Assembly (NCBI RefSeq): GCF_000214705.1 | Contig: NC_015573.1 | Coordinates: 2,735,001 to 2,799,000 of the forward strand | DNA from: Desulfofundulus kuznetsovii DSM 6115 | GTDB taxonomy: Bacteria > Bacillota > Desulfotomaculia > Desulfotomaculales > Desulfovirgulaceae | DNA: 64,000 bases | Direction of reading: 5' to 3' | Shown here: positions 1-64,000 of the stretch, piece by piece | How positions within the stretch are numbered: position 1 is the first letter of the stretch | Layout: every line of letters begins with the position of its first letter | The notes under the pieces: generated by a model | Seen by the model: only the letters and a program-made list of their open reading frames with translations | Told to the model about the DNA's origin: nothing | The model's database searches: none | Translations under genes and position numbers: made by a program

Positions 1-225
1 TGCCGGAGCTGCATTATGGCCTGCCCGTGGGGTGCGCCCCAATGGGATGAAGAAAAAGGTGTAGCTGTGAAATGCGACTACTGCAAAGATCGGATTGACG
101 CCGGGCTCGAGCCGGCCTGCGTTACCGCCTGCCCCACCAACAGCCTTCTCTTTGGCCCGGCAGAACGTATGCCGGACGTAAAAAGGGTACGTTATATCCG
201 CAAAAGATTTACAGGTAATGTATAA
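1..225 (+). CDS. 4Fe-4S ferredoxin-type electron-transfer subunit, C-terminal part
   Basis: The reading frame is open from base 1, so the start lies outside the window; 74 residues are visible. They contain the end of one cluster-binding motif (CxxCxxxCP at residues 1-9) and a second set of cysteines (KCDYCKDR at about residues 24-31, then PACVTACP). The WGAPQWD stretch and this cysteine spacing are typical of the iron-sulfur B subunits of DMSO reductase-family molybdoenzymes (DmsB, PsrB, NrfC type), which pass electrons between a membrane anchor and a catalytic subunit. The partner genes would lie upstream, so the substrate cannot be given. The family is confident and the specific enzyme is unknown. 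Confidence 0.85.
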   Translation, partial: CRSCIMACPWGAPQWDEEKGVAVKCDYCKDRIDAGLEPACVTACPTNSLLFGPAERMPDVKRVRYIRKRFTGNV

Positions 226-234
226 CCGCTTCGC

Positions 235-262
235 AAAAAAGCCGGCCGGAAATCCCGGCCGG
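235..262 (-). terminator. Intrinsic terminator of the nitroreductase gene
   Basis: A perfect 8-bp inverted repeat CCGGCCGG (242-249 and 255-262) with a 5-base loop. Read on the minus strand it is followed by six T (the A run at 235-240). It lies just past the stop of the minus-strand nitroreductase. There is no T run on the plus side, so it suits the minus gene best. Confidence 0.75.
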
Positions 263-266
263 TGGC

Positions 267-788
267 CTAAATGTAACTCACAATTTCTTCTATTTCCCTT
301 CTCTTGGGCCTCCGGGCCGGGTCGTCGGCCGGGTAACCCACGGGAATAATAGCTACGGGTACAAGCTCCGCGGGGATGCCCAGGCACTCCCTCACCCGTT
401 CCTCGTCAAAAGCGCCCACCCAGCAGGTTCCCAGACCCAGGGCATTTGCGGTAAGCAGAATATTCTGCACCGCGGCGGCCGTATCCTGAATACAGTAAAG
501 TCGCCGCCCCCGCTCGCCGTAAACCCGGGCCGAGCGTTCCGGTTCCGCGCAAACCACAATCACCGCAGGGGCCTGGACTATAAAACGTTGATTTAAAGCG
601 GCCTGTGCCAGGGCTTCTTTTTTGTCCTCCCGGATCACCACGTAAAAAAACCAGGGCTGCAGATTCCCGGCGGAAGGAGCCCAGCGGGCCGCTTCCAGGA
701 GTTGATCCAGTAATGCTTCGGGCAGCGGATCCGGTTTATAGTGTCTTACGGAGTACCGGCTCCTCACCAGGGAGAGTATCGTGGACAT
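267..788 (-). CDS. Nitroreductase family protein
   Basis: An FMN-dependent oxidoreductase of the nitroreductase superfamily, about 173 residues, the usual size of the short NADH-dehydrogenase/FMN-reductase-like members. The N-terminus has the family signature SRYSVRHYKPDP, followed by ARWAPSAGNLQPW, which binds FMN phosphate; LGLGTCWVGAF and IPVGYP near the C-terminus are the usual flavin-contact and dimer motifs. I chose the ATG at 788 because AGGGG lies about 9 bases upstream; an in-frame start at 821 would add 11 residues without a ribosome site. The gene stands alone, ending at its own terminator. The physiological substrate cannot be told from sequence. Confidence 0.88.
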   Translation of the reverse strand: MSTILSLVRSRYSVRHYKPDPLPEALLDQLLEAARWAPSAGNLQPWFFYVVIREDKKEALAQAALNQRFIVQAPAVIVVCAEPERSARVYGERGRRLYCIQDTAAAVQNILLTANALGLGTCWVGAFDEERVRECLGIPAELVPVAIIPVGYPADDPARRPKRREIEEIVSYI

Positions 789-947
789 GATCAATTTCCC
801 CTGTTTCATTTTTGCTATCAACTTCTATCAAGTAGCGATAAAAGCGACAGCAAAAGCAGTTCACGCTCTCCGAGAGGCCGGGCATCCCCACCTGCCCGGC
901 TGACAGAGCAGGCGGACCGCGGGCTTCTGGAGTCCCGCCCGAAACAG

Positions 948-1271
948 TCACCGCCAAACCGGTACGTCATCCGGCAGACTCACAGGCCCACCGTCTTTAT
1001 CCAGCCTGAGGCTTCCAAACGGCGGAGTGGTCTTATCGCCCAAAGGCTCCCACCTGAAGGACAGGAACGGTTTGGCCGACCGGAATGCCGTTTCCCGTAC
1101 ACCCCAGTGCACGGCTACCCGGCAGTGCTCAGTTCCCAAAGGAAACCTCATCGTTAAAGCCCGCTTCGCGTGCGCCACTGCCAGCCAGCGCACGTTCCAT
1201 CGGAGCTTTCTCCCGCCGGGCCAGCCCCTGCCCTTTCCCGGGAACATCCCGGGAGAATGAAAGGTGAACAT
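948..1271 (-). CDS. Possible orphan protein in an otherwise empty gap
   Basis: An open frame of 107 codons with GC-rich third positions like its neighbours. The protein is basic and tryptophan-rich, with no transmembrane segment, cysteine motif or family that I recognise. The ribosome site is poor: AGGTG almost abuts the ATG. An overlapping plus-strand frame (741-1157) is equally open, so this may be a relic rather than a gene. The rest of 822-1507 shows only an AT-rich stretch (1275-1450) that could hold promoters, and nothing else I can support. Confidence 0.3.
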   Translation of the reverse strand: MFTFHSPGMFPGKGRGWPGGRKLRWNVRWLAVAHAKRALTMRFPLGTEHCRVAVHWGVRETAFRSAKPFLSFRWEPLGDKTTPPFGSLRLDKDGGPVSLPDDVPVWR

Positions 1272-1507
1272 CACCTGATATTAGTTTATATCATACAATA
1301 TTGGTTGGCAATACCTATTTGAGATAATTGTTACAAGGAAAGAAGCTGTTTTCTACCTCCTGCATCAAAATGCTCTTAATTATTATACCCCCGGGACCCC
1401 CCATCTCGTGTTTTTTCACAACCGCCTTCTTAAAGCCAAAGCCTTCTTAAAGAAATCCCCCTCTAATTTTCTCAGCATAAGCCCGGGCAACTACAATCGT
1501 TTTTCAC

Positions 1508-1942
1508 TTACCTGACGATCATTACGGGGCAGGGGGCCAGGTGCAGCACTTTATGGCTCACGCTGCCCAGAAAAAGGGACTTAATATCGCCAAAACCGCG
1601 GCTACCAACGACGATCAGCTCAAATTGACCCTCCGCAGCCAGCCGACAGATGGCTTCAGCGGCATCTCCCCGTTCCACCGCCGTGGCTATGGCCTGGCCT
1701 TCCGCCCGAAAAATCTCTTGTACGGCGGCAAAGACTTTTTCCGCGCGGGCTTCTATTTCTTGATCCAGCTCCTTTTGCTGAAGCCAGGCACATACTCCGG
1801 GTTCGGGGAAAAGTTTATAACAGGAAGGCCCCACATATAAAGCCGTTACTGCAACTTCCGGGTTTAGTTTACTTAAGCGCAAAGCCTGTCTGGCAGCACG
1901 CATTGAATTCTCCGAACCATCCACGGCCAGAAGGATTTTCAC
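1508..1942 (-). CDS. Universal stress protein (UspA family)
   Basis: A 144-residue single Usp domain. It starts KILLAVDGSENS, the first beta strand with the Asp that contacts adenine, and ends with VVGSRGFGDIKSLFLGSVS, the G-2x-G-9x-G(S) ATP-binding motif, followed by LHLAPCPVMIVR. Such small Usp proteins usually bind ATP and form dimers in the cytoplasm, and are induced by starvation, redox or membrane stress. The start is the GTG at 1942, with GGGAGGT eight bases upstream. It diverges from the riboswitch-controlled transporter at 2348, so the two promoters share the 1943-2100 gap. Confidence 0.93.
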   Translation of the reverse strand: MKILLAVDGSENSMRAARQALRLSKLNPEVAVTALYVGPSCYKLFPEPGVCAWLQQKELDQEIEARAEKVFAAVQEIFRAEGQAIATAVERGDAAEAICRLAAEGQFELIVVGSRGFGDIKSLFLGSVSHKVLHLAPCPVMIVR

Positions 1943-2037
1943 AAACCACTACCTCCCCCGAAGACAATCTTTATTGCAGGATCTTCTACGTTATAGTGGA
2001 AAAAACCTGCATTATTAGAAACATAATTAAATCCCTA

Positions 2038-2067
2038 TTGCCTCCACAGGGATTAATCAGCTATAAT
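2038..2067 (+). promoter_or_regulatory. Sigma-A promoter of the riboswitch transcript
   Basis: TTGCCT (2038-2043) and a perfect TATAAT (2062-2067) are separated by 18 bases. The predicted start near 2075 would place the riboswitch aptamer about 30 bases into the transcript. Confidence 0.6.
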
Positions 2068-2100
2068 AAATACTGCACCAGGTAAAAGCAAAAAGAATAC

Positions 2101-2200
2101 GGTGCTTACGGGTTGGGCAAACCGGGCGAAAGCCCGGGACGCTAAAGCCATGGGTCTAAGGTCCTTTTCAGGACTATGATCGCCAGGCTGCAACGGTACC
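2101..2200 (+). promoter_or_regulatory. Cyclic di-GMP-I (GEMM-I) riboswitch aptamer
   Basis: The sequence shows the GEMM-I signatures in order: GGGCAAACC, a GGGC-GAAA-GCCC hairpin with a GNRA tetraloop, GGGACGC, AAAGCC, GGGTCTAAGG, a variable hairpin (GTCC...GGAC), ATGATCGCCAGGCTGC and the closing strand. The GAAA loop and its receptor, and the conserved GGGACGCAAAGCC core (here with one extra T), are as expected for class I c-di-GMP riboswitches. It lies in the leader of the ion transporter gene and directly precedes a terminator stem, so it probably controls transcription elongation. Whether ligand turns the gene on or off cannot be read with certainty. Confidence 0.88.
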
Positions 2201-2207
2201 GACTGCT

Positions 2208-2244
2208 GGGGGGGGTAGTCACTTGGCTACCCCCCTTTAATTTT
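2208..2244 (+). terminator. Expression-platform terminator of the c-di-GMP riboswitch
   Basis: GGGGGGTAG (2210-2218) pairs perfectly with CTACCCCCC (2227-2235) and is followed by TTTAATTTT. It sits about 10 bases after the aptamer and about 100 bases ahead of the transporter start. This makes it the likely regulated terminator. Confidence 0.85.
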
Positions 2245-2347
2245 GCCTGAAATTAGTCACATCCTTGTGTTCAACGGAGGTGGTTTCCTTAAACGTAGTA
2301 AGACCGGACGATTGTCGAAACAATATGAAAGAAAGGAGATGGGAAAT

Positions 2348-3745
2348 TTGTCGGCTCAAACGCAAGTCATTTTAGCTACATCCGTCTTTTTACTCACCTA
2401 TGCTATAATTATTTCGGAAAAGATTCACCGTACCGTGGCTGCCTTTTGCGGTGCGGCGATAGTCATACTGGCCGGTATCATTACCCCGGAACTGGCCGTC
2501 CATTACATCGATTGGAACACCATCGGCCTTTTAACGGGCATGATGATCATCGTGGGCGTTACCCGTGAAACGGGAGTTTTTGAGTACCTGGCCATCAAGG
2601 CGGCTAAAATGGCCCGGGGGGAGCCCCTGCGCATCCTGGCCGCCCTTGCCCTGGTTACGGCTGTACTTTCAGCCCTGCTGGACAATGTGACCACGGTACT
2701 GCTCATCGTGCCCGTTACATTTGCCATCGCCCACAAACTAAAAGTAAGCCCCCTGCCCTTCTTAATTTCTGAAATTATCGCTTCCAACATTGGGGGAACG
2801 GCCACCCTGATCGGAGACCCGCCCAACATCATGATTGGCAGCGCCGTAAGGCTCGGGTTTATGGATTTTGTGATTAACCTTACCCCGGTGGTGGTAGTGA
2901 TTTATGTCTTGACGATCTTTATCCTGCGCCTCATTTACCGCCGGGACCTGGTTACAAACCCTGAGAATCAAAAAAGCATCCTGGAGCTAAATGAATGGGA
3001 CGAGATTAAAGACGCCTCTTTGCTCAAGCCCTGTCTTTGGGTTTTGGGTTTAACCATTGCCGGGTTTGCCCTGCACCAGTTCCTGCACCTGGAGAGCTCG
3101 GTGATCGCCATGGCCGGGGCGGCCCTGTTGCTGGTAATCACCCGTTCCGACCCGGAACATGCCCTGCACGCCGTAGAATGGCCGGTTATCTTCTTCTTTA
3201 TCGGCCTGTTTGCCCTGGTGGGAGCGCTGGAAGAAGTAGGGGTCATTGAAACCATCGCCCATTTTGCCCTGGAGGTTACCGGGGGAGAACTCCTGCCGGC
3301 CGGCCTTTTGATTGTCTGGCTTTCGGCCCTGGCCTCGGCCTTTGTGGACAACATCCCCTTTGTGGCGACCATGATTCCTTTAATTCAGGACATGGGCCGC
3401 CTGGGGGGCATAGAAAACCTCAATTTCCTGTGGTGGTCCCTTTCCCTGGGAGCCTGCCTGGGTGGCAACGGCACCATCATCGGTGCTTCGGCCAACGTGG
3501 TAGTGGTGGGCATGGCTGAAAAGAGGGGTACGCCCATCAGCTTCCTGGGTTTCTTTAAAGTAGCTTTTCCCCTCATGATCCTTTCCATTGTCATTGCCAC
3601 AGCATACCTGGTGGCCTGGCTGCAATTTAATACCACCCTGGTGCTGGTAAGCACGCTGGCAATAGGGCTGGCCTTGAGCCTGCTGTTAAACCTGCTGCAA
3701 AGGCAGCTTAAAATAGAAACCACGGTAACAACAGGCAACCAGTAA
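2348..3745 (+). CDS. ArsB/NhaD (SLC13-like) ion transporter under c-di-GMP riboswitch
   Basis: An integral membrane protein of about 465 residues with roughly 11-12 hydrophobic segments arranged as two related halves, as in the ion-transporter superfamily that includes ArsB, NhaD and SLC13 carriers. Each half carries the family hairpin-helix signature: ALLDNVTTVLLIVP with GGTATLIGDPPN in the first half, and AFVDNIPFVATMIP with LGGNGTIIGASANV in the second. I favour the TTG at 2348: AGGAG (2334-2338) is 9 bases upstream. ATG 2339 touches that site, and TTG 2243 lies inside the terminator. Candidate substrates are sodium/protons, arsenite or dicarboxylates. The riboswitch links its expression to c-di-GMP. 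Confidence 0.85.
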   Translation: MSAQTQVILATSVFLLTYAIIISEKIHRTVAAFCGAAIVILAGIITPELAVHYIDWNTIGLLTGMMIIVGVTRETGVFEYLAIKAAKMARGEPLRILAALALVTAVLSALLDNVTTVLLIVPVTFAIAHKLKVSPLPFLISEIIASNIGGTATLIGDPPNIMIGSAVRLGFMDFVINLTPVVVVIYVLTIFILRLIYRRDLVTNPENQKSILELNEWDEIKDASLLKPCLWVLGLTIAGFALHQFLHLESSVIAMAGAALLLVITRSDPEHALHAVEWPVIFFFIGLFALVGALEEVGVIETIAHFALEVTGGELLPAGLLIVWLSALASAFVDNIPFVATMIPLIQDMGRLGGIENLNFLWWSLSLGACLGGNGTIIGASANVVVVGMAEKRGTPISFLGFFKVAFPLMILSIVIATAYLVAWLQFNTTLVLVSTLAIGLALSLLLNLLQRQLKIETTVTTGNQ

Positions 3746-3801
3746 TTCCCCGACACCCGTTCACTTAGATAACAGTAATTTCACAAGGGGGGGGTTGGCG
3801 G

Positions 3802-4476
3802 TTGACCAGAAACCAGCTGGCCGCCATGATTGATCATACCCTGCTTAAACCCACAGCCACCACCCGGGACATCCGGCAACTTTGTATTGAGGCGATGGCT
3901 GAAGGATTCGCCGCCGTATGCGTTAATCCCGCCCATGTGGCATATGCCGCGAAAATACTTGCCGGTTCCCGTGTGGCAGTGTGCACGGTGATTGGCTTCC
4001 CCCTGGGGGCAACCACGCCGTCCGTAAAAAAGAAGGAAGCTGAAGAGGCCGTCAGAAACGGCGCCAGGGAAGTGGACATGGTCATAAATATCGGCGCCTT
4101 GAAGGAAGGAAACTATGATCTCGTTGTGGCCGATATCCGGGGAGTGGTGGAGGCAGTGACCGCCCTTTTACCCGGGGGGCTGGTCAAGGTGATTATTGAA
4201 ACAGGCTACTTAAACCACGGGGAGAAGATTACCGCCTGCCGGCTGGTACGTCAGGCAGGCGCCCATTATGTAAAAACCAGCACCGGTTTCGGCCCCGGCG
4301 GAGCCACGGTGGAAGACGTAAGGTTATTGCGGGAAAACCTCCCCCTGGAAATGGGCGTAAAAGCCTCGGGGGGCATTCGCACCACCGGACAAGCCCTGGC
4401 TCTCATCGAAGCCGGGGCTGGCAGGCTGGGTACAAGCGCCGGCCCGGCCCTGCTGGCCGGCCTGCAGGCGCAGTAA
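3802..4476 (+). CDS. deoC: Deoxyribose-phosphate aldolase
   Basis: A 224-residue class I aldolase that splits 2-deoxyribose-5-phosphate into glyceraldehyde-3-phosphate and acetaldehyde, the last step of deoxynucleoside breakdown. The TIM-barrel motifs are all present: IDHTLLKP at the start, [26 protein letters not shown] (Asp of the proton relay), the Schiff-base lysine in YVKTSTGFG, and KASGGIRT with the second lysine. The start is the TTG at 3802 after a G-rich ribosome site (AAGGGGGGGG). Length matches DeoC of thermophiles. It ends in a long terminator hairpin. No other deo genes are near, so it may serve a pentose or acetaldehyde side pathway. Confidence 0.96.
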
Positions 4477-4528
4477 AAGTGAAAGCTGCTCACACTGAAA
4501 TTTCAACTTAACTACCTAGAACCATCGC

Positions 4529-4578
4529 AAAAAATTTTCCTCCACCTAACCAGAGCAGGTGGAGGAAAAAATTTTTTT
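4529..4578 (+). terminator. Strong intrinsic terminator after deoC
   Basis: A 9-bp perfect stem CCTCCACCT (4539-4547) / AGGTGGAGG (4557-4565), extended by A/T pairs on both sides (AAAATTTT...AAAAAATTTTTTT). The T run at 4572-4578 makes it a terminator on the plus strand, and the A run makes it active on the minus strand too. Confidence 0.85.
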
Positions 4579-4631
4579 CGGGCGAATATACTAGGGGTTT
4601 TAGGAAAAACTGCAGAGGAAGAGGGTTATTC

Positions 4632-5840
4632 ATGGCCGGTATCAGGGATTATCAGGTTGTTGTTGGTGAACAACTCATTGAAGAAATTTACGAGCTGGCC
4701 CGGCAGCTCAAGGGGTGCAGGGTCCAGCACATTAATTCCACCCTTACCGGGGGCGGGGTGGCGGAAATTTTAAAGCGCCTCGTGCCCATGATGGAGGAAG
4801 CGGGCCTGGAAGTGCGCTGGGACGTTATCAAGGGGGATGAAGAATTTTTCCGGGTGACCAAAACCTTTCACAACGCCTTTCACGGCGTGCCCGTGCAAAT
4901 AACGCCCGCCATGCTGGACACCTACCGCCGGATATCCCGGGAAAACTACGACCTGGTAGACCCCCGGGCGGGCTTTGTCATTCTCCACGATCAGCAGCCC
5001 CTGGGCCTGGCCGAAATCCGTCCCGGCCACCCGGGTCGCTGGCTGTGGTACTGCCACATTGATCCGGTAGACGTGGACCGGGAGGTGTGGGATTTCTTGA
5101 GCCCCTGGGCAAGGCGTTGTGACGCCGCCATCTATCATATCCAGGCCTACGCCCGGAACCTGGGCCACCGGCAATACTTCATGCCCCCGGCCATCGACCC
5201 CCTGGCGGACAAAAACCGGGAGGTATCATCCACTGAGATTGCTGCAGTGATGGAGCGGCTGGGGATACCGGCCGATCTGCCCCTGGTGGTGCAAATTTCC
5301 CGGTTTGACCGCCTCAAAGACCCGCTGGGGGTTATCCAGGCCTTTCGACTGGTGCGGCAGGAAGTGCTATGCCGCCTGGTGCTGGCGGGGGGCGGAGCCA
5401 CCGACGACCCCGAGGGCATCCAGGTGCTCCAGGAAGTGCGCCAGGCAGCCGCCGGTGACCCGGACATCTTTATTCTGGAGCTCCCTCCCGCCAGCGATCT
5501 GGAAATTAATGTGCTGCAGCGGGTTGCCGCAGTAGTGGTTCAGAAATCAGTACGAGAGGGTTTCGGGCTGACCGTAACCGAGGCCATGTGGAAATCCCGC
5601 CCGGTGGTAGCTTCCCCCGTAGGCGGCATTACGGTGCAGATAATTGACGGAGAGACCGGGCTGGCCGCGGTCACCACCGAAGAAATGGCCCGGGCGGTGG
5701 TTAGAATCCTGCGCGACCCCTCCCTGGCAGAAAAACTGGGGCAAAACGCCAGGGAACACGTGAAAAAGAACTTTATCCTGCCCATTTATCTAAAACGGTG
5801 GCTGGAAATGCTCACGGCCGAGCAGAGTTACCCGGTATGA
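4632..5840 (+). CDS. treT: TreT-like glycosyltransferase (trehalose synthase, GT4)
   Basis: A 402-residue GT-B glycosyltransferase. The N-terminal half has HINSTLTGGGVAEIL, the sugar-nucleotide loop seen in trehalose glycosyltransferring synthase TreT, which joins NDP-glucose and glucose. Further on are VILHDQQPLGL, WYCHIDP, then in the C-terminal domain VVQISRFDRLKDPLGVI (donor-binding R and K) and KSVREGFGLTVTEAMW, the E-x7-E motif of retaining GT4 enzymes. The start at 4632 follows an AGAGGG site. The gene is alone between terminators. TreT is the best match in the family; a related sucrose/trehalose-type role cannot be excluded. A glycogen phosphorylase at 52453 shows that the organism handles alpha-glucans. 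Confidence 0.85.
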   Translation: MAGIRDYQVVVGEQLIEEIYELARQLKGCRVQHINSTLTGGGVAEILKRLVPMMEEAGLEVRWDVIKGDEEFFRVTKTFHNAFHGVPVQITPAMLDTYRRISRENYDLVDPRAGFVILHDQQPLGLAEIRPGHPGRWLWYCHIDPVDVDREVWDFLSPWARRCDAAIYHIQAYARNLGHRQYFMPPAIDPLADKNREVSSTEIAAVMERLGIPADLPLVVQISRFDRLKDPLGVIQAFRLVRQEVLCRLVLAGGGATDDPEGIQVLQEVRQAAAGDPDIFILELPPASDLEINVLQRVAAVVVQKSVREGFGLTVTEAMWKSRPVVASPVGGITVQIIDGETGLAAVTTEEMARAVVRILRDPSLAEKLGQNAREHVKKNFILPIYLKRWLEMLTAEQSYPV

Positions 5841-5927
5841 TCAGCTGCCCGGCCCGGTTGAAATAAGCCCGGTAAAGGGTAAACCCCAGGGCAATGCTGG
5901 AAATGGCCGCGGCGCTGCTTTGTTAAC

Positions 5928-7343
5928 CTATTTCGTCCCGTCAAAGGTAAACTCCAGGTTTTGCTCCGGTCGGTAGGGGACGCCCTTGGTACCCCGTTTG
6001 GCGTACCTGGATAGTTCAAGGTCAAATTTATCCGGTACCTGTACTCCAGCTTTCACCAGGGCTTCCCGGGCTTTCATCAGGGCCTGGTCGGCGTAATACA
6101 GGCCGTCGCCCAGAACGCGCAGGGCTTCTTCCGGGTTGTGGAAGCCCATGCTGTTTTCTGCGCCAACAAAGGTCACCCGGTAGTAGGCCTTTTCATAAAA
6201 CTGCTTGGCCTGGCCCAGGAGCTGCCGGTTCACACCGGAAGTTTTATTGGCCAGTTCTATGGCCTTGGCCGCCTGGGCGGCAGCATTGCCGGCCCGGGTA
6301 TACAAGTTGTTCACCCTGTCCTGAATCAATATAACCTGCTCCCGCAGCCACTGCGGATCCTGGTTATGGCACTGGGTGCAGGCCCTCATATTATCCTTCA
6401 GCGGGCTCTGCACGTGGTGGGAAGAGATCTTGCTGCTGCCAACCCGCTCGTAGGGCATGTGGCAATCGGCGCAGGCCACCCCCGCCCGCCAGTGCACGCT
6501 GCCGTTGGAATAAAGTTCAAACTCGGGGTGGCGGATGTGCCCCAGCTTGATGCCGGTGGGGTTGTTCTTCCATTCCAGATTGGCCGGGTCGGACTTGAGC
6601 ACGCGTTCGATGTCTTCAACGGTGATGTGACCCCACTGGGATTTCTGCCAGGGCAGGAACAGGCCCACGGGTTTCATATTCTGATCCCTGGGAATGACGT
6701 AGGTGTTATGGCACTGGGCGCAAACCAGGGTGCGCATTTCCTGCCTGGTCAGGTTGGCCGGGTCTTTCCCCAGGGCCTTTAATGCATCTTCCATAAACCA
6801 GCGGCTTAACTTCAAATCCATGCTGGCCGGGTCATGGCAATCGATGCAGGACAACCCCAGCTCCGCATGATTTTCCGGGATCATGGCGTGCACCCGGTCA
6901 TAAGGTTCCTGGAAGTAAGCCAGGCCCATTTGCTCCTTCAATTGCGGCGCATAGGGGGACTTGCAGGAAAGGCATACCCCCCCTGCCTTGCGCCGGGACG
7001 GATCCACATCCAGCTGGTCCTTGAGCATGTAGACGTGGCCCCGGGGTTCGTTAAATTCCACCCCCATACCCCAGCCGTCCAGCAGCACCAGCTGGAACGG
7101 ATATTCACTTAACTTATCCCTGGGCTCCGAGCCCTTATACTTGCTCTCGCCCTGTCCCCCTTCCTTCGTCATCATGAAACTGTCATATTCCAGGGGATAA
7201 ACCTTTCCCCATACGGCAGGATCTACCTCCCCTGGAGGAATGGAAGCAGTTTTGACCTTTTCCGCCCTGGGCGGGGCACATCCGGTCAGCAACAGCAGGA
7301 TCAATACCGGTAACCAGGCCCACCAGGTTTTTTTCAAAAACAT
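5928..7343 (-). CDS. nrfA: Cytochrome c nitrite reductase, catalytic subunit NrfA
   Basis: A pentahaem enzyme that reduces nitrite to ammonium with six electrons outside the membrane. About 471 residues, normal for NrfA. It begins with a lipoprotein signal (hydrophobic stretch then LTGCAPP), so it is probably anchored by lipid. The catalytic haem 1 has the diagnostic CxxCK motif (CLSCK, about residue 124), followed by four CxxCH motifs: CIDCH, CAQCH, CADCH and CTQCH. HVQSP near the last haem supplies a distal ligand. The start is uncertain: ATG 7343 abuts GGGGGAG, TTG 7337 has that site at ideal distance, and TTG 7358 is also open. It follows nrfH, resC and resB in one direction. Confidence 0.97.
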   Translation of the reverse strand: MFLKKTWWAWLPVLILLLLTGCAPPRAEKVKTASIPPGEVDPAVWGKVYPLEYDSFMMTKEGGQGESKYKGSEPRDKLSEYPFQLVLLDGWGMGVEFNEPRGHVYMLKDQLDVDPSRRKAGGVCLSCKSPYAPQLKEQMGLAYFQEPYDRVHAMIPENHAELGLSCIDCHDPASMDLKLSRWFMEDALKALGKDPANLTRQEMRTLVCAQCHNTYVIPRDQNMKPVGLFLPWQKSQWGHITVEDIERVLKSDPANLEWKNNPTGIKLGHIRHPEFELYSNGSVHWRAGVACADCHMPYERVGSSKISSHHVQSPLKDNMRACTQCHNQDPQWLREQVILIQDRVNNLYTRAGNAAAQAAKAIELANKTSGVNRQLLGQAKQFYEKAYYRVTFVGAENSMGFHNPEEALRVLGDGLYYADQALMKAREALVKAGVQVPDKFDLELSRYAKRGTKGVPYRPEQNLEFTFDGTK

Positions 7344-7434
7344 CTCCCCCTTTCGCAACCAGCAAACCCGGTTTTAATTTGCAGGCATGAGAGGCGTCAT
7401 CTTCCAGTTGTGTTCGAAGCACATGCCCGTTTTG

Positions 7435-8094
7435 TCAGGATGGCCGGTCGATTAACAACCGGGTTCCCTGCCCGTGGGGCACCGAACGGTGGCATTCCCA
7501 GCAATCCCTGTCCTCCCGGTCGATTACATTTTCCATCAAATCACCATGACAGCGCAGGCAGTTTTCCCTTACTATCCGGCCGCCCCGGTCGCTGAGGTGG
7601 ATGGGATCCGGCACCTGGTTGGTGTAAAAGAGATAAAAATCCCGTGTGCCGTCGATACCCTTGCCCACCAGCTTGGCCGCCAGGTTCTGGTGGGGTACAT
7701 GGCAGTCGCTGCAGGACGCCCACTGGCGGTGGGACGAATGGAACCAGGTTTCATACTGGGGTTCCATCACGTGACAGCTGATGCAAAATTCCGGGCGGTC
7801 GGTGTAAGACACCACGGCCTTTGTCCCGGCGGTCAGGAGCACCACCATCACCAGCAGGCCGGCCAGGAGGGACCAAATACGGCGGCGCAGGCGGTTAACG
7901 GCACCTATCCAGGCCGGAGGGTTCTGCCGGGGGCCGCCGGCTCCGGTATCCCCACCATTTGTCCCCCCGGCACTGCCTCCCGCCGGCGGCGAGGTATCAC
8001 CGGCACCGGATGGCAATATACCCCCGGGTTCAGATTTATTCCGGGTGTCGCCGATACCGGCGCGTTTTCCCTCATGCACGGCATCTTCCCACAT
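7435..8094 (-). CDS. nrfH: NrfH/NapC-type tetrahaem quinol dehydrogenase
   Basis: The membrane-bound electron donor to NrfA: it oxidises menaquinol and passes electrons to the nitrite reductase. About 219 residues. After an unusually long, Gly/Pro-rich cytoplasmic N-terminal region (about 65 residues, no recognisable domain) comes one transmembrane helix (WSLLAGLLVMVVLL) and four haem motifs: CISCHVM (the Met next to haem 1 is typical of NrfH), CSDCH, CLRCH and CWECH. I chose ATG 8094 because a G-rich Shine-Dalgarno site lies 7-8 bases upstream; GTG 8124 would add 10 residues. It lies directly upstream of nrfA in the same operon. Confidence 0.94.
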   Translation of the reverse strand: MWEDAVHEGKRAGIGDTRNKSEPGGILPSGAGDTSPPAGGSAGGTNGGDTGAGGPRQNPPAWIGAVNRLRRRIWSLLAGLLVMVVLLTAGTKAVVSYTDRPEFCISCHVMEPQYETWFHSSHRQWASCSDCHVPHQNLAAKLVGKGIDGTRDFYLFYTNQVPDPIHLSDRGGRIVRENCLRCHGDLMENVIDREDRDCWECHRSVPHGQGTRLLIDRPS

Positions 8095-8200
8095 TGTTCC
8101 CACCCCCCTTCCCCCGGAAACCACCCGCCGGACGGCAGCCGGCCGGGAATGTTTCTAAAATATTTGCACAACGGCCCTTCCATGATATCCCGGAGATTCC

Positions 8201-9016
8201 TCAGACGTAGCTATGCTGGCCGGACATTAAAAAGGTAACGCCCACAAAAGTAAACATGACCACGATAAAACCGGCCACCGCCAGGTAGGCCGCCGGCCGG
8301 CCCCGCCAGCCCAGCATAAACCGGGCGTGGACGTAGGCGGCGTACACCAGCCAGGTGATCAAAGACCAGGTTTCCTTGGGGTCCCAGCTCCAGTAGGCCC
8401 CCCAGGCGTACTGGGCCCAGATGGCCCCGGTGACAATCAACAGTGTTTGAAAGGGCAGGCCGATGACCACCGCCTGGTAAACCAGCCGGTCCAGAACTTC
8501 CCGGTCCGGCAGGCGCCGGCGTAAGCCAGCAAACAGGGGGGAATCCCCGCTGGCGATCAGATAAAGCACCGCGCCGGCAAAGGAAAGGGCAAAGGCACTG
8601 TAGGCCACAATGGCCGTTAATACATGATAGGTCAGCCAGTTGCTGCGCAAGGCCGGCATCAGGGCGCCGGTCTCCCGGGGCAGCATGGATATCAGGGCAA
8701 TTACCAGAAAGCCCATGAGGGTCGTAAATACACCCAGTCCCTTAACCTTTACCTTCAACTGCAGCAACAAATAACCCAGCATGATCCCCCAGGCAAAGCA
8801 CAACCCGAACTCGTAAAGATTGGCCAGGGGCAGCCTGCCGGTAGCGGCAATCCTGGCCCCCAGGGCGGCGGTATTGCCCAGCAAACCCAGCCAGGCCACC
8901 GCTGCGGCCCAGCGGGCGGCAGCCGGTTTGTCCGCCATAAAATCGGCCAGGTAAAGAATAACCGCCCCCAGATAGGCACCAAAGGCAATTTTAAAGGCAA
9001 GCGGTTCGAGCCACAT
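8201..9016 (-). CDS. resC: Cytochrome c biogenesis protein ResC/CcsB
   Basis: A polytopic membrane protein of about 271 residues, the haem-handling half of the System II cytochrome c synthase. It has around eight hydrophobic segments and the tryptophan-rich WWD-type motif WGAYWSWDPKETWSLITW, which presents haem on the outer face, with conserved histidines (NWLTYHVL before it, HARFML after it). With ResB it carries haem across and joins it to CxxCH apoproteins such as NrfA and NrfH downstream. ATG 9016 has GGAAAGGGGG eight bases upstream; GTG 9025 is possible. The start overlaps the end of resB, implying translational coupling. Confidence 0.95.
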   Translation of the reverse strand: MWLEPLAFKIAFGAYLGAVILYLADFMADKPAAARWAAAVAWLGLLGNTAALGARIAATGRLPLANLYEFGLCFAWGIMLGYLLLQLKVKVKGLGVFTTLMGFLVIALISMLPRETGALMPALRSNWLTYHVLTAIVAYSAFALSFAGAVLYLIASGDSPLFAGLRRRLPDREVLDRLVYQAVVIGLPFQTLLIVTGAIWAQYAWGAYWSWDPKETWSLITWLVYAAYVHARFMLGWRGRPAAYLAVAGFIVVMFTFVGVTFLMSGQHSYV

Positions 9017-10340
9017 CCTGTTCACCCCCTTTCCACCGGGCCAGACTGGATTCTATTTCACGGACCATTCCATCAAACTCCTCCCGGGCCAGGGCGCGGG
9101 TATGCATGGAAGCTACGCCACCCAGAACCAGGCTCAGCCCACCGCCCGCCGTCTCTTCCATACGCAGCCAGTACCGCCTGTGCCGCACAAACAGGGTCAG
9201 GAAGAAAAAGAGGCTCATCAGGGTTAAACCGGCGAACACCAGGGGGATGCTGGGATCGTGCTTTACCTGCAGTACCGAAAAGGGGTTGGTTCCGGTCAGG
9301 CGCAGGATTCCGGCACTTTCGGGCAGGGTAATGCTTTCCCCCGTGGAGAGGGTACCCGCAGCTATTTCCCGGTGCCCTTTATAAAGGGCATAGTCCACCG
9401 TACCGTTTTCATTCCAGGAGCCAAACCATATGCCGTACTGCTCCAGGCCGGGCAACCTGTAAAACCGGTTTGGGGAAAGGACCGCCGGTTGGGGCGTTCC
9501 CTGTGCTCCACCGGCAAGCTCCACCTTTAAGGCCTGGCCGTAGGAATACTGGTACAAATGATAGCCGCGATAATTAAAGGGATGGTTGACCATGACATCA
9601 CCCCTTTGCACTTCCCGGCCATTGGCAATGATGGTCACCCTGCTCACCCAGTTATCAATGGCCCCGCTAGCATCGTAAAGGGTGGTAAAGTCATCCAGCC
9701 TGATGGTAAAGCGGTCCACACCGGAAGACTGGTGGGAACCCGTGACCACTTCCGCCTGTTCGCCCACGGGAAGGACCACCCGGGTTTCCGACCGGGCCAC
9801 TCCCCCCCAGGCAAAACCGGCCACCACTACCACCAGGGAGATGTGCAGCCCGAAGCTGAACCAGGGGCCCGCTTTTCCCCGGCTGGCATAGAGCCAGGTG
9901 GTGGATCCATCGCGGCATTTGCGTACGGAATAATGGCGCTGGCGGAAAAAATCAACCAGGCGGTCTTCTGCCGGAATCCCGCCGGTTTCCAGGCTGGTCC
10001 GGTAAATCAGGGGCATTTGTTCGATGTTGCTCTTTTTGATCTGTTCCGGGGACGGGAAAGTGGTTATTTTTAACATATATAACCGGTTAATTGAACAGGC
10101 AATGAGATTCAGGCATAAAAGAGCGAAAAGGAGGCGGAACAGGAAGGAACGGTATATGTTATCCAGGCCCAGCACCTGCACCAGCCAGGCCGTCTCCCCG
10201 TATCCCTGACCGGTGCCGGGGGCGAACAGGGAAGCAAAGGCCAGGGCTGCGGAAAGGATACATAGCAGAATCAAGCCGAAACGCATGGAAGTAAACAAGC
10301 GCCAGGTACGATTGAAAAAGTTTCGCTCTGCCACGGGCAT
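8991..10340 (-). CDS. resB: Cytochrome c biogenesis protein ResB/Ccs1
   Basis: The partner of ResC in System II cytochrome c maturation, 449 residues. Three transmembrane helices lie in the first 190 residues (SMRFGLILLCILSAALAF and others), a large extracytoplasmic domain follows (about 200-390), and a fourth helix (LVFAGLTLMSLFFFLTLF) lies near the C-terminus, the usual ResB plan. It starts at ATG 10340 with AAAAGGATG upstream. It is the first gene of the resB-resC-nrfH-nrfA set, so one transcript would make both the nitrite reductase and the machinery to attach its nine haems. An AT-rich gap with phased TTAA repeats lies in front of it. Confidence 0.94.
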   Translation of the reverse strand: MPVAERNFFNRTWRLFTSMRFGLILLCILSAALAFASLFAPGTGQGYGETAWLVQVLGLDNIYRSFLFRLLFALLCLNLIACSINRLYMLKITTFPSPEQIKKSNIEQMPLIYRTSLETGGIPAEDRLVDFFRQRHYSVRKCRDGSTTWLYASRGKAGPWFSFGLHISLVVVVAGFAWGGVARSETRVVLPVGEQAEVVTGSHQSSGVDRFTIRLDDFTTLYDASGAIDNWVSRVTIIANGREVQRGDVMVNHPFNYRGYHLYQYSYGQALKVELAGGAQGTPQPAVLSPNRFYRLPGLEQYGIWFGSWNENGTVDYALYKGHREIAAGTLSTGESITLPESAGILRLTGTNPFSVLQVKHDPSIPLVFAGLTLMSLFFFLTLFVRHRRYWLRMEETAGGGLSLVLGGVASMHTRALAREEFDGMVREIESSLARWKGGEQDVARTACL

Positions 10341-10442
10341 TCATCCTTTTATGAATAGTGGTTTTGGTTTTGCGGAAAGCGCATTTCCCCAAAACCTTTT
10401 TATGTAATCCGGTAAAGGGCAAGTGCTTGTGACTACTTTTAC

Positions 10443-10520
10443 ATTAAATTAACATAAACTTCTTAATACATAAGAAACGTTTTATTAACAAATTCTTAAG
10501 GAAAACTTAAAAGCTGTTAA
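10443..10520 (-). promoter_or_regulatory. Phased TTAA repeats ahead of resB (possible response-regulator sites)
   Basis: In the 216-base gap between the regulator gene and resB, CTTAA/ATTAA motifs begin at 10462, 10484, 10495 and 10506, that is, at multiples of 11 bases, with a further TTAA near 10517. OmpR-family regulators bind direct repeats spaced by one helical turn. The region is AT-rich, so chance is a real alternative. Confidence 0.35.
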
Positions 10521-10556
10521 TAACCAGGGGTGTTTATCCAGTGTGAAATTAAGGTG

Positions 10557-11240
10557 TTATTCGGCGACAAATTTATAACCCACGCCCCAGATGGTTTTCA
10601 AATACCGGGGCTTGCGGGGATCGGCCTCGATTTTTTCCCGCAGCCGGCGCATAAATACGGTAACCGTACTCAAATCACTTAACACGTCATCGCCCCAAAC
10701 GTGTGCAAAGATTTGCTCCCGGGTAAATACCCGTCCGGGGTGGCGGGCCAGAAACCACAGGAGGTCAAATTCCTTTGGCGTGAGCTCCACCTCCCTTCCC
10801 TCCACCCACACCCGGCGCTGAAAGGCATCTATTTGCAGGCCTGCCGCTTCCACCCGGTCCGAACGGTCCATCCGGCCCTGCCGGCTGCGGCGCAACAGCG
10901 CCTTGACCCGCAAAGCCAGCTCCACCGGGCTGAAAGGTTTGGTTAAATAGTCATCGGCACCGCAATTAAACCCCACACTTTTATCCACAATGTCCCCTTT
11001 GGCGGAAAGGATGAGAATGGGCACGTCGCTCACCTCCCGCCAGCGCCGGCAGAGCTCAAATCCGTCAATCTCCGGCAGCATGACGTCCAGAATGACCAGA
11101 TCCGGCTGCCGGCGGGTAAAGAGCTCCCGGGCCGCCAGCCCGTCGGCGGCATAGTCCACCGTAAAACCTTCCCGTTCCAGGGTCTGCTCCACCACCCGCT
11201 TGATGCTGATCTCGTCATCTACCAGCAGAATCCGGGCCAA
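10557..11240 (-). CDS. OmpR-family response regulator
   Basis: About 227 residues: an N-terminal receiver domain (RILLVDDE acidic pair; phospho-acceptor Asp in LVILDVMLPE; YLTKPF with the conserved Lys) and a C-terminal winged-helix DNA-binding domain (LTPKEFDLLWFLARHPGRVF; TVFMRRLREKIE; IWGVGYKF). I chose TTG 11240, which gives the usual MARILLVDDE start and has GGGGGGAG close upstream, over the in-frame start at 11267. The gene follows the haem-motif sensor kinase and precedes resB, so it most likely controls resB-resC-nrfHA. It resembles ResD in this position. Confidence 0.92.
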   Translation of the reverse strand: MARILLVDDEISIKRVVEQTLEREGFTVDYAADGLAARELFTRRQPDLVILDVMLPEIDGFELCRRWREVSDVPILILSAKGDIVDKSVGFNCGADDYLTKPFSPVELALRVKALLRRSRQGRMDRSDRVEAAGLQIDAFQRRVWVEGREVELTPKEFDLLWFLARHPGRVFTREQIFAHVWGDDVLSDLSTVTVFMRRLREKIEADPRKPRYLKTIWGVGYKFVAE

Positions 11241-11399
11241 AATTCTCCCCCCTGCATTAACGTACATGTCTTAAGTGCAATGTCTACCCAAAAACCACCA
11301 TATTGCATAATCATGTCAGGGTATAAGCGTTCTAAATGAAGCTCCCTCAGCATAGCCCTTGCACCATGCAACTGAGAGGGCAACCGGCTCCCACGGCGC

Positions 11400-13049
11400 T
11401 TAAGCTACGGGCAGGTGAATCACAAAGGTACTGCCTTCCCCCGGTTTACTGGTTACACTGATATATCCCCCGTGCAGTTCCACCAGTTCCCTGGCCAGGG
11501 ACAATCCCAGGCCGGACCCCCCGTATTTATGCGCCCGGGAATTGCCGGCCTGGTAGAATCGTTCAAAGACCCGGTCCAGCTCTTCCGGTTCGATGCCCAT
11601 ACCATTGTCGGCCACCCGGATGAACACCTCTTTCCGCCCGGGGTCGAATCCGGCCCGCATCTCCACCTCCCCGCCGGGAGGGGTGAACTTCACCGCATTG
11701 TGGGCCAGGTTTAAAATGGCCCGGCGAATCTTTTCCCCGTCCACCTCCATCAGGGGCACATCCGGCTCCACCTCCCAGTACCAGCCGAGACCATTGGCTT
11801 CAATCAAGGGGCTCAAGGTTTTATCAATGGATTCGAAAATATCAGCCAGGTCCACCAGTTCCCGGTGCAACTGGAAACGGCCAGCCTCAATTCTGGCCAG
11901 ATCCAGCAGGTCCTCAATTAAAGCCAGCAGACGCCGGGCGCTGGCTTTAATTTCCTGTAAATTCTGTCTTTGTCGTATATTTTCCTCTTTTACCTCCTGC
12001 AGCAGTAATTCACTGAAGGCAATTATGGACGTAAGGGGCGTACGCATTTCGTGACTCATCCCGGCCAGGAAGCGAGACTTCATCTCACTGGCCCGGGTCA
12101 GCTCCCGGTTGGCATTCTCCAATTCCTGCCGCTGCCGCTCCAGGAGTTCATTGGCCTCCTGCAGCTGGGCCGTACGCTCCTGCACTTTTTGCTCCAGGCC
12201 GGTATACAGGTCGTGTAACTGCCGGGCCATCCGGCGGAACTGGGCGGCCAGCTGGCCGATCTCTGCACTACTATCCAACCTGGGAAAAGACAGATCCAGT
12301 TCCCCTTCCCCCAGGCGTACGGCGGCCAGGCGCAACTGGTTCAACGGCCCGGTGACCAAACGCTGTATCAAAAAGTAAACCACGCCAAGGATGACCAGCA
12401 AAAGAATAAAAAAGAAGCCCAGGTGGCGCAGCAGGTTGTGCCGCAGGGCGGCAAGCAAATTGTTCACCGGCACTATCAGGCTGATGGCCCCTCCCAGATC
12501 GCCCACCCGGTAACCTTCCCTGGGGTAACCGGAAATATCCGGCCGTCCCGCCGGTTCCCCGTGGCACTGCAGGCAGTATTCCTCCACCCGCAAAGGTACC
12601 ATATACCGGAAAACCTTTTCTCCGTTCTGCTCATCAAAACCGTAAAACTCGGTCATGGAAGGGTTTTGGGCCAGGGCTTGCAGTCCCTTTATTTCAAAGG
12701 CATCGGGGGCATTCCCGGGATTGCGGGGGTTGAGGCGGGTCTGTTTAATATGGTAACCGGTGGATTGGTTGAAAATCTCCCCCACGCCCCGCCCCACCGC
12801 CGCCGGGTTGAGGCCTTTAAATTCAAAATGGCCCCGGGAATCGTAATTGATCCGGTCCTGATTACGGGCGATAAACTCCCTGGTGGCCAGAAGCTGGCCG
12901 GTAATCACCCGGGACTTTTCCTTTAACTCCTGCAGGATCTGATTTTTCTGCTCGTAATAATCCAGCCCAAGGTTTATGCCGGTAATCAAAAGCAGGATTG
13001 CGGTGATCCGGATCATAAACTTCCGGCTCAAACTACCCCGCATAATCAT
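11400..13049 (-). CDS. Sensor histidine kinase with extracytoplasmic CxxCH (Tll0287-like) domain
   Basis: A 549-residue membrane kinase. Helix 1 lies at about residues 10-28. An extracytoplasmic DUF3365/Tll0287-like domain (about 35-195) contains EYCLQCHGEP, a haem c motif with Cys159, Cys162 and His163. Helix 2 lies near 200-225, then HAMP (TGPLNQLRLAAVRLGEGELD), a coiled coil, HisKA (SHEMRTPLTSIIAFSELLL) and HATPase_c with N (NLAHNAVKF), G1 (ADNGMGI), F and G2 (GSGLGLSLARELV) boxes. The covalent haem suggests sensing of redox, NO, CO or oxygen, fitting the nitrite reductase and cytochrome assembly genes it precedes. ATG 13043 has a slightly better-placed ribosome site. A kinase of this type is known; the ligand is inferred. 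Confidence 0.9.
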   Translation of the reverse strand: MIMRGSLSRKFMIRITAILLLITGINLGLDYYEQKNQILQELKEKSRVITGQLLATREFIARNQDRINYDSRGHFEFKGLNPAAVGRGVGEIFNQSTGYHIKQTRLNPRNPGNAPDAFEIKGLQALAQNPSMTEFYGFDEQNGEKVFRYMVPLRVEEYCLQCHGEPAGRPDISGYPREGYRVGDLGGAISLIVPVNNLLAALRHNLLRHLGFFFILLLVILGVVYFLIQRLVTGPLNQLRLAAVRLGEGELDLSFPRLDSSAEIGQLAAQFRRMARQLHDLYTGLEQKVQERTAQLQEANELLERQRQELENANRELTRASEMKSRFLAGMSHEMRTPLTSIIAFSELLLQEVKEENIRQRQNLQEIKASARRLLALIEDLLDLARIEAGRFQLHRELVDLADIFESIDKTLSPLIEANGLGWYWEVEPDVPLMEVDGEKIRRAILNLAHNAVKFTPPGGEVEMRAGFDPGRKEVFIRVADNGMGIEPEELDRVFERFYQAGNSRAHKYGGSGLGLSLARELVELHGGYISVTSKPGEGSTFVIHLPVA

Positions 13050-13059
13050 CCCACCCGCA

Positions 13060-13215
13060 TTACTTCAGGAAATGAAGGACGTCTTTTGGGACAACGATAC
13101 CTACCACCTTCTTGCCCCCATCCACCACGGGAATTCTACCGTAACCGTGTTTAATGATCAACTGGCTTTTTTGAATGGGGTCTCCGGGGAGGAACCTCCA
13201 GTGCATCTCATCCAT
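13060..13215 (-). CDS. Single CBS-motif miniprotein
   Basis: A 51-codon frame tucked between the P-type ATPase and the sensor kinase, overlapping the ATPase stop (ATGGATGA). The residues read as one half of a CBS pair: FLPGDPIQKSQLIIKHGY, then GRIPVVDGGKKVVGIVVPKD and VLHFLK. CBS motifs bind adenine nucleotides and normally occur in tandem, so a lone motif would need to dimerise or be the remnant of a longer gene. ATG 13206 is an alternative start, giving 48 residues. The tight fit on both sides argues for a real coupled gene. The function is unknown. Confidence 0.6.
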   Translation of the reverse strand: MDEMHWRFLPGDPIQKSQLIIKHGYGRIPVVDGGKKVVGIVVPKDVLHFLK

Positions 13216-15133
13216 TCCGGTAACGCATAAGTCGCATGGCGTTCAGGATGACCAGGAGTACGCTGGCTTCATGGATAAGCATGCCGGAAGCCAGCACCAC
13301 CTTTTGGCCCATGACACCCAGCAGCAAAGCCGCCACCACCAGAATGGCAAAGGTAACATTTTGCCGGATATTTTTCAAGGTCTCCCGGCTGAGGCCGATG
13401 GCGTAGGGGAGCTTATCCAGGCGGTCGGACATGAGAACGATGTCCGCCGTTTCCATAGCCACGTCGGCCCCTGCAACCCCCATGGCAATACCCACATCGG
13501 CAGCCGCCAGGGCCGGGGCATCATTGATCCCGTCCCCCACCATGGCCACCACCAGGCCTTCTTGCTTCAAACGACGGATGGCCTCCACTTTCCCTTCCGG
13601 CAAAACCTCCGCCTGGTATTCGTCCATTCCCAGTTCCCGGGCCACGGCCCGCGCCACCCGCCGGTTGTCACCGGTGAGCATGACCACCCTGCGTATTCCG
13701 GCGGCTTTCAACCGGGAAACCAGATTTTTCGCTTCGTCCCGGATCCCGTCGGCAATGCTCACTGCTCCCCATATTTCCTCCCCTATGGCCACCAGGACGG
13801 CTGTCCGTCCGGCAGACTCTTCGCCTGCCAGGTAATTTTCCACATCCACCGGAACGGGGATGCTGGCTTCCTGCATCAACCGGCGGTTACCCACCCGGAT
13901 AATCTCCCCGTCCACCGTACCGGTTACCCCGTAACCGGGGTGAACCTGAAAATTTTCCGCCGGGGGGATTTCACCCAGGGACTCCGCCCTTTCCACCAGG
14001 GGTTTGGCCAGGGGATGTCCGGACAGTTTTTCCACGGCAGCAGCTTTTAGCAACATTTCCTTTTCCGACCCGCGCCACACCCGCACTTTTCTTACCAGCG
14101 GCTGGCCCCGGGTGAGGGTGCCGGTTTTATCCAAAACAACCGCCCGGATCCGTCCGGCCTTTTCCAGGTGCTCCCCGCCCTTGATCAGAACCCCGTGGCG
14201 GGCGGCATTTCCCGTAGCGGCCACAATGGAAACGGGGGTGGCAATCACCAGCGCCCCGGGACAGGCAATCACCAGCAGAGTCAGGGCCAGCAGGGCATCC
14301 CGGGTTACCAGATAGGTCAGGACGGAAACCGCCATAATCCCGGGAGTATAGTAACGGGCGAAGTTTTCCAGCCAGCGCTGGATCCTGGCCTTTTCCTCCT
14401 GGGCCTCTTCCACCAGTTGCATGATCCGGGCAAAGGTGGTTTCCTCACCGGTTCGTTCCGCTTCCACCTCCAGGTAGCCGCTTTCATTCATGGTGCCGCT
14501 GAATACATAATCCCCCGGCTCCTTCTGCACCGGGAGGGACTCCCCGGTGATGGCCGCCTGATTGACCGTCGCCCGTCCCCTGACCACCCTGCCATCCACC
14601 GGAATTTTATCCCCGGCACGGATGAGGACCAGTTCGCCTGGTTCCACCTCTTCCGCCGGCACCTCCACTTCGGTTCCCTCCCGGCGCACCCGGGCCACCC
14701 GGGGCGCCAGCTCCATCAGTTTCCTCAAAGCGGCACGGGTTTTGTCCATGGTCCGGGCTTCCAGATAATTTCCCAGGGAAAACAGAAAAGTGACCACGGC
14801 CGCCTCCCAGTATTCGCCGATAATGGTGGCGCCCAGGGCAGCCAGGGTAACCAGGGCATTGATGCCCACCACCCGGAAGCGCAAAGCCTGCCAGGCTGAC
14901 GCAGCAACCCGGTAGCCGGCCAGGAGAGTGGCCAGCACCATCAACCCGTTGGCCGCCGCCGGCCAGCCCAGGCGGCCGGCCAGGTAACCCAGCAGGATGA
15001 GCAGTCCAGAACCCAGGGTGATCATAAGCTTGTCATAAGCCACCCACAGCTCCCTCAAGCGTTCCAGGCGGAACAAGCCACCAACCGGGGCAACGGGAAC
15101 GGCACTTTCTCTTTGTGACGGGAAGCTGAACAT
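13208..15133 (-). CDS. Heavy-metal P1B-type ATPase with CPG motif
   Basis: A 641-residue metal pump. Visible motifs are TGES (AITGESLPV) in the actuator domain, phosphorylation site DKTGTLTRG (Asp335), SGHPLAK (the His of the P1B nucleotide domain), MLTGDN and VGDGINDAPALAAADVGIAMG in the hinge. The N-terminus has no CxxC metal-binding domain; that function is encoded apart, 2 bases upstream at 15136. The transmembrane metal site reads ACPGALVIATP (Cys291-Pro-Gly) instead of CPC, so metal specificity cannot be assumed. It starts at ATG 15133 with GGGAGGGG upstream. The HMA protein and thioredoxin-like protein in front suggest export of a soft metal. Confidence 0.92.
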   Translation of the reverse strand: MFSFPSQRESAVPVAPVGGLFRLERLRELWVAYDKLMITLGSGLLILLGYLAGRLGWPAAANGLMVLATLLAGYRVAASAWQALRFRVVGINALVTLAALGATIIGEYWEAAVVTFLFSLGNYLEARTMDKTRAALRKLMELAPRVARVRREGTEVEVPAEEVEPGELVLIRAGDKIPVDGRVVRGRATVNQAAITGESLPVQKEPGDYVFSGTMNESGYLEVEAERTGEETTFARIMQLVEEAQEEKARIQRWLENFARYYTPGIMAVSVLTYLVTRDALLALTLLVIACPGALVIATPVSIVAATGNAARHGVLIKGGEHLEKAGRIRAVVLDKTGTLTRGQPLVRKVRVWRGSEKEMLLKAAAVEKLSGHPLAKPLVERAESLGEIPPAENFQVHPGYGVTGTVDGEIIRVGNRRLMQEASIPVPVDVENYLAGEESAGRTAVLVAIGEEIWGAVSIADGIRDEAKNLVSRLKAAGIRRVVMLTGDNRRVARAVARELGMDEYQAEVLPEGKVEAIRRLKQEGLVVAMVGDGINDAPALAAADVGIAMGVAGADVAMETADIVLMSDRLDKLPYAIGLSRETLKNIRQNVTFAILVVAALLLGVMGQKVVLASGMLIHEASVLLVILNAMRLMRYRNG

Positions 15134-15135
15134 AA

Positions 15136-15351
15136 CTAACCCCTCCCGGTAATCCGGTACCCGGTTTTCGCAATGACCTGTTCGATTTCCCCGGGAGTTA
15201 TAACCGCCGGATCATATTCCACCTTTACCTTTCCCGTGGCAAAGGTCACCACGGCTTTTTTAACTCCCTTCTGCCTTTCCAGGATCATCCCGGTGTTCCG
15301 GGCGCATTCGGGACAGGCCAGCCCTTCCAGGCGGAAAACTATGGTTTGCAT
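15136..15351 (-). CDS. Stand-alone heavy-metal-associated (HMA) domain protein
   Basis: 71 residues with the ferredoxin-like HMA fold: the beta-alpha-beta pattern VFRLEGLACPECARNTGMIL...GVKKAVVTFATGKVKVEYDP. The metal loop is LACPECARN, a CxxC with Pro and Glu between the cysteines, in place of the common GMxCxxC. It lies 2 bases upstream of the ATPase, which itself lacks an HMA domain, so it is probably a dedicated metallochaperone or detached metal-binding domain of that pump. The ribosome site GGAG is well placed. Copper, zinc or cadmium would fit; the sequence does not decide. Confidence 0.9.
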   Translation of the reverse strand: MQTIVFRLEGLACPECARNTGMILERQKGVKKAVVTFATGKVKVEYDPAVITPGEIEQVIAKTGYRITGRG

Positions 15352-15388
15352 AATTGCTCCAACCCCCTGTAATGTTTCATGTTCAGGC

Positions 15389-15640
15389 TCAAGACCGCCC
15401 GGATGCTTCTTTCACCCAGTTCATGAGCTCGTGGCGGGCCGGCACCCGTCCGCTGGCCTTCAACTCCCCGTCTATCATCAAACCGGGTAGCCGGTAAACC
15501 TCGTACTGCAGCCGCTCCCCGGGATCGGTGACCTTATTGACCGCTGCGGCCACCCCCATCTCGGCCAGGACATCGAAGACCGTTTGTTCCAGCTGACGGC
15601 ATACCGGACATCCATCCGCACCAAAAAGTTTGATCTCCAT
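15389..15640 (-). CDS. Thioredoxin-like small redox protein (CPVC)
   Basis: 83 residues of the 'small redox-active disulfide protein' family: KLFGADGCPVCRQLEQTV holds the CxxC active site at residues 11-14, and RLPGLMIDGELKASGRVP carries the cis-Pro region. It is cytoplasmic (no signal peptide). The ribosome site GAAAGGAG lies ahead of ATG 15640. It is the first gene of a minus-strand set with the HMA protein and the metal ATPase, where it could keep metal-binding cysteines reduced. Its partner is an inference from position. Confidence 0.88.
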   Translation of the reverse strand: MEIKLFGADGCPVCRQLEQTVFDVLAEMGVAAAVNKVTDPGERLQYEVYRLPGLMIDGELKASGRVPARHELMNWVKEASGRS

Positions 15641-15780
15641 ATTTGCCTGCTCCTTTCGTGGTTTTCCCTTACCCTAGCACATTTCTGCCGCCAAAACATT
15701 GATCCAGATCATGTTCCGGAATGATTTTTTTCGTGACAAGTAATGTGGCCAGCCCGGACGGTTCCTGCTTGTTCACGGGC

Positions 15781-18700
15781 TTAATTCACACCGGTTTCCA
15801 TATTTTTAACCCCTGCCGGTTTAAATTGAGCTCTGTCCACCAGATCATCAAACAGCGAGTACACCACCGGTATGACCACCATGGTCAGCAAAGTGGCCAC
15901 CAGCATTCCCCCGATAACGGTTATGGCCAGGGGGGAAAATCTCTCCGAACCCAGCGCCCATTCCAGGGCCAGGGGAAGCATCCCCACCACGCAGGACAGG
16001 GCGGTCATCATGATGGGCCGGAAGCGCACCCGCACCGCCTCCACGATGGCTTCATCCCTGGCCGTGCCCGCCTCCCGGGCGCGGATGATGAACTCCACCA
16101 GCACAATGCTGTTGCGCACCACCGTACCCACAAGCAGAATCAGTCCCAGTATGGCCGGCAAAGAAACGCTCTTGCCGCTCAGCAGCAGGGCCAGGGCTAC
16201 CCCGAAGAGCACTAAAGGAATGCTCATCATAATGGTTACCGGGTGAATGAAGGACCTGAACTGGGCCACCAGCAGCAAATACACCGTCACCACGGCCAGA
16301 AGCAGGGCACGCTTTAAATCCCCGGCGGACTCCTGCAGGTCCGCCTTTTCACCGGTCACTTCCAGCGTGTAGCCCTCGGGAAGTTTCACCTCCCGGAGTG
16401 CCTTTTCCACATCGGCAATCACGTGGCTGAAGGGCCGCCCCTCAGTATAACCCAGAATATCAATGGAGGGCAGGAGATTTTCCCGGGTAACCACGCTGGC
16501 CGCCGGGTTGATCTCCACATGTACCAGCTCCCGCAGCGGCACCTGCACGCCCAGGGGAGAGGTGACGGTGACGGACAGCATGCTTTCCAGGGAACCCCGG
16601 TCCTCGGGCCGGTAGCGTACCACGATATCGGTATCCTTGCGGCTTTCCACCTGCAGGGAGGACGCCCTCAGTCCCTCCAGGGCAGCATAAACCTGCCGGG
16701 CTATTTTTTCCGGGGTAAGGCCCAGGGCCGCCGCCCGGGTTTCGTCCACCACCATGTTTACCTCCGGCGTGTTTAACGACCAGCTCCGGTAGAGGTTGAC
16801 CGCACCGGGTACGGTTTTTAACTGCGCAAGCACCTCACCGGCCAGGTAATCCAGCACCCGCACATCATCCCCGGTGATGCGTACGTCTATGGGCGCGGCG
16901 GTGCTGCTTTTAGCCGTACCGCCGACTTCCTTCACCACAAAGGTTTCAATGTCGGGAATGCGGGCCATTTCCCGGCGCAGCCGTTCTTCGATTTGCCAGA
17001 TGGTTTCCTTCCTTTCCTTCCGGGAGGTAAGGGTTACGGTGATTTCCGCCTGGGTTACCCCCAGGGCGCCGGTACCGCCCATGTAATGCGACCCCGGTTC
17101 ATAACCGATGCGGGTGCTGTAGGCAATTACCGCCGGCTCCCTGTCCAGCAATTCCTCCACCCGCGCCACCACCCCGATCGTCTTCTCCAGGGAACTGGCG
17201 GGGGAGGTTTGCAAACTGATCAAAAGCGACCCGGCGTCCATCCTGGGCAGCACTTCCATACCGATCAGGCCCAGGAGTTTGATACTCAGCAAAATTAGCC
17301 CCAGGGACAGGAGCAGGGTCATCTTTCGCCTTTTCAAGGCCCTGACGACCAGCAGGGCGTAGGAGTCTTTCAGGCGGTTCATGGCTTTCGTAAAAGGAGC
17401 AATTGCCGCGTTTAACGCCCTTTCAGCCGCCGCCCAGCGCCTGCCGCCCAGCATAACTGTGAGCAGGGGGATAATGGTCAGGGAAACCAGTAAAGAACAG
17501 CTGATGGCGTAAATGAGCGTTTGGGCCAGGGGGCTGAACATCTGCCCCACGAACCCGCCTACAAACAAAAGGGGAATCAGCACCGCCACAATGGTGGCCG
17601 TACCGGCCACCGCGGGCAGCATGATCTCGCTTGCACCGTCAATGGCCGCGGTGCGGATGTCCTTCCCGAGCTCATGGTGGTGGCGCATGATATTTTCCAC
17701 CACAATAATGGAGTCATCCACCACAATGCCTACGCTCAAAATGAGGGCGGAAAGGGTGATAATGTTCAGCGACAGGCCGGAGGCCTTCATAAGGACAATG
17801 GCTCCCAGCAGGGACAGGGGCATGGAAAAGGCAACGATGATTGATTCATTCAAGCTGATGAGGAATAGCAAAATAATGGCCGTGGTGAAGATGAGGGCAT
17901 CCCTGACGCTGGCGGTCATGTTCTCCACCACCTGCAGGGTGAAAATGGAATCATCATCAGCTACGGCAAACTTTATTTCGGGAAATTGCTTTTCCAGTTC
18001 AGCCAGCTTTTCTTTTACCCTCTCAACCACTTCAACCGTGTTGGCCTCACGCTTTTTGATGATCTGAACGGCCAGGGAATTCTTGCCGTTAAAGTTATAG
18101 CTGCTGCGTTGTTCCTGGCTGGAATCTTCAATCCGGGCCACGTCTTTCAAGTATATGTTGTGGCCGCCGCGGTTTTCGAGGATGATGTTGGCCAGCTCCC
18201 CGGGATGCAGGCGCTCCTGCGTGACCCTGATTAAGTATTCCTGCTCCTGCCGGGTAACCCGCCCGGCGGGCAGGCTGATATTTCCCCCTCCGATGGCCGC
18301 AGCCACCCGATCGAGGGAAATATTAAGAGCCTCCAGACGGTGCCGGTCCACGTAAACATTAACCTGCCGCCGGTGGCCGCCCAGCACGTCCACGGCCCCC
18401 ACCCCGTCCACCAGCTGCACTGCGTTTTTAATTTCGTTGTCGGCCAGCGTACGCAAGGCGACCGGATCCAGGCTATCGCTGCTTAAGGCCAGGGTGAGCA
18501 CCGGCTTATCCTGGGAGCTGAACTTGAGCACCTGCGGTTCCTGAATGCCTGCGGGCAGGCTTCCCTTTATCCGGCTGATGGCATTTTGCACGTCCACCGC
18601 CGCCTGGTCCAGGTCTTTTTCGTAGTTGAACTCCACCCTGACCACGGAAAGCCCATCCTGGGAAGACGAGGAGATCTTCTTAACTCCCTCGATAGTAGCC

Positions 18701-18912
18701 AGTTCTTCCTCCAGCGGTTTGCTCACTTCCCTGGCCACATCCGAGGCGGCAACCCCGGGGTATACCGTGATCACGTTCACCATGGGAGGAGACGTATCGG
18801 GAAACAGCTCCAGTTTAATTACGTTTTTGGCGTAGAGGCCGAAAAACACTATGGCCAGGACCAGGGCAAACACCGTATATTTGTGCTTGATGGCAAAGGC
18901 GGGCCAGTTCAT
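15781..18912 (-). CDS. RND efflux transporter (AcrB/MdtB-like)
   Basis: A 1043-residue inner-membrane pump of the HAE1-like RND superfamily. It starts with helix 1 (YTVFALVLAIVFFGLYA), then the porter domain with LFPDTSPPMVNVITVYPG, five helices including the proton-relay segment LSVGIVVDDSIIVVENI (two Asp), a second porter domain, and helices 8-12 ending VVIPVVYSLFDDLV. The VVDDSIVVVENI-type motif is that of proton-driven drug or lipid exporters. It overlaps the adaptor gene by 4 bases (ATGA). No outer-membrane TolC is nearby, as is common for RND pumps of Firmicutes. The regulator at 20420 suggests drug induction; the substrate is unknown. Confidence 0.93.
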   Translation of the reverse strand: MNWPAFAIKHKYTVFALVLAIVFFGLYAKNVIKLELFPDTSPPMVNVITVYPGVAASDVAREVSKPLEEELATIEGVKKISSSSQDGLSVVRVEFNYEKDLDQAAVDVQNAISRIKGSLPAGIQEPQVLKFSSQDKPVLTLALSSDSLDPVALRTLADNEIKNAVQLVDGVGAVDVLGGHRRQVNVYVDRHRLEALNISLDRVAAAIGGGNISLPAGRVTRQEQEYLIRVTQERLHPGELANIILENRGGHNIYLKDVARIEDSSQEQRSSYNFNGKNSLAVQIIKKREANTVEVVERVKEKLAELEKQFPEIKFAVADDDSIFTLQVVENMTASVRDALIFTTAIILLFLISLNESIIVAFSMPLSLLGAIVLMKASGLSLNIITLSALILSVGIVVDDSIIVVENIMRHHHELGKDIRTAAIDGASEIMLPAVAGTATIVAVLIPLLFVGGFVGQMFSPLAQTLIYAISCSLLVSLTIIPLLTVMLGGRRWAAAERALNAAIAPFTKAMNRLKDSYALLVVRALKRRKMTLLLSLGLILLSIKLLGLIGMEVLPRMDAGSLLISLQTSPASSLEKTIGVVARVEELLDREPAVIAYSTRIGYEPGSHYMGGTGALGVTQAEITVTLTSRKERKETIWQIEERLRREMARIPDIETFVVKEVGGTAKSSTAAPIDVRITGDDVRVLDYLAGEVLAQLKTVPGAVNLYRSWSLNTPEVNMVVDETRAAALGLTPEKIARQVYAALEGLRASSLQVESRKDTDIVVRYRPEDRGSLESMLSVTVTSPLGVQVPLRELVHVEINPAASVVTRENLLPSIDILGYTEGRPFSHVIADVEKALREVKLPEGYTLEVTGEKADLQESAGDLKRALLLAVVTVYLLLVAQFRSFIHPVTIMMSIPLVLFGVALALLLSGKSVSLPAILGLILLVGTVVRNSIVLVEFIIRAREAGTARDEAIVEAVRVRFRPIMMTALSCVVGMLPLALEWALGSERFSPLAITVIGGMLVATLLTMVVIPVVYSLFDDLVDRAQFKPAGVKNMETGVN

Positions 18913-20132
18913 GACTTTCTCCTTTCCTGGTACACAAGTACTTCTTTCCCGTCATAAAGCCTGGTCAAGTCGGACACCACCACCGGCTCGCCGGGCTTAA
19001 GGTCTCCTTTTACTTCATAGTGCGTTTCGTTCTTTAACCCCGGAGTTACCGGCACCTGTACCGCCCTGCCGTTTCTGACGGCGAACACCCAGGCCCTGCC
19101 CTGTTCCGTTTTCACCGCCCGGCGGGGGACCAGCAGGGCCCGCTCGCTTTGGCCGACTACAAAGGAAACCTCCACGCTCATCCCCGGCCTGACTCCGGGA
19201 GAAGAAACCGGCACCTCCACGATGGTGCTGCGGGTGAGGGGGTCTTCTGCCGGGTAAATCCGGGAAACCTGCGAGGCGGTTTCCCGCCCCCCGGGATAGC
19301 GCAGCGTTGCTTTTTGCCCTACTTTTAAAAAGGGCAGGTCTGCCTCGGCCACCTTAACCCGCGCAACCATTTTTCCAGTATCGTCCAGGGTAAGAATTGG
19401 TTTACCCGGCACGGCCAGATCACCGGGATAGTTATGTACGGCTGTAACCACACCGTTAAAAGGCGCCTTGATGGTTGCATCCTGACAGGCTGACCTGGCC
19501 AGGGCCAGCCCAGCTTCGGCCTGGGCCAGCTGGGCCCTGGCCGCCCTGACCTGGGCGGGAGCGGTGCGTTCCGCCGATTCCTTCGCCTGCTGGTAGGGGA
19601 GTTCGTACTGGTTTTCAAAAACGGACGGGGCTATAGCACCGGCGGCCAGCAATTCCTGCCCGCGTTTGTAATTGGCCGCGGCCTTTTCCAGATTGGTCCG
19701 GCTGACGGAAAGGGCGCCCTCGGCCTGTTCCAGAACCGCTCTGGCCTGGTCCACCGCCGCTGCCGCCTGGTTTAAGCGCTCTTTTAATTCTTCATCGTTT
19801 AAAACTACCAGAACCTGGCCCCTGGTTACCCGGTCTCCTTCTTTAACCGTAAGCGTTCGAATTTCCGCCATTACTTTGGAAGCCAGGGACGCCCGGTGGG
19901 CGGATTCAATGGTCCCCGTATAGCTCAGGCTCTCCGTGATGGTACCGGCGGTAACCGGCACCGTCTCCACCGGCACGCCCGCCGCCTGTGCCGGTGGCGG
20001 CAGCTGGCGCAGGGCCATAATCTTTGTGCCTACCACCAGGCCAAGGGCTGCCAGGATAATAACCAGCAGAACCGCTTTGACATGTCTTTTAACGGTGGAA
20101 AAGATCTTTAGAAAGTTCAGCGGAAGATTCAC
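18909..20132 (-). CDS. RND periplasmic-adaptor (membrane fusion) protein
   Basis: 407 residues. One N-terminal helix (VLLVIILAALGLVVGTKI) is followed by a beta-barrel/lipoyl part (GTIESAHRASLASKVMAEI, VKEGDRVTRGQVLVVLNDEE), a long alanine-rich coiled-coil hairpin (about 110-205), the returning lipoyl half (ATIKAPFNGVVTAVHNYPG) and barrel domains. It links the RND pump to the outer face of the cell. It starts with GTG 20132 behind a GGGGG-rich site, and its stop overlaps the pump start by 4 bases. A 288-base gap separates it from the TetR gene on the same strand; I see no clear element in that gap. Confidence 0.93.
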   Translation of the reverse strand: MNLPLNFLKIFSTVKRHVKAVLLVIILAALGLVVGTKIMALRQLPPPAQAAGVPVETVPVTAGTITESLSYTGTIESAHRASLASKVMAEIRTLTVKEGDRVTRGQVLVVLNDEELKERLNQAAAAVDQARAVLEQAEGALSVSRTNLEKAAANYKRGQELLAAGAIAPSVFENQYELPYQQAKESAERTAPAQVRAARAQLAQAEAGLALARSACQDATIKAPFNGVVTAVHNYPGDLAVPGKPILTLDDTGKMVARVKVAEADLPFLKVGQKATLRYPGGRETASQVSRIYPAEDPLTRSTIVEVPVSSPGVRPGMSVEVSFVVGQSERALLVPRRAVKTEQGRAWVFAVRNGRAVQVPVTPGLKNETHYEVKGDLKPGEPVVVSDLTRLYDGKEVLVYQERRKS

Positions 20133-20419
20133 GGCTCAAGCCCCCTTAACATCAAGAGTATCCAGTGTCAACCTGCCAGTAAAAGTCCTTCCTCAGCGAA
20201 AGCCTTTAAGACTGCTGGAAACCCTGTTGACCGGTGCCAGAAAAGCGACCCTTTATGGCTACCGGCATATTGAACCGGCGACAGGCCGGCCGGAAAGCAT
20301 GATGGACGGTTCTTGCGTGCCCACGGACTTAACGTGCACAGCAATTGGCCGTTATTATCCTGGAGCAATGCCCTTACAGCCGAAAGCAAGCAAGTATTCA
20401 CTCGCTAAATAACGTAAAA

Positions 20420-21013
20420 TTAATTTTGCAGTATTGTGGATAAAAAACGTAAAATCCGCCCGTGTGTTTCAGTAAGGGATGATTGACACCCCCTTAAAGA
20501 CCAGCGCAACAGGCTTACCTGCACCAGGCCCAGGTAGGCAGCAACGACCATGGGTACATCCAGGCCGGGCCTGAACTGTCCCTTCTCCATACCCTCCCGG
20601 ATAATAGTTTCTATGAGCTCCATGTATTCGCCAATGGTCTCGGACATCAACTGACGCAGCTTTTCGTCGTGCAGATGCACCTGCTCGGAAAAAATAATTT
20701 TGGGAATCCCCCTGTTTTGTTCAAACAGCTCCAGGTGAAAAAGCAAAATATCACCAAGCTTTTCCAGGGGTTCACCTCCCCCGGCAACCCTGGCCCGGCT
20801 CCAGCCCAGGAGGGTGTCCCGTATATAACGTACGGTGGCCAGCAGTATTTCATTTTTACTGGCAAAGTGGCGAAAAATGGTTCCCTCGGCAATGCCCACT
20901 TCCCGGGCAATTTCGGCAGTGGTCAATCCGGAAATGCCCCTTTCGGCAACAATCTTCAATGTGGCCCGGACGATTTGCTGCTGCCTGATCTGCGTATCGT
21001 ATCGCTGCGCCAT
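20420..21013 (-). CDS. TetR/AcrR-family repressor
   Basis: About 197 residues. The N-terminal helix-turn-helix is well conserved: IVRATLKIVAERGISGLTTAEIAREVGIAEGTIFRHFASKNEILLATV. The C-terminal two-thirds is the helical ligand-binding and dimer domain. ATG 21013 has AGGAGG nine bases upstream and is preferred over the start at 21034. The gene lies at the head of the minus-strand set with the RND adaptor and pump, and its own promoter contains a perfect inverted repeat. This indicates autorepression, and probably control of the pump by read-through. Confidence 0.92.
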   Translation of the reverse strand: MAQRYDTQIRQQQIVRATLKIVAERGISGLTTAEIAREVGIAEGTIFRHFASKNEILLATVRYIRDTLLGWSRARVAGGGEPLEKLGDILLFHLELFEQNRGIPKIIFSEQVHLHDEKLRQLMSETIGEYMELIETIIREGMEKGQFRPGLDVPMVVAAYLGLVQVSLLRWSLRGCQSSLTETHGRILRFLSTILQN

Positions 21014-21043
21014 GAAAATTTGCCTCCTGAACAATTATACTCC

Positions 21044-21072
21044 ATTATATTAAGTGATTACTCACTTGTAAA
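21044..21072 (-). promoter_or_regulatory. Promoter with TetR-type operator
   Basis: Minus strand: TTTACA (21072-21067), 17 bases, then a perfect TATAAT (21049-21044). The spacer is filled by the perfect inverted repeat AAGTGA-TTAC-TCACTT (21052-21067). A dimeric repressor bound there would block polymerase. The tetR start lies about 30 bases downstream. Confidence 0.75.
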
Positions 21073-21335
21073 CTAACATACCCGGTACAGTTTGTCAAGG
21101 ATGCCACCTTTTCCTTAAAAATTGCTGCCTGCCCGCCATTATACCCCGCCCTTTGCCCGCCGGCAGTGAGCAATATCACAATTTCACTATGCCCGCAGGA
21201 AAAACAGCCGCAACAAATAACTCATACCCCAAGGCAGGATCCATTTCGGAACAGGTAGAATAACTAAACATGACAGCCTTATGGCAAATCTTTACATCAA
21301 CACCCTAACCGCGGTCTTTTCGCGTTTATGATGAA

Positions 21336-22436
21336 TTGGGAAAGGAATGTTTACTGGTGCCAGATCACACCGGATCAAAAATGATTCACTCCCTGGCGCC
21401 GGGTGAATTTCTTTTTCACCGGGGCGAACATAAAAGGGAAATGTATATAGTATTACAGGGCAAGATCGAGCTCAGCAAAGTTACCGGCGGTCAAAGGAAA
21501 GTGCTGGCCCTTGTGGGACCGGGGGAATTTATCGGCCAGAGCTCCCTGCTGGAAGGTTTGTCACGGCCAAGCGATGCCCGGGCGGTGGAAGATTCCCTGG
21601 TACTGGTGATTAATGAGGAAAACCTGGAACAGGTAATCAAGATGCACCCCCAACTGGCCGCAAAAATCATGCGGGCGCCAAGGGATAAACCACCCGCTCA
21701 AAAAGAAACTCTCCGCACAGGACCAGAACACCCCTTTCTTTACCGGTCAGAGGTCAAATGCCCGGTGTGCAGCACCACCTTTACGGTGCTGAAAGTATTT
21801 GAACACAAATTATCCGTCACCGGCCAGGATAGTGATTTCCGCCAGCGTTACCGCGATTTTGAACCGCTTTTGTACAGCGTCTGGGTTTGCCCGGGCTGCT
21901 TTTACGCCAACCAGCGCACCGATTTTCCAAATCTTTCTGCCAGGCAAAAAAAGCTGCTTCAGGATGGGAGGGCAGAAAGGCAAAAAGCTTTTTCCGGAAC
22001 GATGGCCACCCCGGGAACACTGGAATTTGCCCTGCAGGCACACCGGCTGGCCCTGTTCAACTCAGAACAGATGGCCGCGGAACCGGACAAAATAGCCCGC
22101 CTGTGGTTGCACCTGGCCTGGCTGTATGAGGACGGAGAACAGAAAGAAGCTGCGTTAGACGCCCGGGCCCGGGCATTGGAACACTTCCGGCAGGCTTACT
22201 TTAACAGTTCCCGGACACTGTCCACCAAACAGGAACAGCAACTGGCCTACCTCATCGGCGAACTGCACTTCAGACTGGGCCGGTATGCCGAGGCACTGGA
22301 TTTCTTTCGCCGGGCGGTAGTTGTACGTGGGGGCAGCGCCGCCCTGAACGAGCAGGCCCGGGACAGGATTGCCTTAACCAGGAAACTGGCTAAATCAACC
22401 AACCCGCCTGCTGCCGGTTCATTCGGCGTAGAGTAA
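21336..22436 (+). CDS. Cyclic-nucleotide-binding domain fused to DUF2225-like zinc/TPR protein
   Basis: 366 residues, cytoplasmic. The first 110 residues form a cNMP-binding beta-roll (SLAPGEFLFHRGEHKREMYIVLQGKIEL, VGPGEFIGQSSLLEGLSRPSDARA), but there is no helix-turn-helix, so it is not a CRP-type regulator. The middle has a DUF2225-like zinc region with CPVCSTTF and CPGCFYANQ, and the C-terminus is helical and TPR-like (LAYLIGELHFRLGRYAEALDFFRRA). The start is unclear: TTG 21336, or GTG 21357 with AAAGGA ten bases upstream. It stands alone on the plus strand. A cyclase at 40936 could supply the ligand. The role is unknown. Confidence 0.8.
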   Translation: MGKECLLVPDHTGSKMIHSLAPGEFLFHRGEHKREMYIVLQGKIELSKVTGGQRKVLALVGPGEFIGQSSLLEGLSRPSDARAVEDSLVLVINEENLEQVIKMHPQLAAKIMRAPRDKPPAQKETLRTGPEHPFLYRSEVKCPVCSTTFTVLKVFEHKLSVTGQDSDFRQRYRDFEPLLYSVWVCPGCFYANQRTDFPNLSARQKKLLQDGRAERQKAFSGTMATPGTLEFALQAHRLALFNSEQMAAEPDKIARLWLHLAWLYEDGEQKEAALDARARALEHFRQAYFNSSRTLSTKQEQQLAYLIGELHFRLGRYAEALDFFRRAVVVRGGSAALNEQARDRIALTRKLAKSTNPPAAGSFGVE

Positions 22437-22607
22437 ACAGGTCTTTAACGGGTACTGTCGCAAAACCAAAGACGGTGCGGGCGGCGGTCGTCCCGTAAGG
22501 AGCGACCCAGCACTCACAGGTACAACTCCTTCATTGGCACAGTCATTGAGCATTATGTAAATAACATAACTTCGAAGGCATTTCCAATGAACGGGAAGGT
22601 ATGTGGC

Positions 22608-24761
22608 ATGGCATTAAAAGCATCTCCAGAAAATACCATCTTTGCCCTGGATATCGGCACCCGCACGGTAATCGGACTGGTAGCCGTCCCCGAAGACGGC
22701 CGGTTAAGGCTGGCGGCGCAGCGGCTGGTGGAACACCGCCGGCGAACCATGCTGGACGGGCAGATCCACGACATCCCGGGGGTAGCCGAAGCGGTACGGG
22801 CGGTGAAAAAAGAACTGGAGGGGGAACTGGGCTTCCCTTTGCGATACGTGGCCATTGCCGCCGCGGGACGCTCCCTGGTTACCCGGTCCTGCCACATCGA
22901 GCAGGAAACCAGCGGCCAGGAAATTGACTGGCCTGAAGTGAACGCCCTGGAACTGGCAGCCATCCAGCAGGCCCACCGGGAGCTGGCAGCCGAACCGCCG
23001 CCCAACGGGCAGGATTTCACGTGCGTAGGTTATAGCATCGTTTCTTATTACCTGGACGGCTACCCCATTTCCAGCCTGGTGGGCCACCGGGGCAAAACCA
23101 TTGGAGCCGATGTGCTGGCCACTTTTCTGCCCGGTTCGGTGGTCAACAGCCTCTACACCGTGCTCCAGAGGGTGGAACTGGAGCCTTTGAGCCTCACCCT
23201 GGAGCCTATTGCCGCCATCGAAGCTGCCATTCCCGAAAACTACCGCCTTTTAAACCTGGCCCTGGTGGATATCGGCGCCGGCACCTCCGATATTGCCATC
23301 ACCAGGGACGGTGCCATCACCGCCTACGGCATGGTCCCCGTGGCTGGAGACGAAATTACCGAGGAAATTGTCCAGACCTGCCTGGTGGATTTTGATACCG
23401 CCGAGCGCATGAAAAGGGAGCTGATCCGGGGCGAGGATATACGTTACACGGACATCGTGGGCATGGAAAATACAATTTCCTGCCAGGACCTGCTGGCCCG
23501 CATCGACCCGGCACTGGAAAGATTGGCCCGGGAAATCAGCACCCAAATCCTGGCCCAAAACGGGGGGCGACCGCCCCGTTCGGTATTTTGCGTAGGAGGC
23601 GGCGGGCAGGTTCCCGGCTTGACGGAAAAGATTGCCCGGCATCTGGAGCTGGACAAAAACCGGGTGGTCCTGCGGGACCGGCGCAGCCTGGGACAGGTAC
23701 TCATGGTGGATGGCGACGATCAAATTCCCGGACCGGAAGGGGTAACGGTGGCGGGCATTGCCCTCGTTGCTTTACGCAAACTGGGCCATGATTTTATCCA
23801 CATCATGGTGAACGGGGTGGAACACCGGCTCTTCAACGCCCGGGAATTTACCGTGGGGAACGTGCTGGCTTTAACCGGCTTCAACCCCCGCCTGCTGATC
23901 GGGCAAAACGGGAAAAACCTGACCTTTACCTTAAACGGCAAGCGCCAGGTTATTTTCGGCGGGCTCTCCCAACCGGCCAGGATTTTAGTGAATGACCGCG
24001 AAGCCAACATGCAAACCAGGGTGGCCCACGGGGACCGGATTGTGGTCCACCCGGCCGTAAACGGTGCAGACGCCCGGGTCACAGTAGCCGACCTTCTGCC
24101 ACCCCCGGCCACCATCACCGTTTACGCCAACGGCAGGCCGGTGGAAACAGCGGCTTGTTGTTATATCAACGGACAGGTCGCCGAACCATCCCGGGAAATC
24201 CCCCCGGAATGTAACGTAGAAATATGTTCCGTGAAACCCTTTTTTGAGTGGCTGGCAGAGCATCTGGCCGCCTCTTTGGAGGAACTGGAAGCGTGGGAGG
24301 TGCTGGTGAACGACCAGGTTGCCCCTCCTACCTACCGCCTTCATGATGGAGACAGGGTGGACTACCGGCCAAAGGGCAAGGAAAACCGTCGTTGGCCGGT
24401 AGATAAACTAATAACGGTTAAACCGGGGCAAAACGCCCCGGTTGCTGAAGACCGCGGGGAAAATCAGGGTACCCAAGAAATATTACCCCGCCACCCGGAA
24501 ATACCCGGGGGTAATTTTAGTTCGGAGCTCACTCAAAGCATCACCGTCACGGTAAACGGATCTACCGTCAACCTGACGGGGCGTTCCAGTTATATTTTCA
24601 TCGACATCTTCAATTACATTGACCTGGATCCCAGCGGGCTTAAGCCGCCCATCCGCCTCACCCTCAACGGCAAAGAAGCATCCTTTACCGACGAGTTGCA
24701 CGACGGTGATATCATTGAAATCGGCGCTTCAAACCGTAAACCGGGCAGCCATGGCCCTTAA
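22608..24761 (+). CDS. FtsA/PilM-like actin-fold protein with long C-terminal extension
   Basis: About 717 residues. Residues 1-380 have the FtsA-type actin fold: [15 protein letters not shown] (phosphate 1), [17 protein letters not shown] (phosphate 2), [18 protein letters not shown] (adenosine). True FtsA has about 410-430 residues and a membrane-targeting helix at its end. Here the C-terminal 330 residues hold repeated beta-rich units with VNG/NGKE motifs ([38 protein letters not shown]), resembling beta-grasp folds. No ftsZ or pil gene is near. ATG 22608 has GGGAAGG upstream. Its end overlaps the converging chemoreceptor gene by 33 bases. It is a known but uncharacterised Firmicute family. 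Confidence 0.85.
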
Positions 24762-25598
24762 CTTCTCGGCCATGCTGGAAAGGGTGGCAATGCTGCTGGC
24801 GGTTTCCTGCAGCAGGGCGCTTTGTTCCTCGGTGGAGGCGGCAATATTTTGTACCGCCTCCGATACCTGCCGGGAAGCTGTTGCCACATCGGACACCTGG
24901 GAATCCACTTCCTGCACCGCACTTAAGATTTCCTTAAAAGCAGCGCCGGCCTCCTCTACCACCGCCAGGCCCCGGTCCGCCTCCCGGGCCGAGCCTTCCA
25001 TCAGGGCAGTAACCTCACTAATCTCTTCCCGGATGGCGGACACCAGGTTGCCTATTTCCTCGGCTGAAGAGGCCGATCTCTCCGCCAGCTTGCGCACCTC
25101 ATCGGCCACCACGGCAAAGCCCCGGCCGTGTTCCCCGGCCCTGGCGGCTTCAATGGCCGCATTCAACGCCAGCAGGTTGGTCTGGTCGGCAATGCTGCTG
25201 ATAATGCCCAGTATTTCCCCGATCTGCTCGGACATCCGGGCAAAACGCTCCACCCTTTCTACCGCCTGGCGTGTGGTATCATGCATGGTACGAATCTGGC
25301 GGCCAACCTCATCCATCTTCCGGCCGCCGTCTTCGGCCAGGGAAGCGGCCCGGCCGGCCGTTCGGGCCACAGTCTCCGCCCGCCCGGCCACTTCCTCCAC
25401 GCTGGCGGAAATCTGGACCGCCGCGCTGGCCGTTTCCGTAGCCCCCTGGGAGATCTGATCCGTGGCGCTGGAAAGCTGCTCGGCCAGCTCCGATGCCTTC
25501 CTGGCCTCTTCCGCTACTTCGCCGATCAGGTGGGCCAAATTCTTCCGCATTTGTTCAAAAGAGCTGATCAGTTGCCCAATTTCATCCCTTTTCACCAT
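24729..25598 (-). CDS. Chemoreceptor signalling domain (C-terminal part of a split MCP)
   Basis: 289 residues: the tail of a HAMP domain ([19 protein letters not shown]) and a complete methyl-accepting coiled coil with the conserved hairpin tip [20 protein letters not shown] and [20 protein letters not shown], which contacts CheA and CheW. There is no transmembrane segment in this frame. The frame is blocked upstream by a TAG at about 25632, and the missing N-terminal half (two helices and most of HAMP) is encoded just upstream in another frame (25610-25939). Possible outcomes are two polypeptides, a pseudogene, or a sequencing error. The ATG at 25598 has only a weak G-rich ribosome site. Confidence 0.8.
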
Positions 25599-25609
25599 GC
25601 CACCCCGCC

Positions 25610-25939
25610 TTAAGACTCCTGGCTACAAAAAAGGCTGCCCTCGTCTTTCAAGTCACCGTTGGCCACCCGTCTAGCCATCCCGGCCAAGGTTTTCAAGGGT
25701 ATGGCCAACACCATACGGGCAACGAGGAAATTAATCTCACCGACGAGTAGCCCCGCCAGTATACAGGCCCCAAAAAACGACGGCCGAAAGACCATTTCGG
25801 AGGGCAATCCCAGGGCTACCACAAAGAAAGGGAAAACCGCCCCGATAAGCAATCCCATCACAATCATGGAAAGAAACAACACCCGGAACAAACTGCCCCT
25901 TGCGGCCAGGCGGCACAATACCTCACTTTGCAATCCCAT
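25610..25939 (-). CDS. Membrane and HAMP half of a split MCP
   Basis: 109 residues: two transmembrane helices ([19 protein letters not shown] and [18 protein letters not shown]), with almost nothing between them, then the start of HAMP ([20 protein letters not shown]), where the reading frame departs into GSLFCSQES and stops. The continuing HAMP sequence KRDEIGQL lies 47 bases on, in a different frame (see 24729-25598). With no extracytoplasmic domain, an intact protein would be a receptor taking input from the cytoplasm or membrane. The globin-coupled sensor immediately upstream (12 bases) is a possible source of that input. Confidence 0.65.
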
Positions 25940-25951
25940 GGCAAGCCCCCC

Positions 25952-26707
25952 CTATAGATTATCATCGTTGATCTTCTGCATCTTCATAATAGCTTCCCTG
26001 TTCTTCTGGATCATCCCGGCAATTTCTTTGGCGGAATTTGCCGACTGCTGGGCCAGCTTGCGCACCGCCTGGGCCACCACGGTGAAGGTGCGGCCGTGCT
26101 CCCCGGCCCGCGCGGCCTCAATGGCCGCATTCAAAGCCAGGAGGTTGGTTTCATCGGCTATATGGGAAATGACTCCCGCCACCTTGCCCACGTCCTGCTG
26201 CATTTGCATCAGTTGTTCCAGTTGCTGGATGATATAGTTTTCGATTGCCAACTGCATGTCCAGGTTGATCCTCCTGGCAAAAGCATTGAAAGCGCGCTGG
26301 ACGGCGGCCATATCATCCCCATGATGTTCAATTAAAATGCGCTGGACCTCCTGGCAGTACATCTGATAGGCCCCCAAATACCAGCGGGGGGAAAGGCCGA
26401 TGTCAAGGTGCTTGCGCCCGATATACAGGCGTTGCTTGAAATACTGCTCGTCCAAAACCGGTGAAGTCAGGCTGATAAAATACTGCTTCTGGGTTTCCTT
26501 AAGCCTGTCTACATTGCTGTGCGTCTCGATAATTTCTTTCAGGTGGGGAAACTGCAAAATATGGCTGTAGAAATAATCCACTACCCTGTCGGCTTCTCTA
26601 ACAAACAGATCCCGGTACCCGGCCATAATCCCCAGGTCTTCCGGTGAGATGGCCAGGTATTGTACCTGGGTTTGCCGTGATTTTTCATGATCAGCCATTA
26701 CATTCAT
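25952..26707 (-). CDS. Miniature globin-coupled sensor (protoglobin plus MCP tip)
   Basis: 251 residues, soluble. Residues 20-175 form a sensor globin: the F-helix His in [19 protein letters not shown] (His100) is the expected proximal haem ligand. After a short helix comes only the hairpin tip of a chemoreceptor ([20 protein letters not shown]...[20 protein letters not shown]) and about 25 more residues; HemAT-type sensors have a coiled coil two or three times longer. It keeps the CheA/CheW contact region. It lies 12 bases upstream of the split membrane receptor. Oxygen, CO or NO are plausible ligands. The start at 26707 has GAGGAAT upstream. Confidence 0.88.
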
Positions 26708-26733
26708 AGGCTATTCCTCGCTTTTACGTAACT

Positions 26734-27189
26734 TCAGGTCCTGCCCTTTTGCAGCTCCTGGGCTAAAAGGGCGGCCAACTGGGGGTGTTGCTCCTTGATC
26801 CGCGCCAGGTAAAGGAAAACGCTGCCCGGGTAGTCGATAGTTTCCTGCAGCAGGGCGCTTTCCAGGGCCGAACGCACCAGGGCAATAACGCAATCAGGGG
26901 AATGGTTGTCGCGGCACTGCCGGCACTGGCGGCAGGTTTCAGCAATGGCCCCGGCCACCTGTTCCGGGTAGTAGGGTTTAAAGTCCTGGGTGGGAAGAAG
27001 CTTGCTCGCCCCGGGAATGTCCAGGAGCTTCTTCTGGGCGGCAAAGCTTAAAACCTTGCGGGCGAACCCCACCAGACACTGGGACTCCTTGCAACCGGCG
27101 GAATTATATAAATCACAGCCTTGACAGATCCTGTCCAATTGCGCTTCTAAAGCTGCTAAATTTATCTCCTCAACTTTAACCGTGGCCAT
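26734..27189 (-). CDS. Cysteine-rich protein next to a siroheme protein
   Basis: 151 residues that I cannot assign to a named family. Two cysteine clusters stand out: CQGCDLYNSAGCKESQC (residues 23-39, spacing CX2CX7CX4C) and CRQCRQCRDNHSPDC (near residues 86-100). Such spacing suits iron-sulfur clusters or zinc. It has no signal peptide or membrane segment. It starts at ATG 27189 with GGGGAGGTGG upstream and follows the sulfite-reductase-like gene by 19 bases, so the two are surely co-transcribed. An electron donor or scaffold for that protein is a guess from position. Confidence 0.7.
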   Translation of the reverse strand: MATVKVEEINLAALEAQLDRICQGCDLYNSAGCKESQCLVGFARKVLSFAAQKKLLDIPGASKLLPTQDFKPYYPEQVAGAIAETCRQCRQCRDNHSPDCVIALVRSALESALLQETIDYPGSVFLYLARIKEQHPQLAALLAQELQKGRT

Positions 27190-27208
27190 CTCTCAATTAC
27201 CACCTCCC

Positions 27209-27916
27209 CTAACCTTGCAAAAACCTGGCAAATTCAGACGCCTCTTCCCCCGGCGATGTCAGGAGTTCCGCGGGCGGCTGGAACTGCCCATCCCCGACCC
27301 GGGCCAGGGTTTGACAGAGGCGCTCGTAGGGCTGGGCCAGACTGCGGTAGCGTTCCAGTACAAAATCCAACAGCCCCAACACCTGTTCAGCAGTTACTTT
27401 GCGGGCAAGGGGAACGCCGTGAACCGGTTTAACCGTACCTCCCCGCCCGCCGATAAAAACGTCAAACCGGTCTTGACCCGAAGCCCGGACACCAAAATCG
27501 GCGCACTGGGGGTCCGTGCAGCCCCGGGGACACCCCGCCACGGCAATTTTAAAATCCTTGGGCACCTCCTGCCCCACGTACTTTTCCTGGATCGCGATTC
27601 CCAGGCCCAGGGCATCGGCAATGGCCCGCGGGCACAGGGACTCGTTTCCCGGGCAGGCTTTCACCGGCCGCACCACTTTCCCAAAGGGGGCCACCTTCAA
27701 CCCCAGCGGCTCCAGGGCGGCCACCAGCTTTTCCACGTTTTCCTCCGGTACCAGAGCCACCACCGTTTGGCGGGTGGTCATTTTTAGCCGGAACACATTG
27801 TTTTCCCGGGCCGCCTGGCCCAGACCGGACCACTGCTCCGGAGTCATCACGCCGCAGGCAGCCATGATGTCCACGGCAATCAAGCCGTTTCTTTGCTTGA
27901 AGTATCCTTCACCCAT
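27209..27916 (-). CDS. Small siroheme/4Fe-4S sulfite (nitrite) reductase-like protein
   Basis: About 235 residues, a single half-module of the nitrite/sulfite reductase fold. It has the siroheme-[4Fe-4S] ligands CPGNESLC (CX6C) and GCPRGCTDPQC (CX3C), plus LKMTTRQTVVALVP in the ferredoxin-like part and GGRGGTVKP. Catalytic DsrAB, NirA or AsrC chains are larger; stand-alone short forms occur in anaerobes and methanogens, where their reactions are mostly unproved. ATG 27916 has AGGAGG 11 bases upstream and is preferred to the start at 27988. It leads a set with the cysteine-rich protein, the globin sensor and the split receptor. Confidence 0.87.
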   Translation of the reverse strand: MGEGYFKQRNGLIAVDIMAACGVMTPEQWSGLGQAARENNVFRLKMTTRQTVVALVPEENVEKLVAALEPLGLKVAPFGKVVRPVKACPGNESLCPRAIADALGLGIAIQEKYVGQEVPKDFKIAVAGCPRGCTDPQCADFGVRASGQDRFDVFIGGRGGTVKPVHGVPLARKVTAEQVLGLLDFVLERYRSLAQPYERLCQTLARVGDGQFQPPAELLTSPGEEASEFARFLQG

Positions 27917-28150
27917 GTTCACCTGTAACCTCCTGATAAATAAAATTTTTGGACATTTGCGCTTAATATGTAATAACTGGTTAGCCAATTATATTCTAGT
28001 TTAATTTGCCACGCTTGGTACTTTTCCTCCTGGAAAGATAATATTTTTTCTCATTACTATTATAAGAAAAAACATTTAACTAGGGGCCATTTTGTTCGAC
28101 AGTCTAGACTACCGGCTCTCCTTTCCGGGGGGTTTTCAGCAGTTGAACAA

Positions 28151-28180
28151 TTAACTGTACATATAAATACGTGGTATAAT
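28151..28180 (+). promoter_or_regulatory. Promoter of the IS607-type element
   Basis: TTAACT (28151-28156), 18 bases, and a perfect TATAAT (28175-28180), ten bases ahead of the tnpA ATG. With so little leader, translation would begin almost at the transcript's 5' end. Confidence 0.5.
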
Positions 28181-28189
28181 ATACCCACT

Positions 28190-28521
28190 ATGGAAAAGCT
28201 CTACCCAATGCATGAAGCAATGAGAATCCTGGGGGTATCTTTAAAAACACTCCAGCGTTGGGATAAAGCGAAACCCGTTTCAGCTTCAACTACCTGAAAA
28301 CCTATTTTGAGAGCTACGGCGTGAAAATCCACGTCGTAAACGGTGAAGAAGATAAGAAGACGGTTTACGAGGAGCTGGTAGAAGACCTGCTCAGTATCGT
28401 TACCAGTTTTTCCGGAAAACTTTACGGTATCAGAAGCAGGAAAAAAGAAGAAGAAGAAGTTACTTCAAAAATACGGGAGGTAATCGAGAATGCTGGTTAC
28501 CTACCAGACGAGAATAGATGA
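28190..28521 (+). pseudogene. tnpA: IS607-type tnpA serine recombinase, internally deleted
   Basis: Frame 1 starts MEKLYPMHEAMRILGVSL, the MerR-like helix-turn-helix that opens IS607 TnpA, runs to KTLQRWDKAK and then meets a stop at about 28298. In another frame the C-terminal end of the same protein follows (FNYLKTYFESYGVKIHVVN, then ELVEDLLSIVTSFSGKLYGI). The catalytic serine-recombinase core between them, normally about 100 residues, is missing. A deletion near 28262-28285 with a frame change has destroyed the gene, so this copy cannot move itself. The 3' end overlaps tnpB by 32 bases, as is usual in IS607 elements. Confidence 0.8.
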
Positions 28522-30013
28522 CAGGACACCCTACCCGTATTTCGACGCCATAGGCGAATACTTCTGCCGTCTGGAAAGGAAACTCTTCGTTGACCATTAC
28601 ATCCGCGGAGCACCGCTAAACGAGCTTAAAAAAAGGTATATAAAAGAGTACAGGATAACTGCCCGGCAGTTCAATTCACTTCATAACAGCCTTTCCGGGA
28701 AAATCGAATCGATAAGAGAGATCCAGAAATACCAGGAACACGACCTTCTGGGCCGCATTGCTTCGACGGAGAAGGCGATTAAGGAAAAAGAAGAAAAACG
28801 GGATAAAATTATAAAGTCGCTCAAGAAGCTCCAGCCCCGCACGGAGAAGTGGCAGAAGAAAATCGACCGGTTAAAGGGAATCAAGTTTTTCATTCACCAG
28901 AAAAAGAGGAGGTTGAGGAACCTCCGGCAGAGACTGGAGAACCTGCGCAAAGACATGGCGCGGGGCTGTGTACGTATCTGTTTTGGCACCCGCAAGCTCT
29001 TCAAAGCCCAGCACAACCTGGAGGCAAACGGGTTTAAAGAACATCAGGAATGGCTCGCTGCCTGGAGAAAAGCGCGTTCCTCCAGCTTTTTTATTCTTGG
29101 CTCAAAGGACGAGACCTGCGGCAACCAGACCTGCACATACTTTTGGAACAACACCCTGAGGATACGGGTAGCCGGTAAGTTCACTAAGGAATTCGGCAGA
29201 TACGTCGAGTTGACCGGCATTGTTTTTCCTTACGGTCAGGAGCACCTGGACAGAGCCAGGACCGTTAGAAGGATTGTCAAAGGCAGGAAGGAATACACGG
29301 CAGCTATATCCTACCGTTTTCTCCGCAGGGGAGATAGCTGGTACGTACATGCGACGACGGAGTTGGAAGCTTCGCCGCTGCGGACCAGCAGGTGGAATGG
29401 AGTCGTGGGTATTGACTTGAACGACGGCTTCCTCCGGGTGGGCGACATTGATCGCTTCGGCAATCCTTTAAACGAGTTTGAAATTCCGGTTCCGATGCGT
29501 GACAGGAGTAAAAACCAGGTGAAAGCCGCTTTGGGCGAAGCAGTCAAAAAAGCGGTTCTGTACGCGAAGGAAAGAGGGAAACCCATAGCTATCGAGGACC
29601 TGGACTTCGCTAAAAAGAAACAGGCCCTGCGGGAGTCAGGCACAAAACGTGCCAGGATGCTCTCCGGCCTGACCTACAAGCAGTTTCGGGTCATGGTGGA
29701 ATCCTGCACCTTTCGGGAAGGAGTGGAACTCCTGAAGCCTGATGGAAAAAACGTTGATCCCTTTGCCACTTCAGTCATCGGGCAACTCAAGTTTATGGCC
29801 CGTTACGGCATGTCCTCCCACGGTTCAGCGGCCTGCGTCATTGCCCGGCGGGGTCTGGGATTTAAGCTGGAAAAGGCAGCGAAGAGCTCTGTGCTTGAAT
29901 TACCCGAAAGAAAAAGGACTTCCAGGCACAATTACTGGTTGAGAGTATCCAACAGGCTTAAGAAAACTCATTTTAGTGACAGGGTAACACTTCTTTACGC
30001 AGACAGGTTTTAG
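28490..30013 (+). CDS. tnpB: TnpB, RNA-guided nuclease of an IS607-type element
   Basis: 507 residues. A helical, lysine-rich N-terminal half with a coiled coil (about 90-155) is followed by the split RuvC nuclease: RuvC-I in VVGIDLNDGFL (Asp309) and RuvC-II in IAIEDLDFAKKK (Glu369). The third acidic residue is not in the usual DxNAA form; the region reads FATSVIGQLKFMARYGMSS then SAACVIARRGLGF. The CxxC zinc ribbon of classical TnpB is also absent. It belongs to the variant TnpB family with VIARR, common in thermophiles. The start ATG 28490 lies inside the tnpA relic. Guide-directed DNA cleavage is known for the wider family; activity here is inferred. Confidence 0.9.
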   Translation: MLVTYQTRIDDRTPYPYFDAIGEYFCRLERKLFVDHYIRGAPLNELKKRYIKEYRITARQFNSLHNSLSGKIESIREIQKYQEHDLLGRIASTEKAIKEKEEKRDKIIKSLKKLQPRTEKWQKKIDRLKGIKFFIHQKKRRLRNLRQRLENLRKDMARGCVRICFGTRKLFKAQHNLEANGFKEHQEWLAAWRKARSSSFFILGSKDETCGNQTCTYFWNNTLRIRVAGKFTKEFGRYVELTGIVFPYGQEHLDRARTVRRIVKGRKEYTAAISYRFLRRGDSWYVHATTELEASPLRTSRWNGVVGIDLNDGFLRVGDIDRFGNPLNEFEIPVPMRDRSKNQVKAALGEAVKKAVLYAKERGKPIAIEDLDFAKKKQALRESGTKRARMLSGLTYKQFRVMVESCTFREGVELLKPDGKNVDPFATSVIGQLKFMARYGMSSHGSAACVIARRGLGFKLEKAAKSSVLELPERKRTSRHNYWLRVSNRLKKTHFSDRVTLLYADRF

Positions 30014-30426
30014 TATCTGCGCCGGTCTGGCGGGTGGAAGGCAGCGGCAACGCTTCCCGGGGACCTGCAAGGATGCCCGGGACCACGTACCACTCCCTGA
30101 TGAAGTCCGGCCAAGCCGGCGCAAGACCACGAGCGGCCCTAACAGGGCAAGTGGGGCGGGGAGGAATCCATAGACATCGACCTCCCCATCCTGCCAGGCA
30201 CCGGTTGAGGGCAGTGCTTCGGCATTGTCTGATAATGTACGGCCCTGGCTGTGACTGGAACAATGAAGTCTGTCCCGGTAAGAGTTGGGACAGTACGGAT
30301 GTTCCGGCTCCGCCATCCGGGGTGAGAGTCCCCGGCGCGAACCGCAGGGAGCACCGTTCGCCCTGCGTCGGTCAAAAGCAGCCTGGTTGCAGTAAAATTT
30401 TGGCCGGAGCATGAGTTTATCATGCT
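30014..30426 (+). ncRNA. Putative omega (guide) RNA and right end of the TnpB element
   Basis: There is no protein-like frame, but many GC-rich hairpins on the tnpB strand: CCGGC-CAA-GCCGG, GCCCT-AAC-AGGGC, GGGGAGG...CCTCCCC, CAGTGC-TTCG-GCATTG, GTCCC...GGGAC, CCGGGG-TGAGAGT-CCCCGG, and GCGAAC/GTTCGC competing with CGCAGG/CCTGCG. Guide RNAs of TnpB elements are made from exactly this place, at the 3' end of tnpB reaching to the element border. The length is generous for an omega RNA. The 3' limit and processing are inferred. Confidence 0.6.
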
Positions 30427-30749
30427 TGGATACGTATGTCCACGTACTTAGGAACGGTAAAGAGGAGCGGGTCTTTCATACATATAATTTCGTTAAATAT
30501 ACCGTTTTGGTGTTGTAAATGAGCAGAACATGCCCGATTTTTATTTTAAATTAAAATAGCTGAAACCTCAGGAGGATTAGATACGTCTATATAATATCAA
30601 GTTCAAATATGCCGGCAGGCAAGTTGGTACATTTGTTTGTCCCGATGTTTTTAAGGATGGCTCTTTTTGTTATTGGCATACTGGTTAAGAAAAGCATTTC
30701 GGGTTTAAGACTTTTAAGACCAAAAAAAAATAAAAAGGAGGTAGTTTTT

Positions 30750-32105
30750 ATGGCTTGCAGGTTGAGTTTACTCTTAGTGGCGGCTTTATTCTTTCTTGTT
30801 TGTGTCAGCCCGTCGTTTGCAAATTCCAGTGATACGTACCAGGGATATCCCGTGGTCAAAGTAATCGTTAACGGGCATGAGTTAAAAAATGATATACCGG
30901 CAATAGTTTTGGACGGGCGCACTCTCGTACCGCTGCGGTCGGTTTACGAAGCCCTTGGTGCTAACGTTCAATGGGACCCTTCTACTAATACAGTTTATAT
31001 TTCATTCCCCGCACCTGGTTCCCCACAACAATCAAAGCCTGTCTTGCGTGAAAATGTAATTAGGATTGGTCTGCTTACCCCCCTTAGCGGAGATGTAAAG
31101 AATTTTGGAGAATCAATAAATAAAGGTTTCAGGCTGGCGCTGGAAGAAAACAACTACCGCGCGGGCAATTACAGAATCGAAGCTGTTATTGCGGACGACC
31201 GGAACGACCCCGCCGAAGCAGTCAACATGGCGATCAAGTTAATTCATGCCGACAAGGTAAGCGCCATTGTAGGGCCGCTTACTTCCCTGTGCGCAATCCC
31301 TGTTGCCGACATTGCCCAAAAGGAAAAGGTTCCGGTGATTTCCCCCACTGCCACCAATCCCAAAGTTACCGTGAACAACGGCAGGCGCATGGACTTCGTC
31401 TTTCGTGTTGCCCTCGTTGACCCTTACCAGGGCACCGCGGCCGCCAGATTTGCACTGGAAAACCTTAAATTGAAAACCGCCGCCGTGATTGCCGACGGGG
31501 GAAACGATTATTCCTTGAGCCTGGCGAACAACTTTAAAGAAGCTTTTGAAAAGGGTGGCGGCCAGGTGCTGGCTTTTGAAAAGTACATCAGGAGTGATGT
31601 CGATTTTACAACCGTACTCAAAAGGATTGCCCAGCTCAAACCCGATGTCCTTTATCTGCCCGACTACTACATAAATGTCAACCTAATCGGCAAGCAGGCC
31701 CGGCAGATGGGTATACAGTCGGTATTTCTGGGTCCCGATGGCTGGGATTCACCGAACCTGGATTATGCAACCATGGAGGGAAGCTATTTTACCGTGAACT
31801 ACTCTCCGGAAGACCCGTGCCCTGAAATATCGGAATGGGTAAAGAAATACAGAAATGAGTACGGAACTGAGCCGGATATGTTTGCCACACTTGCCTATGA
31901 CGCCGTTAAAATCCTCCTGCAGGCAATCCAGACCGCGGATTCCCGGGACCCAGTCAAAATCAAGGAAGCCCTCCAGAACACCAGGGATCTCCCGGCGGTG
32001 AGCGGCCGGATAACCTTCGACCAGGACGGCAACCCGGTTAAACCGGTTCCCATCCTACGGATCAAGGACGGGAAAAGGGTCCATGTCACTAATGTGGCGC
32101 CCTGA
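30750..32105 (+). CDS. Branched-chain-type solute-binding protein with copper-amine-oxidase-N domain
   Basis: About 451 residues, exported. The signal peptide LSLLLVAALFFLVCVSPSFA is followed by a copper-amine-oxidase N-terminal ('stalk') domain (KVIVNGHELKNDIPAIVLDG, RTLVPLRSVYEALGANVQW; residues 30-85). From residue 108 runs a type I periplasmic-binding domain of the LivJ family: IRIGLLTPLSGDVKNFGESI, VSAIVGPLTS, VPVISPTATNP, FRVALVDPYQG. It has no lipobox. ATG 30750 has AAGGAGG well placed; an open frame reaching back to 30609 is not needed. No ABC permease or ATPase is beside it, so it may be a detached receptor. The 30427-30749 gap shows an unused AGGAGG (30570) and nothing else clear. 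Confidence 0.88.
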   Translation: MACRLSLLLVAALFFLVCVSPSFANSSDTYQGYPVVKVIVNGHELKNDIPAIVLDGRTLVPLRSVYEALGANVQWDPSTNTVYISFPAPGSPQQSKPVLRENVIRIGLLTPLSGDVKNFGESINKGFRLALEENNYRAGNYRIEAVIADDRNDPAEAVNMAIKLIHADKVSAIVGPLTSLCAIPVADIAQKEKVPVISPTATNPKVTVNNGRRMDFVFRVALVDPYQGTAAARFALENLKLKTAAVIADGGNDYSLSLANNFKEAFEKGGGQVLAFEKYIRSDVDFTTVLKRIAQLKPDVLYLPDYYINVNLIGKQARQMGIQSVFLGPDGWDSPNLDYATMEGSYFTVNYSPEDPCPEISEWVKKYRNEYGTEPDMFATLAYDAVKILLQAIQTADSRDPVKIKEALQNTRDLPAVSGRITFDQDGNPVKPVPILRIKDGKRVHVTNVAP

Positions 32106-32136
32106 ATGTCAGATCCCGTTATATATCTCATACCTT

Positions 32137-32682
32137 ATGAAACGGGTGAATAAATTGCACAGAACTTTTACAACTACCTTGCTGTTCGTTATATGTCTTT
32201 CACTTTTAGTTTGCGGCTGCAAACTAAATGGTCCCTTAAAAAGCAAGAACGTAAGTTTACCGCAACCTGACAGGATAACATATGGCGGCCGCGAAATAAC
32301 AACTCACAAAGAAGAAATATTGAAGAATTGTTTCGAAAAATTTAATTTAAATCACAGGATAAATTTTAGCGAAATTACAGCCAATATGGAGCCGCTCATG
32401 CAAAGATATTACTGTATAATATTAGAGTACAAACGCCCCCAAACGATCCAAATAAAGTACGATGACAAATATACAATCGACTATAAGATAACCAGGGTAC
32501 ATATTGGTTTTAAAAAGAGCGCCGGGCATGTAATATATCTGGAGCACCCGGCAGAGATAAAAGATAAGCGCGTGGTTACTGCTGATAAACACACTGTCAC
32601 CACTTTGTTTGTCGAAGACAGCAAACGTAATGATGCCATCAACAGTAGGATAGAAGAAATTCTCAAAAGAATGCAGCGATAA
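32137..32682 (+). CDS. Hypothetical lipoprotein
   Basis: 181 residues, family not recognised. The N-terminus KRVNKLHR is followed by a hydrophobic core and a plausible lipobox LLVCGC near residue 30, so it is probably a lipid-anchored extracytoplasmic protein. The body is hydrophilic with a repeat of basic and beta-rich stretches (IQIKYDDKYTIDYKITRVHIGF). Its base composition is more AT-rich than its neighbours, hinting at a different history. The frame opens at 32083 inside the preceding gene, but ATG 32137 gives the proper signal. The ribosome site is weak, so coupling to the upstream solute-binding gene is likely. Confidence 0.6.
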   Translation: MKRVNKLHRTFTTTLLFVICLSLLVCGCKLNGPLKSKNVSLPQPDRITYGGREITTHKEEILKNCFEKFNLNHRINFSEITANMEPLMQRYYCIILEYKRPQTIQIKYDDKYTIDYKITRVHIGFKKSAGHVIYLEHPAEIKDKRVVTADKHTVTTLFVEDSKRNDAINSRIEEILKRMQR

Positions 32683-32755
32683 CCTGTCCACTTGTGAATA
32701 TCTGAAAGTATCCCCAGTTTTTTAGCCTGTTTCGGCTGGGTAGCGAGCGACTTGG

Positions 32756-32825
32756 CCCAGCACTCAACAGTCTTCGAATACTGAGCGGTTAAACGCAATC
32801 ACTTACAAAACTGTTGAGTGCTGGG
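32756..32825. repeat. 16-bp perfect inverted repeat in a 480-base gap
   Basis: CCCAGCACTCAACAGT (32756-32771) and ACTGTTGAGTGCTGGG (32810-32825) enclose 38 bases. A similar word, AGCGACCCAGCACTCACAG, occurs at 22502-22520 ahead of the FtsA-like gene, also after an AGCGA motif. There is no T run. It could be the ends of a small non-autonomous element or an RNA structure. The rest of 32683-33177 shows a second short hairpin (GGGCATGGATGCCC near 32863) and no gene. Confidence 0.5.
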
Positions 32826-33082
32826 CAAACTTAGCGAGGCGAAAAGCGAAGGCAGGCCCGAGGGCATGGATGCCCGAGGCCGGCAACTGAGGCAGGATGC
32901 CGAATTTGCCGCTCAGCATTCACTGTGGTCAGAATGCTGGGTTTGTTGGATTGCTGTGTTGCGGTTTCAATCTCTATACAGGTTGCCTGGAGGCGGTGAG
33001 TGCTGGATCACCGGAACAAGCCAGAGCCAAAACTGGGCAGTTGGAAAGTGCAACAATCCACCCGTGTACAGGCTCCAATGTA

Positions 33083-33118
33083 TAAAACCAGGCCCGTGAT
33101 TATCCAGACCTGGTTTTA
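33083..33118 (-). terminator. Hairpin after cooF
   Basis: TAAAACCAGG (33083-33092) pairs with CCTGGTTTTA (33109-33118) across a 16-base loop. On the minus strand, where cooF ends at 33178, the closing arm carries the T-rich end. It is a reasonable terminator, though the loop is large. Confidence 0.5.
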
Positions 33119-33177
33119 CATTTTCAGTGTGACCGGGAGCTATCCGGTCTTATGGTGTTCCGCGTATGCACCCAAAA

Positions 33178-33681
33178 CTACACATTGCTCAACGCACGAT
33201 GCAAGACGTCAAGCCGCCGCCGTCCGCTGTAGTCGTCCACCTCGTCGTAGACCAGGGCCCCGGTAGGGCAGGCGCGTACACAGGCTGGTATCCCCGTTTC
33301 CTCCCGGCACTCCCGGTCGCACTTCAGGGCCATGGTGCCCTCCGCGTCGCTACGGATTACACCATACGGGCAGACCATGACGCACATCCAGCAGGCAGTG
33401 CACTGCTGGTCGCCGCCCACATTGGTCACGGTACCGTCCTCCTGCCGGTGCATGGCCCCGGCAATGCAGGCGTCGACGCAGGGGGCGTCCTGGCAGTGGC
33501 GGCAGTTCAGGGGGGCTTTGTGCCCTCCCACCTGGTGCACGAAGATGCGGGTGCGGGGCTTTTCGCCGCCCAGCACGGCCCCGAAAAGGCTGCCCGCACT
33601 GGAGTGGGCCACGGCACAGGCCAGCTGGCAGGAACGGCAGCCCAGGCAACGGTCGTAACGGATTAAAACTTCTTTCGGCAT
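33178..33681 (-). CDS. cooF: CooF-like 4Fe-4S ferredoxin of CO dehydrogenase
   Basis: 167 residues with four cysteine sets for four [4Fe-4S] clusters: CLGCRSCQLAC, CRHCQDAPCVDAC, CTACWMCVMVC and the split set CDRECREETGIPACVRACP. The pattern and length match CooF, which takes electrons from CooS and hands them to a hydrogenase or other oxidoreductase at the membrane. ATG 33681 has an AGGGGGGG site; GTG 33690 is also open. It follows cooS by 14 bases. No hydrogenase genes are in view, so the final acceptor is unknown; the flavoprotein at 35536 is the nearest candidate. Confidence 0.9.
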   Translation of the reverse strand: MPKEVLIRYDRCLGCRSCQLACAVAHSSAGSLFGAVLGGEKPRTRIFVHQVGGHKAPLNCRHCQDAPCVDACIAGAMHRQEDGTVTNVGGDQQCTACWMCVMVCPYGVIRSDAEGTMALKCDRECREETGIPACVRACPTGALVYDEVDDYSGRRRLDVLHRALSNV

Positions 33682-33695
33682 AATGCCCACCCCCC

Positions 33696-35558
33696 CTAAA
33701 TGCCCAGAGCGGCCCGTTTAGCATCAATATGTGCGATGATTAACTCAGCTGCCTTGAAGGGGTCTGTTTCCACCGCAAAATAGCCGCCCACCAGATCCTT
33801 CGCCTGCCTGGTGAGCAGATCCGCCACCACGTTGCTCCCCAACACTGGAGGTACGGTGCCCAGCACGGTGAAAATCCCGGAAGCAACCACATAGGCGCCG
33901 ATGCTTACCGCCTTTTCTGACATCCACTCGGGCGCTGCCCCGGCCACCGGCAGGTCGGCAATGTCCACGCCAAGTTCTCTGGCTAGCGCTGCGGCCACGG
34001 TCAGAATCCGGCTGATGTCCACACAGGAACCCATGTGCAAAACAGGAGGCAGGCCGAGCGCCCGGCAAACTTCCGCCAGGCCCGCGCCGGCCAGCTCCGC
34101 CGCCTCCGGCAGAAGCAGCCCCGCCTTGGCGCTGGCAATGGCCGCGCAGCCGGTTTCGACCACCAGCACATCCCGGGCAATCAGGGCTTTCGCCATGTTC
34201 ACGTGGTTGTAGTCCTGGGTGACTTTCGGATTATTGCAGCCCACCAGAGCGGCGATTCCCCTGATCTTTTTGTTTTTCACGGCCTCTATAAGCGGGGTAA
34301 GGGTACCGCCCAGGGCGCTTAAAATGGCCTCCACACTGAAACCGGCCACGTATGCGGTAGTTTCTTCAGGAATAAAGACACGGTTTTTGTCCCGGTTGGG
34401 ATAATTTTCGATGGCCTGGCGAATAATCTCCCGCGCGGTTTCCAGAGCGTTGTGTTCATTAAACGGTATATGAATGGCTCCCGGGAATTTTGCCTTGGGC
34501 GAGGTGGAAATAAACTTCGTATGGTAGCAGGCGGCCAGCTGGCCGAGGGCGGGCATGATGCACTGCACGTCAACCACAACCGCCTCCAGGGCCCCGGTAA
34601 TTACCGCCAGTTCCTGCTGGAGGAAATTGCCGGCGACGGGAACGCCGTGGCGCATAAGAATTTCGTTGCCGGTGCAGCACATTCCCGCCAGGTTGATGCC
34701 GCTGGCTCCTTTGGCCCTGGCGGCGGAAATCAACCCGGGATCTTTTGCCGCCGCCACCAGCATTTCCGATAGGATGGGCTCGTGGCCGTGTACGAGAATA
34801 TTCACTGCCTCTTTACTAAGGACGCCCAGGTTGCTCCGGCCCCTCACCGGACGGGGAGTGCCGAATAAAACGTCGGAAAACTCCGTGGCCAGCAACGAGC
34901 CGCCCCAACCGTCAGAGAGGCTGCACCGCAGGCCGTGCAAAATGAGATTGGCCGGGTCGTTGTCCACGCCAAAGTGGGTACGGTGCATGGCTTCCACCAC
35001 TTCCCGGTCGATCCCGCGGGGCATAATGCCCAGCTTCTCCCATATTTCTTTACGTTTCGAAGGAACCCGGTCAATGGCCTGCAGGTAGCCTTTCCTGGTG
35101 CCGAATTCCTCCAGAGCTGCTTCCGCCAGCTTTTCGGCTATGGCTTGAACCGTTTCGCCTTCGGTGGAAATGCCAAATTCCCGGGCCAGGGCCTTAAGTT
35201 TATTCTCATCTTTAATGGTATAGTCCTTGATCTCTCCGGCAGCAACGCCTCTAAGTGTTTCGATAATGTCCCGCCCGTGGTCCGAGTGAGCTGCCGCTCC
35301 GGCGGCAATCATCCTTAACAGGTTTCGCGCCACTATAATATCGCCGGTTGCCCCGCAAACCCCTTTCTGCGGGCCATCTCCAAAAGGATCGATGCGGCAC
35401 GGGCCCATGTTGCAGTTCCGGCAGCAAAGACCCAATTCGCCAAAACCGCATTGGGGCTGCTGCGCCAGGTAACGATCCCAGGCGGTTTCCAGGCCCCCAT
35501 CACGGGCTACTTTAAGCATCTGCAGGGAAGCCGGGTCAATTGAACTGGTACCCTTCAT
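33696..35558 (-). CDS. cooS: Ni-Fe carbon monoxide dehydrogenase catalytic subunit
   Basis: 620 residues, the usual CooS length. It oxidises CO to CO2 (or the reverse) in the cytoplasm. Cysteines for the D and B clusters are at the N-terminus: CGFGELGLCCRNCNMGPC and GVCGA. C-cluster ligands follow: the His in NLILHGLRCSLSD, Cys in LAGMCCTGNE, VDVQCIMP, LVGCNNPK, VETGCAAIASAKAG and HMGSCVDISR, plus LVHGHEPILSE in the proton path. ATG 35558 has GAGG six bases upstream and overlaps the end of the flavoprotein gene by 23 bases. No acs genes are near, so it is a stand-alone CODH for energy, redox balance or CO detoxification. No CooA/RcoM regulator is seen. Confidence 0.97.
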   Translation of the reverse strand: MKGTSSIDPASLQMLKVARDGGLETAWDRYLAQQPQCGFGELGLCCRNCNMGPCRIDPFGDGPQKGVCGATGDIIVARNLLRMIAAGAAAHSDHGRDIIETLRGVAAGEIKDYTIKDENKLKALAREFGISTEGETVQAIAEKLAEAALEEFGTRKGYLQAIDRVPSKRKEIWEKLGIMPRGIDREVVEAMHRTHFGVDNDPANLILHGLRCSLSDGWGGSLLATEFSDVLFGTPRPVRGRSNLGVLSKEAVNILVHGHEPILSEMLVAAAKDPGLISAARAKGASGINLAGMCCTGNEILMRHGVPVAGNFLQQELAVITGALEAVVVDVQCIMPALGQLAACYHTKFISTSPKAKFPGAIHIPFNEHNALETAREIIRQAIENYPNRDKNRVFIPEETTAYVAGFSVEAILSALGGTLTPLIEAVKNKKIRGIAALVGCNNPKVTQDYNHVNMAKALIARDVLVVETGCAAIASAKAGLLLPEAAELAGAGLAEVCRALGLPPVLHMGSCVDISRILTVAAALARELGVDIADLPVAGAAPEWMSEKAVSIGAYVVASGIFTVLGTVPPVLGSNVVADLLTRQAKDLVGGYFAVETDPFKAAELIIAHIDAKRAALGI

Positions 35559-36525
35559 GGAATACCTCGGGAGCCGGGTAGGGACGGGCCATGCCCAGCA
35601 TATTGGCCGCCGCGTAGCGCCCCTGCTCAAAGGCCAGCGTCCACAGGGCTGAATTGACCTTTTGCCCGGTTAATCGGTCGGTTACCTGGATACAATCCCC
35701 CGCCGCATAAATATCCTCCAGGGAAGTACGCATGTTGCCGTCAACCACGATACCCTGCCCCACCTTACCGCCGGCTTCTGCCACCAGGCCGCTGTTGGGG
35801 CGCACACCCTTGGCCACCACGGCCAGCCCCGCGGGCAGTTCCCGGCCGTCTTCCAGTTCCACCCCCGTCAAGCGGCCCTGGGACCCGGTAATAAAGGCCT
35901 TTACCCGGGCGTTATAGATAAAATCGATACCCGCATTGAGCAGTTCCCGCTCCACCATGGCCGCCGCCCTTTCATCCAGTTGCCTGATGAGCAACCGCGG
36001 GCTGGTCACCACCACGGTAACCCGCCCCAGGCCGGCCTGTTTCAAAGCCATGGCCGCCTTCAACCCCACCAGCCCGCCGCCCACCACCACCGCCCCGGAA
36101 ACCCGCGGGACCAAGGCGGACAGCCGCCGGGCATCACGCAGGGTGCGCAGGGTAAAAACCTCCTCTGCTTCAATCCCCGGCACCGCTGGGAGCACCGGGC
36201 CGGCCCCGGTGGCCACCAGCAGGCGGTCGTAGGCCAGTTCCCGGCCGTCCTGCAAAACCAGCCTTTTCTCCCCGGGCCGCACCTCCACCGCCGCCACCCC
36301 GGCCAGCAGCTCCACTTCCAGGCGCCGGTAAAATTCCGCCGGCCGCAACCTGATGGAATATTCTGTACTTTTGCCCGCCACTAAGTCCGGCAACAGGCAG
36401 CGGGAATAGGCTCCCGTGGGCTCATCGCTCACCACGGTAATGGGGTGCTGGTAACCGCCCAGGCGGCGCAGGGTCTCCACGGCCGCCACCCCCGCTGCAC
36501 TGTTGCCAATAACCACAAAACGCAA
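35536..36525 (-). CDS. CODH-associated FAD/NAD(P)-dependent oxidoreductase
   Basis: 329 residues of the pyridine-nucleotide-disulfide oxidoreductase class I fold. FAD-binding motif: FVVIGNSAAGVAAVETLRR. NAD(P)-binding motif: GAVVVGGGLVGLKAAMALKQ. Second FAD motif: TSLEDIYAAGDC. Related proteins accompany many cooS genes and pass electrons from CooF to NAD(P). Those are usually 400 or more residues; here the C-terminal interface domain is missing and the stop falls inside the start of cooS. The start is TTG 36525 behind AAGGGGGG. It is the first gene of the flavoprotein-cooS-cooF set. Confidence 0.88.
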   Translation of the reverse strand: MRFVVIGNSAAGVAAVETLRRLGGYQHPITVVSDEPTGAYSRCLLPDLVAGKSTEYSIRLRPAEFYRRLEVELLAGVAAVEVRPGEKRLVLQDGRELAYDRLLVATGAGPVLPAVPGIEAEEVFTLRTLRDARRLSALVPRVSGAVVVGGGLVGLKAAMALKQAGLGRVTVVVTSPRLLIRQLDERAAAMVERELLNAGIDFIYNARVKAFITGSQGRLTGVELEDGRELPAGLAVVAKGVRPNSGLVAEAGGKVGQGIVVDGNMRTSLEDIYAAGDCIQVTDRLTGQKVNSALWTLAFEQGRYAAANMLGMARPYPAPEVFHEGYQFN

Positions 36526-36646
36526 CCACTCACCCCCCTTGTTCAGGTCTAAAACTGTATTTTCCAGCGAGGTTTAGACTTAAAATCCACCTTAAATTAT
36601 AAACCTGAATTGTTATAACCAATAATACATGTTTCGATTAAAGCTT

Positions 36647-36686
36647 AATAAACGGCAGGCATTCACACAGGGGCCTGCCGTTTATT
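36647..36686 (-). terminator. Perfect 14-bp terminator hairpin
   Basis: AATAAACGGCAGGC (36647-36660) and GCCTGCCGTTTATT (36673-36686) are perfect complements. Each arm ends in an A/T run, so it can act in both directions. It lies 25 bases past the stop of the rhodanese gene on the minus strand. Confidence 0.8.
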
Positions 36687-36711
36687 AATTATTAATATCG
36701 AAAAAACCAAA

Positions 36712-37476
36712 CTATTTTGCTGCAGGAGCATAGGGAACCGGCTTGCCGCTGGCATCCTCACGGGGACCGTAGATGGGAGCATCGGCCTGCTTGGTGCCTT
36801 CCCAGGCAATGGCGTAGCCAAAGCGCAGGTTCTTCACATTAAGACCCTCGGCGCCGAGGACACCTGCCGCTAACCCGGCAGTATGGGCGGTAAAGCAGTA
36901 CAGCACAATCTCATTTTTGCCGCCTCTGGCCACATGAGTCTCAAGGGCTTCTTTAAGGGCAGCCAGGTTAGCCGGAGCTGCAATTTCTTCAGCGGGGGAG
37001 ATCCAGATGGCTCCCGGAATGTGCCCGGTTTCATAGTCTTTCTTCAACCGGGTGTCCACCACCAGGGGATCGTTGGCTATGCTGTCACCCCCGCTGTGAC
37101 CGTCGCGATAATCGCAGAGGTCGCCGTCCTTATCATCATCCAGAACGGCCAGCAAGTCGGCGGCTTTAACAAAGTTGGTATGGATGCTCGGATTCTGCTG
37201 GGCGGGATCATTTTTACCCCTGAGGAACTTGTCCCCCGAGTTCTTTGTTATAACCACGGCATTTTTTGCTTCATCCCACTGAACGTCACACCCGAGGGCT
37301 TCAGCTACGAACCTGATTGGAACCAGAACCCTGTTTTCCTGCTTGACCGGGGGGACGTCGGACTTCACCTCATTGCCGTTCACGTACATTTTTATCCCTT
37401 CTACATTTGCCACCGCAACGGTCGCCAGTAAAACCAGTGACAGGGCAAGAACCAGGAAAAACACTCTCTTTTTCAA
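36712..37476 (-). CDS. Exported rhodanese with copper-amine-oxidase-N domain
   Basis: 254 residues. The signal peptide VFFLVLALSLVLLATVAVA is followed by a copper-amine-oxidase-N domain (GIKMYVNGNEVKSDVPPV, NRVLVPIRFVAEALGCDVQW; residues 27-80), a linker rich in Asp and Gly (DDDKDGDLCDYRDG) that might bind calcium, and a rhodanese domain with DTRLKKDYETGHIPGAIWIS and the active-site Cys in IVLYCFTAHTAGLAAGVL. Single-domain rhodaneses carry persulfide sulfur. An exported one in this setting may act in extracytoplasmic sulfur handling. The start is TTG 37476, with GGGGAGGGG six bases upstream. The same N-terminal domain is fused to a solute-binding protein at 30750. Confidence 0.88.
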   Translation of the reverse strand: MKKRVFFLVLALSLVLLATVAVANVEGIKMYVNGNEVKSDVPPVKQENRVLVPIRFVAEALGCDVQWDEAKNAVVITKNSGDKFLRGKNDPAQQNPSIHTNFVKAADLLAVLDDDKDGDLCDYRDGHSGGDSIANDPLVVDTRLKKDYETGHIPGAIWISPAEEIAAPANLAALKEALETHVARGGKNEIVLYCFTAHTAGLAAGVLGAEGLNVKNLRFGYAIAWEGTKQADAPIYGPREDASGKPVPYAPAAK

Positions 37477-37923
37477 AAGATTCCCCTCCCCCGAAATTCT
37501 AAGATTTACTACTGCTCATTCAACTACTGTTCACTCATCTTTTAAATCTCATATCACCTCCTCGTTACCAGTACTCCGGTATTAAGGAGAAACCCGGCAC
37601 TGCGGCCACTCCCCTGCCACTCCGGTTCACTCATAATGAAAACCTTTTCTCTACTCATAGGCAATTCTAACAAAAGAATGTTGCCACACCTACAGCCGCT
37701 GCACATATTTACTGTTTTTGGTCCTGTAATTACGAATTTATAGGTGGACGTCCCGGGTTTCGTTATTCTTATGGGGCATGGGGAAAATCAACTCCTTAAC
37801 AAAAAACCGAAAACCCAGTAAAGATATATTCGAACCTAAAACCCGCAAATTTAAACCCCAACAATTGTCGAGGCTGGTTAGTCCTCCCTATACTAACTTG
37901 GGGGGAGGAATATCTTTTGGGTG

Positions 37924-37952
37924 TTGACCATGGTACAAAATTCCATTACACT
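37924..37952 (+). promoter_or_regulatory. Candidate promoter of the SLH gene
   Basis: TTGACC (37924-37929), 17 bases, then TACACT (37947-37952), 75 bases ahead of the SLH start. Just upstream, GTTAG...CTAAC and CCTCCC...GGGAGG (37878-37908) could form alternative hairpins. The rest of 37477-37870 shows no gene or recognised element. Confidence 0.4.
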
Positions 37953-38027
37953 TATTAACTAGATAGTAACAGTACCCAAATTTTTTAGAGGGATGGTGAA
38001 TTATATTTGAATGAGGGAGAACGTCTT

Positions 38028-40726
38028 TTGTCAAAAAGGAAATTGCCCGAATTAATTGTTATTGCTCTTTTTGTAATTGCTCTGCTCCTTGTTTCTAATC
38101 CCGCCGCCCTGGCCGCTTCTCCAGAAAACCAGGCAAATCCAGTCACCAAGCAAGTTTTTCCAGAGTTCAAAGATGTTCCTGCAACAGATGTTGACGCTCC
38201 TTTTATCCGGTATCTCACCAGCACTGGATTCTTAAAAGGTTTTCCCGACGGCACCTTTGGTCCTGAGCGGCCGCTTACCCGGGCGGAAGCCGTGGCCGTG
38301 CTCACCAGGGACCGGGAGGTTACACCCCCGACGGACGGCAAACAAACCTTCCGGGATGTGGGTCCGGGTCATTGGGCTTACGCCAGCATCGAAACGGCGG
38401 CCCGGGAGGGCTTACTGGCCGGATATCCCGACGGCACCTTTCGTCCCAACCAGTTGCTTAGCCGGGCGGAGGCGCTGGCCCTTGTGCTGCGCTGGTCCGG
38501 TCAACCACTGCCGGAGGTGCAAAGGCCTGTTCCTGCGGATGTACCCGCCGGTCATTGGGCCTACCGAACTGTGGCCGCGGCACTGGATGCCGGCCTGGTG
38601 GTGCCTGCCGGCGACCGGTTTAATCCGGAGCAACCGATGCTGCGCAAGGCGTTCGCCCGCAGCGTGGCTGTTACCATGATTCTGAGCCCTTCCCGCCGTG
38701 CGGAAACACTAGACGCCACCCTGGTGGTTAAAAGCGGCAGGGTGACGTTGCAAAACGCTTCCGGCGAAAAAACTGTCAGCGGCAGTGTACCGGTGGCCCT
38801 TAACGACATTATCCGCACCGGTGTCGAGGGGAGGGCCGAACTGGTATTCCCGGACGGTTCCGGCGTGCGCCTTGAACCGAATACGGAAGTGCAGGTTACC
38901 CGCCTGGACGGCGCCGCGTCAATCTGCAAGGACGGGCGGCCCACGGAAATCATCGAGCACCTGGGCTTGAAACTGAATAAGGGGCAAATCTTTGGAGCCC
39001 TGGCCACAACCTATACCACTTTTAAAGAAACAGCCAGCCTGCCTGAACATACGGCTCCACCGGTTCTGGTGGCCTCCCTGGGCATCACCCCCGAACTGGC
39101 AGCCGCGCTGAGCAAGACCGCGGCTCCGGAAAAAAACGCTCCCTGGTGGAAGCTGGCCCGGGCAACAAAGGTTCGTGTTACGGTGGACATGCCCTGGGCT
39201 GTAGCCGGAATACGGGGCACCTTCTGGATGAACCGGGTCACTGATCAGGAACAGGTAACCAACGTGCTCATCGGTGAAGCCACGGTCACCGCTGCCGAAA
39301 AGACCGTAACTCTGAGCGGCGGGCAGACCACCAGCGTCACCGCGGCCGGTGCACCGCCACAACCGCCCGCCCCCATGAGCAAGGAGGAAGTACAGGCCTG
39401 GCAGGCCGTCAAGGAGTGGGTGCAGGAACGGGCCCGGGCCATTGAGCAATCAGAGCCCGTAAAGATCGAGCCGCAACCGGCAGCGCAACTGGAGACTCCC
39501 GCTCAACCCGCACAAACGCTCACGGAAGTACTGGATGAAGCCATCGCCAGCGCAGCAGCGGGCGCAACAGGCAGCAGTTCCGGTGGTTCTTCTGGAGACA
39601 GTGGATCTTCCAGCGGTGGGGATAGCGGCAATTCCAGTGGCAATAGTTCCAGCGGAGGGGAAAGTAATCTCGTCTGGCGCATGGAGACCGTGGACGGAAG
39701 CGTATACTGGGTGGAATCCGCGTCCATGGTACTGAATCTTTCCGGGAACCCACATATCGTTTACAGCTGTTTTGACGCATCCGGCAGCCAACTGAAATAT
39801 GCATATAAGACCGGAGCAGGATGGCAATCGGAACTAATAGTGGACGTTGGCGACAACAAATTAATGTCCACATCCTTAGCTTTAGATACCTCGGGTAACC
39901 CCCACATTGTCTACTATGACGCAACGAATGGCAAGCTGATTTACGCCTGCAAAAACGGCCCACAATGGCAGCTAGAGCTTGTAGATACGGTAGTGACGGA
40001 TGTTTACTCTTCCTCGTCCTTACCGCCGAAGATAGCCTCCCTGGCTCTGGACACCGAGGGCACGCCGCACATAAGTTATTACGATGCCACCAATAAAAAC
40101 TTAAATATGCTTTCAGGTTAGGTCAGGAGCAATGGGACCTGGCAACGGTGGTTGACAGCGTTTACGACGAGGGAGTTTATGCATCCATTGCCGTGGATAG
40201 GTACGACAATCCTCATATTGCCTATTACGATTGGAGCAACGGCGATTTGAAGTATGCCTATAAAGGGGCGAATGGATGGATAGTTGAGACTGTAGAAAGT
40301 GAGGGGTGGGTGGGCTGGAGCACTGCCCTGGCGCTGGACGCTTCCGGCAGACCTCATGTCAGTTACCACAAATGTGATGATGGCACGCTTAGATACGCTT
40401 ACCGCGATGCCGACGGGACGTGGCACACAGAGAAGATTGACGGTGATCAAAACAATTATACGGGCGATTACACCTCCATAGCAGTAGACAGTGCCGGGAA
40501 CCCTTATATCGCCTATTTCGTCACAGTTATAAGCAACAATGAACATTTAAATTATCTAAAGTACGCCCGCAAAACCGCTTCCGGCTGGCAGATTCAAACC
40601 GTCGACGTTACGGAATATGTGGGTTGCCCCTCTATCGCGCTGGATTCCAGCGGCAGGCCACATATCAGCTACTATGATGGTGCCAATTACAGGTTAAAGT
40701 ATGCCTGCTTAACGCCTGCCCAGTAA
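38028..40726 (+). CDS. SLH-FecR-propeller surface protein, frameshifted
   Basis: Read through one frameshift, this is an S-layer protein of nearly 900 residues: signal peptide (LIVIALFVIALLLVSNPAALA), three SLH motifs (FKDVPATD, FRDVGPGHWAYASIETAARE, DVPAGHWAYRTVAAALDAG), a FecR-like beta domain (GRAELVFPDGSGVRLEPNTE, VAGIRGTFW), a Ser/Gly linker, and seven repeats of about 45-55 residues with GNPHIVYYDATN...LKYAY, a likely seven-bladed propeller. The first frame stops at 40121 after blade 3. At about 40103-40108 (TTAAATATG) the gain of one base restores NLKYAFRLGQEQW and blades 4-7, which continue to 40726. This is a recent mutation, phase variation or a read error. TTG 38028 has GAGGGAG eight bases upstream. 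Confidence 0.85.
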
Positions 40727-40755
40727 TATTTTCAACCTGATCAAATCACTGCAGG

Positions 40756-40794
40756 ACACCGGGGTGTTTCAAATAAGACGCTCCGGTGTTTTTC
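40756..40794 (+). terminator. Intrinsic terminator after the SLH gene
   Basis: ACACCGG (40756-40762) pairs with CCGGTGT (40783-40789), followed by TTTTTC. It lies 30 bases after the restored stop of the propeller protein, which supports that frame as the true gene end. Confidence 0.65.
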
Positions 40795-40935
40795 TTATCC
40801 TGCTCCAAGTGCTCCAGAAAAATCTCAGTTTCCCTGGCACGGACAGGAAAAATGATCGCAAAGCAAGAAAAAATAGAGCGCGATATTTTACCCCTCTGCT
40901 GTCCGGAGGATACAAATGAAGAGGAGGAAAGGTCG

Positions 40936-42858
40936 TTGGATCCCCATAACGGTTCCCAGAAAAACCCCTTTTGGTTGATGGGTAGAGCAATCGCCCGCTC
41001 CCTTTCCGGCAGGCTTTTGCTCCCGCTCTTACTTTTTCTCCTGGTAGAAGCCGGCGTACTGGCGGGGCTTTTTGAGCGCGCAGAAATGAGCCTTTACGAT
41101 GCCTGGTTTCGCCTTAAAGGAGCGCGGGACCCCGGGGATGAGGTAATAATCGTGGCCATTGATGACCGCTCCATTCAAGAACTGGGGCCGCTGGCCTGGC
41201 CCCGCTCGGTTCACGCCCGCCTGCTGGACAAGCTCAGGCAAGCCCGGGTGGTGGGTTTTGATCTTATGTTTGATATGCCCACCACACCCCATGAGGACGC
41301 TACCCTGGCTGAAGCGGTAGCTAGGCACGGCAGAGTGGTGCTGGCCGGACATTTTGCCTTTGAAAAAGAAGGTCGGGAAACGGTGCAGGTCTTCCGCGGG
41401 CCGCTGCCGGAGATAGCCGACGGCACTGTGGAAGTGGGCTTTACCAATGTTCCTACAGACGAAGACAGGGTGGTCCGCCGCATCACCCTGGTGGATGTGA
41501 ATACTCTTGGCGTACCTGTTCCCTGTTTCGGCCTGGCAGTTGGTTTGGTGGCTGCCGGCGAAAAAAGCGAAAGCCTGGTCCTTGCCTCCCCGGGGTGCCT
41601 GCAGGCGGGTCAACGCAACATCCCGGTGGACCGCCTGTACCGCTCAATGCCCTGTTTTTACGGCCCGCAGGGCACCTTTAAGACCATGAGCTTTATCGAT
41701 GCCCTGAACGCCGACCCGTCCGTTTTTAGGAACAAAATTGTCCTGGTGGGGGCGACCAGCCCCGACGTCCACGACTTTTTCCCCACTCCGTTTACCACCA
41801 GCAATCTGGTTTTAAGCGGCTCTCTGCCTGTGCCGGGAGTTGAAATTCACGCCTCGGTGGTCCAGAGCTTCCTGGACGGTCACTGGTATAGAAGGTTAAC
41901 GCCGGTGGTAAACTTAATCCTTCTCTTCCTGGCCGGGCTGGTTACGGCCCTGGTTGTTTCCAATCGGGGGCCGTGGACGAGCCTGGCAGGAATGCTGGCG
42001 CTGATCACCGCGTTTACCGGCGTCGCCGCCGGCGCCTGGTGGTACGGGCGCCTGTGGCTTAACCTGGCGGCCCCCCTGGTTCTGATTTTCCTGACGTACG
42101 CCGGAAGTGCGGCAGCCGGCTTTGTACAGGCCGAAATGGCGCGGCGGCGCATTAGGGCCATGTTTGCCCGCTACGTATCACCGGCGGTGGCAGCAGAATT
42201 GATGAAAAATCCGGAAATGGTGGAGTTGGGCGGCCGGCGGCAGGAGGTGAGCGTCATGTTTTGTGACATTCGCGGCTTTACGGCTTATAGCGAGAATAAG
42301 CCCCCCGAAGAGGTGGTAAGCCGCCTGAACAATTACCTGACGGCCATGACGGAAGTGATTTTCCGGCACGGCGGCACCCTGGACAAGTACCTGGGCGATG
42401 GTCTTATGGCCGTCTTTGGCGCACCATTACCCTACCCGGACCACGTGCGGCGTGCCATCGATGCCGCCCTGGAAATCCAGGAGCGCGTGGCGGAATTGAA
42501 CCATTCCTGGGAGATGAAAGGCCAACCGCCCATGAAAGTTGGTGTGGGTATCAACTCGGGTACGGTGCTGGTGGGTAATGTAGGCAGTCCCGAGCGTATG
42601 GATTACACGGTAATCGGTGAAAACGTAAACCTGGCCTCCCGGCTGGAAGGCTTAACCAAGACCTATGGCGTCTCCATTGTGATTAGCGAACGCTCGGCGC
42701 ACATGCTGCCGGAGGAATCCTCCCGGCCCTGGCGGCTGGTGGAATTGGGCCGGGCTGAAGTGCGGGGATTTACCGTACCCATTGGCGTGTATACGGCGGT
42801 ATGGGAAGGCGCCGTACCGCCGGCCCCTTCAAAAGAAGAGCAGGCTCAATATCAATAA
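40936..42858 (+). CDS. CHASE2-domain class III adenylate cyclase
   Basis: About 640 residues. Helix 1 (LLLPLLLFLLVEAGVLAG) leads into an extracytoplasmic CHASE2 domain (about residues 45-330: VIIVAIDDRSIQELGPLAWPR, KIVLVGATSPDVHDFFPTP), three helices, then a cyclase domain from about 440. There the two metal Asp residues lie in VMFCDIRGFT and LDKYLGDGLMAVFG, and the transition-state Asn/Arg region in VIGENVNLASRLEGL. This class makes cAMP. I favour TTG 40936, which has GAGGAGG eight bases upstream; ATG 40852 with AGGA is also open and would add 28 residues. Its product could bind the cNMP-binding protein at 21336. Confidence 0.9.
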   Translation: MDPHNGSQKNPFWLMGRAIARSLSGRLLLPLLLFLLVEAGVLAGLFERAEMSLYDAWFRLKGARDPGDEVIIVAIDDRSIQELGPLAWPRSVHARLLDKLRQARVVGFDLMFDMPTTPHEDATLAEAVARHGRVVLAGHFAFEKEGRETVQVFRGPLPEIADGTVEVGFTNVPTDEDRVVRRITLVDVNTLGVPVPCFGLAVGLVAAGEKSESLVLASPGCLQAGQRNIPVDRLYRSMPCFYGPQGTFKTMSFIDALNADPSVFRNKIVLVGATSPDVHDFFPTPFTTSNLVLSGSLPVPGVEIHASVVQSFLDGHWYRRLTPVVNLILLFLAGLVTALVVSNRGPWTSLAGMLALITAFTGVAAGAWWYGRLWLNLAAPLVLIFLTYAGSAAAGFVQAEMARRRIRAMFARYVSPAVAAELMKNPEMVELGGRRQEVSVMFCDIRGFTAYSENKPPEEVVSRLNNYLTAMTEVIFRHGGTLDKYLGDGLMAVFGAPLPYPDHVRRAIDAALEIQERVAELNHSWEMKGQPPMKVGVGINSGTVLVGNVGSPERMDYTVIGENVNLASRLEGLTKTYGVSIVISERSAHMLPEESSRPWRLVELGRAEVRGFTVPIGVYTAVWEGAVPPAPSKEEQAQYQ

Positions 42859-42958
42859 ACCAGGTACATGTAAATAAGCCTGATGCCCAGATGGATTTGC
42901 CAGGCTTTCGCACATCAGGATTTAATTTCGTTGGTCAAGGGGTGAAGAAAATCAAAAT

Positions 42959-43294
42959 ATGAATCTTTTTTCATGGCTTTTAGTAGGCCACTTAATTGGT
43001 GATTTTTTACTCCAAACACGGTGGATGGCCGAGGGAAAGATCAGGCACTGGTTTCCCCTGGTGGTGCATGCCCTTGTTTATACTGCTGCGGTTTATCTCT
43101 CATCCCTGCTGGCCGGGGGGTTATCCCTGCCGGCAACGGCACTGGTTTTTCTGGCTCACCTGGTTCTCGACCGGCGACTGCTGGTGGATTTCTGGGCGCG
43201 GCGGATTACCGGCACGGTGGATATTCCCTGGTTAAGCGTGATCATCGACCAGTCCTGGCACGTGGTGGTGCTGGCCGTAGCCACTTTGCTTTAA
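42959..43294 (+). CDS. DUF3307 small membrane protein
   Basis: 111 residues, about three or four hydrophobic segments. It matches DUF3307 proteins by the N-terminal LVGHLIGDFLLQTRWMAEGK and the middle AHLVLDRR, followed by a C-terminal helix with DQSWHVVVLAV. The conserved Asp, Gln, His and Asp in membrane segments are characteristic of the family, whose function is not known. It may be co-transcribed with the cyclase upstream (about 100 bases, with a possible weak hairpin 42879-42919 between them). It converges on the HD-GYP gene with only 9 bases between stops. Confidence 0.85.
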   Translation: MNLFSWLLVGHLIGDFLLQTRWMAEGKIRHWFPLVVHALVYTAAVYLSSLLAGGLSLPATALVFLAHLVLDRRLLVDFWARRITGTVDIPWLSVIIDQSWHVVVLAVATLL

Positions 43295-43303
43295 TTATCT
43301 TCT

Positions 43304-44401
43304 TCAATTATCATCCTCCGGTAAAGTCTTGCTCATCCCTCTGATAAATGCTTCAACCACTGCGGGGTCGAAGTGCGTTCCGGAGCAGCGCCGGATTTCC
43401 TTCAATGCTTCGTGAAAAGAAGCCCCCTTGCGGTAGGGCCGGTCGGTGGTTATGGCGTCGAAGGTATCCGCCACGGCGATAATGCGGGCGACGAGAGGTA
43501 TCTCTTCTCCCTTTATCCCTGTTGGGTAGCCGCTCCCGTCGTACTTTTCCTGGTGATAGAGGGCACCTTCATACATTTTTTGAGCGAGATGATGGGGTTC
43601 CACGGTCCCCAGAATGCGGGCGCCGATTTCAGTGTGTGTTTTCATAATCTGCCATTTTTCCGGTTCCAGCGGACCTTCCTTGAGCAGGACATTGTCCCGG
43701 ATACCGATCTTGCCCACATCATGCAACAGGGCCGCCCGTTCCAGGGCTTCCAGTTCTTCCGGCGGCAGGCCCATTTCCCGCCCGGTAAGCACGGCGTACC
43801 GGCTGACCCGTTCCGAATGGCCGCTGGTGTAAGGATCCCTGGCGTCCAGCGCCGAAGCGAGCACCCGGATCAGGCTGTTTAACAGCTGCCTCTGCCAGTT
43901 GTAAAGGCGGCTGTTTTCCAGGGCGATGGCCGCCTGGCCGGCCAGGGCCAGCGCCACTTCCAGGTCATCCGGCGTAAAGCTTTCGCCCTGCCTTTTGTTG
44001 ACGAGCTGGAGGCATCCGATAACTCCCTTGCGAGCACGCAGAGGGATGCAGAGCAGGGAGCGGGTGACAAAGCCGGTGGAGTCGTCGAAACGCCTGGCCC
44101 AGGCCGGATCATTGCGCACATCCGGCACCAGGCGGGGTTGATCTTCAACCACTACCTGGCCGGCCAGTCCCTCGCCGGGCAACAGGCGTAAACCTTTGAG
44201 CGCTTCAGACCGCGGACCCCGGGCTACCAGAGGGGCCAGGTACCCATCTTCTTCCAGTATCCACAGGGTACCCGCTTCCGCCGATACCACTTCCATCATT
44301 TTTTCCAGCACCAGTTCCAACAGGGCATCAATCTCCAGTTGGGAGTTCAGCTGGCGGCTTATTTGGAGGATGGCCTGCCATTGTTCCGCGCCGGTTGACA
44401 T
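43304..44401 (-). CDS. GAF-HD-GYP cyclic di-GMP phosphodiesterase
   Basis: 365 residues, cytoplasmic. The GAF domain (residues 22-170: AEAGTLWILEEDG, SLLCIPLRARKGVIGCLQLVNK) senses a small ligand or redox state. The HD-GYP domain (about 175-355) has all expected metal ligands: HSERVSRYA, LLHDVGKIGI, KTHTEIGARIL, YHQEKYDGSGYPTGIKG and ADTFDAITTDRPYR. HD-GYP enzymes break c-di-GMP to pGpG or GMP. A c-di-GMP riboswitch at 2101 and another HD-GYP-like protein at 49347 show that this messenger is in use. It is transcribed alone. Confidence 0.94.
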   Translation of the reverse strand: MSTGAEQWQAILQISRQLNSQLEIDALLELVLEKMMEVVSAEAGTLWILEEDGYLAPLVARGPRSEALKGLRLLPGEGLAGQVVVEDQPRLVPDVRNDPAWARRFDDSTGFVTRSLLCIPLRARKGVIGCLQLVNKRQGESFTPDDLEVALALAGQAAIALENSRLYNWQRQLLNSLIRVLASALDARDPYTSGHSERVSRYAVLTGREMGLPPEELEALERAALLHDVGKIGIRDNVLLKEGPLEPEKWQIMKTHTEIGARILGTVEPHHLAQKMYEGALYHQEKYDGSGYPTGIKGEEIPLVARIIAVADTFDAITTDRPYRKGASFHEALKEIRRCSGTHFDPAVVEAFIRGMSKTLPEDDN

Positions 44402-44482
44402 TTGTAATCATTCCCCCGTAAGACAATTAATTAAAACTTTTTATGGGAGCCATGTTTTTCCCGGATTTGTTCGGTTTTTTAG

Positions 44483-45337
44483 TTAAGTAAGGCCCTCCTT
44501 TAATGCCTTCACATACCTTGCCAGTTCTTCCTTCCGCCCCTCACTAAGGAGGGCCGCGATGATCTGGACGTGGTTGATAAAGTCGTGGCGCTGGCCTCTA
44601 AGGATATCAATTTCCCGGCGCATCTCTTCGGCCAGTTTCTCCTGGGCGGACGCAACAGCCTCCCGCTCGGCAAAGCGAAGGATGCGCCAAATATAAAAAA
44701 AGGAGAGCAGCGTTGAAACAAGCAGGGTGAATACGGTAACGGCTTCCTGTACCAGCGTAGAAGGGCGTGGCTGTGCAAATACGATTAATTCAGATAAGGT
44801 AAATGAAAGCAAAGTAACCTGGATGAGAAGAGGCAAGACCATTTGAAAGGGCATTTTAACCTGCTCACTAACGCGAAAAATAGTCCAGTGTCGCCTGTGG
44901 CCAAAGTAAGCAAGAATGACAAAAGGAATGTTATAAAAAGGAAATACCAGGCGAATCAGGGGAGAAGCGTAGTAAACATTCATCGGAATTCTGAGAACAA
45001 AGACCAGAACGATGGAAAAGGTAACTTCACCCATCAAGAATATAAAATATAAGGTAAAACTAATAAAGAAAGTCCTTGCGATACTGAAGCCAAAGTAAAA
45101 TTTTAAAAAAGCTAAAAATGTAATTACCAGCAAGATAATTCGCAATAATTGAGGGAAATAATAAAAAAGTTCAAATGCAATTCCTAAAACAAGAGTGGCA
45201 ATAACAAATTTCTGCCAGTTTTCCTTAATATCGTATCCATTAAGGATTAAACTCAAAGCCAGTGCAACTCCAACAACGATCAGCCCGTGATAGAGGTGGA
45301 GAATAAGATGGATAAACAGCGAGTTAAGTCCACTCAT
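44483..45337 (-). CDS. Membrane protein with orphan HDFxNH acceptor helix (copy B)
   Basis: 284 residues: about seven transmembrane helices (residues 10-220), a linker, and a single signalling helix EEMRREIDILRGQRHDFINH ending soon after at ARYVKALKEGLT. The RHDFINHVQII motif (His251) is the acceptor motif of AgrC/CitA/SpoOB-type kinases, but there is no ATPase domain; the protein stops about 33 residues later. Its last 54 residues match those of the upstream paralogue at 45447 almost exactly, while the membrane halves differ. It is the last gene of the LytTR set. The likely role is sensor and phospho-acceptor served in trans by the ATPase protein at 46321. Confidence 0.85.
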   Translation of the reverse strand: MSGLNSLFIHLILHLYHGLIVVGVALALSLILNGYDIKENWQKFVIATLVLGIAFELFYYFPQLLRIILLVITFLAFLKFYFGFSIARTFFISFTLYFIFLMGEVTFSIVLVFVLRIPMNVYYASPLIRLVFPFYNIPFVILAYFGHRRHWTIFRVSEQVKMPFQMVLPLLIQVTLLSFTLSELIVFAQPRPSTLVQEAVTVFTLLVSTLLSFFYIWRILRFAEREAVASAQEKLAEEMRREIDILRGQRHDFINHVQIIAALLSEGRKEELARYVKALKEGLT

Positions 45338-45411
45338 GGCTGGAAAATCACCGCCCGCCGGCTGAAGAATCCCCGGCTTTCAGCCTAAACCCGAGAGAAT
45401 GGATACCCGGG

Positions 45412-45616
45412 ACCATGTTTCCCTGGATTTGTTCGGTCTTTTAAAGTTAAGTAAGGAGGCCCTCCTTTAATGCCTTCACATACCTTGCCAGTTCTTCCTT
45501 CCGCCCCTCACTAAGGAGGGCCGTGATGATCTGGACGTGGTTGATGAAGTCGTGGCGCTGGCCTCTAAGGACACCAATTTCCCGCCGCATCTCCTCGGCC
45601 AGTTTCTCCTGGGCGG
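45412..45616 (-). repeat. Near-identical 3' segment shared by the two acceptor genes
   Basis: Bases 45458-45615 match 44491-44648 with about six differences by eye, and the homology runs on into the untranslated flanks (ATTTGTTCGGT near 45427 and 44465). The upstream two-thirds of the genes are far less alike. This points to a duplicated or gene-converted 3' cassette. Confidence 0.75.
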
Positions 45617-46316
45617 TTAATGCAGCTTCATGGGCAGCCGTCTTCAATGTCTGCCAGATAAAAACAAAGGACATGAGAGTAGAAACGAGCAGGAACAGGG
45701 AAATGATAGTTTCCTCCAACATCGGGGACTGCCCGGTGAATGAAAACAACAGCTCAACCATGATAATGGTCAGTAAAGTTGTCTGAATGACAAACGGCAG
45801 GGCGTAACCGGGCGGGATTTTAATCTCTTCACTCTTTGAAAAAAGATGCCATCGGCGTTTACAGGCCAGGTATGCCAGAAAAATAATGGGTACGTTGTAA
45901 GAAAGGGGGAAAAGCCAGTTTATCAAAGGATGTTCGTAGTAGAGATCCATGGTAACTCCAAAACCCAGGGTCAGGATGACGGAAAACATCAGCTTGCCTG
46001 TGATAAAGATGAAATAAAGGCTGAAAAAAGCAATGACCGTTCTTCCCGGGGATAAACGGAAATAAAATCTAAGCACTAGATAATACATTATGACCAGGGA
46101 AATGATCCTTAATGACTGCGGGAAGTAGAAAAACAAAGTGCTTGCCGGACCTGCAACCAGTGTAATTAAAAGGAATTTCCGCCAGTGATCCTTTAAATTG
46201 TACCCGTTCAGAATGAGGGCCAGGGCAAGGGCGGCAGCAGCGCTTGTTGTCTCATGATAAAGTCCCCGCAGCAGGTATGGTATCATGGAACTGAGATTTT
46301 CCATGAACTGAATCAT
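45447..46316 (-). CDS. Membrane protein with orphan HDFxNH acceptor helix (copy A)
   Basis: 289 residues, the same plan as 44483-45337: six or seven transmembrane helices, then EEMRREIGVLRGQRHDFINH (His255) and a short tail ARYVKALKEGLLT, with no catalytic domain. The membrane half shares only a loose pattern with copy B, so the two may sense different ligands. The start lies 4 bases after the stop of the ATPase-bearing protein, so translation is coupled. The truncation point is identical in both copies, which argues for a working design rather than decay. Confidence 0.85.
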   Translation of the reverse strand: MIQFMENLSSMIPYLLRGLYHETTSAAAALALALILNGYNLKDHWRKFLLITLVAGPASTLFFYFPQSLRIISLVIMYYLVLRFYFRLSPGRTVIAFFSLYFIFITGKLMFSVILTLGFGVTMDLYYEHPLINWLFPLSYNVPIIFLAYLACKRRWHLFSKSEEIKIPPGYALPFVIQTTLLTIIMVELLFSFTGQSPMLEETIISLFLLVSTLMSFVFIWQTLKTAAHEAALTAQEKLAEEMRREIGVLRGQRHDFINHVQIITALLSEGRKEELARYVKALKEGLLT

Positions 46317-46320
46317 GTTT

Positions 46321-47163
46321 CTACGCCCCCGGCAAAATCACCACAAACCGCGTTCCGTTCGTTTCGTCCGTGAAGACCCGCACCGTGCCCATCAGTTTTT
46401 CGGCCAGGGTTTTGACTATGTGCAGGCCCAGGCCGCTGTGCCCTTCTCTCTTGGTGGTGTAACCGGGCTCGAAAATTTTTTCCAGCGTCCCCGGGTCGAT
46501 AGCCGGCCCCCGGTTGCTTACCTCCACTTCCAAAAGTGGCCCAGACCGGTGTATTTTCACCGAAACAATTCTTTCGGACTCCTCCAGAGGAAGGACCGCG
46601 TCAAAGGCGTTATCCACCAGGTTGCCGATGATCCGGGCCAGATCCACGGCCCTTGCATCCAGGCCGGCCAGGGAGGCGGAAATGTCGATATCCAGCCTGA
46701 TGCGCTTCACATCCGCCTCGGAGACCTTTGCCTTCAACAGGGCGCCTATGATGGCGTTGTCCACCTTGAGGACGTTGTTTAAAAAGGTTATTTTAGCACA
46801 AATATTTTCGAGGTAGCTTGACAGGTCTTCCCACCGTTCTTGATGGATTAAGCTGGAAATTTCCTCGATGTAAAGATTAAAATCCTGGTTTTGGACCTTG
46901 ATGGAGCCGGCGAGGCTGACGAAGCTTTGGGACATGGCTTCCCGAGCGGAAAGGAGGGCCTCTTTTTCGTAAACCTTGACCATCCTGGCGACGATGAAAA
47001 CGTTGAGGACTATGCTGCCGGCAAAGGAGCCAAGAATGAGCAGGTGTTTCGATGTTTGAGCGGGTTGGACCGGATGCTGGAGAAGGTACTGCGCCAATAC
47101 GAAAACCAGTAGGACCAATTGGAAAAAAGCCAGGAGAACGACGGAGTATTTGCTCTTCTTCAT
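46321..47163 (-). CDS. GHKL ATPase protein of a split sensor kinase, acceptor His replaced
   Basis: 280 residues. Two helices (VVLLAFFQLVLLVFVLAQYLL; LLILGSFAGSIVLNVFIVA) with almost no outer loop, then a dimerisation-type helix and HATPase_c with N box (IIGNLVDNAFDAV), G1-like SNRGPAIDPGT and G2 (GHSGLGLHIVKTLAEKL). Where AgrC/CitA kinases have RHDFxNH, this reads NQDFNLY: the His is Gln93 and the trailing His is Tyr. It should bind ATP yet cannot phosphorylate itself in the normal way. ATG 47163 overlaps the stop of the LytTR regulator (ATGA). Its substrates may be the His residues of the two membrane proteins that follow. Confidence 0.88.
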   Translation of the reverse strand: MKKSKYSVVLLAFFQLVLLVFVLAQYLLQHPVQPAQTSKHLLILGSFAGSIVLNVFIVARMVKVYEKEALLSAREAMSQSFVSLAGSIKVQNQDFNLYIEEISSLIHQERWEDLSSYLENICAKITFLNNVLKVDNAIIGALLKAKVSEADVKRIRLDIDISASLAGLDARAVDLARIIGNLVDNAFDAVLPLEESERIVSVKIHRSGPLLEVEVSNRGPAIDPGTLEKIFEPGYTTKREGHSGLGLHIVKTLAEKLMGTVRVFTDETNGTRFVVILPGA

Positions 47164-47939
47164 TTCTGAATCATGAGGCAAAAGGCCTCAAACTTCTCCC
47201 GGCGCATGGTTACCCTGGCGGGGTAGTTACGGAAAGTCACTTCATAGGCACGGTCCGCATAGGGTAAAACCTTTTCCACGCGGTTGATGTTGATGATGAA
47301 ACTTTTGTGGCAGCGAAAGAACCGGGCGGGGTCAAGCCTTCGCTCGAGTAGGGAAAGCTGCTCTGATGTTTCGTAGAGTCCGGAGTCCGTGTGGATGACG
47401 CACTTTTTGCCCACTTTTTCTACGAAAAAAATGCTGTCCGTGTTTATGATGATAATCCCGTGTCCTCTTTTAATGGTGAGTTTTGTGTGGTTGTCCGGCG
47501 TGGTTTTTGAGCTGCCGCCCGGCCCGGGGTACGGCCGGTGTTCTTTACCCCCGGCGGTTCGCATCTCTTTGAAGCGCTTTAATTTGTCCAGTGTTCGCCC
47601 TATTCGTTCCCGGTTAAGGGGCTTGATCAGGTAATCCACGGCGTCCAGGTTAAATGCTTCGGCGGCATACTGGGGGTAGGCGGTGATGAAAACGATAAAG
47701 ATGCCGGGGTGCTGCCTTTGTAGCTGGTGAACAGCCGAAAGGCCGTCCAGCCCGGGCATCTGGATGTCGAGAAAAACGGCGTCCGGCCCGGTATCCTTTA
47801 CCAGTTTCAGGAGATTCCTGCCATTGCTGGCTTTGCCGGTGACAACGACACCCTCGAATGTGCCCAGTATATCGCTTAACAGATTGCAGATGGGCTCGTC
47901 ATCATCGGCAATTACTATCTTTAATACTGAGCCCGTCAT
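47160..47939 (-). CDS. LytTR-family response regulator
   Basis: 259 residues. The receiver domain (1-125) has IVIADDDEP, Asp58 in AVFLDIQMPGLDG, the Thr in FITAYPQYA, and DYLIKPLN. After a Gly/Pro-rich linker comes the LytTR DNA-binding domain (about 150-255: SIFFVEKVGKKCVIHTDSGL, FFRCHKSFIININRVEKV, VTMRREKFEAF). Such regulators pair with AgrC/LytS-type membrane kinases and often control peptides, autolysis or surface traits. It leads the four-gene set; the 150-base AT-rich gap upstream (47940-48089) would hold its promoter and perhaps its own sites. Its targets are not evident here. Confidence 0.93.
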   Translation of the reverse strand: MTGSVLKIVIADDDEPICNLLSDILGTFEGVVVTGKASNGRNLLKLVKDTGPDAVFLDIQMPGLDGLSAVHQLQRQHPGIFIVFITAYPQYAAEAFNLDAVDYLIKPLNRERIGRTLDKLKRFKEMRTAGGKEHRPYPGPGGSSKTTPDNHTKLTIKRGHGIIIINTDSIFFVEKVGKKCVIHTDSGLYETSEQLSLLERRLDPARFFRCHKSFIININRVEKVLPYADRAYEVTFRNYPARVTMRREKFEAFCLMIQK

Positions 47940-48089
47940 AAGGAACCTCCACTGAGTAGTATAATTTTAAAATATTAAAGTTTTAAAGCGATAAACAAAA
48001 CTTTTTTATAGTATTCTCTGCACAGTTTCAAAATCCTTCTTTGACTCAGACCACTCCTAACCAGATCCGCTCAGGTGCTGCTATTAACA

Positions 48090-49271
48090 CTAAACAACTA
48101 CCACTTCATCCGGGAATGTAGTTAACCTCTCCAACCCCTGCTCCCCAACCACAAAGGTATTTTCAATGCCTACCGCCCCCCGGCCCGGGAAAATAAATTT
48201 CGGTTCTATGGCCACCACCATACCCGCCTGCAGCTTTTCCTTCACCCCCCGGGCCAGCACGGGCAGCTCGTTTAATTCCAGGCCGATGCCGTGCCCGACA
48301 AAACGCACCTGGTCGCCGCAGCCCATAAAGTGTTCCGCCAGACCGGCCCCGGTGGCCATCTCCAGAGCCAGCTCGTACAGTTCCCCGCCGGTTACTCCCG
48401 GCCGGGCCGCCGCCACCAGGGCGTTCTGAATGCTTACCGCCGTCTCATGGGCTTTAAGCAGGTCTTCGGGCAGGTACCCGAGGGCAAAAACCCGGGTCAT
48501 ATCCACCTGGTAGCCGTTGATCACCCCTACATAGTCAACCATCACCGGGTCGCCGGGAGCAATGAGGTGTTTGCCCACGCCAAAAGGAAAGGCCGGCGTA
48601 AAACCGGGTCCGCCCAGGGGGCTGTCAAAGTAACTGGGCACCCCCCCGCTGGGTCCGGCCAGGAGGCAGCCCCAGAAGAACTCCTGGTTGAACCCCCGCA
48701 CCCGGATCAGCCCCATATGGCCGGCACAGCGGGCCGCCGCCTCTACCCGGGCGGCCAGCTCAAGCTCGCACATTCCCTCCCGGAGCATTTCCGGAATCCG
48801 GGCGAAGACGCCATCCATCATGGCAGCTGATTCTTTTAAAAGAGCGATCTCGTACGCCGATTTTACAGCCCGCAATTTCCTGATCTGAAGCGAACAGTCC
48901 ACAATTTGGCCGGGAAAAATTTTTTCGTAGCGGCGAAACAGGTTGACCGGCAGCACGTCCAGTTCCATGCCCAGCACCTCAGGTACCGCCAGGCCACGGG
49001 CGGCCAGAAGGCCGGGGATTTCTTCCGGCCTGCGCAGGGGTACCACTTCCGCCGGCACCAGGGCGGGATCAATGCGCTGCCTGCTCCGCCGGATCATGAA
49101 AAGGGCACGCCCCTGGGCCGGGACGTACAGGTGGGCACTCTGGGTTGTGCCGCAAAAATAAACCAGATCCGCCCCCTGCAGGAGCAGGGCGCCGTCCATG
49201 CCCTGGACGCGCAAAACCTCTTGAAAACGTTCCAGCCTGGCCGCCAGTTCCGCTAAGGGAGGATAAGACAT
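48090..49271 (-). CDS. M24-family Xaa-Pro peptidase
   Basis: 393 residues. The creatinase-like N-terminal domain (LVYFCGTTQSAHLYVP) is followed by the pita-bread catalytic domain with the five metal ligands in the right order: Asp in VMVDYVG, Asp in QVDMTRVF, His in RFVGHGIGLELNE, Glu in VAIEPKFIFPG and Glu in VGIENTFVV. Such enzymes cut the bond after the first residue when proline follows (PepQ/PepP type) in the cytoplasm. ATG 49271 has GGAAGGTGG five bases upstream and is preferred to 49307. The gene has its own space between the LytTR set and the HD protein. Confidence 0.93.
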   Translation of the reverse strand: MSYPPLAELAARLERFQEVLRVQGMDGALLLQGADLVYFCGTTQSAHLYVPAQGRALFMIRRSRQRIDPALVPAEVVPLRRPEEIPGLLAARGLAVPEVLGMELDVLPVNLFRRYEKIFPGQIVDCSLQIRKLRAVKSAYEIALLKESAAMMDGVFARIPEMLREGMCELELAARVEAAARCAGHMGLIRVRGFNQEFFWGCLLAGPSGGVPSYFDSPLGGPGFTPAFPFGVGKHLIAPGDPVMVDYVGVINGYQVDMTRVFALGYLPEDLLKAHETAVSIQNALVAAARPGVTGGELYELALEMATGAGLAEHFMGCGDQVRFVGHGIGLELNELPVLARGVKEKLQAGMVVAIEPKFIFPGRGAVGIENTFVVGEQGLERLTTFPDEVVVV

Positions 49272-49346
49272 TTTTTGCCACCTTCCTTGTTTAAAAAACA
49301 TTGCCACCGGGTACCGGCTTCCTGAATTCAGAGTAAAAATTTTAAC

Positions 49347-50597
49347 CTAATTTCTTTTTAAATCCAGTTCACAGCGGTCCCCGGCTATAGTTAGTTCACC
49401 CCACATTTCTTCCAGCTCCCGCCGGCTGTCAAATAAAGCCCCCACCACCCGGCCGTCCAGCGCTCCCTCCTGCACCTGGGCGCCGATAATGCGTTCTATC
49501 TCGGCCCAGGAAAGGCCGGGCCGGTAAGGCCGGTCCTCTTTTAAGGCCGTAAACATATCACTTACCGCCATAATCCGCGACCCCAGGCATAGCTGGGAAC
49601 CTGCCAGCCGGAAAGGATAGCCCTGGCCGTTCAGTTTTTCGTGATGGTAGGCCGCCCACCGGGCCAGGGAAAGCTGATCGTCGAAAGGTTTAAGCAGCCA
49701 GTATGTATAGTAAGTATGCTGCTTAATCCGGTTAAACTCTTTTTCGGTTAAACGCCCGGGCTTTTCCAGGATTTCCTCGGGTACCGTGAGCTTACCCAGG
49801 TCATGCAGCAGACCCGCCATTTCCATCAGCAGGCACTCCCCCTCACCCATCCCCATGTGCCGGGCCAGGTGACGGGCCACCGCGGCCACCCCCCGGGAAT
49901 GGCGGTGGGTAAAGGGGCTTTTAGCGTCAATTACCCGGGCAAAAAGCCGGGCCACGGGCATCAGCTGAGTTAGATCGACAATGAAAATCTGTCTTCCCAC
50001 CAGGCCCAGTAAATTTTCGGTCAGACAGGGGGCCGTAATATCCAACCAGAAGCTTTCCGCCCTGGCCAGGCGCATGAAAATCTCCACCAGGTCGGGGTCA
50101 AAAACCCTTCCCGACAGCAATTGAATCTGCTTGATAATGGGCTCTCTTTGATCCAGGATGTATTCCCGGTCGGTCAACAAAACATCCAGGCGGTCGGCCA
50201 GGTGAATAATCCGGGCCGCCAGGGGGATGCCGGCCCCCGCCTTCCCGGAAGGGTTGTCTCCCCGCCAGCGATCGTGGTGGGAGAGAATGATTTCGGCGGC
50301 GGGAGCTAAAATGTCCACATCGGAAACAAATTGATGGCCCCGCCGGCAGTGTTCCCAGGGATCCTGGATATCGAAGGCCTCCAGGGCATCCTTTTCGGGC
50401 CAGGTAACCGCTCCGGCATCGTGGATAATTGCCGCTTTAAAAAGATCTAAACGCTCCTCAAAAGATATCCCCGCGGCTTCACCAATGCGCAGGGCAACCA
50501 GGGCCACCCGCTGGTGATGGCGCATTAAACCCCGGCGGGAGAAATCCAGGGCCAGGGACAGGTTGACGAGCAGCCGGGCCAGGTCTATTACGGGCAT
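49347..50597 (-). CDS. Tandem HD-domain protein with C-terminal HD-GYP
   Basis: 416 residues, soluble. The N-terminal half has an HD domain (HHQRVALVALRIGEAAGI, AAIIHDAGAVTW, ILSHHDRWRGDNPSG, HLADRLDVLL). The C-terminal half is HD-GYP-like (HSRGVAAVARHLA, LLHDLGKLTVPEEIL, KQHTYYTYWLL, YHHEKLNGQGYPFRL). Both keep the HD pair, so both could bind metals; the second reads GQGYP, where the classical motif is GxGYP. Proteins with two HD units are usually c-di-GMP phosphodiesterases or nucleotide-binding sensors. It is transcribed alone; a GC-rich hairpin at 50656 lies between it and thrC. Confidence 0.88.
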   Translation of the reverse strand: MPVIDLARLLVNLSLALDFSRRGLMRHHQRVALVALRIGEAAGISFEERLDLFKAAIIHDAGAVTWPEKDALEAFDIQDPWEHCRRGHQFVSDVDILAPAAEIILSHHDRWRGDNPSGKAGAGIPLAARIIHLADRLDVLLTDREYILDQREPIIKQIQLLSGRVFDPDLVEIFMRLARAESFWLDITAPCLTENLLGLVGRQIFIVDLTQLMPVARLFARVIDAKSPFTHRHSRGVAAVARHLARHMGMGEGECLLMEMAGLLHDLGKLTVPEEILEKPGRLTEKEFNRIKQHTYYTYWLLKPFDDQLSLARWAAYHHEKLNGQGYPFRLAGSQLCLGSRIMAVSDMFTALKEDRPYRPGLSWAEIERIIGAQVQEGALDGRVVGALFDSRRELEEMWGELTIAGDRCELDLKRN

Positions 50598-50655
50598 GCC
50601 AGGTTCCTCCCTGATTTATTGACATAAGTGGCCATTTAATGCAATTATGGTGGGA

Positions 50656-50685
50656 GCGGCCGGTCGCCCCGGGACGACCGGCCGC
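50656..50685 (-). terminator. GC-rich hairpin after thrC
   Basis: GCGGCCGGTCG (50656-50666) and CGACCGGCCGC (50675-50685) are perfect complements with an 8-base loop, 29 bases past the thrC stop. There is no T run after it, so termination may be weak or need Rho. Confidence 0.5.
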
Positions 50686-50713
50686 CCTTTCCGTTGCGGG
50701 GTTGAAGCGGTGT

Positions 50714-52219
50714 CTAGTTGCGCCCGGTTAAAAGTTCCTGCACCACCCGTTTCATTTCCTCCGGTGCCACGGTCAAAGTATGGCGCACCGGTTTTTTATC
50801 CAGGTTCTTTAACCCTTTGGGTATGGGCAGCCCGGTAGCCCGGGACAGGGTCTCGAGCAGCTCGAATTCCCCTTTTCCCCGTACCGCCTCTTCCCCCAGG
50901 ATGGCCGTGGCCACGCTTTGATTGAACTTAAAGGGACTGGCCGTGGAGGCAATTACCGTTTTACCGGTATCCCCGGTAGCCTCGACGTAGCGGTCATAAA
51001 CATACTTGCCCACGGCGGTATGGGTATCCATCAGGTAACCATACTGCCGGTAAGTATTGCGGATGGTCTCCATGGTGGCCGGGTCACCGGCAAAATCGGA
51101 CCAGAAAACGGCCTGGATCTTTTCCAGCGTTTCACCGTCCACCTGGTAGCGCCCTGCAGTTTGCAGCGCCCCCATCCACTCCCGCACCCGCGCGGCATCA
51201 CCACCGGTAACCTCATAAAGCAGACGCTCCAGGTTGCTGGAAATGAGGATATCCATGGAAGGGGAGATGGTGCGATAAAATTCCCTGGTGCGGTCGTAGG
51301 TGCCCGTGCGGATAAAGTCCGTCAACACATTGTTGCGGTTGGCTGCACAGATAAGCCGTTTGACCGGCAGCCCCATCCGCCGGGCATAAAAGGCGGCCAG
51401 GATATTGCCGAAGTTACCTGTAGGCACCACGAAGTTCACGGTTTCGCCGGAAGCGATCTCCCCTCTGGCCAGCAAATCCGCATAGGCTGAAAAATAATAA
51501 ACAATTTGGGGCACCAGTCGCCCCCAGTTAATGGAATTGGCTGAAGAAAAGCGGTAGCCCCGGCGGTCAATGGCCGCATTTACCGCGGGGTCGGTAAAAA
51601 TTGCCTTCACCCCGCTCTGGGTCTGGTCAAAGTTGCCCTCCACCGCCACCACGTGGACATTGCGGCCCTCCTGGGTGATCATCTGCAGGCGCTGTACTTC
51701 ACTGACCCCCCGGGCCGGAAAAAAGACAATGATACGGGTACCGGGCACATCCCGGAAACCTTCCAGGGCGGCCTTACCCGTATCGCCGGAGGTGGCCACC
51801 AGGATGGCAATTTCCCTATCTTCACCCGTCTTTTTTACCGCCCGGGGCAAAAGCCGGGGCAGTATTTGCAGGGCCATATCCTTGAAGGCGCAGGTGGGGC
51901 CGTGCCACAGCTCGAGCACGTACAGGTGTTCATCCAGTTTTTGCAGCGGGGCAACTTCCGGCACGTCAAACTTTTCCCGGTCGTAGGCTCCCTGTACGCA
52001 TTCCCTGATTTCACCGGAGGTGAAGTCAGTAAGAAACAATTGCAGTATGCTTGCCGCCCGTTCCTGGTAAGTCATTCCGGCCATCAAGGCCAGCTCGCCG
52101 GCGGTCACAAAAACCGGGCGGTCGGGCACAAACAGCCCCCCGTCGGGAGCAATGCCCAGCTTGATGGCTCCGGCGGCACTCACCGGCTGGCTATTTCCCC
52201 TGGTACTCTGGTATAACAT
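50714..52219 (-). CDS. thrC: Threonine synthase
   Basis: 501 residues, PLP-dependent, converts O-phosphohomoserine to threonine. It is the long fungal/E. coli-like type: MLYQSTRGN at the start, GIAPDGGLFVPD, the PLP lysine in GPTCAFKDMALQ, the phosphate loop in VATSGDTGKAALEGF, and PTGNFGNILAAFYA. The start ATG 52219 has AAGGAG upstream. The gene is alone, with no hom or thrB beside it. I looked for a T-box leader upstream and did not find the conserved T-box sequence. Confidence 0.97.
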   Translation of the reverse strand: MLYQSTRGNSQPVSAAGAIKLGIAPDGGLFVPDRPVFVTAGELALMAGMTYQERAASILQLFLTDFTSGEIRECVQGAYDREKFDVPEVAPLQKLDEHLYVLELWHGPTCAFKDMALQILPRLLPRAVKKTGEDREIAILVATSGDTGKAALEGFRDVPGTRIIVFFPARGVSEVQRLQMITQEGRNVHVVAVEGNFDQTQSGVKAIFTDPAVNAAIDRRGYRFSSANSINWGRLVPQIVYYFSAYADLLARGEIASGETVNFVVPTGNFGNILAAFYARRMGLPVKRLICAANRNNVLTDFIRTGTYDRTREFYRTISPSMDILISSNLERLLYEVTGGDAARVREWMGALQTAGRYQVDGETLEKIQAVFWSDFAGDPATMETIRNTYRQYGYLMDTHTAVGKYVYDRYVEATGDTGKTVIASTASPFKFNQSVATAILGEEAVRGKGEFELLETLSRATGLPIPKGLKNLDKKPVRHTLTVAPEEMKRVVQELLTGRN

Positions 52220-52452
52220 AGCAGCAACTCCTTGGCATGTAATTCCCAGCTTTATATTAGCTATAGCATCGTTAAAATCCTGCCCCGAAACACCGAGGGT
52301 GCAACAGGCTGTTTTAATTAAATTTTACCAGAGAAAAGGAAATTTACCGCTCATGAGGAATACAATACTTTACACGAAAATAAAATACCTATACCTCACC
52401 GGGGCCTAAAAACATAACAGGTCGGCCCCACAAATTTAGGAGGTAACGGAAT

Positions 52453-55056
52453 ATGTACTTTATCCGTACGGTTACTGTAGCACCCAAACTGCCAGATAAG
52501 ATCTCCCGCCTGGGTGAGCTGGCCCGGAACCTTTGGTTCAGCTGGAACCCCCAGGCCCAGGAACTTTTCCGGCGTATCAACAGTTCCCTGTGGGAGGAAG
52601 TAAAACACAACCCCGTCTGTTTCCTGCTCAACGTCAGCCAGGATCAGCTGGAAAGGGTAGCGAAAAGCGAGTCTTTCCTTTTGCTCTACAACCAGGTAAT
52701 GGAAGACCTGAACCAGTACATGACTGCTCAAACGTGGTTTAACCGACAATACCCCGAGCATAATAACCACGTTATTGCCTACTTCTCCGCCGAGTTTGGC
52801 GTCCATGAATCCCACCCCACCTATTCCGGCGGGCTGGGATTGCTGGCCGGGGATCATTGCAAGTCGGCCAGCGACCTGGGCCTGCCCTTTGTAGGTGTGG
52901 GCTTGTTATACAAAAATGGTTACTTCACCCAGCGCATTAACCGGGAGGGCTGGCAGGAAGCCCATTATCCCTACTTAAATTTTTACCAGATGCCCATCAC
53001 CCCCGTAACCCATCCCGACGGCAGCACGCTGTATGTTCCCGTGGAACTCCCCGGCCGGACCGTATACCTGAAAATATGGCAGATGCGGGTGGGCCGGGTA
53101 CACGTTTACCTCCTGGACGCCGATGTGACCCGTAATAACATGGCCGACAGGGCTTTAACCGGCCAGCTCTACGGTGGCGACCGGGAAACACGTATTTGCC
53201 AGGAAATCCTGCTGGGCATTGGCGGCGTGCGGGTACTGCGCGCCCTGAACATTCACCCCCTGGCCTGGCATATCAACGAAGGCCACGCCGCCTTCCTGCT
53301 TATTGAAAGGATCCGGGAGCTGGTTCAGGCCGGAGTACCGGTAAATGCCGCCGTGGAGGCGGTGCGTGCGGGCACCCTGTTTACCACCCACACCCCCGTT
53401 CCGGCTGGACACGATGTTTTCAGCGCCGAAATGATCGATAAGTATTTTAATCATTTATACAGTCAATTGAATATGGAGCGGGAAGACTTTCTCGCCCTGG
53501 GGTGGGATGATGAGCAAAAGGTGTTCAACATGACCCTCTTGGCCCTGCGTCTTTCCAGCTACTGCAACGGGGTAAGCAAGCTGCACGGCCAGGTAACCAG
53601 GCAAATGTTCCGCCGCTTCTATCCGGGCATACCCATGGAGGAAATTCCTATTTCCTCCATCACCAACGGTGTGCATATCGGTAGCTGGCTCGCCCCGGAA
53701 TTGCAGGAACTGTTCGACCGTTACCTGGAAGCCGACTGGCGGCAGAACTGCTGCAACCGGCAAGCCTGGGAACAAGTTTCGGCCATCCCGGCTGAAGAAC
53801 TGTGGGAGGTACACTGCCGGTTAAAAGAAAAAATGATCCGTATCGCCCGGGACAACCTGCGCGGTCAGCGCCTGCGCAACCAGGAACCGGCGCTGCGTAT
53901 CCGGGAAGTGGAGCAATACCTGGACCCCAGAATACTGACCATTGGCTTTGCCCGCCGCTTTGCCACCTATAAAAGGGCCAACCTGCTCCTGCGGGACAAG
54001 GAGCGCCTGGCCCGGCTGGTAAGCGATCCGGTGCGCCCGATCCAGATCATCTTTGCCGGGAAGGCTCATCCCGCAGATCGCCTGGGGCAGGAGCTGATCA
54101 AACAAATTTACGAACTGACCAACCAGGAACCCTTTAAAGGACGGGTGGTCCTTCTGGAAGACTACGACATCGCCCTGGCCCGGTCCCTGCTGCAGGGAGT
54201 GGATGTGTGGCTGAACACTCCCCGCCGCCCCCTGGAGGCCAGCGGCACCAGCGGCCAAAAGGCCGCCGTAAACGGGGTAATTCATTGCAGCATCCTTGAC
54301 GGCTGGTGGCCCGAGGCCTACGACGGGGAAAACGGCTTTGCCGTGGGAGAAACCAGGGAATACCACGATGAAGAAACCCAGGACCGGGATGATGCCTACT
54401 CCCTCTTTGCCCTGCTGGAGGAAACCATTATTCCCATGTATTATGACCGGGATCAAAAGGGAATACCCCGGGCCTGGATCGAGCTGATGAAACGATCTCT
54501 GCAAACCATCCCGCCCTTTTTTAACACAGAACGGATGGTTAAAGAATACTGCCAGCAGTTTTATGTGCCGGCCATCGAGCGGAACCTGCACCTCAGCCGC
54601 AATAACTACGAACCCGCACGGCATTTAGCCGCCTTTAAAGAAAGGCTCAAGGAAAACTGGCCCCGGGTGGCTATTACATCCGTGAAGGCCGGGGACACCC
54701 AGGCCATGGGGGTCGGGGAACCGCTGCCCATCGAAGCCGTGGTGCAGCTGGGCTCCCTTTCACCGGAAGACGTTACCGTGGAGATAGTCTACGGCAGGCT
54801 GGACGAAAAATGTTTCGACAGCTTTGAGCACATGCCCGGCGCTTTTTGTTTAATAAATGCCAACGGGCAGTTATGTAACATAAATAAAACAGCCATGACC
54901 GTAACGGGACAAACACCCGAAGGGACATACCTTTACAGGGGCAATCTCATCCTGCCCCAGGGCACCGTCGGCTACACCGTCAGGGTCCGCCCTGCAAACG
55001 GCGATTTTGCCCACATCTTTGAGTTGCCCCTGGTCGCCTGGGCCCCGCATTTTTAA
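52453..55056 (+). CDS. glgP: Alpha-glucan (glycogen) phosphorylase
   Basis: 867 residues of the GT35 family, releasing glucose-1-phosphate from glycogen or maltodextrin. The N-terminus has the DUF3417 region typical of the GlgP/MalP type of thermophiles (LGELARNLWFSWNPQAQELF). Catalytic parts include the substrate His region AWHINEGHAAFL, THTPVPAGHDVF and the PLP lysine in SGTSGQKAAVNGVIHCSILD. The start ATG 52453 has AGGAGG nine bases upstream. It diverges from thrC; the 233-base gap between them is AT-rich and must hold both promoters. With the TreT-like enzyme at 4632 it indicates alpha-glucan and trehalose stores. Confidence 0.96.
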   Translation: MYFIRTVTVAPKLPDKISRLGELARNLWFSWNPQAQELFRRINSSLWEEVKHNPVCFLLNVSQDQLERVAKSESFLLLYNQVMEDLNQYMTAQTWFNRQYPEHNNHVIAYFSAEFGVHESHPTYSGGLGLLAGDHCKSASDLGLPFVGVGLLYKNGYFTQRINREGWQEAHYPYLNFYQMPITPVTHPDGSTLYVPVELPGRTVYLKIWQMRVGRVHVYLLDADVTRNNMADRALTGQLYGGDRETRICQEILLGIGGVRVLRALNIHPLAWHINEGHAAFLLIERIRELVQAGVPVNAAVEAVRAGTLFTTHTPVPAGHDVFSAEMIDKYFNHLYSQLNMEREDFLALGWDDEQKVFNMTLLALRLSSYCNGVSKLHGQVTRQMFRRFYPGIPMEEIPISSITNGVHIGSWLAPELQELFDRYLEADWRQNCCNRQAWEQVSAIPAEELWEVHCRLKEKMIRIARDNLRGQRLRNQEPALRIREVEQYLDPRILTIGFARRFATYKRANLLLRDKERLARLVSDPVRPIQIIFAGKAHPADRLGQELIKQIYELTNQEPFKGRVVLLEDYDIALARSLLQGVDVWLNTPRRPLEASGTSGQKAAVNGVIHCSILDGWWPEAYDGENGFAVGETREYHDEETQDRDDAYSLFALLEETIIPMYYDRDQKGIPRAWIELMKRSLQTIPPFFNTERMVKEYCQQFYVPAIERNLHLSRNNYEPARHLAAFKERLKENWPRVAITSVKAGDTQAMGVGEPLPIEAVVQLGSLSPEDVTVEIVYGRLDEKCFDSFEHMPGAFCLINANGQLCNINKTAMTVTGQTPEGTYLYRGNLILPQGTVGYTVRVRPANGDFAHIFELPLVAWAPHF

Positions 55057-55132
55057 AAAAGCAGGAAAACGCAAAAGAAAGGTGAAGTTTATAATATGGT
55101 CTGATCACTAGAAGAGAGGAGGTATTGCTGTT

Positions 55133-56167
55133 ATGAACTGGAAAGAGTTGCGGGAGGCGGCCCGGGAAAAACTGAAAGGGTATTGCCGGGTTTGCCCGAG
55201 CTGTGATGGCCGGGCCTGTGCCGGAGAAGTCCCGGGCATGGGCGGAACCGGTACGGGAGCATCCTTTAAGGCGAATATAGAAGCCCTGGCCCGTTACCGC
55301 TTAAATCTGCGTACGCTTCACGGGGCCAAAAATCCGGATACCAGCCTGACCCTTTTTGGCAAAGAACTGTCCACCCCCATTCTTGCCGCGCCCATGACCG
55401 GAGTTACCTATAACATGGGGGGTGCCCTCACCGAGCGGGAGTTCATCGGCATGATCATGGCCGGGGCCCGCCAGGCCGGCACCCTGGGCATGTCGGGAGA
55501 CGGCGGCGACCCGGAATATTACAACTCCGGCCTGGAAGCCATTGCTGCAGAAGGGGGGCACGGTATCCCGGTGATTAAGCCCCGGGAGCAACAGGCCGTC
55601 ATTGAGCGCATACGCCGGGCGGAAGAAGCCGGTGCCCCGGCAGTGGGCGTGGACGTGGACGGCGCGGGCCTGGTGACCATGGCCCTGTTCGGACAACCTG
55701 TAGGACCCAAAACAGCTGACGAACTCAAGGAACTGGTCAGTGCCACCCGCCTGCCCTTTATCGTCAAGGGTATTATGACCGTGGACGAGGCCGAACTGGC
55801 GGCCGATGCGGGAGCGGCGGCCATTGTGGTCTCCAACCACGGCGGGCGCATCCTGGACCATACTCCCGGGGCGGCCGAGGTATTGCCGGCCATTGCCCGG
55901 GCCGTAAAAGGCCGGGTGACCATTCTGGCCGACGGCGGCGTTCGCTCGGGAGCTGACGTGTTGAAACTGCTGGCCTTGGGGGCTGACGCGGTGCTGGTGG
56001 GCCGGCCCCTGGTGATTGGAGCCTTTGGCGGCGGCGCCGAAGGGGTAAAGTTTGTCCTGGAGAAACTCACCGGTGAGCTGAAACAGGCCATGATTCTCAC
56101 CGGATGTGCCTCATTAAGTGACATCGACGAGAGAGTGCTCCGTCCCTATCCGGGAATGGAGTGCTAA
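55133..56167 (+). CDS. FMN-dependent alpha-hydroxy-acid dehydrogenase family protein
   Basis: 344 residues, a TIM barrel related to LldD/glycolate oxidase and to IPP isomerase type 2. FMN and substrate motifs: APMTGVTYNMGG, FIVKGIMTVDEAELAADAG (the FMN-binding Lys), VVSNHGGRILDHTPGAAEVLP (catalytic His with the following Arg) and ILADGGVRSGADVLKLLALGADAVLVGRPL. A cysteine-rich start, YCRVCPSCDGRACAGEVPG, is typical of the clostridial branch and may carry an extra cofactor or disulfide. The ribosome site AGAGGAGG is strong. It lies 77 bases after glgP. The substrate, probably a short 2-hydroxy acid, is not defined. Confidence 0.9.
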   Translation: MNWKELREAAREKLKGYCRVCPSCDGRACAGEVPGMGGTGTGASFKANIEALARYRLNLRTLHGAKNPDTSLTLFGKELSTPILAAPMTGVTYNMGGALTEREFIGMIMAGARQAGTLGMSGDGGDPEYYNSGLEAIAAEGGHGIPVIKPREQQAVIERIRRAEEAGAPAVGVDVDGAGLVTMALFGQPVGPKTADELKELVSATRLPFIVKGIMTVDEAELAADAGAAAIVVSNHGGRILDHTPGAAEVLPAIARAVKGRVTILADGGVRSGADVLKLLALGADAVLVGRPLVIGAFGGGAEGVKFVLEKLTGELKQAMILTGCASLSDIDERVLRPYPGMEC

Positions 56168-56222
56168 TGTCGCTCTGGAAAACGCCGTACCTGAAGCGGG
56201 CAAACTGAACATTCATAAGAGT

Positions 56223-56280
56223 GTGCGCTGGTTCCCGCTCACGGCAGTGCTGCACCTGAGCCTCCCCGGGACCAGCGCAC
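56223..56280. terminator. Long hairpin between converging genes
   Basis: GTGCGCTGGTTCCC (56223-56236) pairs with GGGACCAGCGCAC (56268-56280) with one bulged base. It lies between the stops of the FMN enzyme and the HIT gene and could serve both. There is no clear T run on either side. Confidence 0.45.
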
Positions 56281-56304
56281 CGCCGTTTCCGTCCGGTTCA
56301 TACG

Positions 56305-56793
56305 TCAGGCCTTCTCTCCGGCCAGAGCTTCTTTGAGCTTGCGGTAGGTCGTGTCCAGGGCTTCGGAAATAACCCGCACATCCCCCAGGACGGGCATGAA
56401 GTTGGTGTCTCCGGCCCAGCGGGGCACCACGTGAATATGGAAGTGGCCCGGCACACCGGCGCCGGCAATCCTGCCCAGGTTGACCCCAATGTTGAAGCCG
56501 TCGGGGTTGAATGCCGCCCTCAAAAGGGAAACCACCTGCTGGGTCATTTTGCCCAGTTCCAGCAATTCACCTTCCGTAAGTTCCGTCAATTCCCCCACGT
56601 GCCTGTTGGGAGCAATAAGCAGGTGCCCGTTGGTATAGGGATAGAGATTGAGCAAAACAAAGGTCTCCTGTCCCCGCAGGAGTACGTAATTGGCTTCGTC
56701 TTCCGTGGACCGTAATTTTTCACAAAAAATACATCCCTCTTCTTTATGCTTGCCGATGTATACCGTTCGCCACGGTGCCCAGATCCGCTCCAA
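56305..56793 (-). CDS. HIT-family nucleotide hydrolase/phosphorylase
   Basis: 162 residues. The start MERIWAPWRTVYI with CIFC (residues 21-24) is that of the Ap4A-phosphorylase-like HIT branch; the two cysteines often bind zinc with later His residues. The catalytic HIT motif is GHFHIHVVPRW. LYPYTNGHLLIAPNRHVG is the nucleotide-binding loop. Such enzymes cleave dinucleoside polyphosphates or adenylated compounds in the cytoplasm. ATG 56793 is followed by the usual family start, so I keep it. It is a single gene on the minus strand. Confidence 0.94.
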   Translation of the reverse strand: MERIWAPWRTVYIGKHKEEGCIFCEKLRSTEDEANYVLLRGQETFVLLNLYPYTNGHLLIAPNRHVGELTELTEGELLELGKMTQQVVSLLRAAFNPDGFNIGVNLGRIAGAGVPGHFHIHVVPRWAGDTNFMPVLGDVRVISEALDTTYRKLKEALAGEKA

Positions 56794-56833
56794 GGTCTTG
56801 ACTCCTCCCCTTCAGTAGTGGAAATCTGACCTT

Positions 56834-56930
56834 ATCCCCACTTTTCAACTGGCCTGCCTGAAGCATTTGCCTGCTGTTTGCACGCGCTCTCCGGTAAGCC
56901 TCGCAACCAGAACAGGTGAAAAATGGGGAT
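56834..56930. repeat. Spaced inverted repeat in front of the Cas3-like gene
   Basis: ATCCCCACTTTTCA (56834-56847) and TGAAAAATGGGGAT (56917-56930) match with one mismatch, 69 bases apart. A direct pair CAGTAGTGGAAAT / CAGTAGTAGAAAT lies outside the arms (about 56813 and 56935). It may be a regulatory site, or the scar of a small element. Confidence 0.4.
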
Positions 56931-57078
56931 ACTCCAGTAGTAGAAATTCTCCCCTTTTGATTATGTAGTTTTTCGGTTTTTCGTTCCTCAATTCCTTCCT
57001 GGACTGCACATTACCCTTGTTTTCATTTATCCCCTGGAGTAATATGTAATAAAAATTTTGATCTTAAGGAGTTCGACC

Positions 57079-59388
57079 ATGCCTGTATCCCTCCTGGCCA
57101 AAAAGCGCGCGGGCGTGGATGTATATCAAACCCTCGCAGGCCACACGGAAGATGCCCTGATTGTCCTGTACCGTTACCTGCGGGAACACCGCCCGGCAGT
57201 GCAGAGGTTGGTTGACGAGCAGAACCTGCCTTTTACACATTATTGCCAGATCCTTTTTTTCACCCTGTTTTTACACGATATCGGCAAGGCCACCCGGGAA
57301 TTTCAAGAACGGCTGGTCAAAGAGGAACTGAGCCGGGAGCTTTCCCATACCTTTTTCAGCCTGCCCCTGGTGGAAACGGATCTGCCGCCGGAGTACAATC
57401 TCCTGGTCAGGATACTGGTACTTACCCACCACACCCAGCCTTTCGACCACCTTTATTACAGCTTTGAACTGCTTCCCCGGGTAAACTACCTGACTGAGCA
57501 GATAAAAGATTACCTGCAAAGCTACCAGGACCTGCATGCCCGTTACTTTAAGGATATCTTTCCCCTTTCCGCCCGGCCGGTTTTCCGTCCTCCTGCTTAC
57601 ATCGCCGAAACCGGCTTGAGAGAAAGGCTGCAGGGGGAAGTAGCCCGGCTTCAGCAAGGAGTAAGCCTGTGGGGCAATGCCGCGCGAACCAAAGCCCTGT
57701 ATTGTTTTGCCATTACCCTTTTAAAGTATTGTGACAGCCAGGCCAGCCGGGCTTTCCACCAGGCCGCCCTGACCGGCGGAACGGTTTGCGGATCGCTATT
57801 AAGGAACGTGGTTAATGCACAGGACAGGAGTTCAGGACCTTATCACCTTGAGTCAGCCTTCGACCGCCCGGCCCTTAACCGGCCGCCTTTTGCCGCTGCG
57901 ACGGTTAAAGCAACCGGTACGGCGGCCGGTGGCGGGTTTTTGCTGCTCCTGGCACCCCCCGGCTCCGGAAGGATGACGCTGGCCCTGGCCCGGGCCGTGT
58001 CCCTGGGCCGGGAAAGATGCCGGAAAAAACTGGTATGGATCTGCCCCGGACAAATCGCCTCCGGCTTTACCCGCCACCAGTTAACCCGCTTCTGGGGCGC
58101 GGAACAGGTGGCCCTGGTGCATGCTACGAGCTACTACGGGAATGACCCTTACCTCTGGGGGTTGCCGCATAACAATTACGGCCGCCCTGACGGTACGGCC
58201 ACCAATTCCAGGGAAAGCATTTTTGCCTGCCCGGTAACGGTAGCCACCCTGGACCATCTGGTTTTCTCCCTCGTCCACGGTTTACGGCAGGCCGATTATA
58301 TCCTGGGCAACCTGATGCAGGCGGTGGTGGTCCTGGACGGGCTGCCGGAACCGTCGAGCCCGGCCTTTCATTATACCCTGGACGCCCTGGCCCTGCTGCG
58401 GAAAATGGAGATCCCCCATATAATTCTAGAAACGGCACTGGCTCCGGCATTAAAAAAATACCTGGCGGATGCGGGTTATGTGGTGGAAGATTACGTTGCC
58501 GGGCACAACAAGCCTCTCTTTGAGTTGATCCGCTGCCAGGGCAAGCAACCGGAGCTGATCCGGGAATACTACCGCCTGGGTCTCAGGCAGGTGGTTTATA
58601 CCCCGTCCGCCCGGGAGGCAAGGCAAATCACCCGCAAACTCAAATCGGCTTTGCCCGGATGCCCGGTTTTTCTTTATCATTCCCTGTTCACCCACGGGGA
58701 CCGGGAGAGGCTGGAAAGAGAAATACTGTCACTGGGGGAAAAACCCGGCCCCTGGTTGTTAATAATTGGTGGGGACATCGATCCAGCGGGACCTCCCGCA
58801 TGTGATGTCGTGCATACGGGGAGTGCCGGACCCACCATTCTGTTACGGCACAGTTATCCCCTCTGGCGCAGGGACCCTGACTCGCAATTTCTTGAGGGCA
58901 AGGACAACGGTAGCCATGGACCGGGGGTACTGGTGCTTCACTCTTCCTCCAGCAGAAATGAACCAGAAAGCCATAGCTTTAACCCGGCTCTCACTCAACC
59001 CCTTTCCGTCACTCCGGGCTACCTGGAAGCCATCCTGGAAGAGGAATATGCGCGGAATAAACACATTCCCACCAATCTGGAGGAAATATTCCGCGCCTGT
59101 ACACTGTTCGGCTATTCACCCCGGGAGGTGCGCTACGCCGCATCCCCCCTGGTAAACCTGTGGCAACCCCCGGAGCGGTTAATAGACGTAATCCCGGCTG
59201 AATTGTGGCAGGAGGAACTTCTTGCCATACCGACTGCCATGGGGGAACGTAAAATGAAGGTGCCCGCAGAATGGTACTCCCGCCATCCCCAATTATTTTC
59301 TATCCTGGACAGCCCCCGGGAGAAGATCATCCTTTGTCACCTTGCATATGACCAGGAACGCGGGCTGGAATTGCCGGAAAACGGATGA
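57079..59388 (+). CDS. Orphan Cas3-like protein: HD nuclease with degenerate helicase
   Basis: 769 residues. Residues 1-240 follow the Cas3 HD domain: His22 (AGHTEDALIVL), His66-Asp67 (FLHDIGKATREFQ), His90 (LSHTFFSLPLVE) and His117-His118 (LTHHTQPF), a full set of metal ligands. From about 280 there is an SF2 helicase-like part with its motifs worn down: Walker A is APPGSGRMT (Arg298 for Lys), motif II VVLDGLPE (Asp420-Gly, no DExH), motif V region LIIGGDIDPAGPP, and no QRxGR motif. The Cas3-like YHSLFTHGDRERLE is still clear. ATG 57079 has AAGGAG upstream. No cas gene or CRISPR is nearby. It shares a transcript with the epimerase-like gene 17 bases on. Function unknown. Confidence 0.8.
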   Translation: MPVSLLAKKRAGVDVYQTLAGHTEDALIVLYRYLREHRPAVQRLVDEQNLPFTHYCQILFFTLFLHDIGKATREFQERLVKEELSRELSHTFFSLPLVETDLPPEYNLLVRILVLTHHTQPFDHLYYSFELLPRVNYLTEQIKDYLQSYQDLHARYFKDIFPLSARPVFRPPAYIAETGLRERLQGEVARLQQGVSLWGNAARTKALYCFAITLLKYCDSQASRAFHQAALTGGTVCGSLLRNVVNAQDRSSGPYHLESAFDRPALNRPPFAAATVKATGTAAGGGFLLLLAPPGSGRMTLALARAVSLGRERCRKKLVWICPGQIASGFTRHQLTRFWGAEQVALVHATSYYGNDPYLWGLPHNNYGRPDGTATNSRESIFACPVTVATLDHLVFSLVHGLRQADYILGNLMQAVVVLDGLPEPSSPAFHYTLDALALLRKMEIPHIILETALAPALKKYLADAGYVVEDYVAGHNKPLFELIRCQGKQPELIREYYRLGLRQVVYTPSAREARQITRKLKSALPGCPVFLYHSLFTHGDRERLEREILSLGEKPGPWLLIIGGDIDPAGPPACDVVHTGSAGPTILLRHSYPLWRRDPDSQFLEGKDNGSHGPGVLVLHSSSSRNEPESHSFNPALTQPLSVTPGYLEAILEEEYARNKHIPTNLEEIFRACTLFGYSPREVRYAASPLVNLWQPPERLIDVIPAELWQEELLAIPTAMGERKMKVPAEWYSRHPQLFSILDSPREKIILCHLAYDQERGLELPENG

Positions 59389-59405
59389 TTATGGAGGTGC
59401 AGCAT

Positions 59406-60290
59406 ATGATTCTGGTTACCGGAGCTACCGGGCTGGTGGGCCGGCACATTGTCCCGGCACTGTTGCAGGCGGGTCACCGGGTGCGCTGCCTGGTGAGGGA
59501 CAGGGAAAAGGCCCGCACCCTGCTGGGTAACGAGCCCGAGTTCTACACTGGAGACGTTACCGGCCCGGCTTCCCTGGATGAAGCCTGCCGCGGCGCTGAG
59601 GCAGTGGTCCATCTGGTGGCGGTAATCCGGGAAAAGGGACCGGTTACCTTTGAGAGCATCAACGTCCAGGGCACGCGCAACATGGTTGCCGCCGCCGAAA
59701 GGGCCGGCTGCCGGCGTTTCGTCCATATGAGTGCCCTGGGTGTGCGCCCGGACCCGGCCTACCGCTACGCCTATTCCAAGTGGCTGGGTGAAGAAGCCGT
59801 GCGCCGGAGCAGCCTGGCCTGGACCATCTTCCGTCCTTCAGTGCTCTACGGCCGGGGCTTCGGCTTTTTTGACCGCATGGACCAGTCCTTAAGGATGAGC
59901 CCTCCACCCTTTGCTCCGGTCCCCGCCGCATCCTCCCGCTTTCAACCCCTGGCTGCCGAAGACCTGGCCTGCTGCGTCGTCCTTGCTCTAAACAACCCGG
60001 CGTCTATAGGACAAACCTACGAAATCGGGGGGCCGGAGCACCTAACCTACGGCCAGATGCTGGATACCTGGCTGGTCAGCCAGGGCCGGCGGCGGGTCAA
60101 ACTGCCCGTCCCCCTGACCCTGATGCGCCTTGTGGTCCCGGTGATGGAGCGCCTGCTGCCCGATCCGCCGGTAACTTCCGTAGAGTTAAAGCAAATGGAG
60201 CTGGACAATGTGACCGACCTGGATGCAGTAGAAAAACATTTCGGGTTTAAACCCAGGACCCTGGCGCAGGGGCTGGCGGAGCTGAAATAG
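59406..60290 (+). CDS. NAD(P)-binding epimerase-like (atypical SDR, NDUFA9 type)
   Basis: 294 residues. The N-terminal Rossmann motif ILVTGATGLVGRHIVPALL, DVTGPASLDEACRGAEAVVHL and FVHMSALGVRPDPAYRYAYSKW (a Ser/Tyr-x3-Lys-like active site) are those of the extended short-chain dehydrogenase family close to complex I NDUFA9/NmrA proteins, which bind NAD(P) and act on quinones, sugars or as assembly factors. ATG 59406 has GGAGGTG six bases upstream. It lies 17 bases after the Cas3-like gene, so the two are co-transcribed; no reason for the pairing is evident. Confidence 0.9.
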   Translation: MILVTGATGLVGRHIVPALLQAGHRVRCLVRDREKARTLLGNEPEFYTGDVTGPASLDEACRGAEAVVHLVAVIREKGPVTFESINVQGTRNMVAAAERAGCRRFVHMSALGVRPDPAYRYAYSKWLGEEAVRRSSLAWTIFRPSVLYGRGFGFFDRMDQSLRMSPPPFAPVPAASSRFQPLAAEDLACCVVLALNNPASIGQTYEIGGPEHLTYGQMLDTWLVSQGRRRVKLPVPLTLMRLVVPVMERLLPDPPVTSVELKQMELDNVTDLDAVEKHFGFKPRTLAQGLAELK

Positions 60291-60311
60291 CCAATCTATT
60301 TTTCACCTAAC

Positions 60312-63308
60312 CTAACTTTTTCTCCGGCGTTTGGCGGCCAGGAGCCTGGCGGCGGTGTCTTGTGGTGAATCTGGTTGGACAGGCCCGGCACCCCGGGTTG
60401 CTCCGGCCAAAGATCCACCACCCCGTTCCTGAAGCGAACCGGCTTGTTTCCCACCACCTGAGCTGCCTGCCACCGGCTGCCTAACTGCCGCTTCACTTCC
60501 TGCCTTCTCCTCACCGTCCGTTTGGCTACCAGTGGACGTCCTACCCCTCCTGCCGGCCCGGAAACCCAGCTTTTCTATAGTGGCCAGGGTGCGGCCGGTC
60601 CAGGCGGGAGCAGGTTCCGCGGCGTCCCCGCCACGCCGGGTCAGCCGCTGCCATGCCGTTGACCAGGCCCGGCGCAAGGCAGCCCATTCCTCGGCACCGA
60701 TGACCAGACGGCGGCCGGCCACGTCCAGCAACCAGAGCACGGCAGCCAGGGCCAGCAGCGGGGAGGAGAGATCCCGGCCGGCCCGTACCGGGGGTAGATT
60801 GGGGGCAAAGGCCTCGACCGGGGAGGCCAGCACCCTTCCGCCGCCGGCCCGGGCAATTTCCTCCAGCCGGCCCAGATCCACCCCCGTTTCCCGGTATTCG
60901 GCCGGATAGGATACCACCAGGCCCGTTTGAGCTACCAGCGCAGGGCTGCCGCCATTTGCGGCAGTAATGCTCACCAGGTACGCACCGGGACCGGCAACCG
61001 TTGTTTGCCCGGTATACCTTCCGGGACCGGCAGGATGCAAATCGAGGGTCCTGTTCTCCCCCTCAGGCCCGGTCAACAGGGCCGTAAACCGGCGCACCTT
61101 TTGCCAGTGCCCGGGGTCATCCACGGTAATACGGACAACCGCATAACCTTCCGGAGGAGCGCCGGCACCTCCGGCAGCTTCCGCCCCACCAACCACTTCC
61201 GCCTGCACCTGCACCGGACTGGTATCCACCGCCGGCAGGATCCACGACAGGACATTCCCCCACAACCTGGGGAAAACCTGGCTTTCCGCCCACGCGGCGC
61301 TCCAGCGGCCGGCTATATCGGGAGTCCAGGCCACGGCCCGCCCCAACCCGTACTGCCAGGACACCAGCACCGGATCTCCCCGGTGGGAGACGAGCACTGT
61401 TTCCGCCCGGTCTTTGGCCGTAACGGTAATGTAACCTTCCAGGGCGGGCACTTTTTCCAAACCCTGGAGCAGGGGACTGGTTGCGGCGGCCCGGGGAAAG
61501 AAACGTTCGTTCACGGCAAAACTGCGGGTAGCCATAACCGTTTCCTTGGTAAATATGGCCGGAATGGTTCCGGCATCGGCAGTGGCGTAAAAACGCCCCC
61601 GGCCCAGTTCGGCCAGGGCCTTTAACATCCCCGCATCTGCCCCGGGGCCCACGGCCACACAGGTGAGGGTGATGCCCTTTTCCCGCATCGCCCTTGCCAG
61701 TTCCTGATAAGACCCCCCGCTGGCCGAGATACCATCGGTCAACAGGATGATGTGCTTGAGCTGGGTTGGGGCATCCTTTAAAATCTCGTAAGCGCTGGCC
61801 AAAGCCGGAAAAATTTCCGTGCCTCCACTGGCATAAATGCTCCCGATTTCCTGGCGCAGCCGCTCACTGTCATCCACCGGCGTCAGGGGAACTACCAGCC
61901 AGGGCTGGCTGTCAAAGGCAATCACCCCCACCCGGTCCTTTTTGGTCAGAATGGAAATGCTGCGCGCAGCCGCCTCCTTGGCCAGGCTCATTTTATCCGC
62001 TCCACCGGCTTCCCCGCTCATGCTTCCCGATTTATCAATAACCAGCATCAGACCCAGGGACGGCATTTCACCCCGGCCGGAAATGCGCATTTCCACGGGC
62101 AGCGCCCGTTCCACCGGGGTGCCGGCGTAACCGCCGGGACCATAGGAGTCGGGTCCGCCCACCATAACCAGGCCGCCACCCCCGTCCCGCACATAGGTTT
62201 CAATCTCCTGCATGGTTTTTTCTCCCAGACTGAAAGCAGGCACGTTAACCAGAAACACCGCCTGGTAATGGGCCCAGGCGGCCAACCCCCTGGGAACACT
62301 TTCCGGGGTTACCACCGTGACCTCTACTTTTCCGGCGCTGCGCAGCGAGCGGACCAGAGGAACAGCTTCTCTTATATCGGAGCTCACCACCAGGACGTGG
62401 GGCGGCCCGCTTACCCGCTGCACGCCGCCGGCCCGGTTATTGGCCGTAAAAACATCCCGGGCGGGATCGGCGGCCACCAGGCGGGCCTGGTAGCTGTGCA
62501 GGCCGGCACTGCCCGCATCAACGGAGATGCTGATGCGGTTTTCCCCCGCCCGCAGCTGTACCTCCCGGGAGACCACCACCATCCCGTCCCGGTCTATATA
62601 AAGGGTGGCCCGGGTGTCCCTGGCGGCAGTAACCACCACTTCCAGGGCAGACCTTTCGCCCACCCGGGCCAGGGGAGGGACTTTTAAAGCTTCCACACGC
62701 ACGTCCGGGCCGGCGGGACCTCCCAGGGGCACCACATCCACCCGCACCCCTTCATCCCGTAGTTGCCGGGCCGCCGCCACGGCGTCACCCCCGGTATCCC
62801 GCCCGTCGGACAACAATACCACCCGCCGCCGGGCATCCTCGGGGAAAAGGGCCCCCGCCAGGCGCAGGGCTTCCCCCACCCGGCTGCCCGCCATACCGGG
62901 GTCGGTTCCCAGCTGGTGAAACACCGGCCGGAGCCCCGGGGGTTCTTCCACCACTGCCCGCTGGCCGAAGGCAACCACGCCGGCCAGGGCGGCGGCCGGC
63001 TTGGCCTTCAGCGCTTCCCGGATCCACTGTTCCCCCTGATTTCTGGCCGGCCCCACGCTGGCCGAAGCGTCCAGGGCCAGAACAACCGCCTGCCGCTGCA
63101 CCGGCATAACCAGGTGCGGCCCCGCCAGCACGGTGACAAGGAGGATGAGAATGGTAAAACGAAAAGTGACCCGGGAAATTTCTCGCCGCCACGACCCCCG
63201 GCCGGCCAGCCGGGCCATCTGCAGCCAGGGCAGGCGCAGGTACCAGGCGGCGGCCAGGATCACCGGCAGGGCCAGCCACCATAAAGGCTCGGTAAAACTA
63301 ACGCCCAC
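60312..63308 (-). CDS. Large membrane protein with two von Willebrand A-like domains
   Basis: About 998 residues. Two N-terminal helices (PLWWLALPVILAAAWYL; FRFTILILLVTVLAG), then a first VWA domain whose metal site reads ALDASASVGP (DxSxS) at about 95-250, a beta-sandwich region, a glutamine-amidotransferase-like segment (VFLVNVPAFSLGE, GGGGLVMVGGPDSYGPGGYA) and a second VWA domain with LVIDKSGSMSGEA and LTDGISASGG (about 430-600). A late helix (SPLLALAAVLWLLDVA) and a basic, repetitive tail follow. It resembles the BatA/'VWA and glutamine amidotransferase' proteins that accompany MoxR ATPases. GTG 63308 has GGGGGTGG upstream and overlaps the preceding gene by 11 bases. Confidence 0.85.
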   Translation of the reverse strand: MGVSFTEPLWWLALPVILAAAWYLRLPWLQMARLAGRGSWRREISRVTFRFTILILLVTVLAGPHLVMPVQRQAVVLALDASASVGPARNQGEQWIREALKAKPAAALAGVVAFGQRAVVEEPPGLRPVFHQLGTDPGMAGSRVGEALRLAGALFPEDARRRVVLLSDGRDTGGDAVAAARQLRDEGVRVDVVPLGGPAGPDVRVEALKVPPLARVGERSALEVVVTAARDTRATLYIDRDGMVVVSREVQLRAGENRISISVDAGSAGLHSYQARLVAADPARDVFTANNRAGGVQRVSGPPHVLVVSSDIREAVPLVRSLRSAGKVEVTVVTPESVPRGLAAWAHYQAVFLVNVPAFSLGEKTMQEIETYVRDGGGGLVMVGGPDSYGPGGYAGTPVERALPVEMRISGRGEMPSLGLMLVIDKSGSMSGEAGGADKMSLAKEAAARSISILTKKDRVGVIAFDSQPWLVVPLTPVDDSERLRQEIGSIYASGGTEIFPALASAYEILKDAPTQLKHIILLTDGISASGGSYQELARAMREKGITLTCVAVGPGADAGMLKALAELGRGRFYATADAGTIPAIFTKETVMATRSFAVNERFFPRAAATSPLLQGLEKVPALEGYITVTAKDRAETVLVSHRGDPVLVSWQYGLGRAVAWTPDIAGRWSAAWAESQVFPRLWGNVLSWILPAVDTSPVQVQAEVVGGAEAAGGAGAPPEGYAVVRITVDDPGHWQKVRRFTALLTGPEGENRTLDLHPAGPGRYTGQTTVAGPGAYLVSITAANGGSPALVAQTGLVVSYPAEYRETGVDLGRLEEIARAGGGRVLASPVEAFAPNLPPVRAGRDLSSPLLALAAVLWLLDVAGRRLVIGAEEWAALRRAWSTAWQRLTRRGGDAAEPAPAWTGRTLATIEKLGFRAGRRGRTSTGSQTDGEEKAGSEAAVRQPVAGSSGGGKQAGSLQERGGGSLAGATRGAGPVQPDSPQDTAARLLAAKRRRKS

Positions 63309-64000
63309 GGCTGGCCACCCCCCACTCCACCAGCACCACAGCCAGGGCCAGGGCACTCAAAAGGCCGGCCAGGGATTGGGGGCGGGGCCGCGGGGCGGTG
63401 GAGGTTACCTCCTCCCCCTGCCGGGAACGGGGGTCCCGCACGCGCAGATCCGATTCCCGGGGATGGTATCCGTTTACGGCCACCAGGCGGCTGATCTGGT
63501 TACCGGGATAATCCCCATCCCCGCAGCTTTCCACGATGCGGTACAGGCCCGGCGCAGAGGGAATCCAGGGGGCAGGCGGGAAGGGCGGGGCAAGCACCAC
63601 CCGAGCACCAGGCTTGCCATCATCTAAATTGTTCCCATTGGGAACACTGGAAAGGGAAGCTCCCCGGAAAAAAACGGCTTCCGGTGAAACCGGCTCCACC
63701 TCTATACCCCGGGCCAGAGGTAAAGCGGCCACCTTTACCTCCTGACCCGGGTAAACCTGTGCCGGCAACTCCAGGTCAGGAGGTGCCAGCCAGGCCATCG
63801 TGTTATGCAGGAGAACGGGAAAGGCCGGACGCAGGGGGAGATCGGAATCATGCAAATCAAATCCCCAGACCACCAGGCGTTTTCCCTGCCCCTGACCGTG
63901 GGCCAGCACCGTTTTCCCGGCCGCCTTTACGTCGGCGGCCCAACCGCTGCCCGGTTCCAGGTCGCGGGCAGAGGCAATATGCACCTGGGAAAGATCCACA
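63298..64000 (-). CDS. BatA/VWA-type membrane protein, C-terminal part
   Basis: The frame is open to the right edge, so the start lies outside the window; 234 residues are visible. They include KRLVVWGFDLHDSDLPLRPA and FPVLLHNTMAWLAPP, sequences typical of the BatA-like proteins in which a membrane-proximal region judges an amidotransferase-like fold, then a beta domain and a single C-terminal helix (LAGLLSALALAVVLVEWGV). It overlaps the VWA gene downstream by 11 bases. A MoxR ATPase and a DUF58 gene would be expected further upstream. That is an expectation from the family, not something seen here. Confidence 0.75.
   Translation of the reverse strand, partial: VDLSQVHIASARDLEPGSGWAADVKAAGKTVLAHGQGQGKRLVVWGFDLHDSDLPLRPAFPVLLHNTMAWLAPPDLELPAQVYPGQEVKVAALPLARGIEVEPVSPEAVFFRGASLSSVPNGNNLDDGKPGARVVLAPPFPPAPWIPSAPGLYRIVESCGDGDYPGNQISRLVAVNGYHPRESDLRVRDPRSRQGEEVTSTAPRPRPQSLAGLLSALALAVVLVEWGVASRGR

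What the first reader, a model, noticed from the sequence alone, without database searches (positions are those of the whole stretch)
44483..47939. A sensor kinase split in parts: two membrane His-proteins and one His-less ATPase, with a LytTR regulator
Seen: the gene at 46321-47163 has complete GHKL ATPase motifs, but the AgrC/CitA-type RHDFxNH site reads NQDFNLY (Gln93 for His). The next two genes each have about seven membrane helices and an intact RHDFINH (His251, His255), yet stop about 33 residues later with no ATPase. The four genes are tightly coupled (ATGA overlap, then 4 bases). Known: in AgrC/SpoOB families the His helix and ATPase are in one chain, or SpoOB acts as a transferase. 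Inference: the ATPase phosphorylates the membrane proteins in trans, letting two different sensors feed one regulator.
Basis: partly seen in the sequence, partly recalled or inferred. Interest (0 to 1): 0.85.

Follow-up and report, generated by a model that had tools for sequence, protein, structure and literature searches.

The report
Sensor kinase split across two proteins
In this bacterium one signalling enzyme seems to have been divided between two proteins, a membrane sensor that keeps the phosphate-accepting histidine and a partner that keeps only the ATP-using engine; related bacteria share the division, and a similar one probably arose separately elsewhere.

Summary
P0003 (46321-47163, -) has an intact GHKL ATPase but Gln93 where AgrC-type kinases have His; P0001 and P0002 (44483-45337, 45447-46316, -) have about seven membrane helices and an intact RHDFINH, then stop 33-34 residues later. 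It is general: in 11 complete ATPase orthologues the site is Q, T, E or R, never His, and the preceding Arg is Asn; in 16 sensor rows (4 of them broken or cut) His is kept. Of 113 genomes of the order, 9 have both, 1 only a (broken) sensor, 1 only the ATPase. The nearest one-chain relatives match the sensor profile over their front and the ATPase profile over their back, beside a homologous LytTR regulator. Best reading: a split AgrC-like kinase in which the ATPase phosphorylates the sensor's His in trans, probably in a mixed four-helix bundle, and the sensor passes phosphate to Asp58. A separate complementary pair (His with dead ATPase; Tyr with intact ATPase) was found in one other genome. 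Sensor bodies have been exchanged on a near-constant His tail. Phosphotransfer itself was not testable. Split kinases are known (CheA3/CheA4), so this is a new variant of a known kind.

The parts
47160..47939 (-). Response regulator P0004: receiver domain (Asp58) plus LytTR DNA-binding domain; first gene of the cluster
   Evidence: Pfam Response_reg 1.2e-23 and LytTR 9.1e-20
46321..47163 (-). His-less ATPase subunit P0003: two membrane helices, DHp hairpin with QNQDF instead of QRHDF (Gln93 at the His column), intact GHKL ATPase
   Evidence: HATPase_c 4.6e-20; profile A3 matches AgrC kinase module 6e52; model m463aa4946d7b
46885..46887 (-). Codon 93 of P0003 (Gln) at the phospho-His column
45447..46316 (-). 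Sensor subunit P0002: about seven membrane helices, RHDFINH (His255), ends 34 residues after the His, no ATPase
44483..45337 (-). Sensor subunit P0001: several membrane helices (hydropathy), RHDFINH (His251), ends 33 residues after the His, no ATPase
45412..45616 (-). Approximate near-constant DNA tract of P0002: His tail plus 3' flank, close to that of P0001 although the bodies are saturated at synonymous sites
   Evidence: ends read by eye
44450..44649 (-). Approximate near-constant DNA tract of P0001: His tail plus 3' flank
   Evidence: ends read by eye

Best explanation
A two-component system whose AgrC-like histidine kinase has been divided by complementary loss. The membrane proteins P0001 and P0002 sense an unknown signal and carry the phospho-accepting His and the phosphatase-type Asn (RHDFIN); P0003 carries the only ATPase of the cluster. 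P0003 most likely pairs through its own membrane helices and His-less DHp hairpin with the DHp hairpin of either sensor, phosphorylates His251 or His255 in trans, and the sensor hands the phosphate to Asp58 of the LytTR regulator P0004. Shown: the residues, their conservation, the co-occurrence, the single clade of the ATPases and the one-chain relatives. Inferred: complex formation, the mixed four-helix bundle, direction of phosphotransfer, a phosphatase role of the free sensor, and integration of two inputs.
For: (1) His lost in 11 of 11 complete split-type ATPases (Q4 R4 E2 T1), Asn at H-1 in 11 of 11, Asn at H+4 in 0 of 11; Arg, His, Asp and H+4 Asn kept in 16 of 16 sensor rows, of which 12 are full-length. 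(2) Among related kinases found by protein or profile searches, 35 of 36 rows keep His (best-scoring loci only, a few duplicates, three found with the His-bearing sensor profile). (3) GHKL boxes match those of His-bearing one-chain relatives; purifying selection. (4) Co-occurrence in 113 genomes: 9 both (one of these counts a 54-residue ATPase end at a contig edge), 1 sensor only (broken), 1 ATPase only (3.6-kb contig); two genomes outside the order have ATPase, regulator and sensor in one cluster. (5) One-chain relatives L136 and L083 match the sensor profile over residues 8-293 and 33-287 (91 and 60 bits) and the ATPase profile over 311-446 and 304-442 (134 and 122 bits), next to a regulator homologous to P0004 (206 and 200 bits). 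(6) The ATPases form one clade, 100/99. (7) A separate tandem pair in G409 shows the same division: His with a dead ATPase, and Tyr with an intact one.
Against: No experiment and no complex model; only monomer models of moderate confidence (pLDDT 76 and 73.5). The sensor hairpin is cut short in its second helix, so whether it can form a four-helix bundle is open. His-bearing kinases of the same class exist in the own genome and could in principle serve the sensors. G008 has the ATPase without a sensor on its short contig. G099 shows no regulator on its short contig. The broken sensor of G398, not counted, reads RHDFITH, and G008's ATPase reads NLINN where P0003 has NLVDN. The G409 pair is known from one genome only and no P0004-like regulator was found in the 14 kb around it.
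Confidence: 0.77

Rival explanations
1. The sensors are Spo0B-like phosphotransferases or substrates of another kinase in the cell, and P0003 only modulates them (for example by competing for dimer formation).
For: The sensors have a SPOB_a hairpin without an ATPase; the own genome has other kinases of the class with His, e.g. the agr-type 279-aa kinase and a kinase in a 553-aa frame, and a 193-aa Spo0B-like protein.
Against: Co-occurrence with P0003 and the regulator; one-chain relatives unite sensor, His and ATPase; G004 and G005 show no second kinase of this class at E<=1e-25, although these genomes are only 72% and 81% complete; GHKL boxes are conserved.
Confidence: 0.12
2. P0003 is a dead kinase homologue acting as an anti-kinase or regulator-binding protein, with no catalytic role.
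For: His lost and the site drifting (Q, T, E, R).
Against: N, F/G1 and G2 boxes conserved with His-bearing relatives; without it nothing in the cluster could supply ATP-derived phosphate.
Confidence: 0.07
3. The sensor genes are decaying fragments of one-chain kinases and the system is being lost.
For: Broken sensor genes or pieces exist in relatives (G006, G100, G398, orphan tails in G064 and G078, fragment in G065).
Against: Full-length sensors with a similar stop position (29-42 residues after His) in distant genomes; body dN/dS about 0.23 between P0001 and its G062 orthologue (dN 0.034, dS 0.147); RHD and H+4 Asn kept in 16 of 16 rows.
Confidence: 0.04

Closest known systems
CheA3/CheA4 split kinase of Rhodobacter sphaeroides (and the split cheA homologue Hik36/Hik43 of Synechocystis)
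   Same: His and ATPase on two proteins that must act together; in CheA3 the His protein is also the phosphatase (PMC3591291, passages; PMC7656254, passages)
   Different: Those are chemotaxis-type CheA pieces. Here the kinase is AgrC/SPOB_a-type, the His sits in an integral membrane sensor, and the ATPase keeps its own His-less DHp hairpin and membrane helices.
AgrC / HPK10-type quorum-sensing kinases (family features recalled)
   Same: Polytopic membrane sensor, RHDFxNH hairpin, GHKL ATPase, LytTR regulator; the P0003 profile matches AgrC 6e52, E 1.3e-9
   Different: AgrC is one chain. No agrB-like gene was noticed beside this cluster, whereas the own genome has a separate locus with an AgrB-like protein (identified by eye).
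Spo0B phosphotransferase (features recalled)
   Same: SPOB_a His hairpin without a working ATPase
   Different: Spo0B is soluble and keeps a degenerate C-domain; a stronger SPOB_a protein, a Spo0B candidate, lies elsewhere in this genome (74 bits).
HisKA proteins without HATPase listed in SMART
   Same: 711 proteins (1.7%) were predicted as possible bifunctional split kinases (PMC3591291, passage)
   Different: In the passage seen that count concerns HisKA domains and names no partner ATPase; here the partner and the regulator are identified by conserved neighbourhood.

Membership tests
Split histidine kinase (functional class) | His and ATPase on separate proteins | tested here: met
Split histidine kinase (functional class) | Neither part works alone; the complex phosphorylates the His protein | not testable with these tools
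   needs biochemistry
Split histidine kinase (functional class) | His protein carries a phosphatase-type motif (H-D-x-x-N) | tested here: met
   16 of 16 sensor rows; 0 of 11 ATPases
CheA3/CheA4 family | CheA domain order (P1, P3, P4, P5) | tested here: not met
   over their cut-offs Pfam shows only SPOB_a in the sensors and HATPase_c and HATPase_c_5 in P0003
AgrC-type kinase | Homologous DHp and GHKL domains | tested here: met
   A3 profile against AgrC 6e52, profile positions 87-261
AgrC-type kinase | Sensor, His and ATPase in one chain | tested here: not met
AgrC-type kinase | Binds a cyclic peptide made by AgrB/AgrD | not tested
   only the first ~110 residues of the larger ORFs around the cluster were read by eye, none looked like AgrB; no family scan of the neighbours and no search for small peptide genes was run
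Spo0B | Soluble hairpin plus C-domain | tested here: not met
   several membrane helices and no C-domain
Spo0B | Takes phosphate from Spo0F | not testable with these tools
   needs biochemistry
LytTR response regulators | Receiver Asp plus LytTR domain | tested here: met

The most novel reading that the evidence does not exclude
A plug-in sensing system: a fixed regulator-ATPase core accepts exchangeable membrane sensors, each of which brings only a body plus a near-constant His tail of about 60 residues. Recombination in the tail and transfer between species swap sensor bodies at the same chromosomal slot, so the split of the kinase is what makes sensors replaceable. Division of one kinase into a His half and an ATPase half arose at least twice in this AgrC-like subfamily.
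Probability: 0.35. Interest if true: 0.8.

Novelty: new variant of a known kind. Interest (0 to 1): 0.68.

Why it matters
The natural split kinases named in the paper passages I read are CheA-type (the same paper also cites an artificial split of EnvZ). A membrane AgrC-like kinase divided by complementary loss would show how duplicated sensor kinases can become obligate partners, give a natural test of trans phosphorylation in this class, and provide a modular system in which sensors can be exchanged while kinase and regulator stay fixed. The published model for split kinases predicts that ultrasensitive or bistable output is possible when the His protein is also the phosphatase (PMC3591291, passages), which could be tested here.

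Tried and rejected
Chance or sequencing artefact: rejected, because the pattern recurs in other genomes and the ATPase is under purifying selection.

A pattern scan of genome contigs with the sensor alignment gave 33 loci. By domain reading 7 of them (L067-L073) belong to the split type (L072 being only a tail), L089 is another orphan tail, 24 hold a kinase with His and ATPase in one chain (complete chains, or chains split off before the last two membrane helices), and in L087 the contig ends before an ATPase could be seen. In one search, 55 kinase rows were aligned; 4 (L036_1, L087_240, L092_3679, L097_385) lack the motif context, are not of this class by eye, and were dropped; 25 of the other 51 came from the pattern scan and 26 from protein or profile searches (the sensor profile for L053, L054 and L064). 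The other 10 of the 36 are L136-L145. Loci were handed out only for the best-scoring matches, and some rows are duplicates (L053 and L109 are one gene, L054 and L111 another). Rows of trees 61 and 77 were picked by the RH motif, apart from the split-type ATPases and G409, so the trees do not sample other His-less kinases.

Sensor pieces left out of the 16 rows: the G065 fragment, the orphan tails of G064 and G078, body-only pieces (G006 contig 12, the second frames of the broken G006 gene and of G099) and the broken G398 gene, which reads RHDFITH.

Fold search of the sensor model against PDB gave nothing at E<=0.001, and the sensor profile found no PDB sequence at E<=1. The ATPase model matches many histidine kinases. 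The tools offer no complex prediction.

A conserved regulator site upstream of P0004 was looked for by aligning four upstream regions; AT-rich blocks are conserved but I could not name a LytTR site.

Surface proteins (Cu_amine_oxidN1, Big, fn3 domains) near several loci were considered as targets; such domains may simply be common in these genomes and no control was run, so no claim is made.

Papers: searches were seen as listings; two searches returned nothing. PMC3591291 and PMC7656254 were seen in passages. PMC6755735 gave one hit, in its reference list; the AgrC dimer paper named there (Cisar 2009) is not held and nothing is taken from it. No AgrC-type split kinase was seen in these listings.
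Full report
WHAT IS THERE. On the minus strand the cluster runs P0004 (LytTR regulator, 47160-47939), P0003 (46321-47163), P0002 (45447-46316), P0001 (44483-45337). P0003 has HATPase_c at E 4.6e-20 and no SPOB_a hit; P0001 and P0002 have SPOB_a at about 1e-8 over 41 of 62 positions and no ATPase. Models give P0003 two N-terminal helices, the second continuing into the DHp helix, a second DHp helix and an alpha/beta domain (pLDDT 76), and P0002 about seven membrane helices with the last running into the His helix and a short final helix (pLDDT 73.5). The regulator and the ATPase overlap by ATGA and the ATPase and P0002 are 4 bases apart, but P0002 and P0001 are 109 bases apart. The window lies in a closed 3,601,386-base genome. 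Genome G065, of the same genus, has a contig of the same length as a record titled Desulfofundulus thermosubterraneus, so the genus is probably Desulfofundulus (one search gives its NCBI lineage); that the species is D. kuznetsovii, and that the genus is thermophilic and sulfate-reducing, is recalled.

THE PATTERN IS CONSERVED. A profile of the ATPase searched in the order's 113 genomes gave nine matches of 426 bits or more and then a gap to 182 bits. Two more lie in genomes outside the order, found among 398 genomes of the phylum (373 and 370 bits). In these 11 the His column reads Q (4), R (4), E (2), T (1); the preceding Arg is Asn in 11 of 11; the Asn four residues after the His, the phosphatase-type position, is present in 0 of 11. 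In 16 sensor rows (12 full-length, 4 broken or cut) Arg, His, Asp and that Asn are kept, and the chains end 29-42 residues after the His; further broken pieces were left out, one of which (G398) reads RHDFITH. Among 36 related kinase rows found by protein or profile searches, 35 keep His; the exception is the G409 case below. In the phylum searches only up to six candidates per genome were scored, so their counts are lower bounds.

THEY OCCUR TOGETHER. In the order, 10 genomes have a sensor or sensor piece and 10 an ATPase of this type, counting a 54-residue ATPase end at a contig edge in G078; 9 have both (Fisher p 1.7e-11, which ignores relatedness and counts broken sensors). The sensor-only genome G100 has a broken sensor; the ATPase-only genome G008 has it on a 3.6-kb contig. 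Two of the six genomes of the own genus (G061, G063) have neither. Outside the order, G140 and G329 have ATPase, regulator and sensor in one cluster, and G398 has only a broken sensor. Gene order varies (sensor-ATPase-sensor-regulator in G005, divergent sensor in G004, ATPase-regulator-sensor in G140 and G329), while the gene content stays the same.

WHERE IT CAME FROM. The split-type ATPases are one clade (100/99). In a second tree they and the sensors fall, with L136, L083/L137, L139 and the G409 pair, in one clade (99/98), the sensors being weakly sister to the ATPases (80/46) (the sensors fill only 41-44% of its columns). L136 and L083 are one-chain kinases of 448 and 444 residues: their front matches the sensor profile (91 and 60 bits) and their back the ATPase profile (134 and 122 bits), and each lies directly next to a regulator homologous to P0004 (206 and 200 bits). 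So the sensors and P0003 look like two copies of one kinase that lost complementary parts: one lost the ATPase, the other the sensor body and the His. Another kind of split, before the last two membrane helices and with His and ATPase left together, is found in other loci, including the agr-like locus of this genome.

A SECOND CASE. In G409, a closed genome, two tandem one-chain paralogues 53 bases apart divide the work in the same way: the upstream one has SQRHDF but a broken N-box (GILLNDVMDK) and no G2 box; the downstream one has NQKYDF (Tyr for His) with intact N and G2 boxes. They are each other's closest relatives (99/97) and group with L136, outside the sensor and ATPase clades, so the division looks independent. 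Limits: four other genomes of that family gave no match at E<=1e-25, and no P0004-like regulator was found in the 14 kb around them.

SENSOR EXCHANGE. P0001 and P0002 bodies are about 45% identical with synonymous sites saturated (pS 0.78), yet their last 63 aligned residues are 84% identical with dS 0.25, and DNA similarity continues past the stop codon. In the slot next to the ATPase, this genome and G062/G065 carry bodies only 30% identical, with tails at dS 0.28; G062 and G065 share a body at dS 0.012 and a tail at dS 0.099, while their ATPase and a flanking gene differ at dS 0.21 and 0.22. Sensor bodies have therefore been exchanged recently at this place, and the tail is shared or homogenised. 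Orphan tails remain in G064 and G078.

HOW IT LIKELY WORKS. The ATPase keeps a DHp hairpin without the His and without the phosphatase-type Asn; the sensors keep both but no ATPase. The simplest reading is a mixed dimer in which P0003 phosphorylates the sensor His in trans and the sensor serves as phosphodonor, and possibly phosphatase, of P0004. The signal, the regulon, the stoichiometry and the geometry of the transfer are unknown.

COMPARISON. Split kinases are established for CheA3/CheA4, where CheA3 is phosphorylated only in the mixture, and were predicted more widely from HisKA proteins without HATPase (PMC3591291, passages); Hik36/Hik43 is another CheA-type case (PMC7656254, passages). 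The present system would work like these but is not a member of the CheA family: it is AgrC/SPOB_a-type, membrane-bound, and has sensors exchangeable against one ATPase. I saw no report of such a system in the listings (searches returned no paper). Hence: new variant of a known kind.

Noticed in passing
L165 6025-7341 and 7395-8702 (G409): Tandem AgrC-type kinases with complementary defects: His to Tyr with intact ATPase, and intact His with dead ATPase.
   Followed up: partly
L084 4933-6675 and 6834-8588 (Paenibacillus athensensis): Two tandem one-chain kinases, the second with intact RHDFINH but degenerate N-box and no G2 box: a dead-ATPase partner next to a complete kinase.
   Followed up: no
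L036 and L003 (own genome, C1 about 2,560,000): agr-like locus: 200-aa membrane protein without His, 279-aa kinase with RHDFISH, then an AgrB-like protein (identified by eye).
   Followed up: partly
L030 6240-6464 (G064): Orphan P0002-type His tail beside a homologue of the window's Xaa-Pro peptidase gene, preceded by what reads by eye like the start of the regulator gene: perhaps a deletion scar of the cluster at the place it has in the window.
   Followed up: partly
L156 2-4585, L158 7872-12001, L083 3-2825, L032 106-2454, L023 1412-2848: Large proteins with Ig-like, fn3 or Cu_amine_oxidN1 domains lie near several of the systems and near their one-chain relatives.
   Followed up: partly
44450-44649 and 45412-45616: The two sensor genes share a near-identical 3' end including 3' flank, unlike their 5' parts; candidate recombination or gene-conversion tract.
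   Followed up: yes
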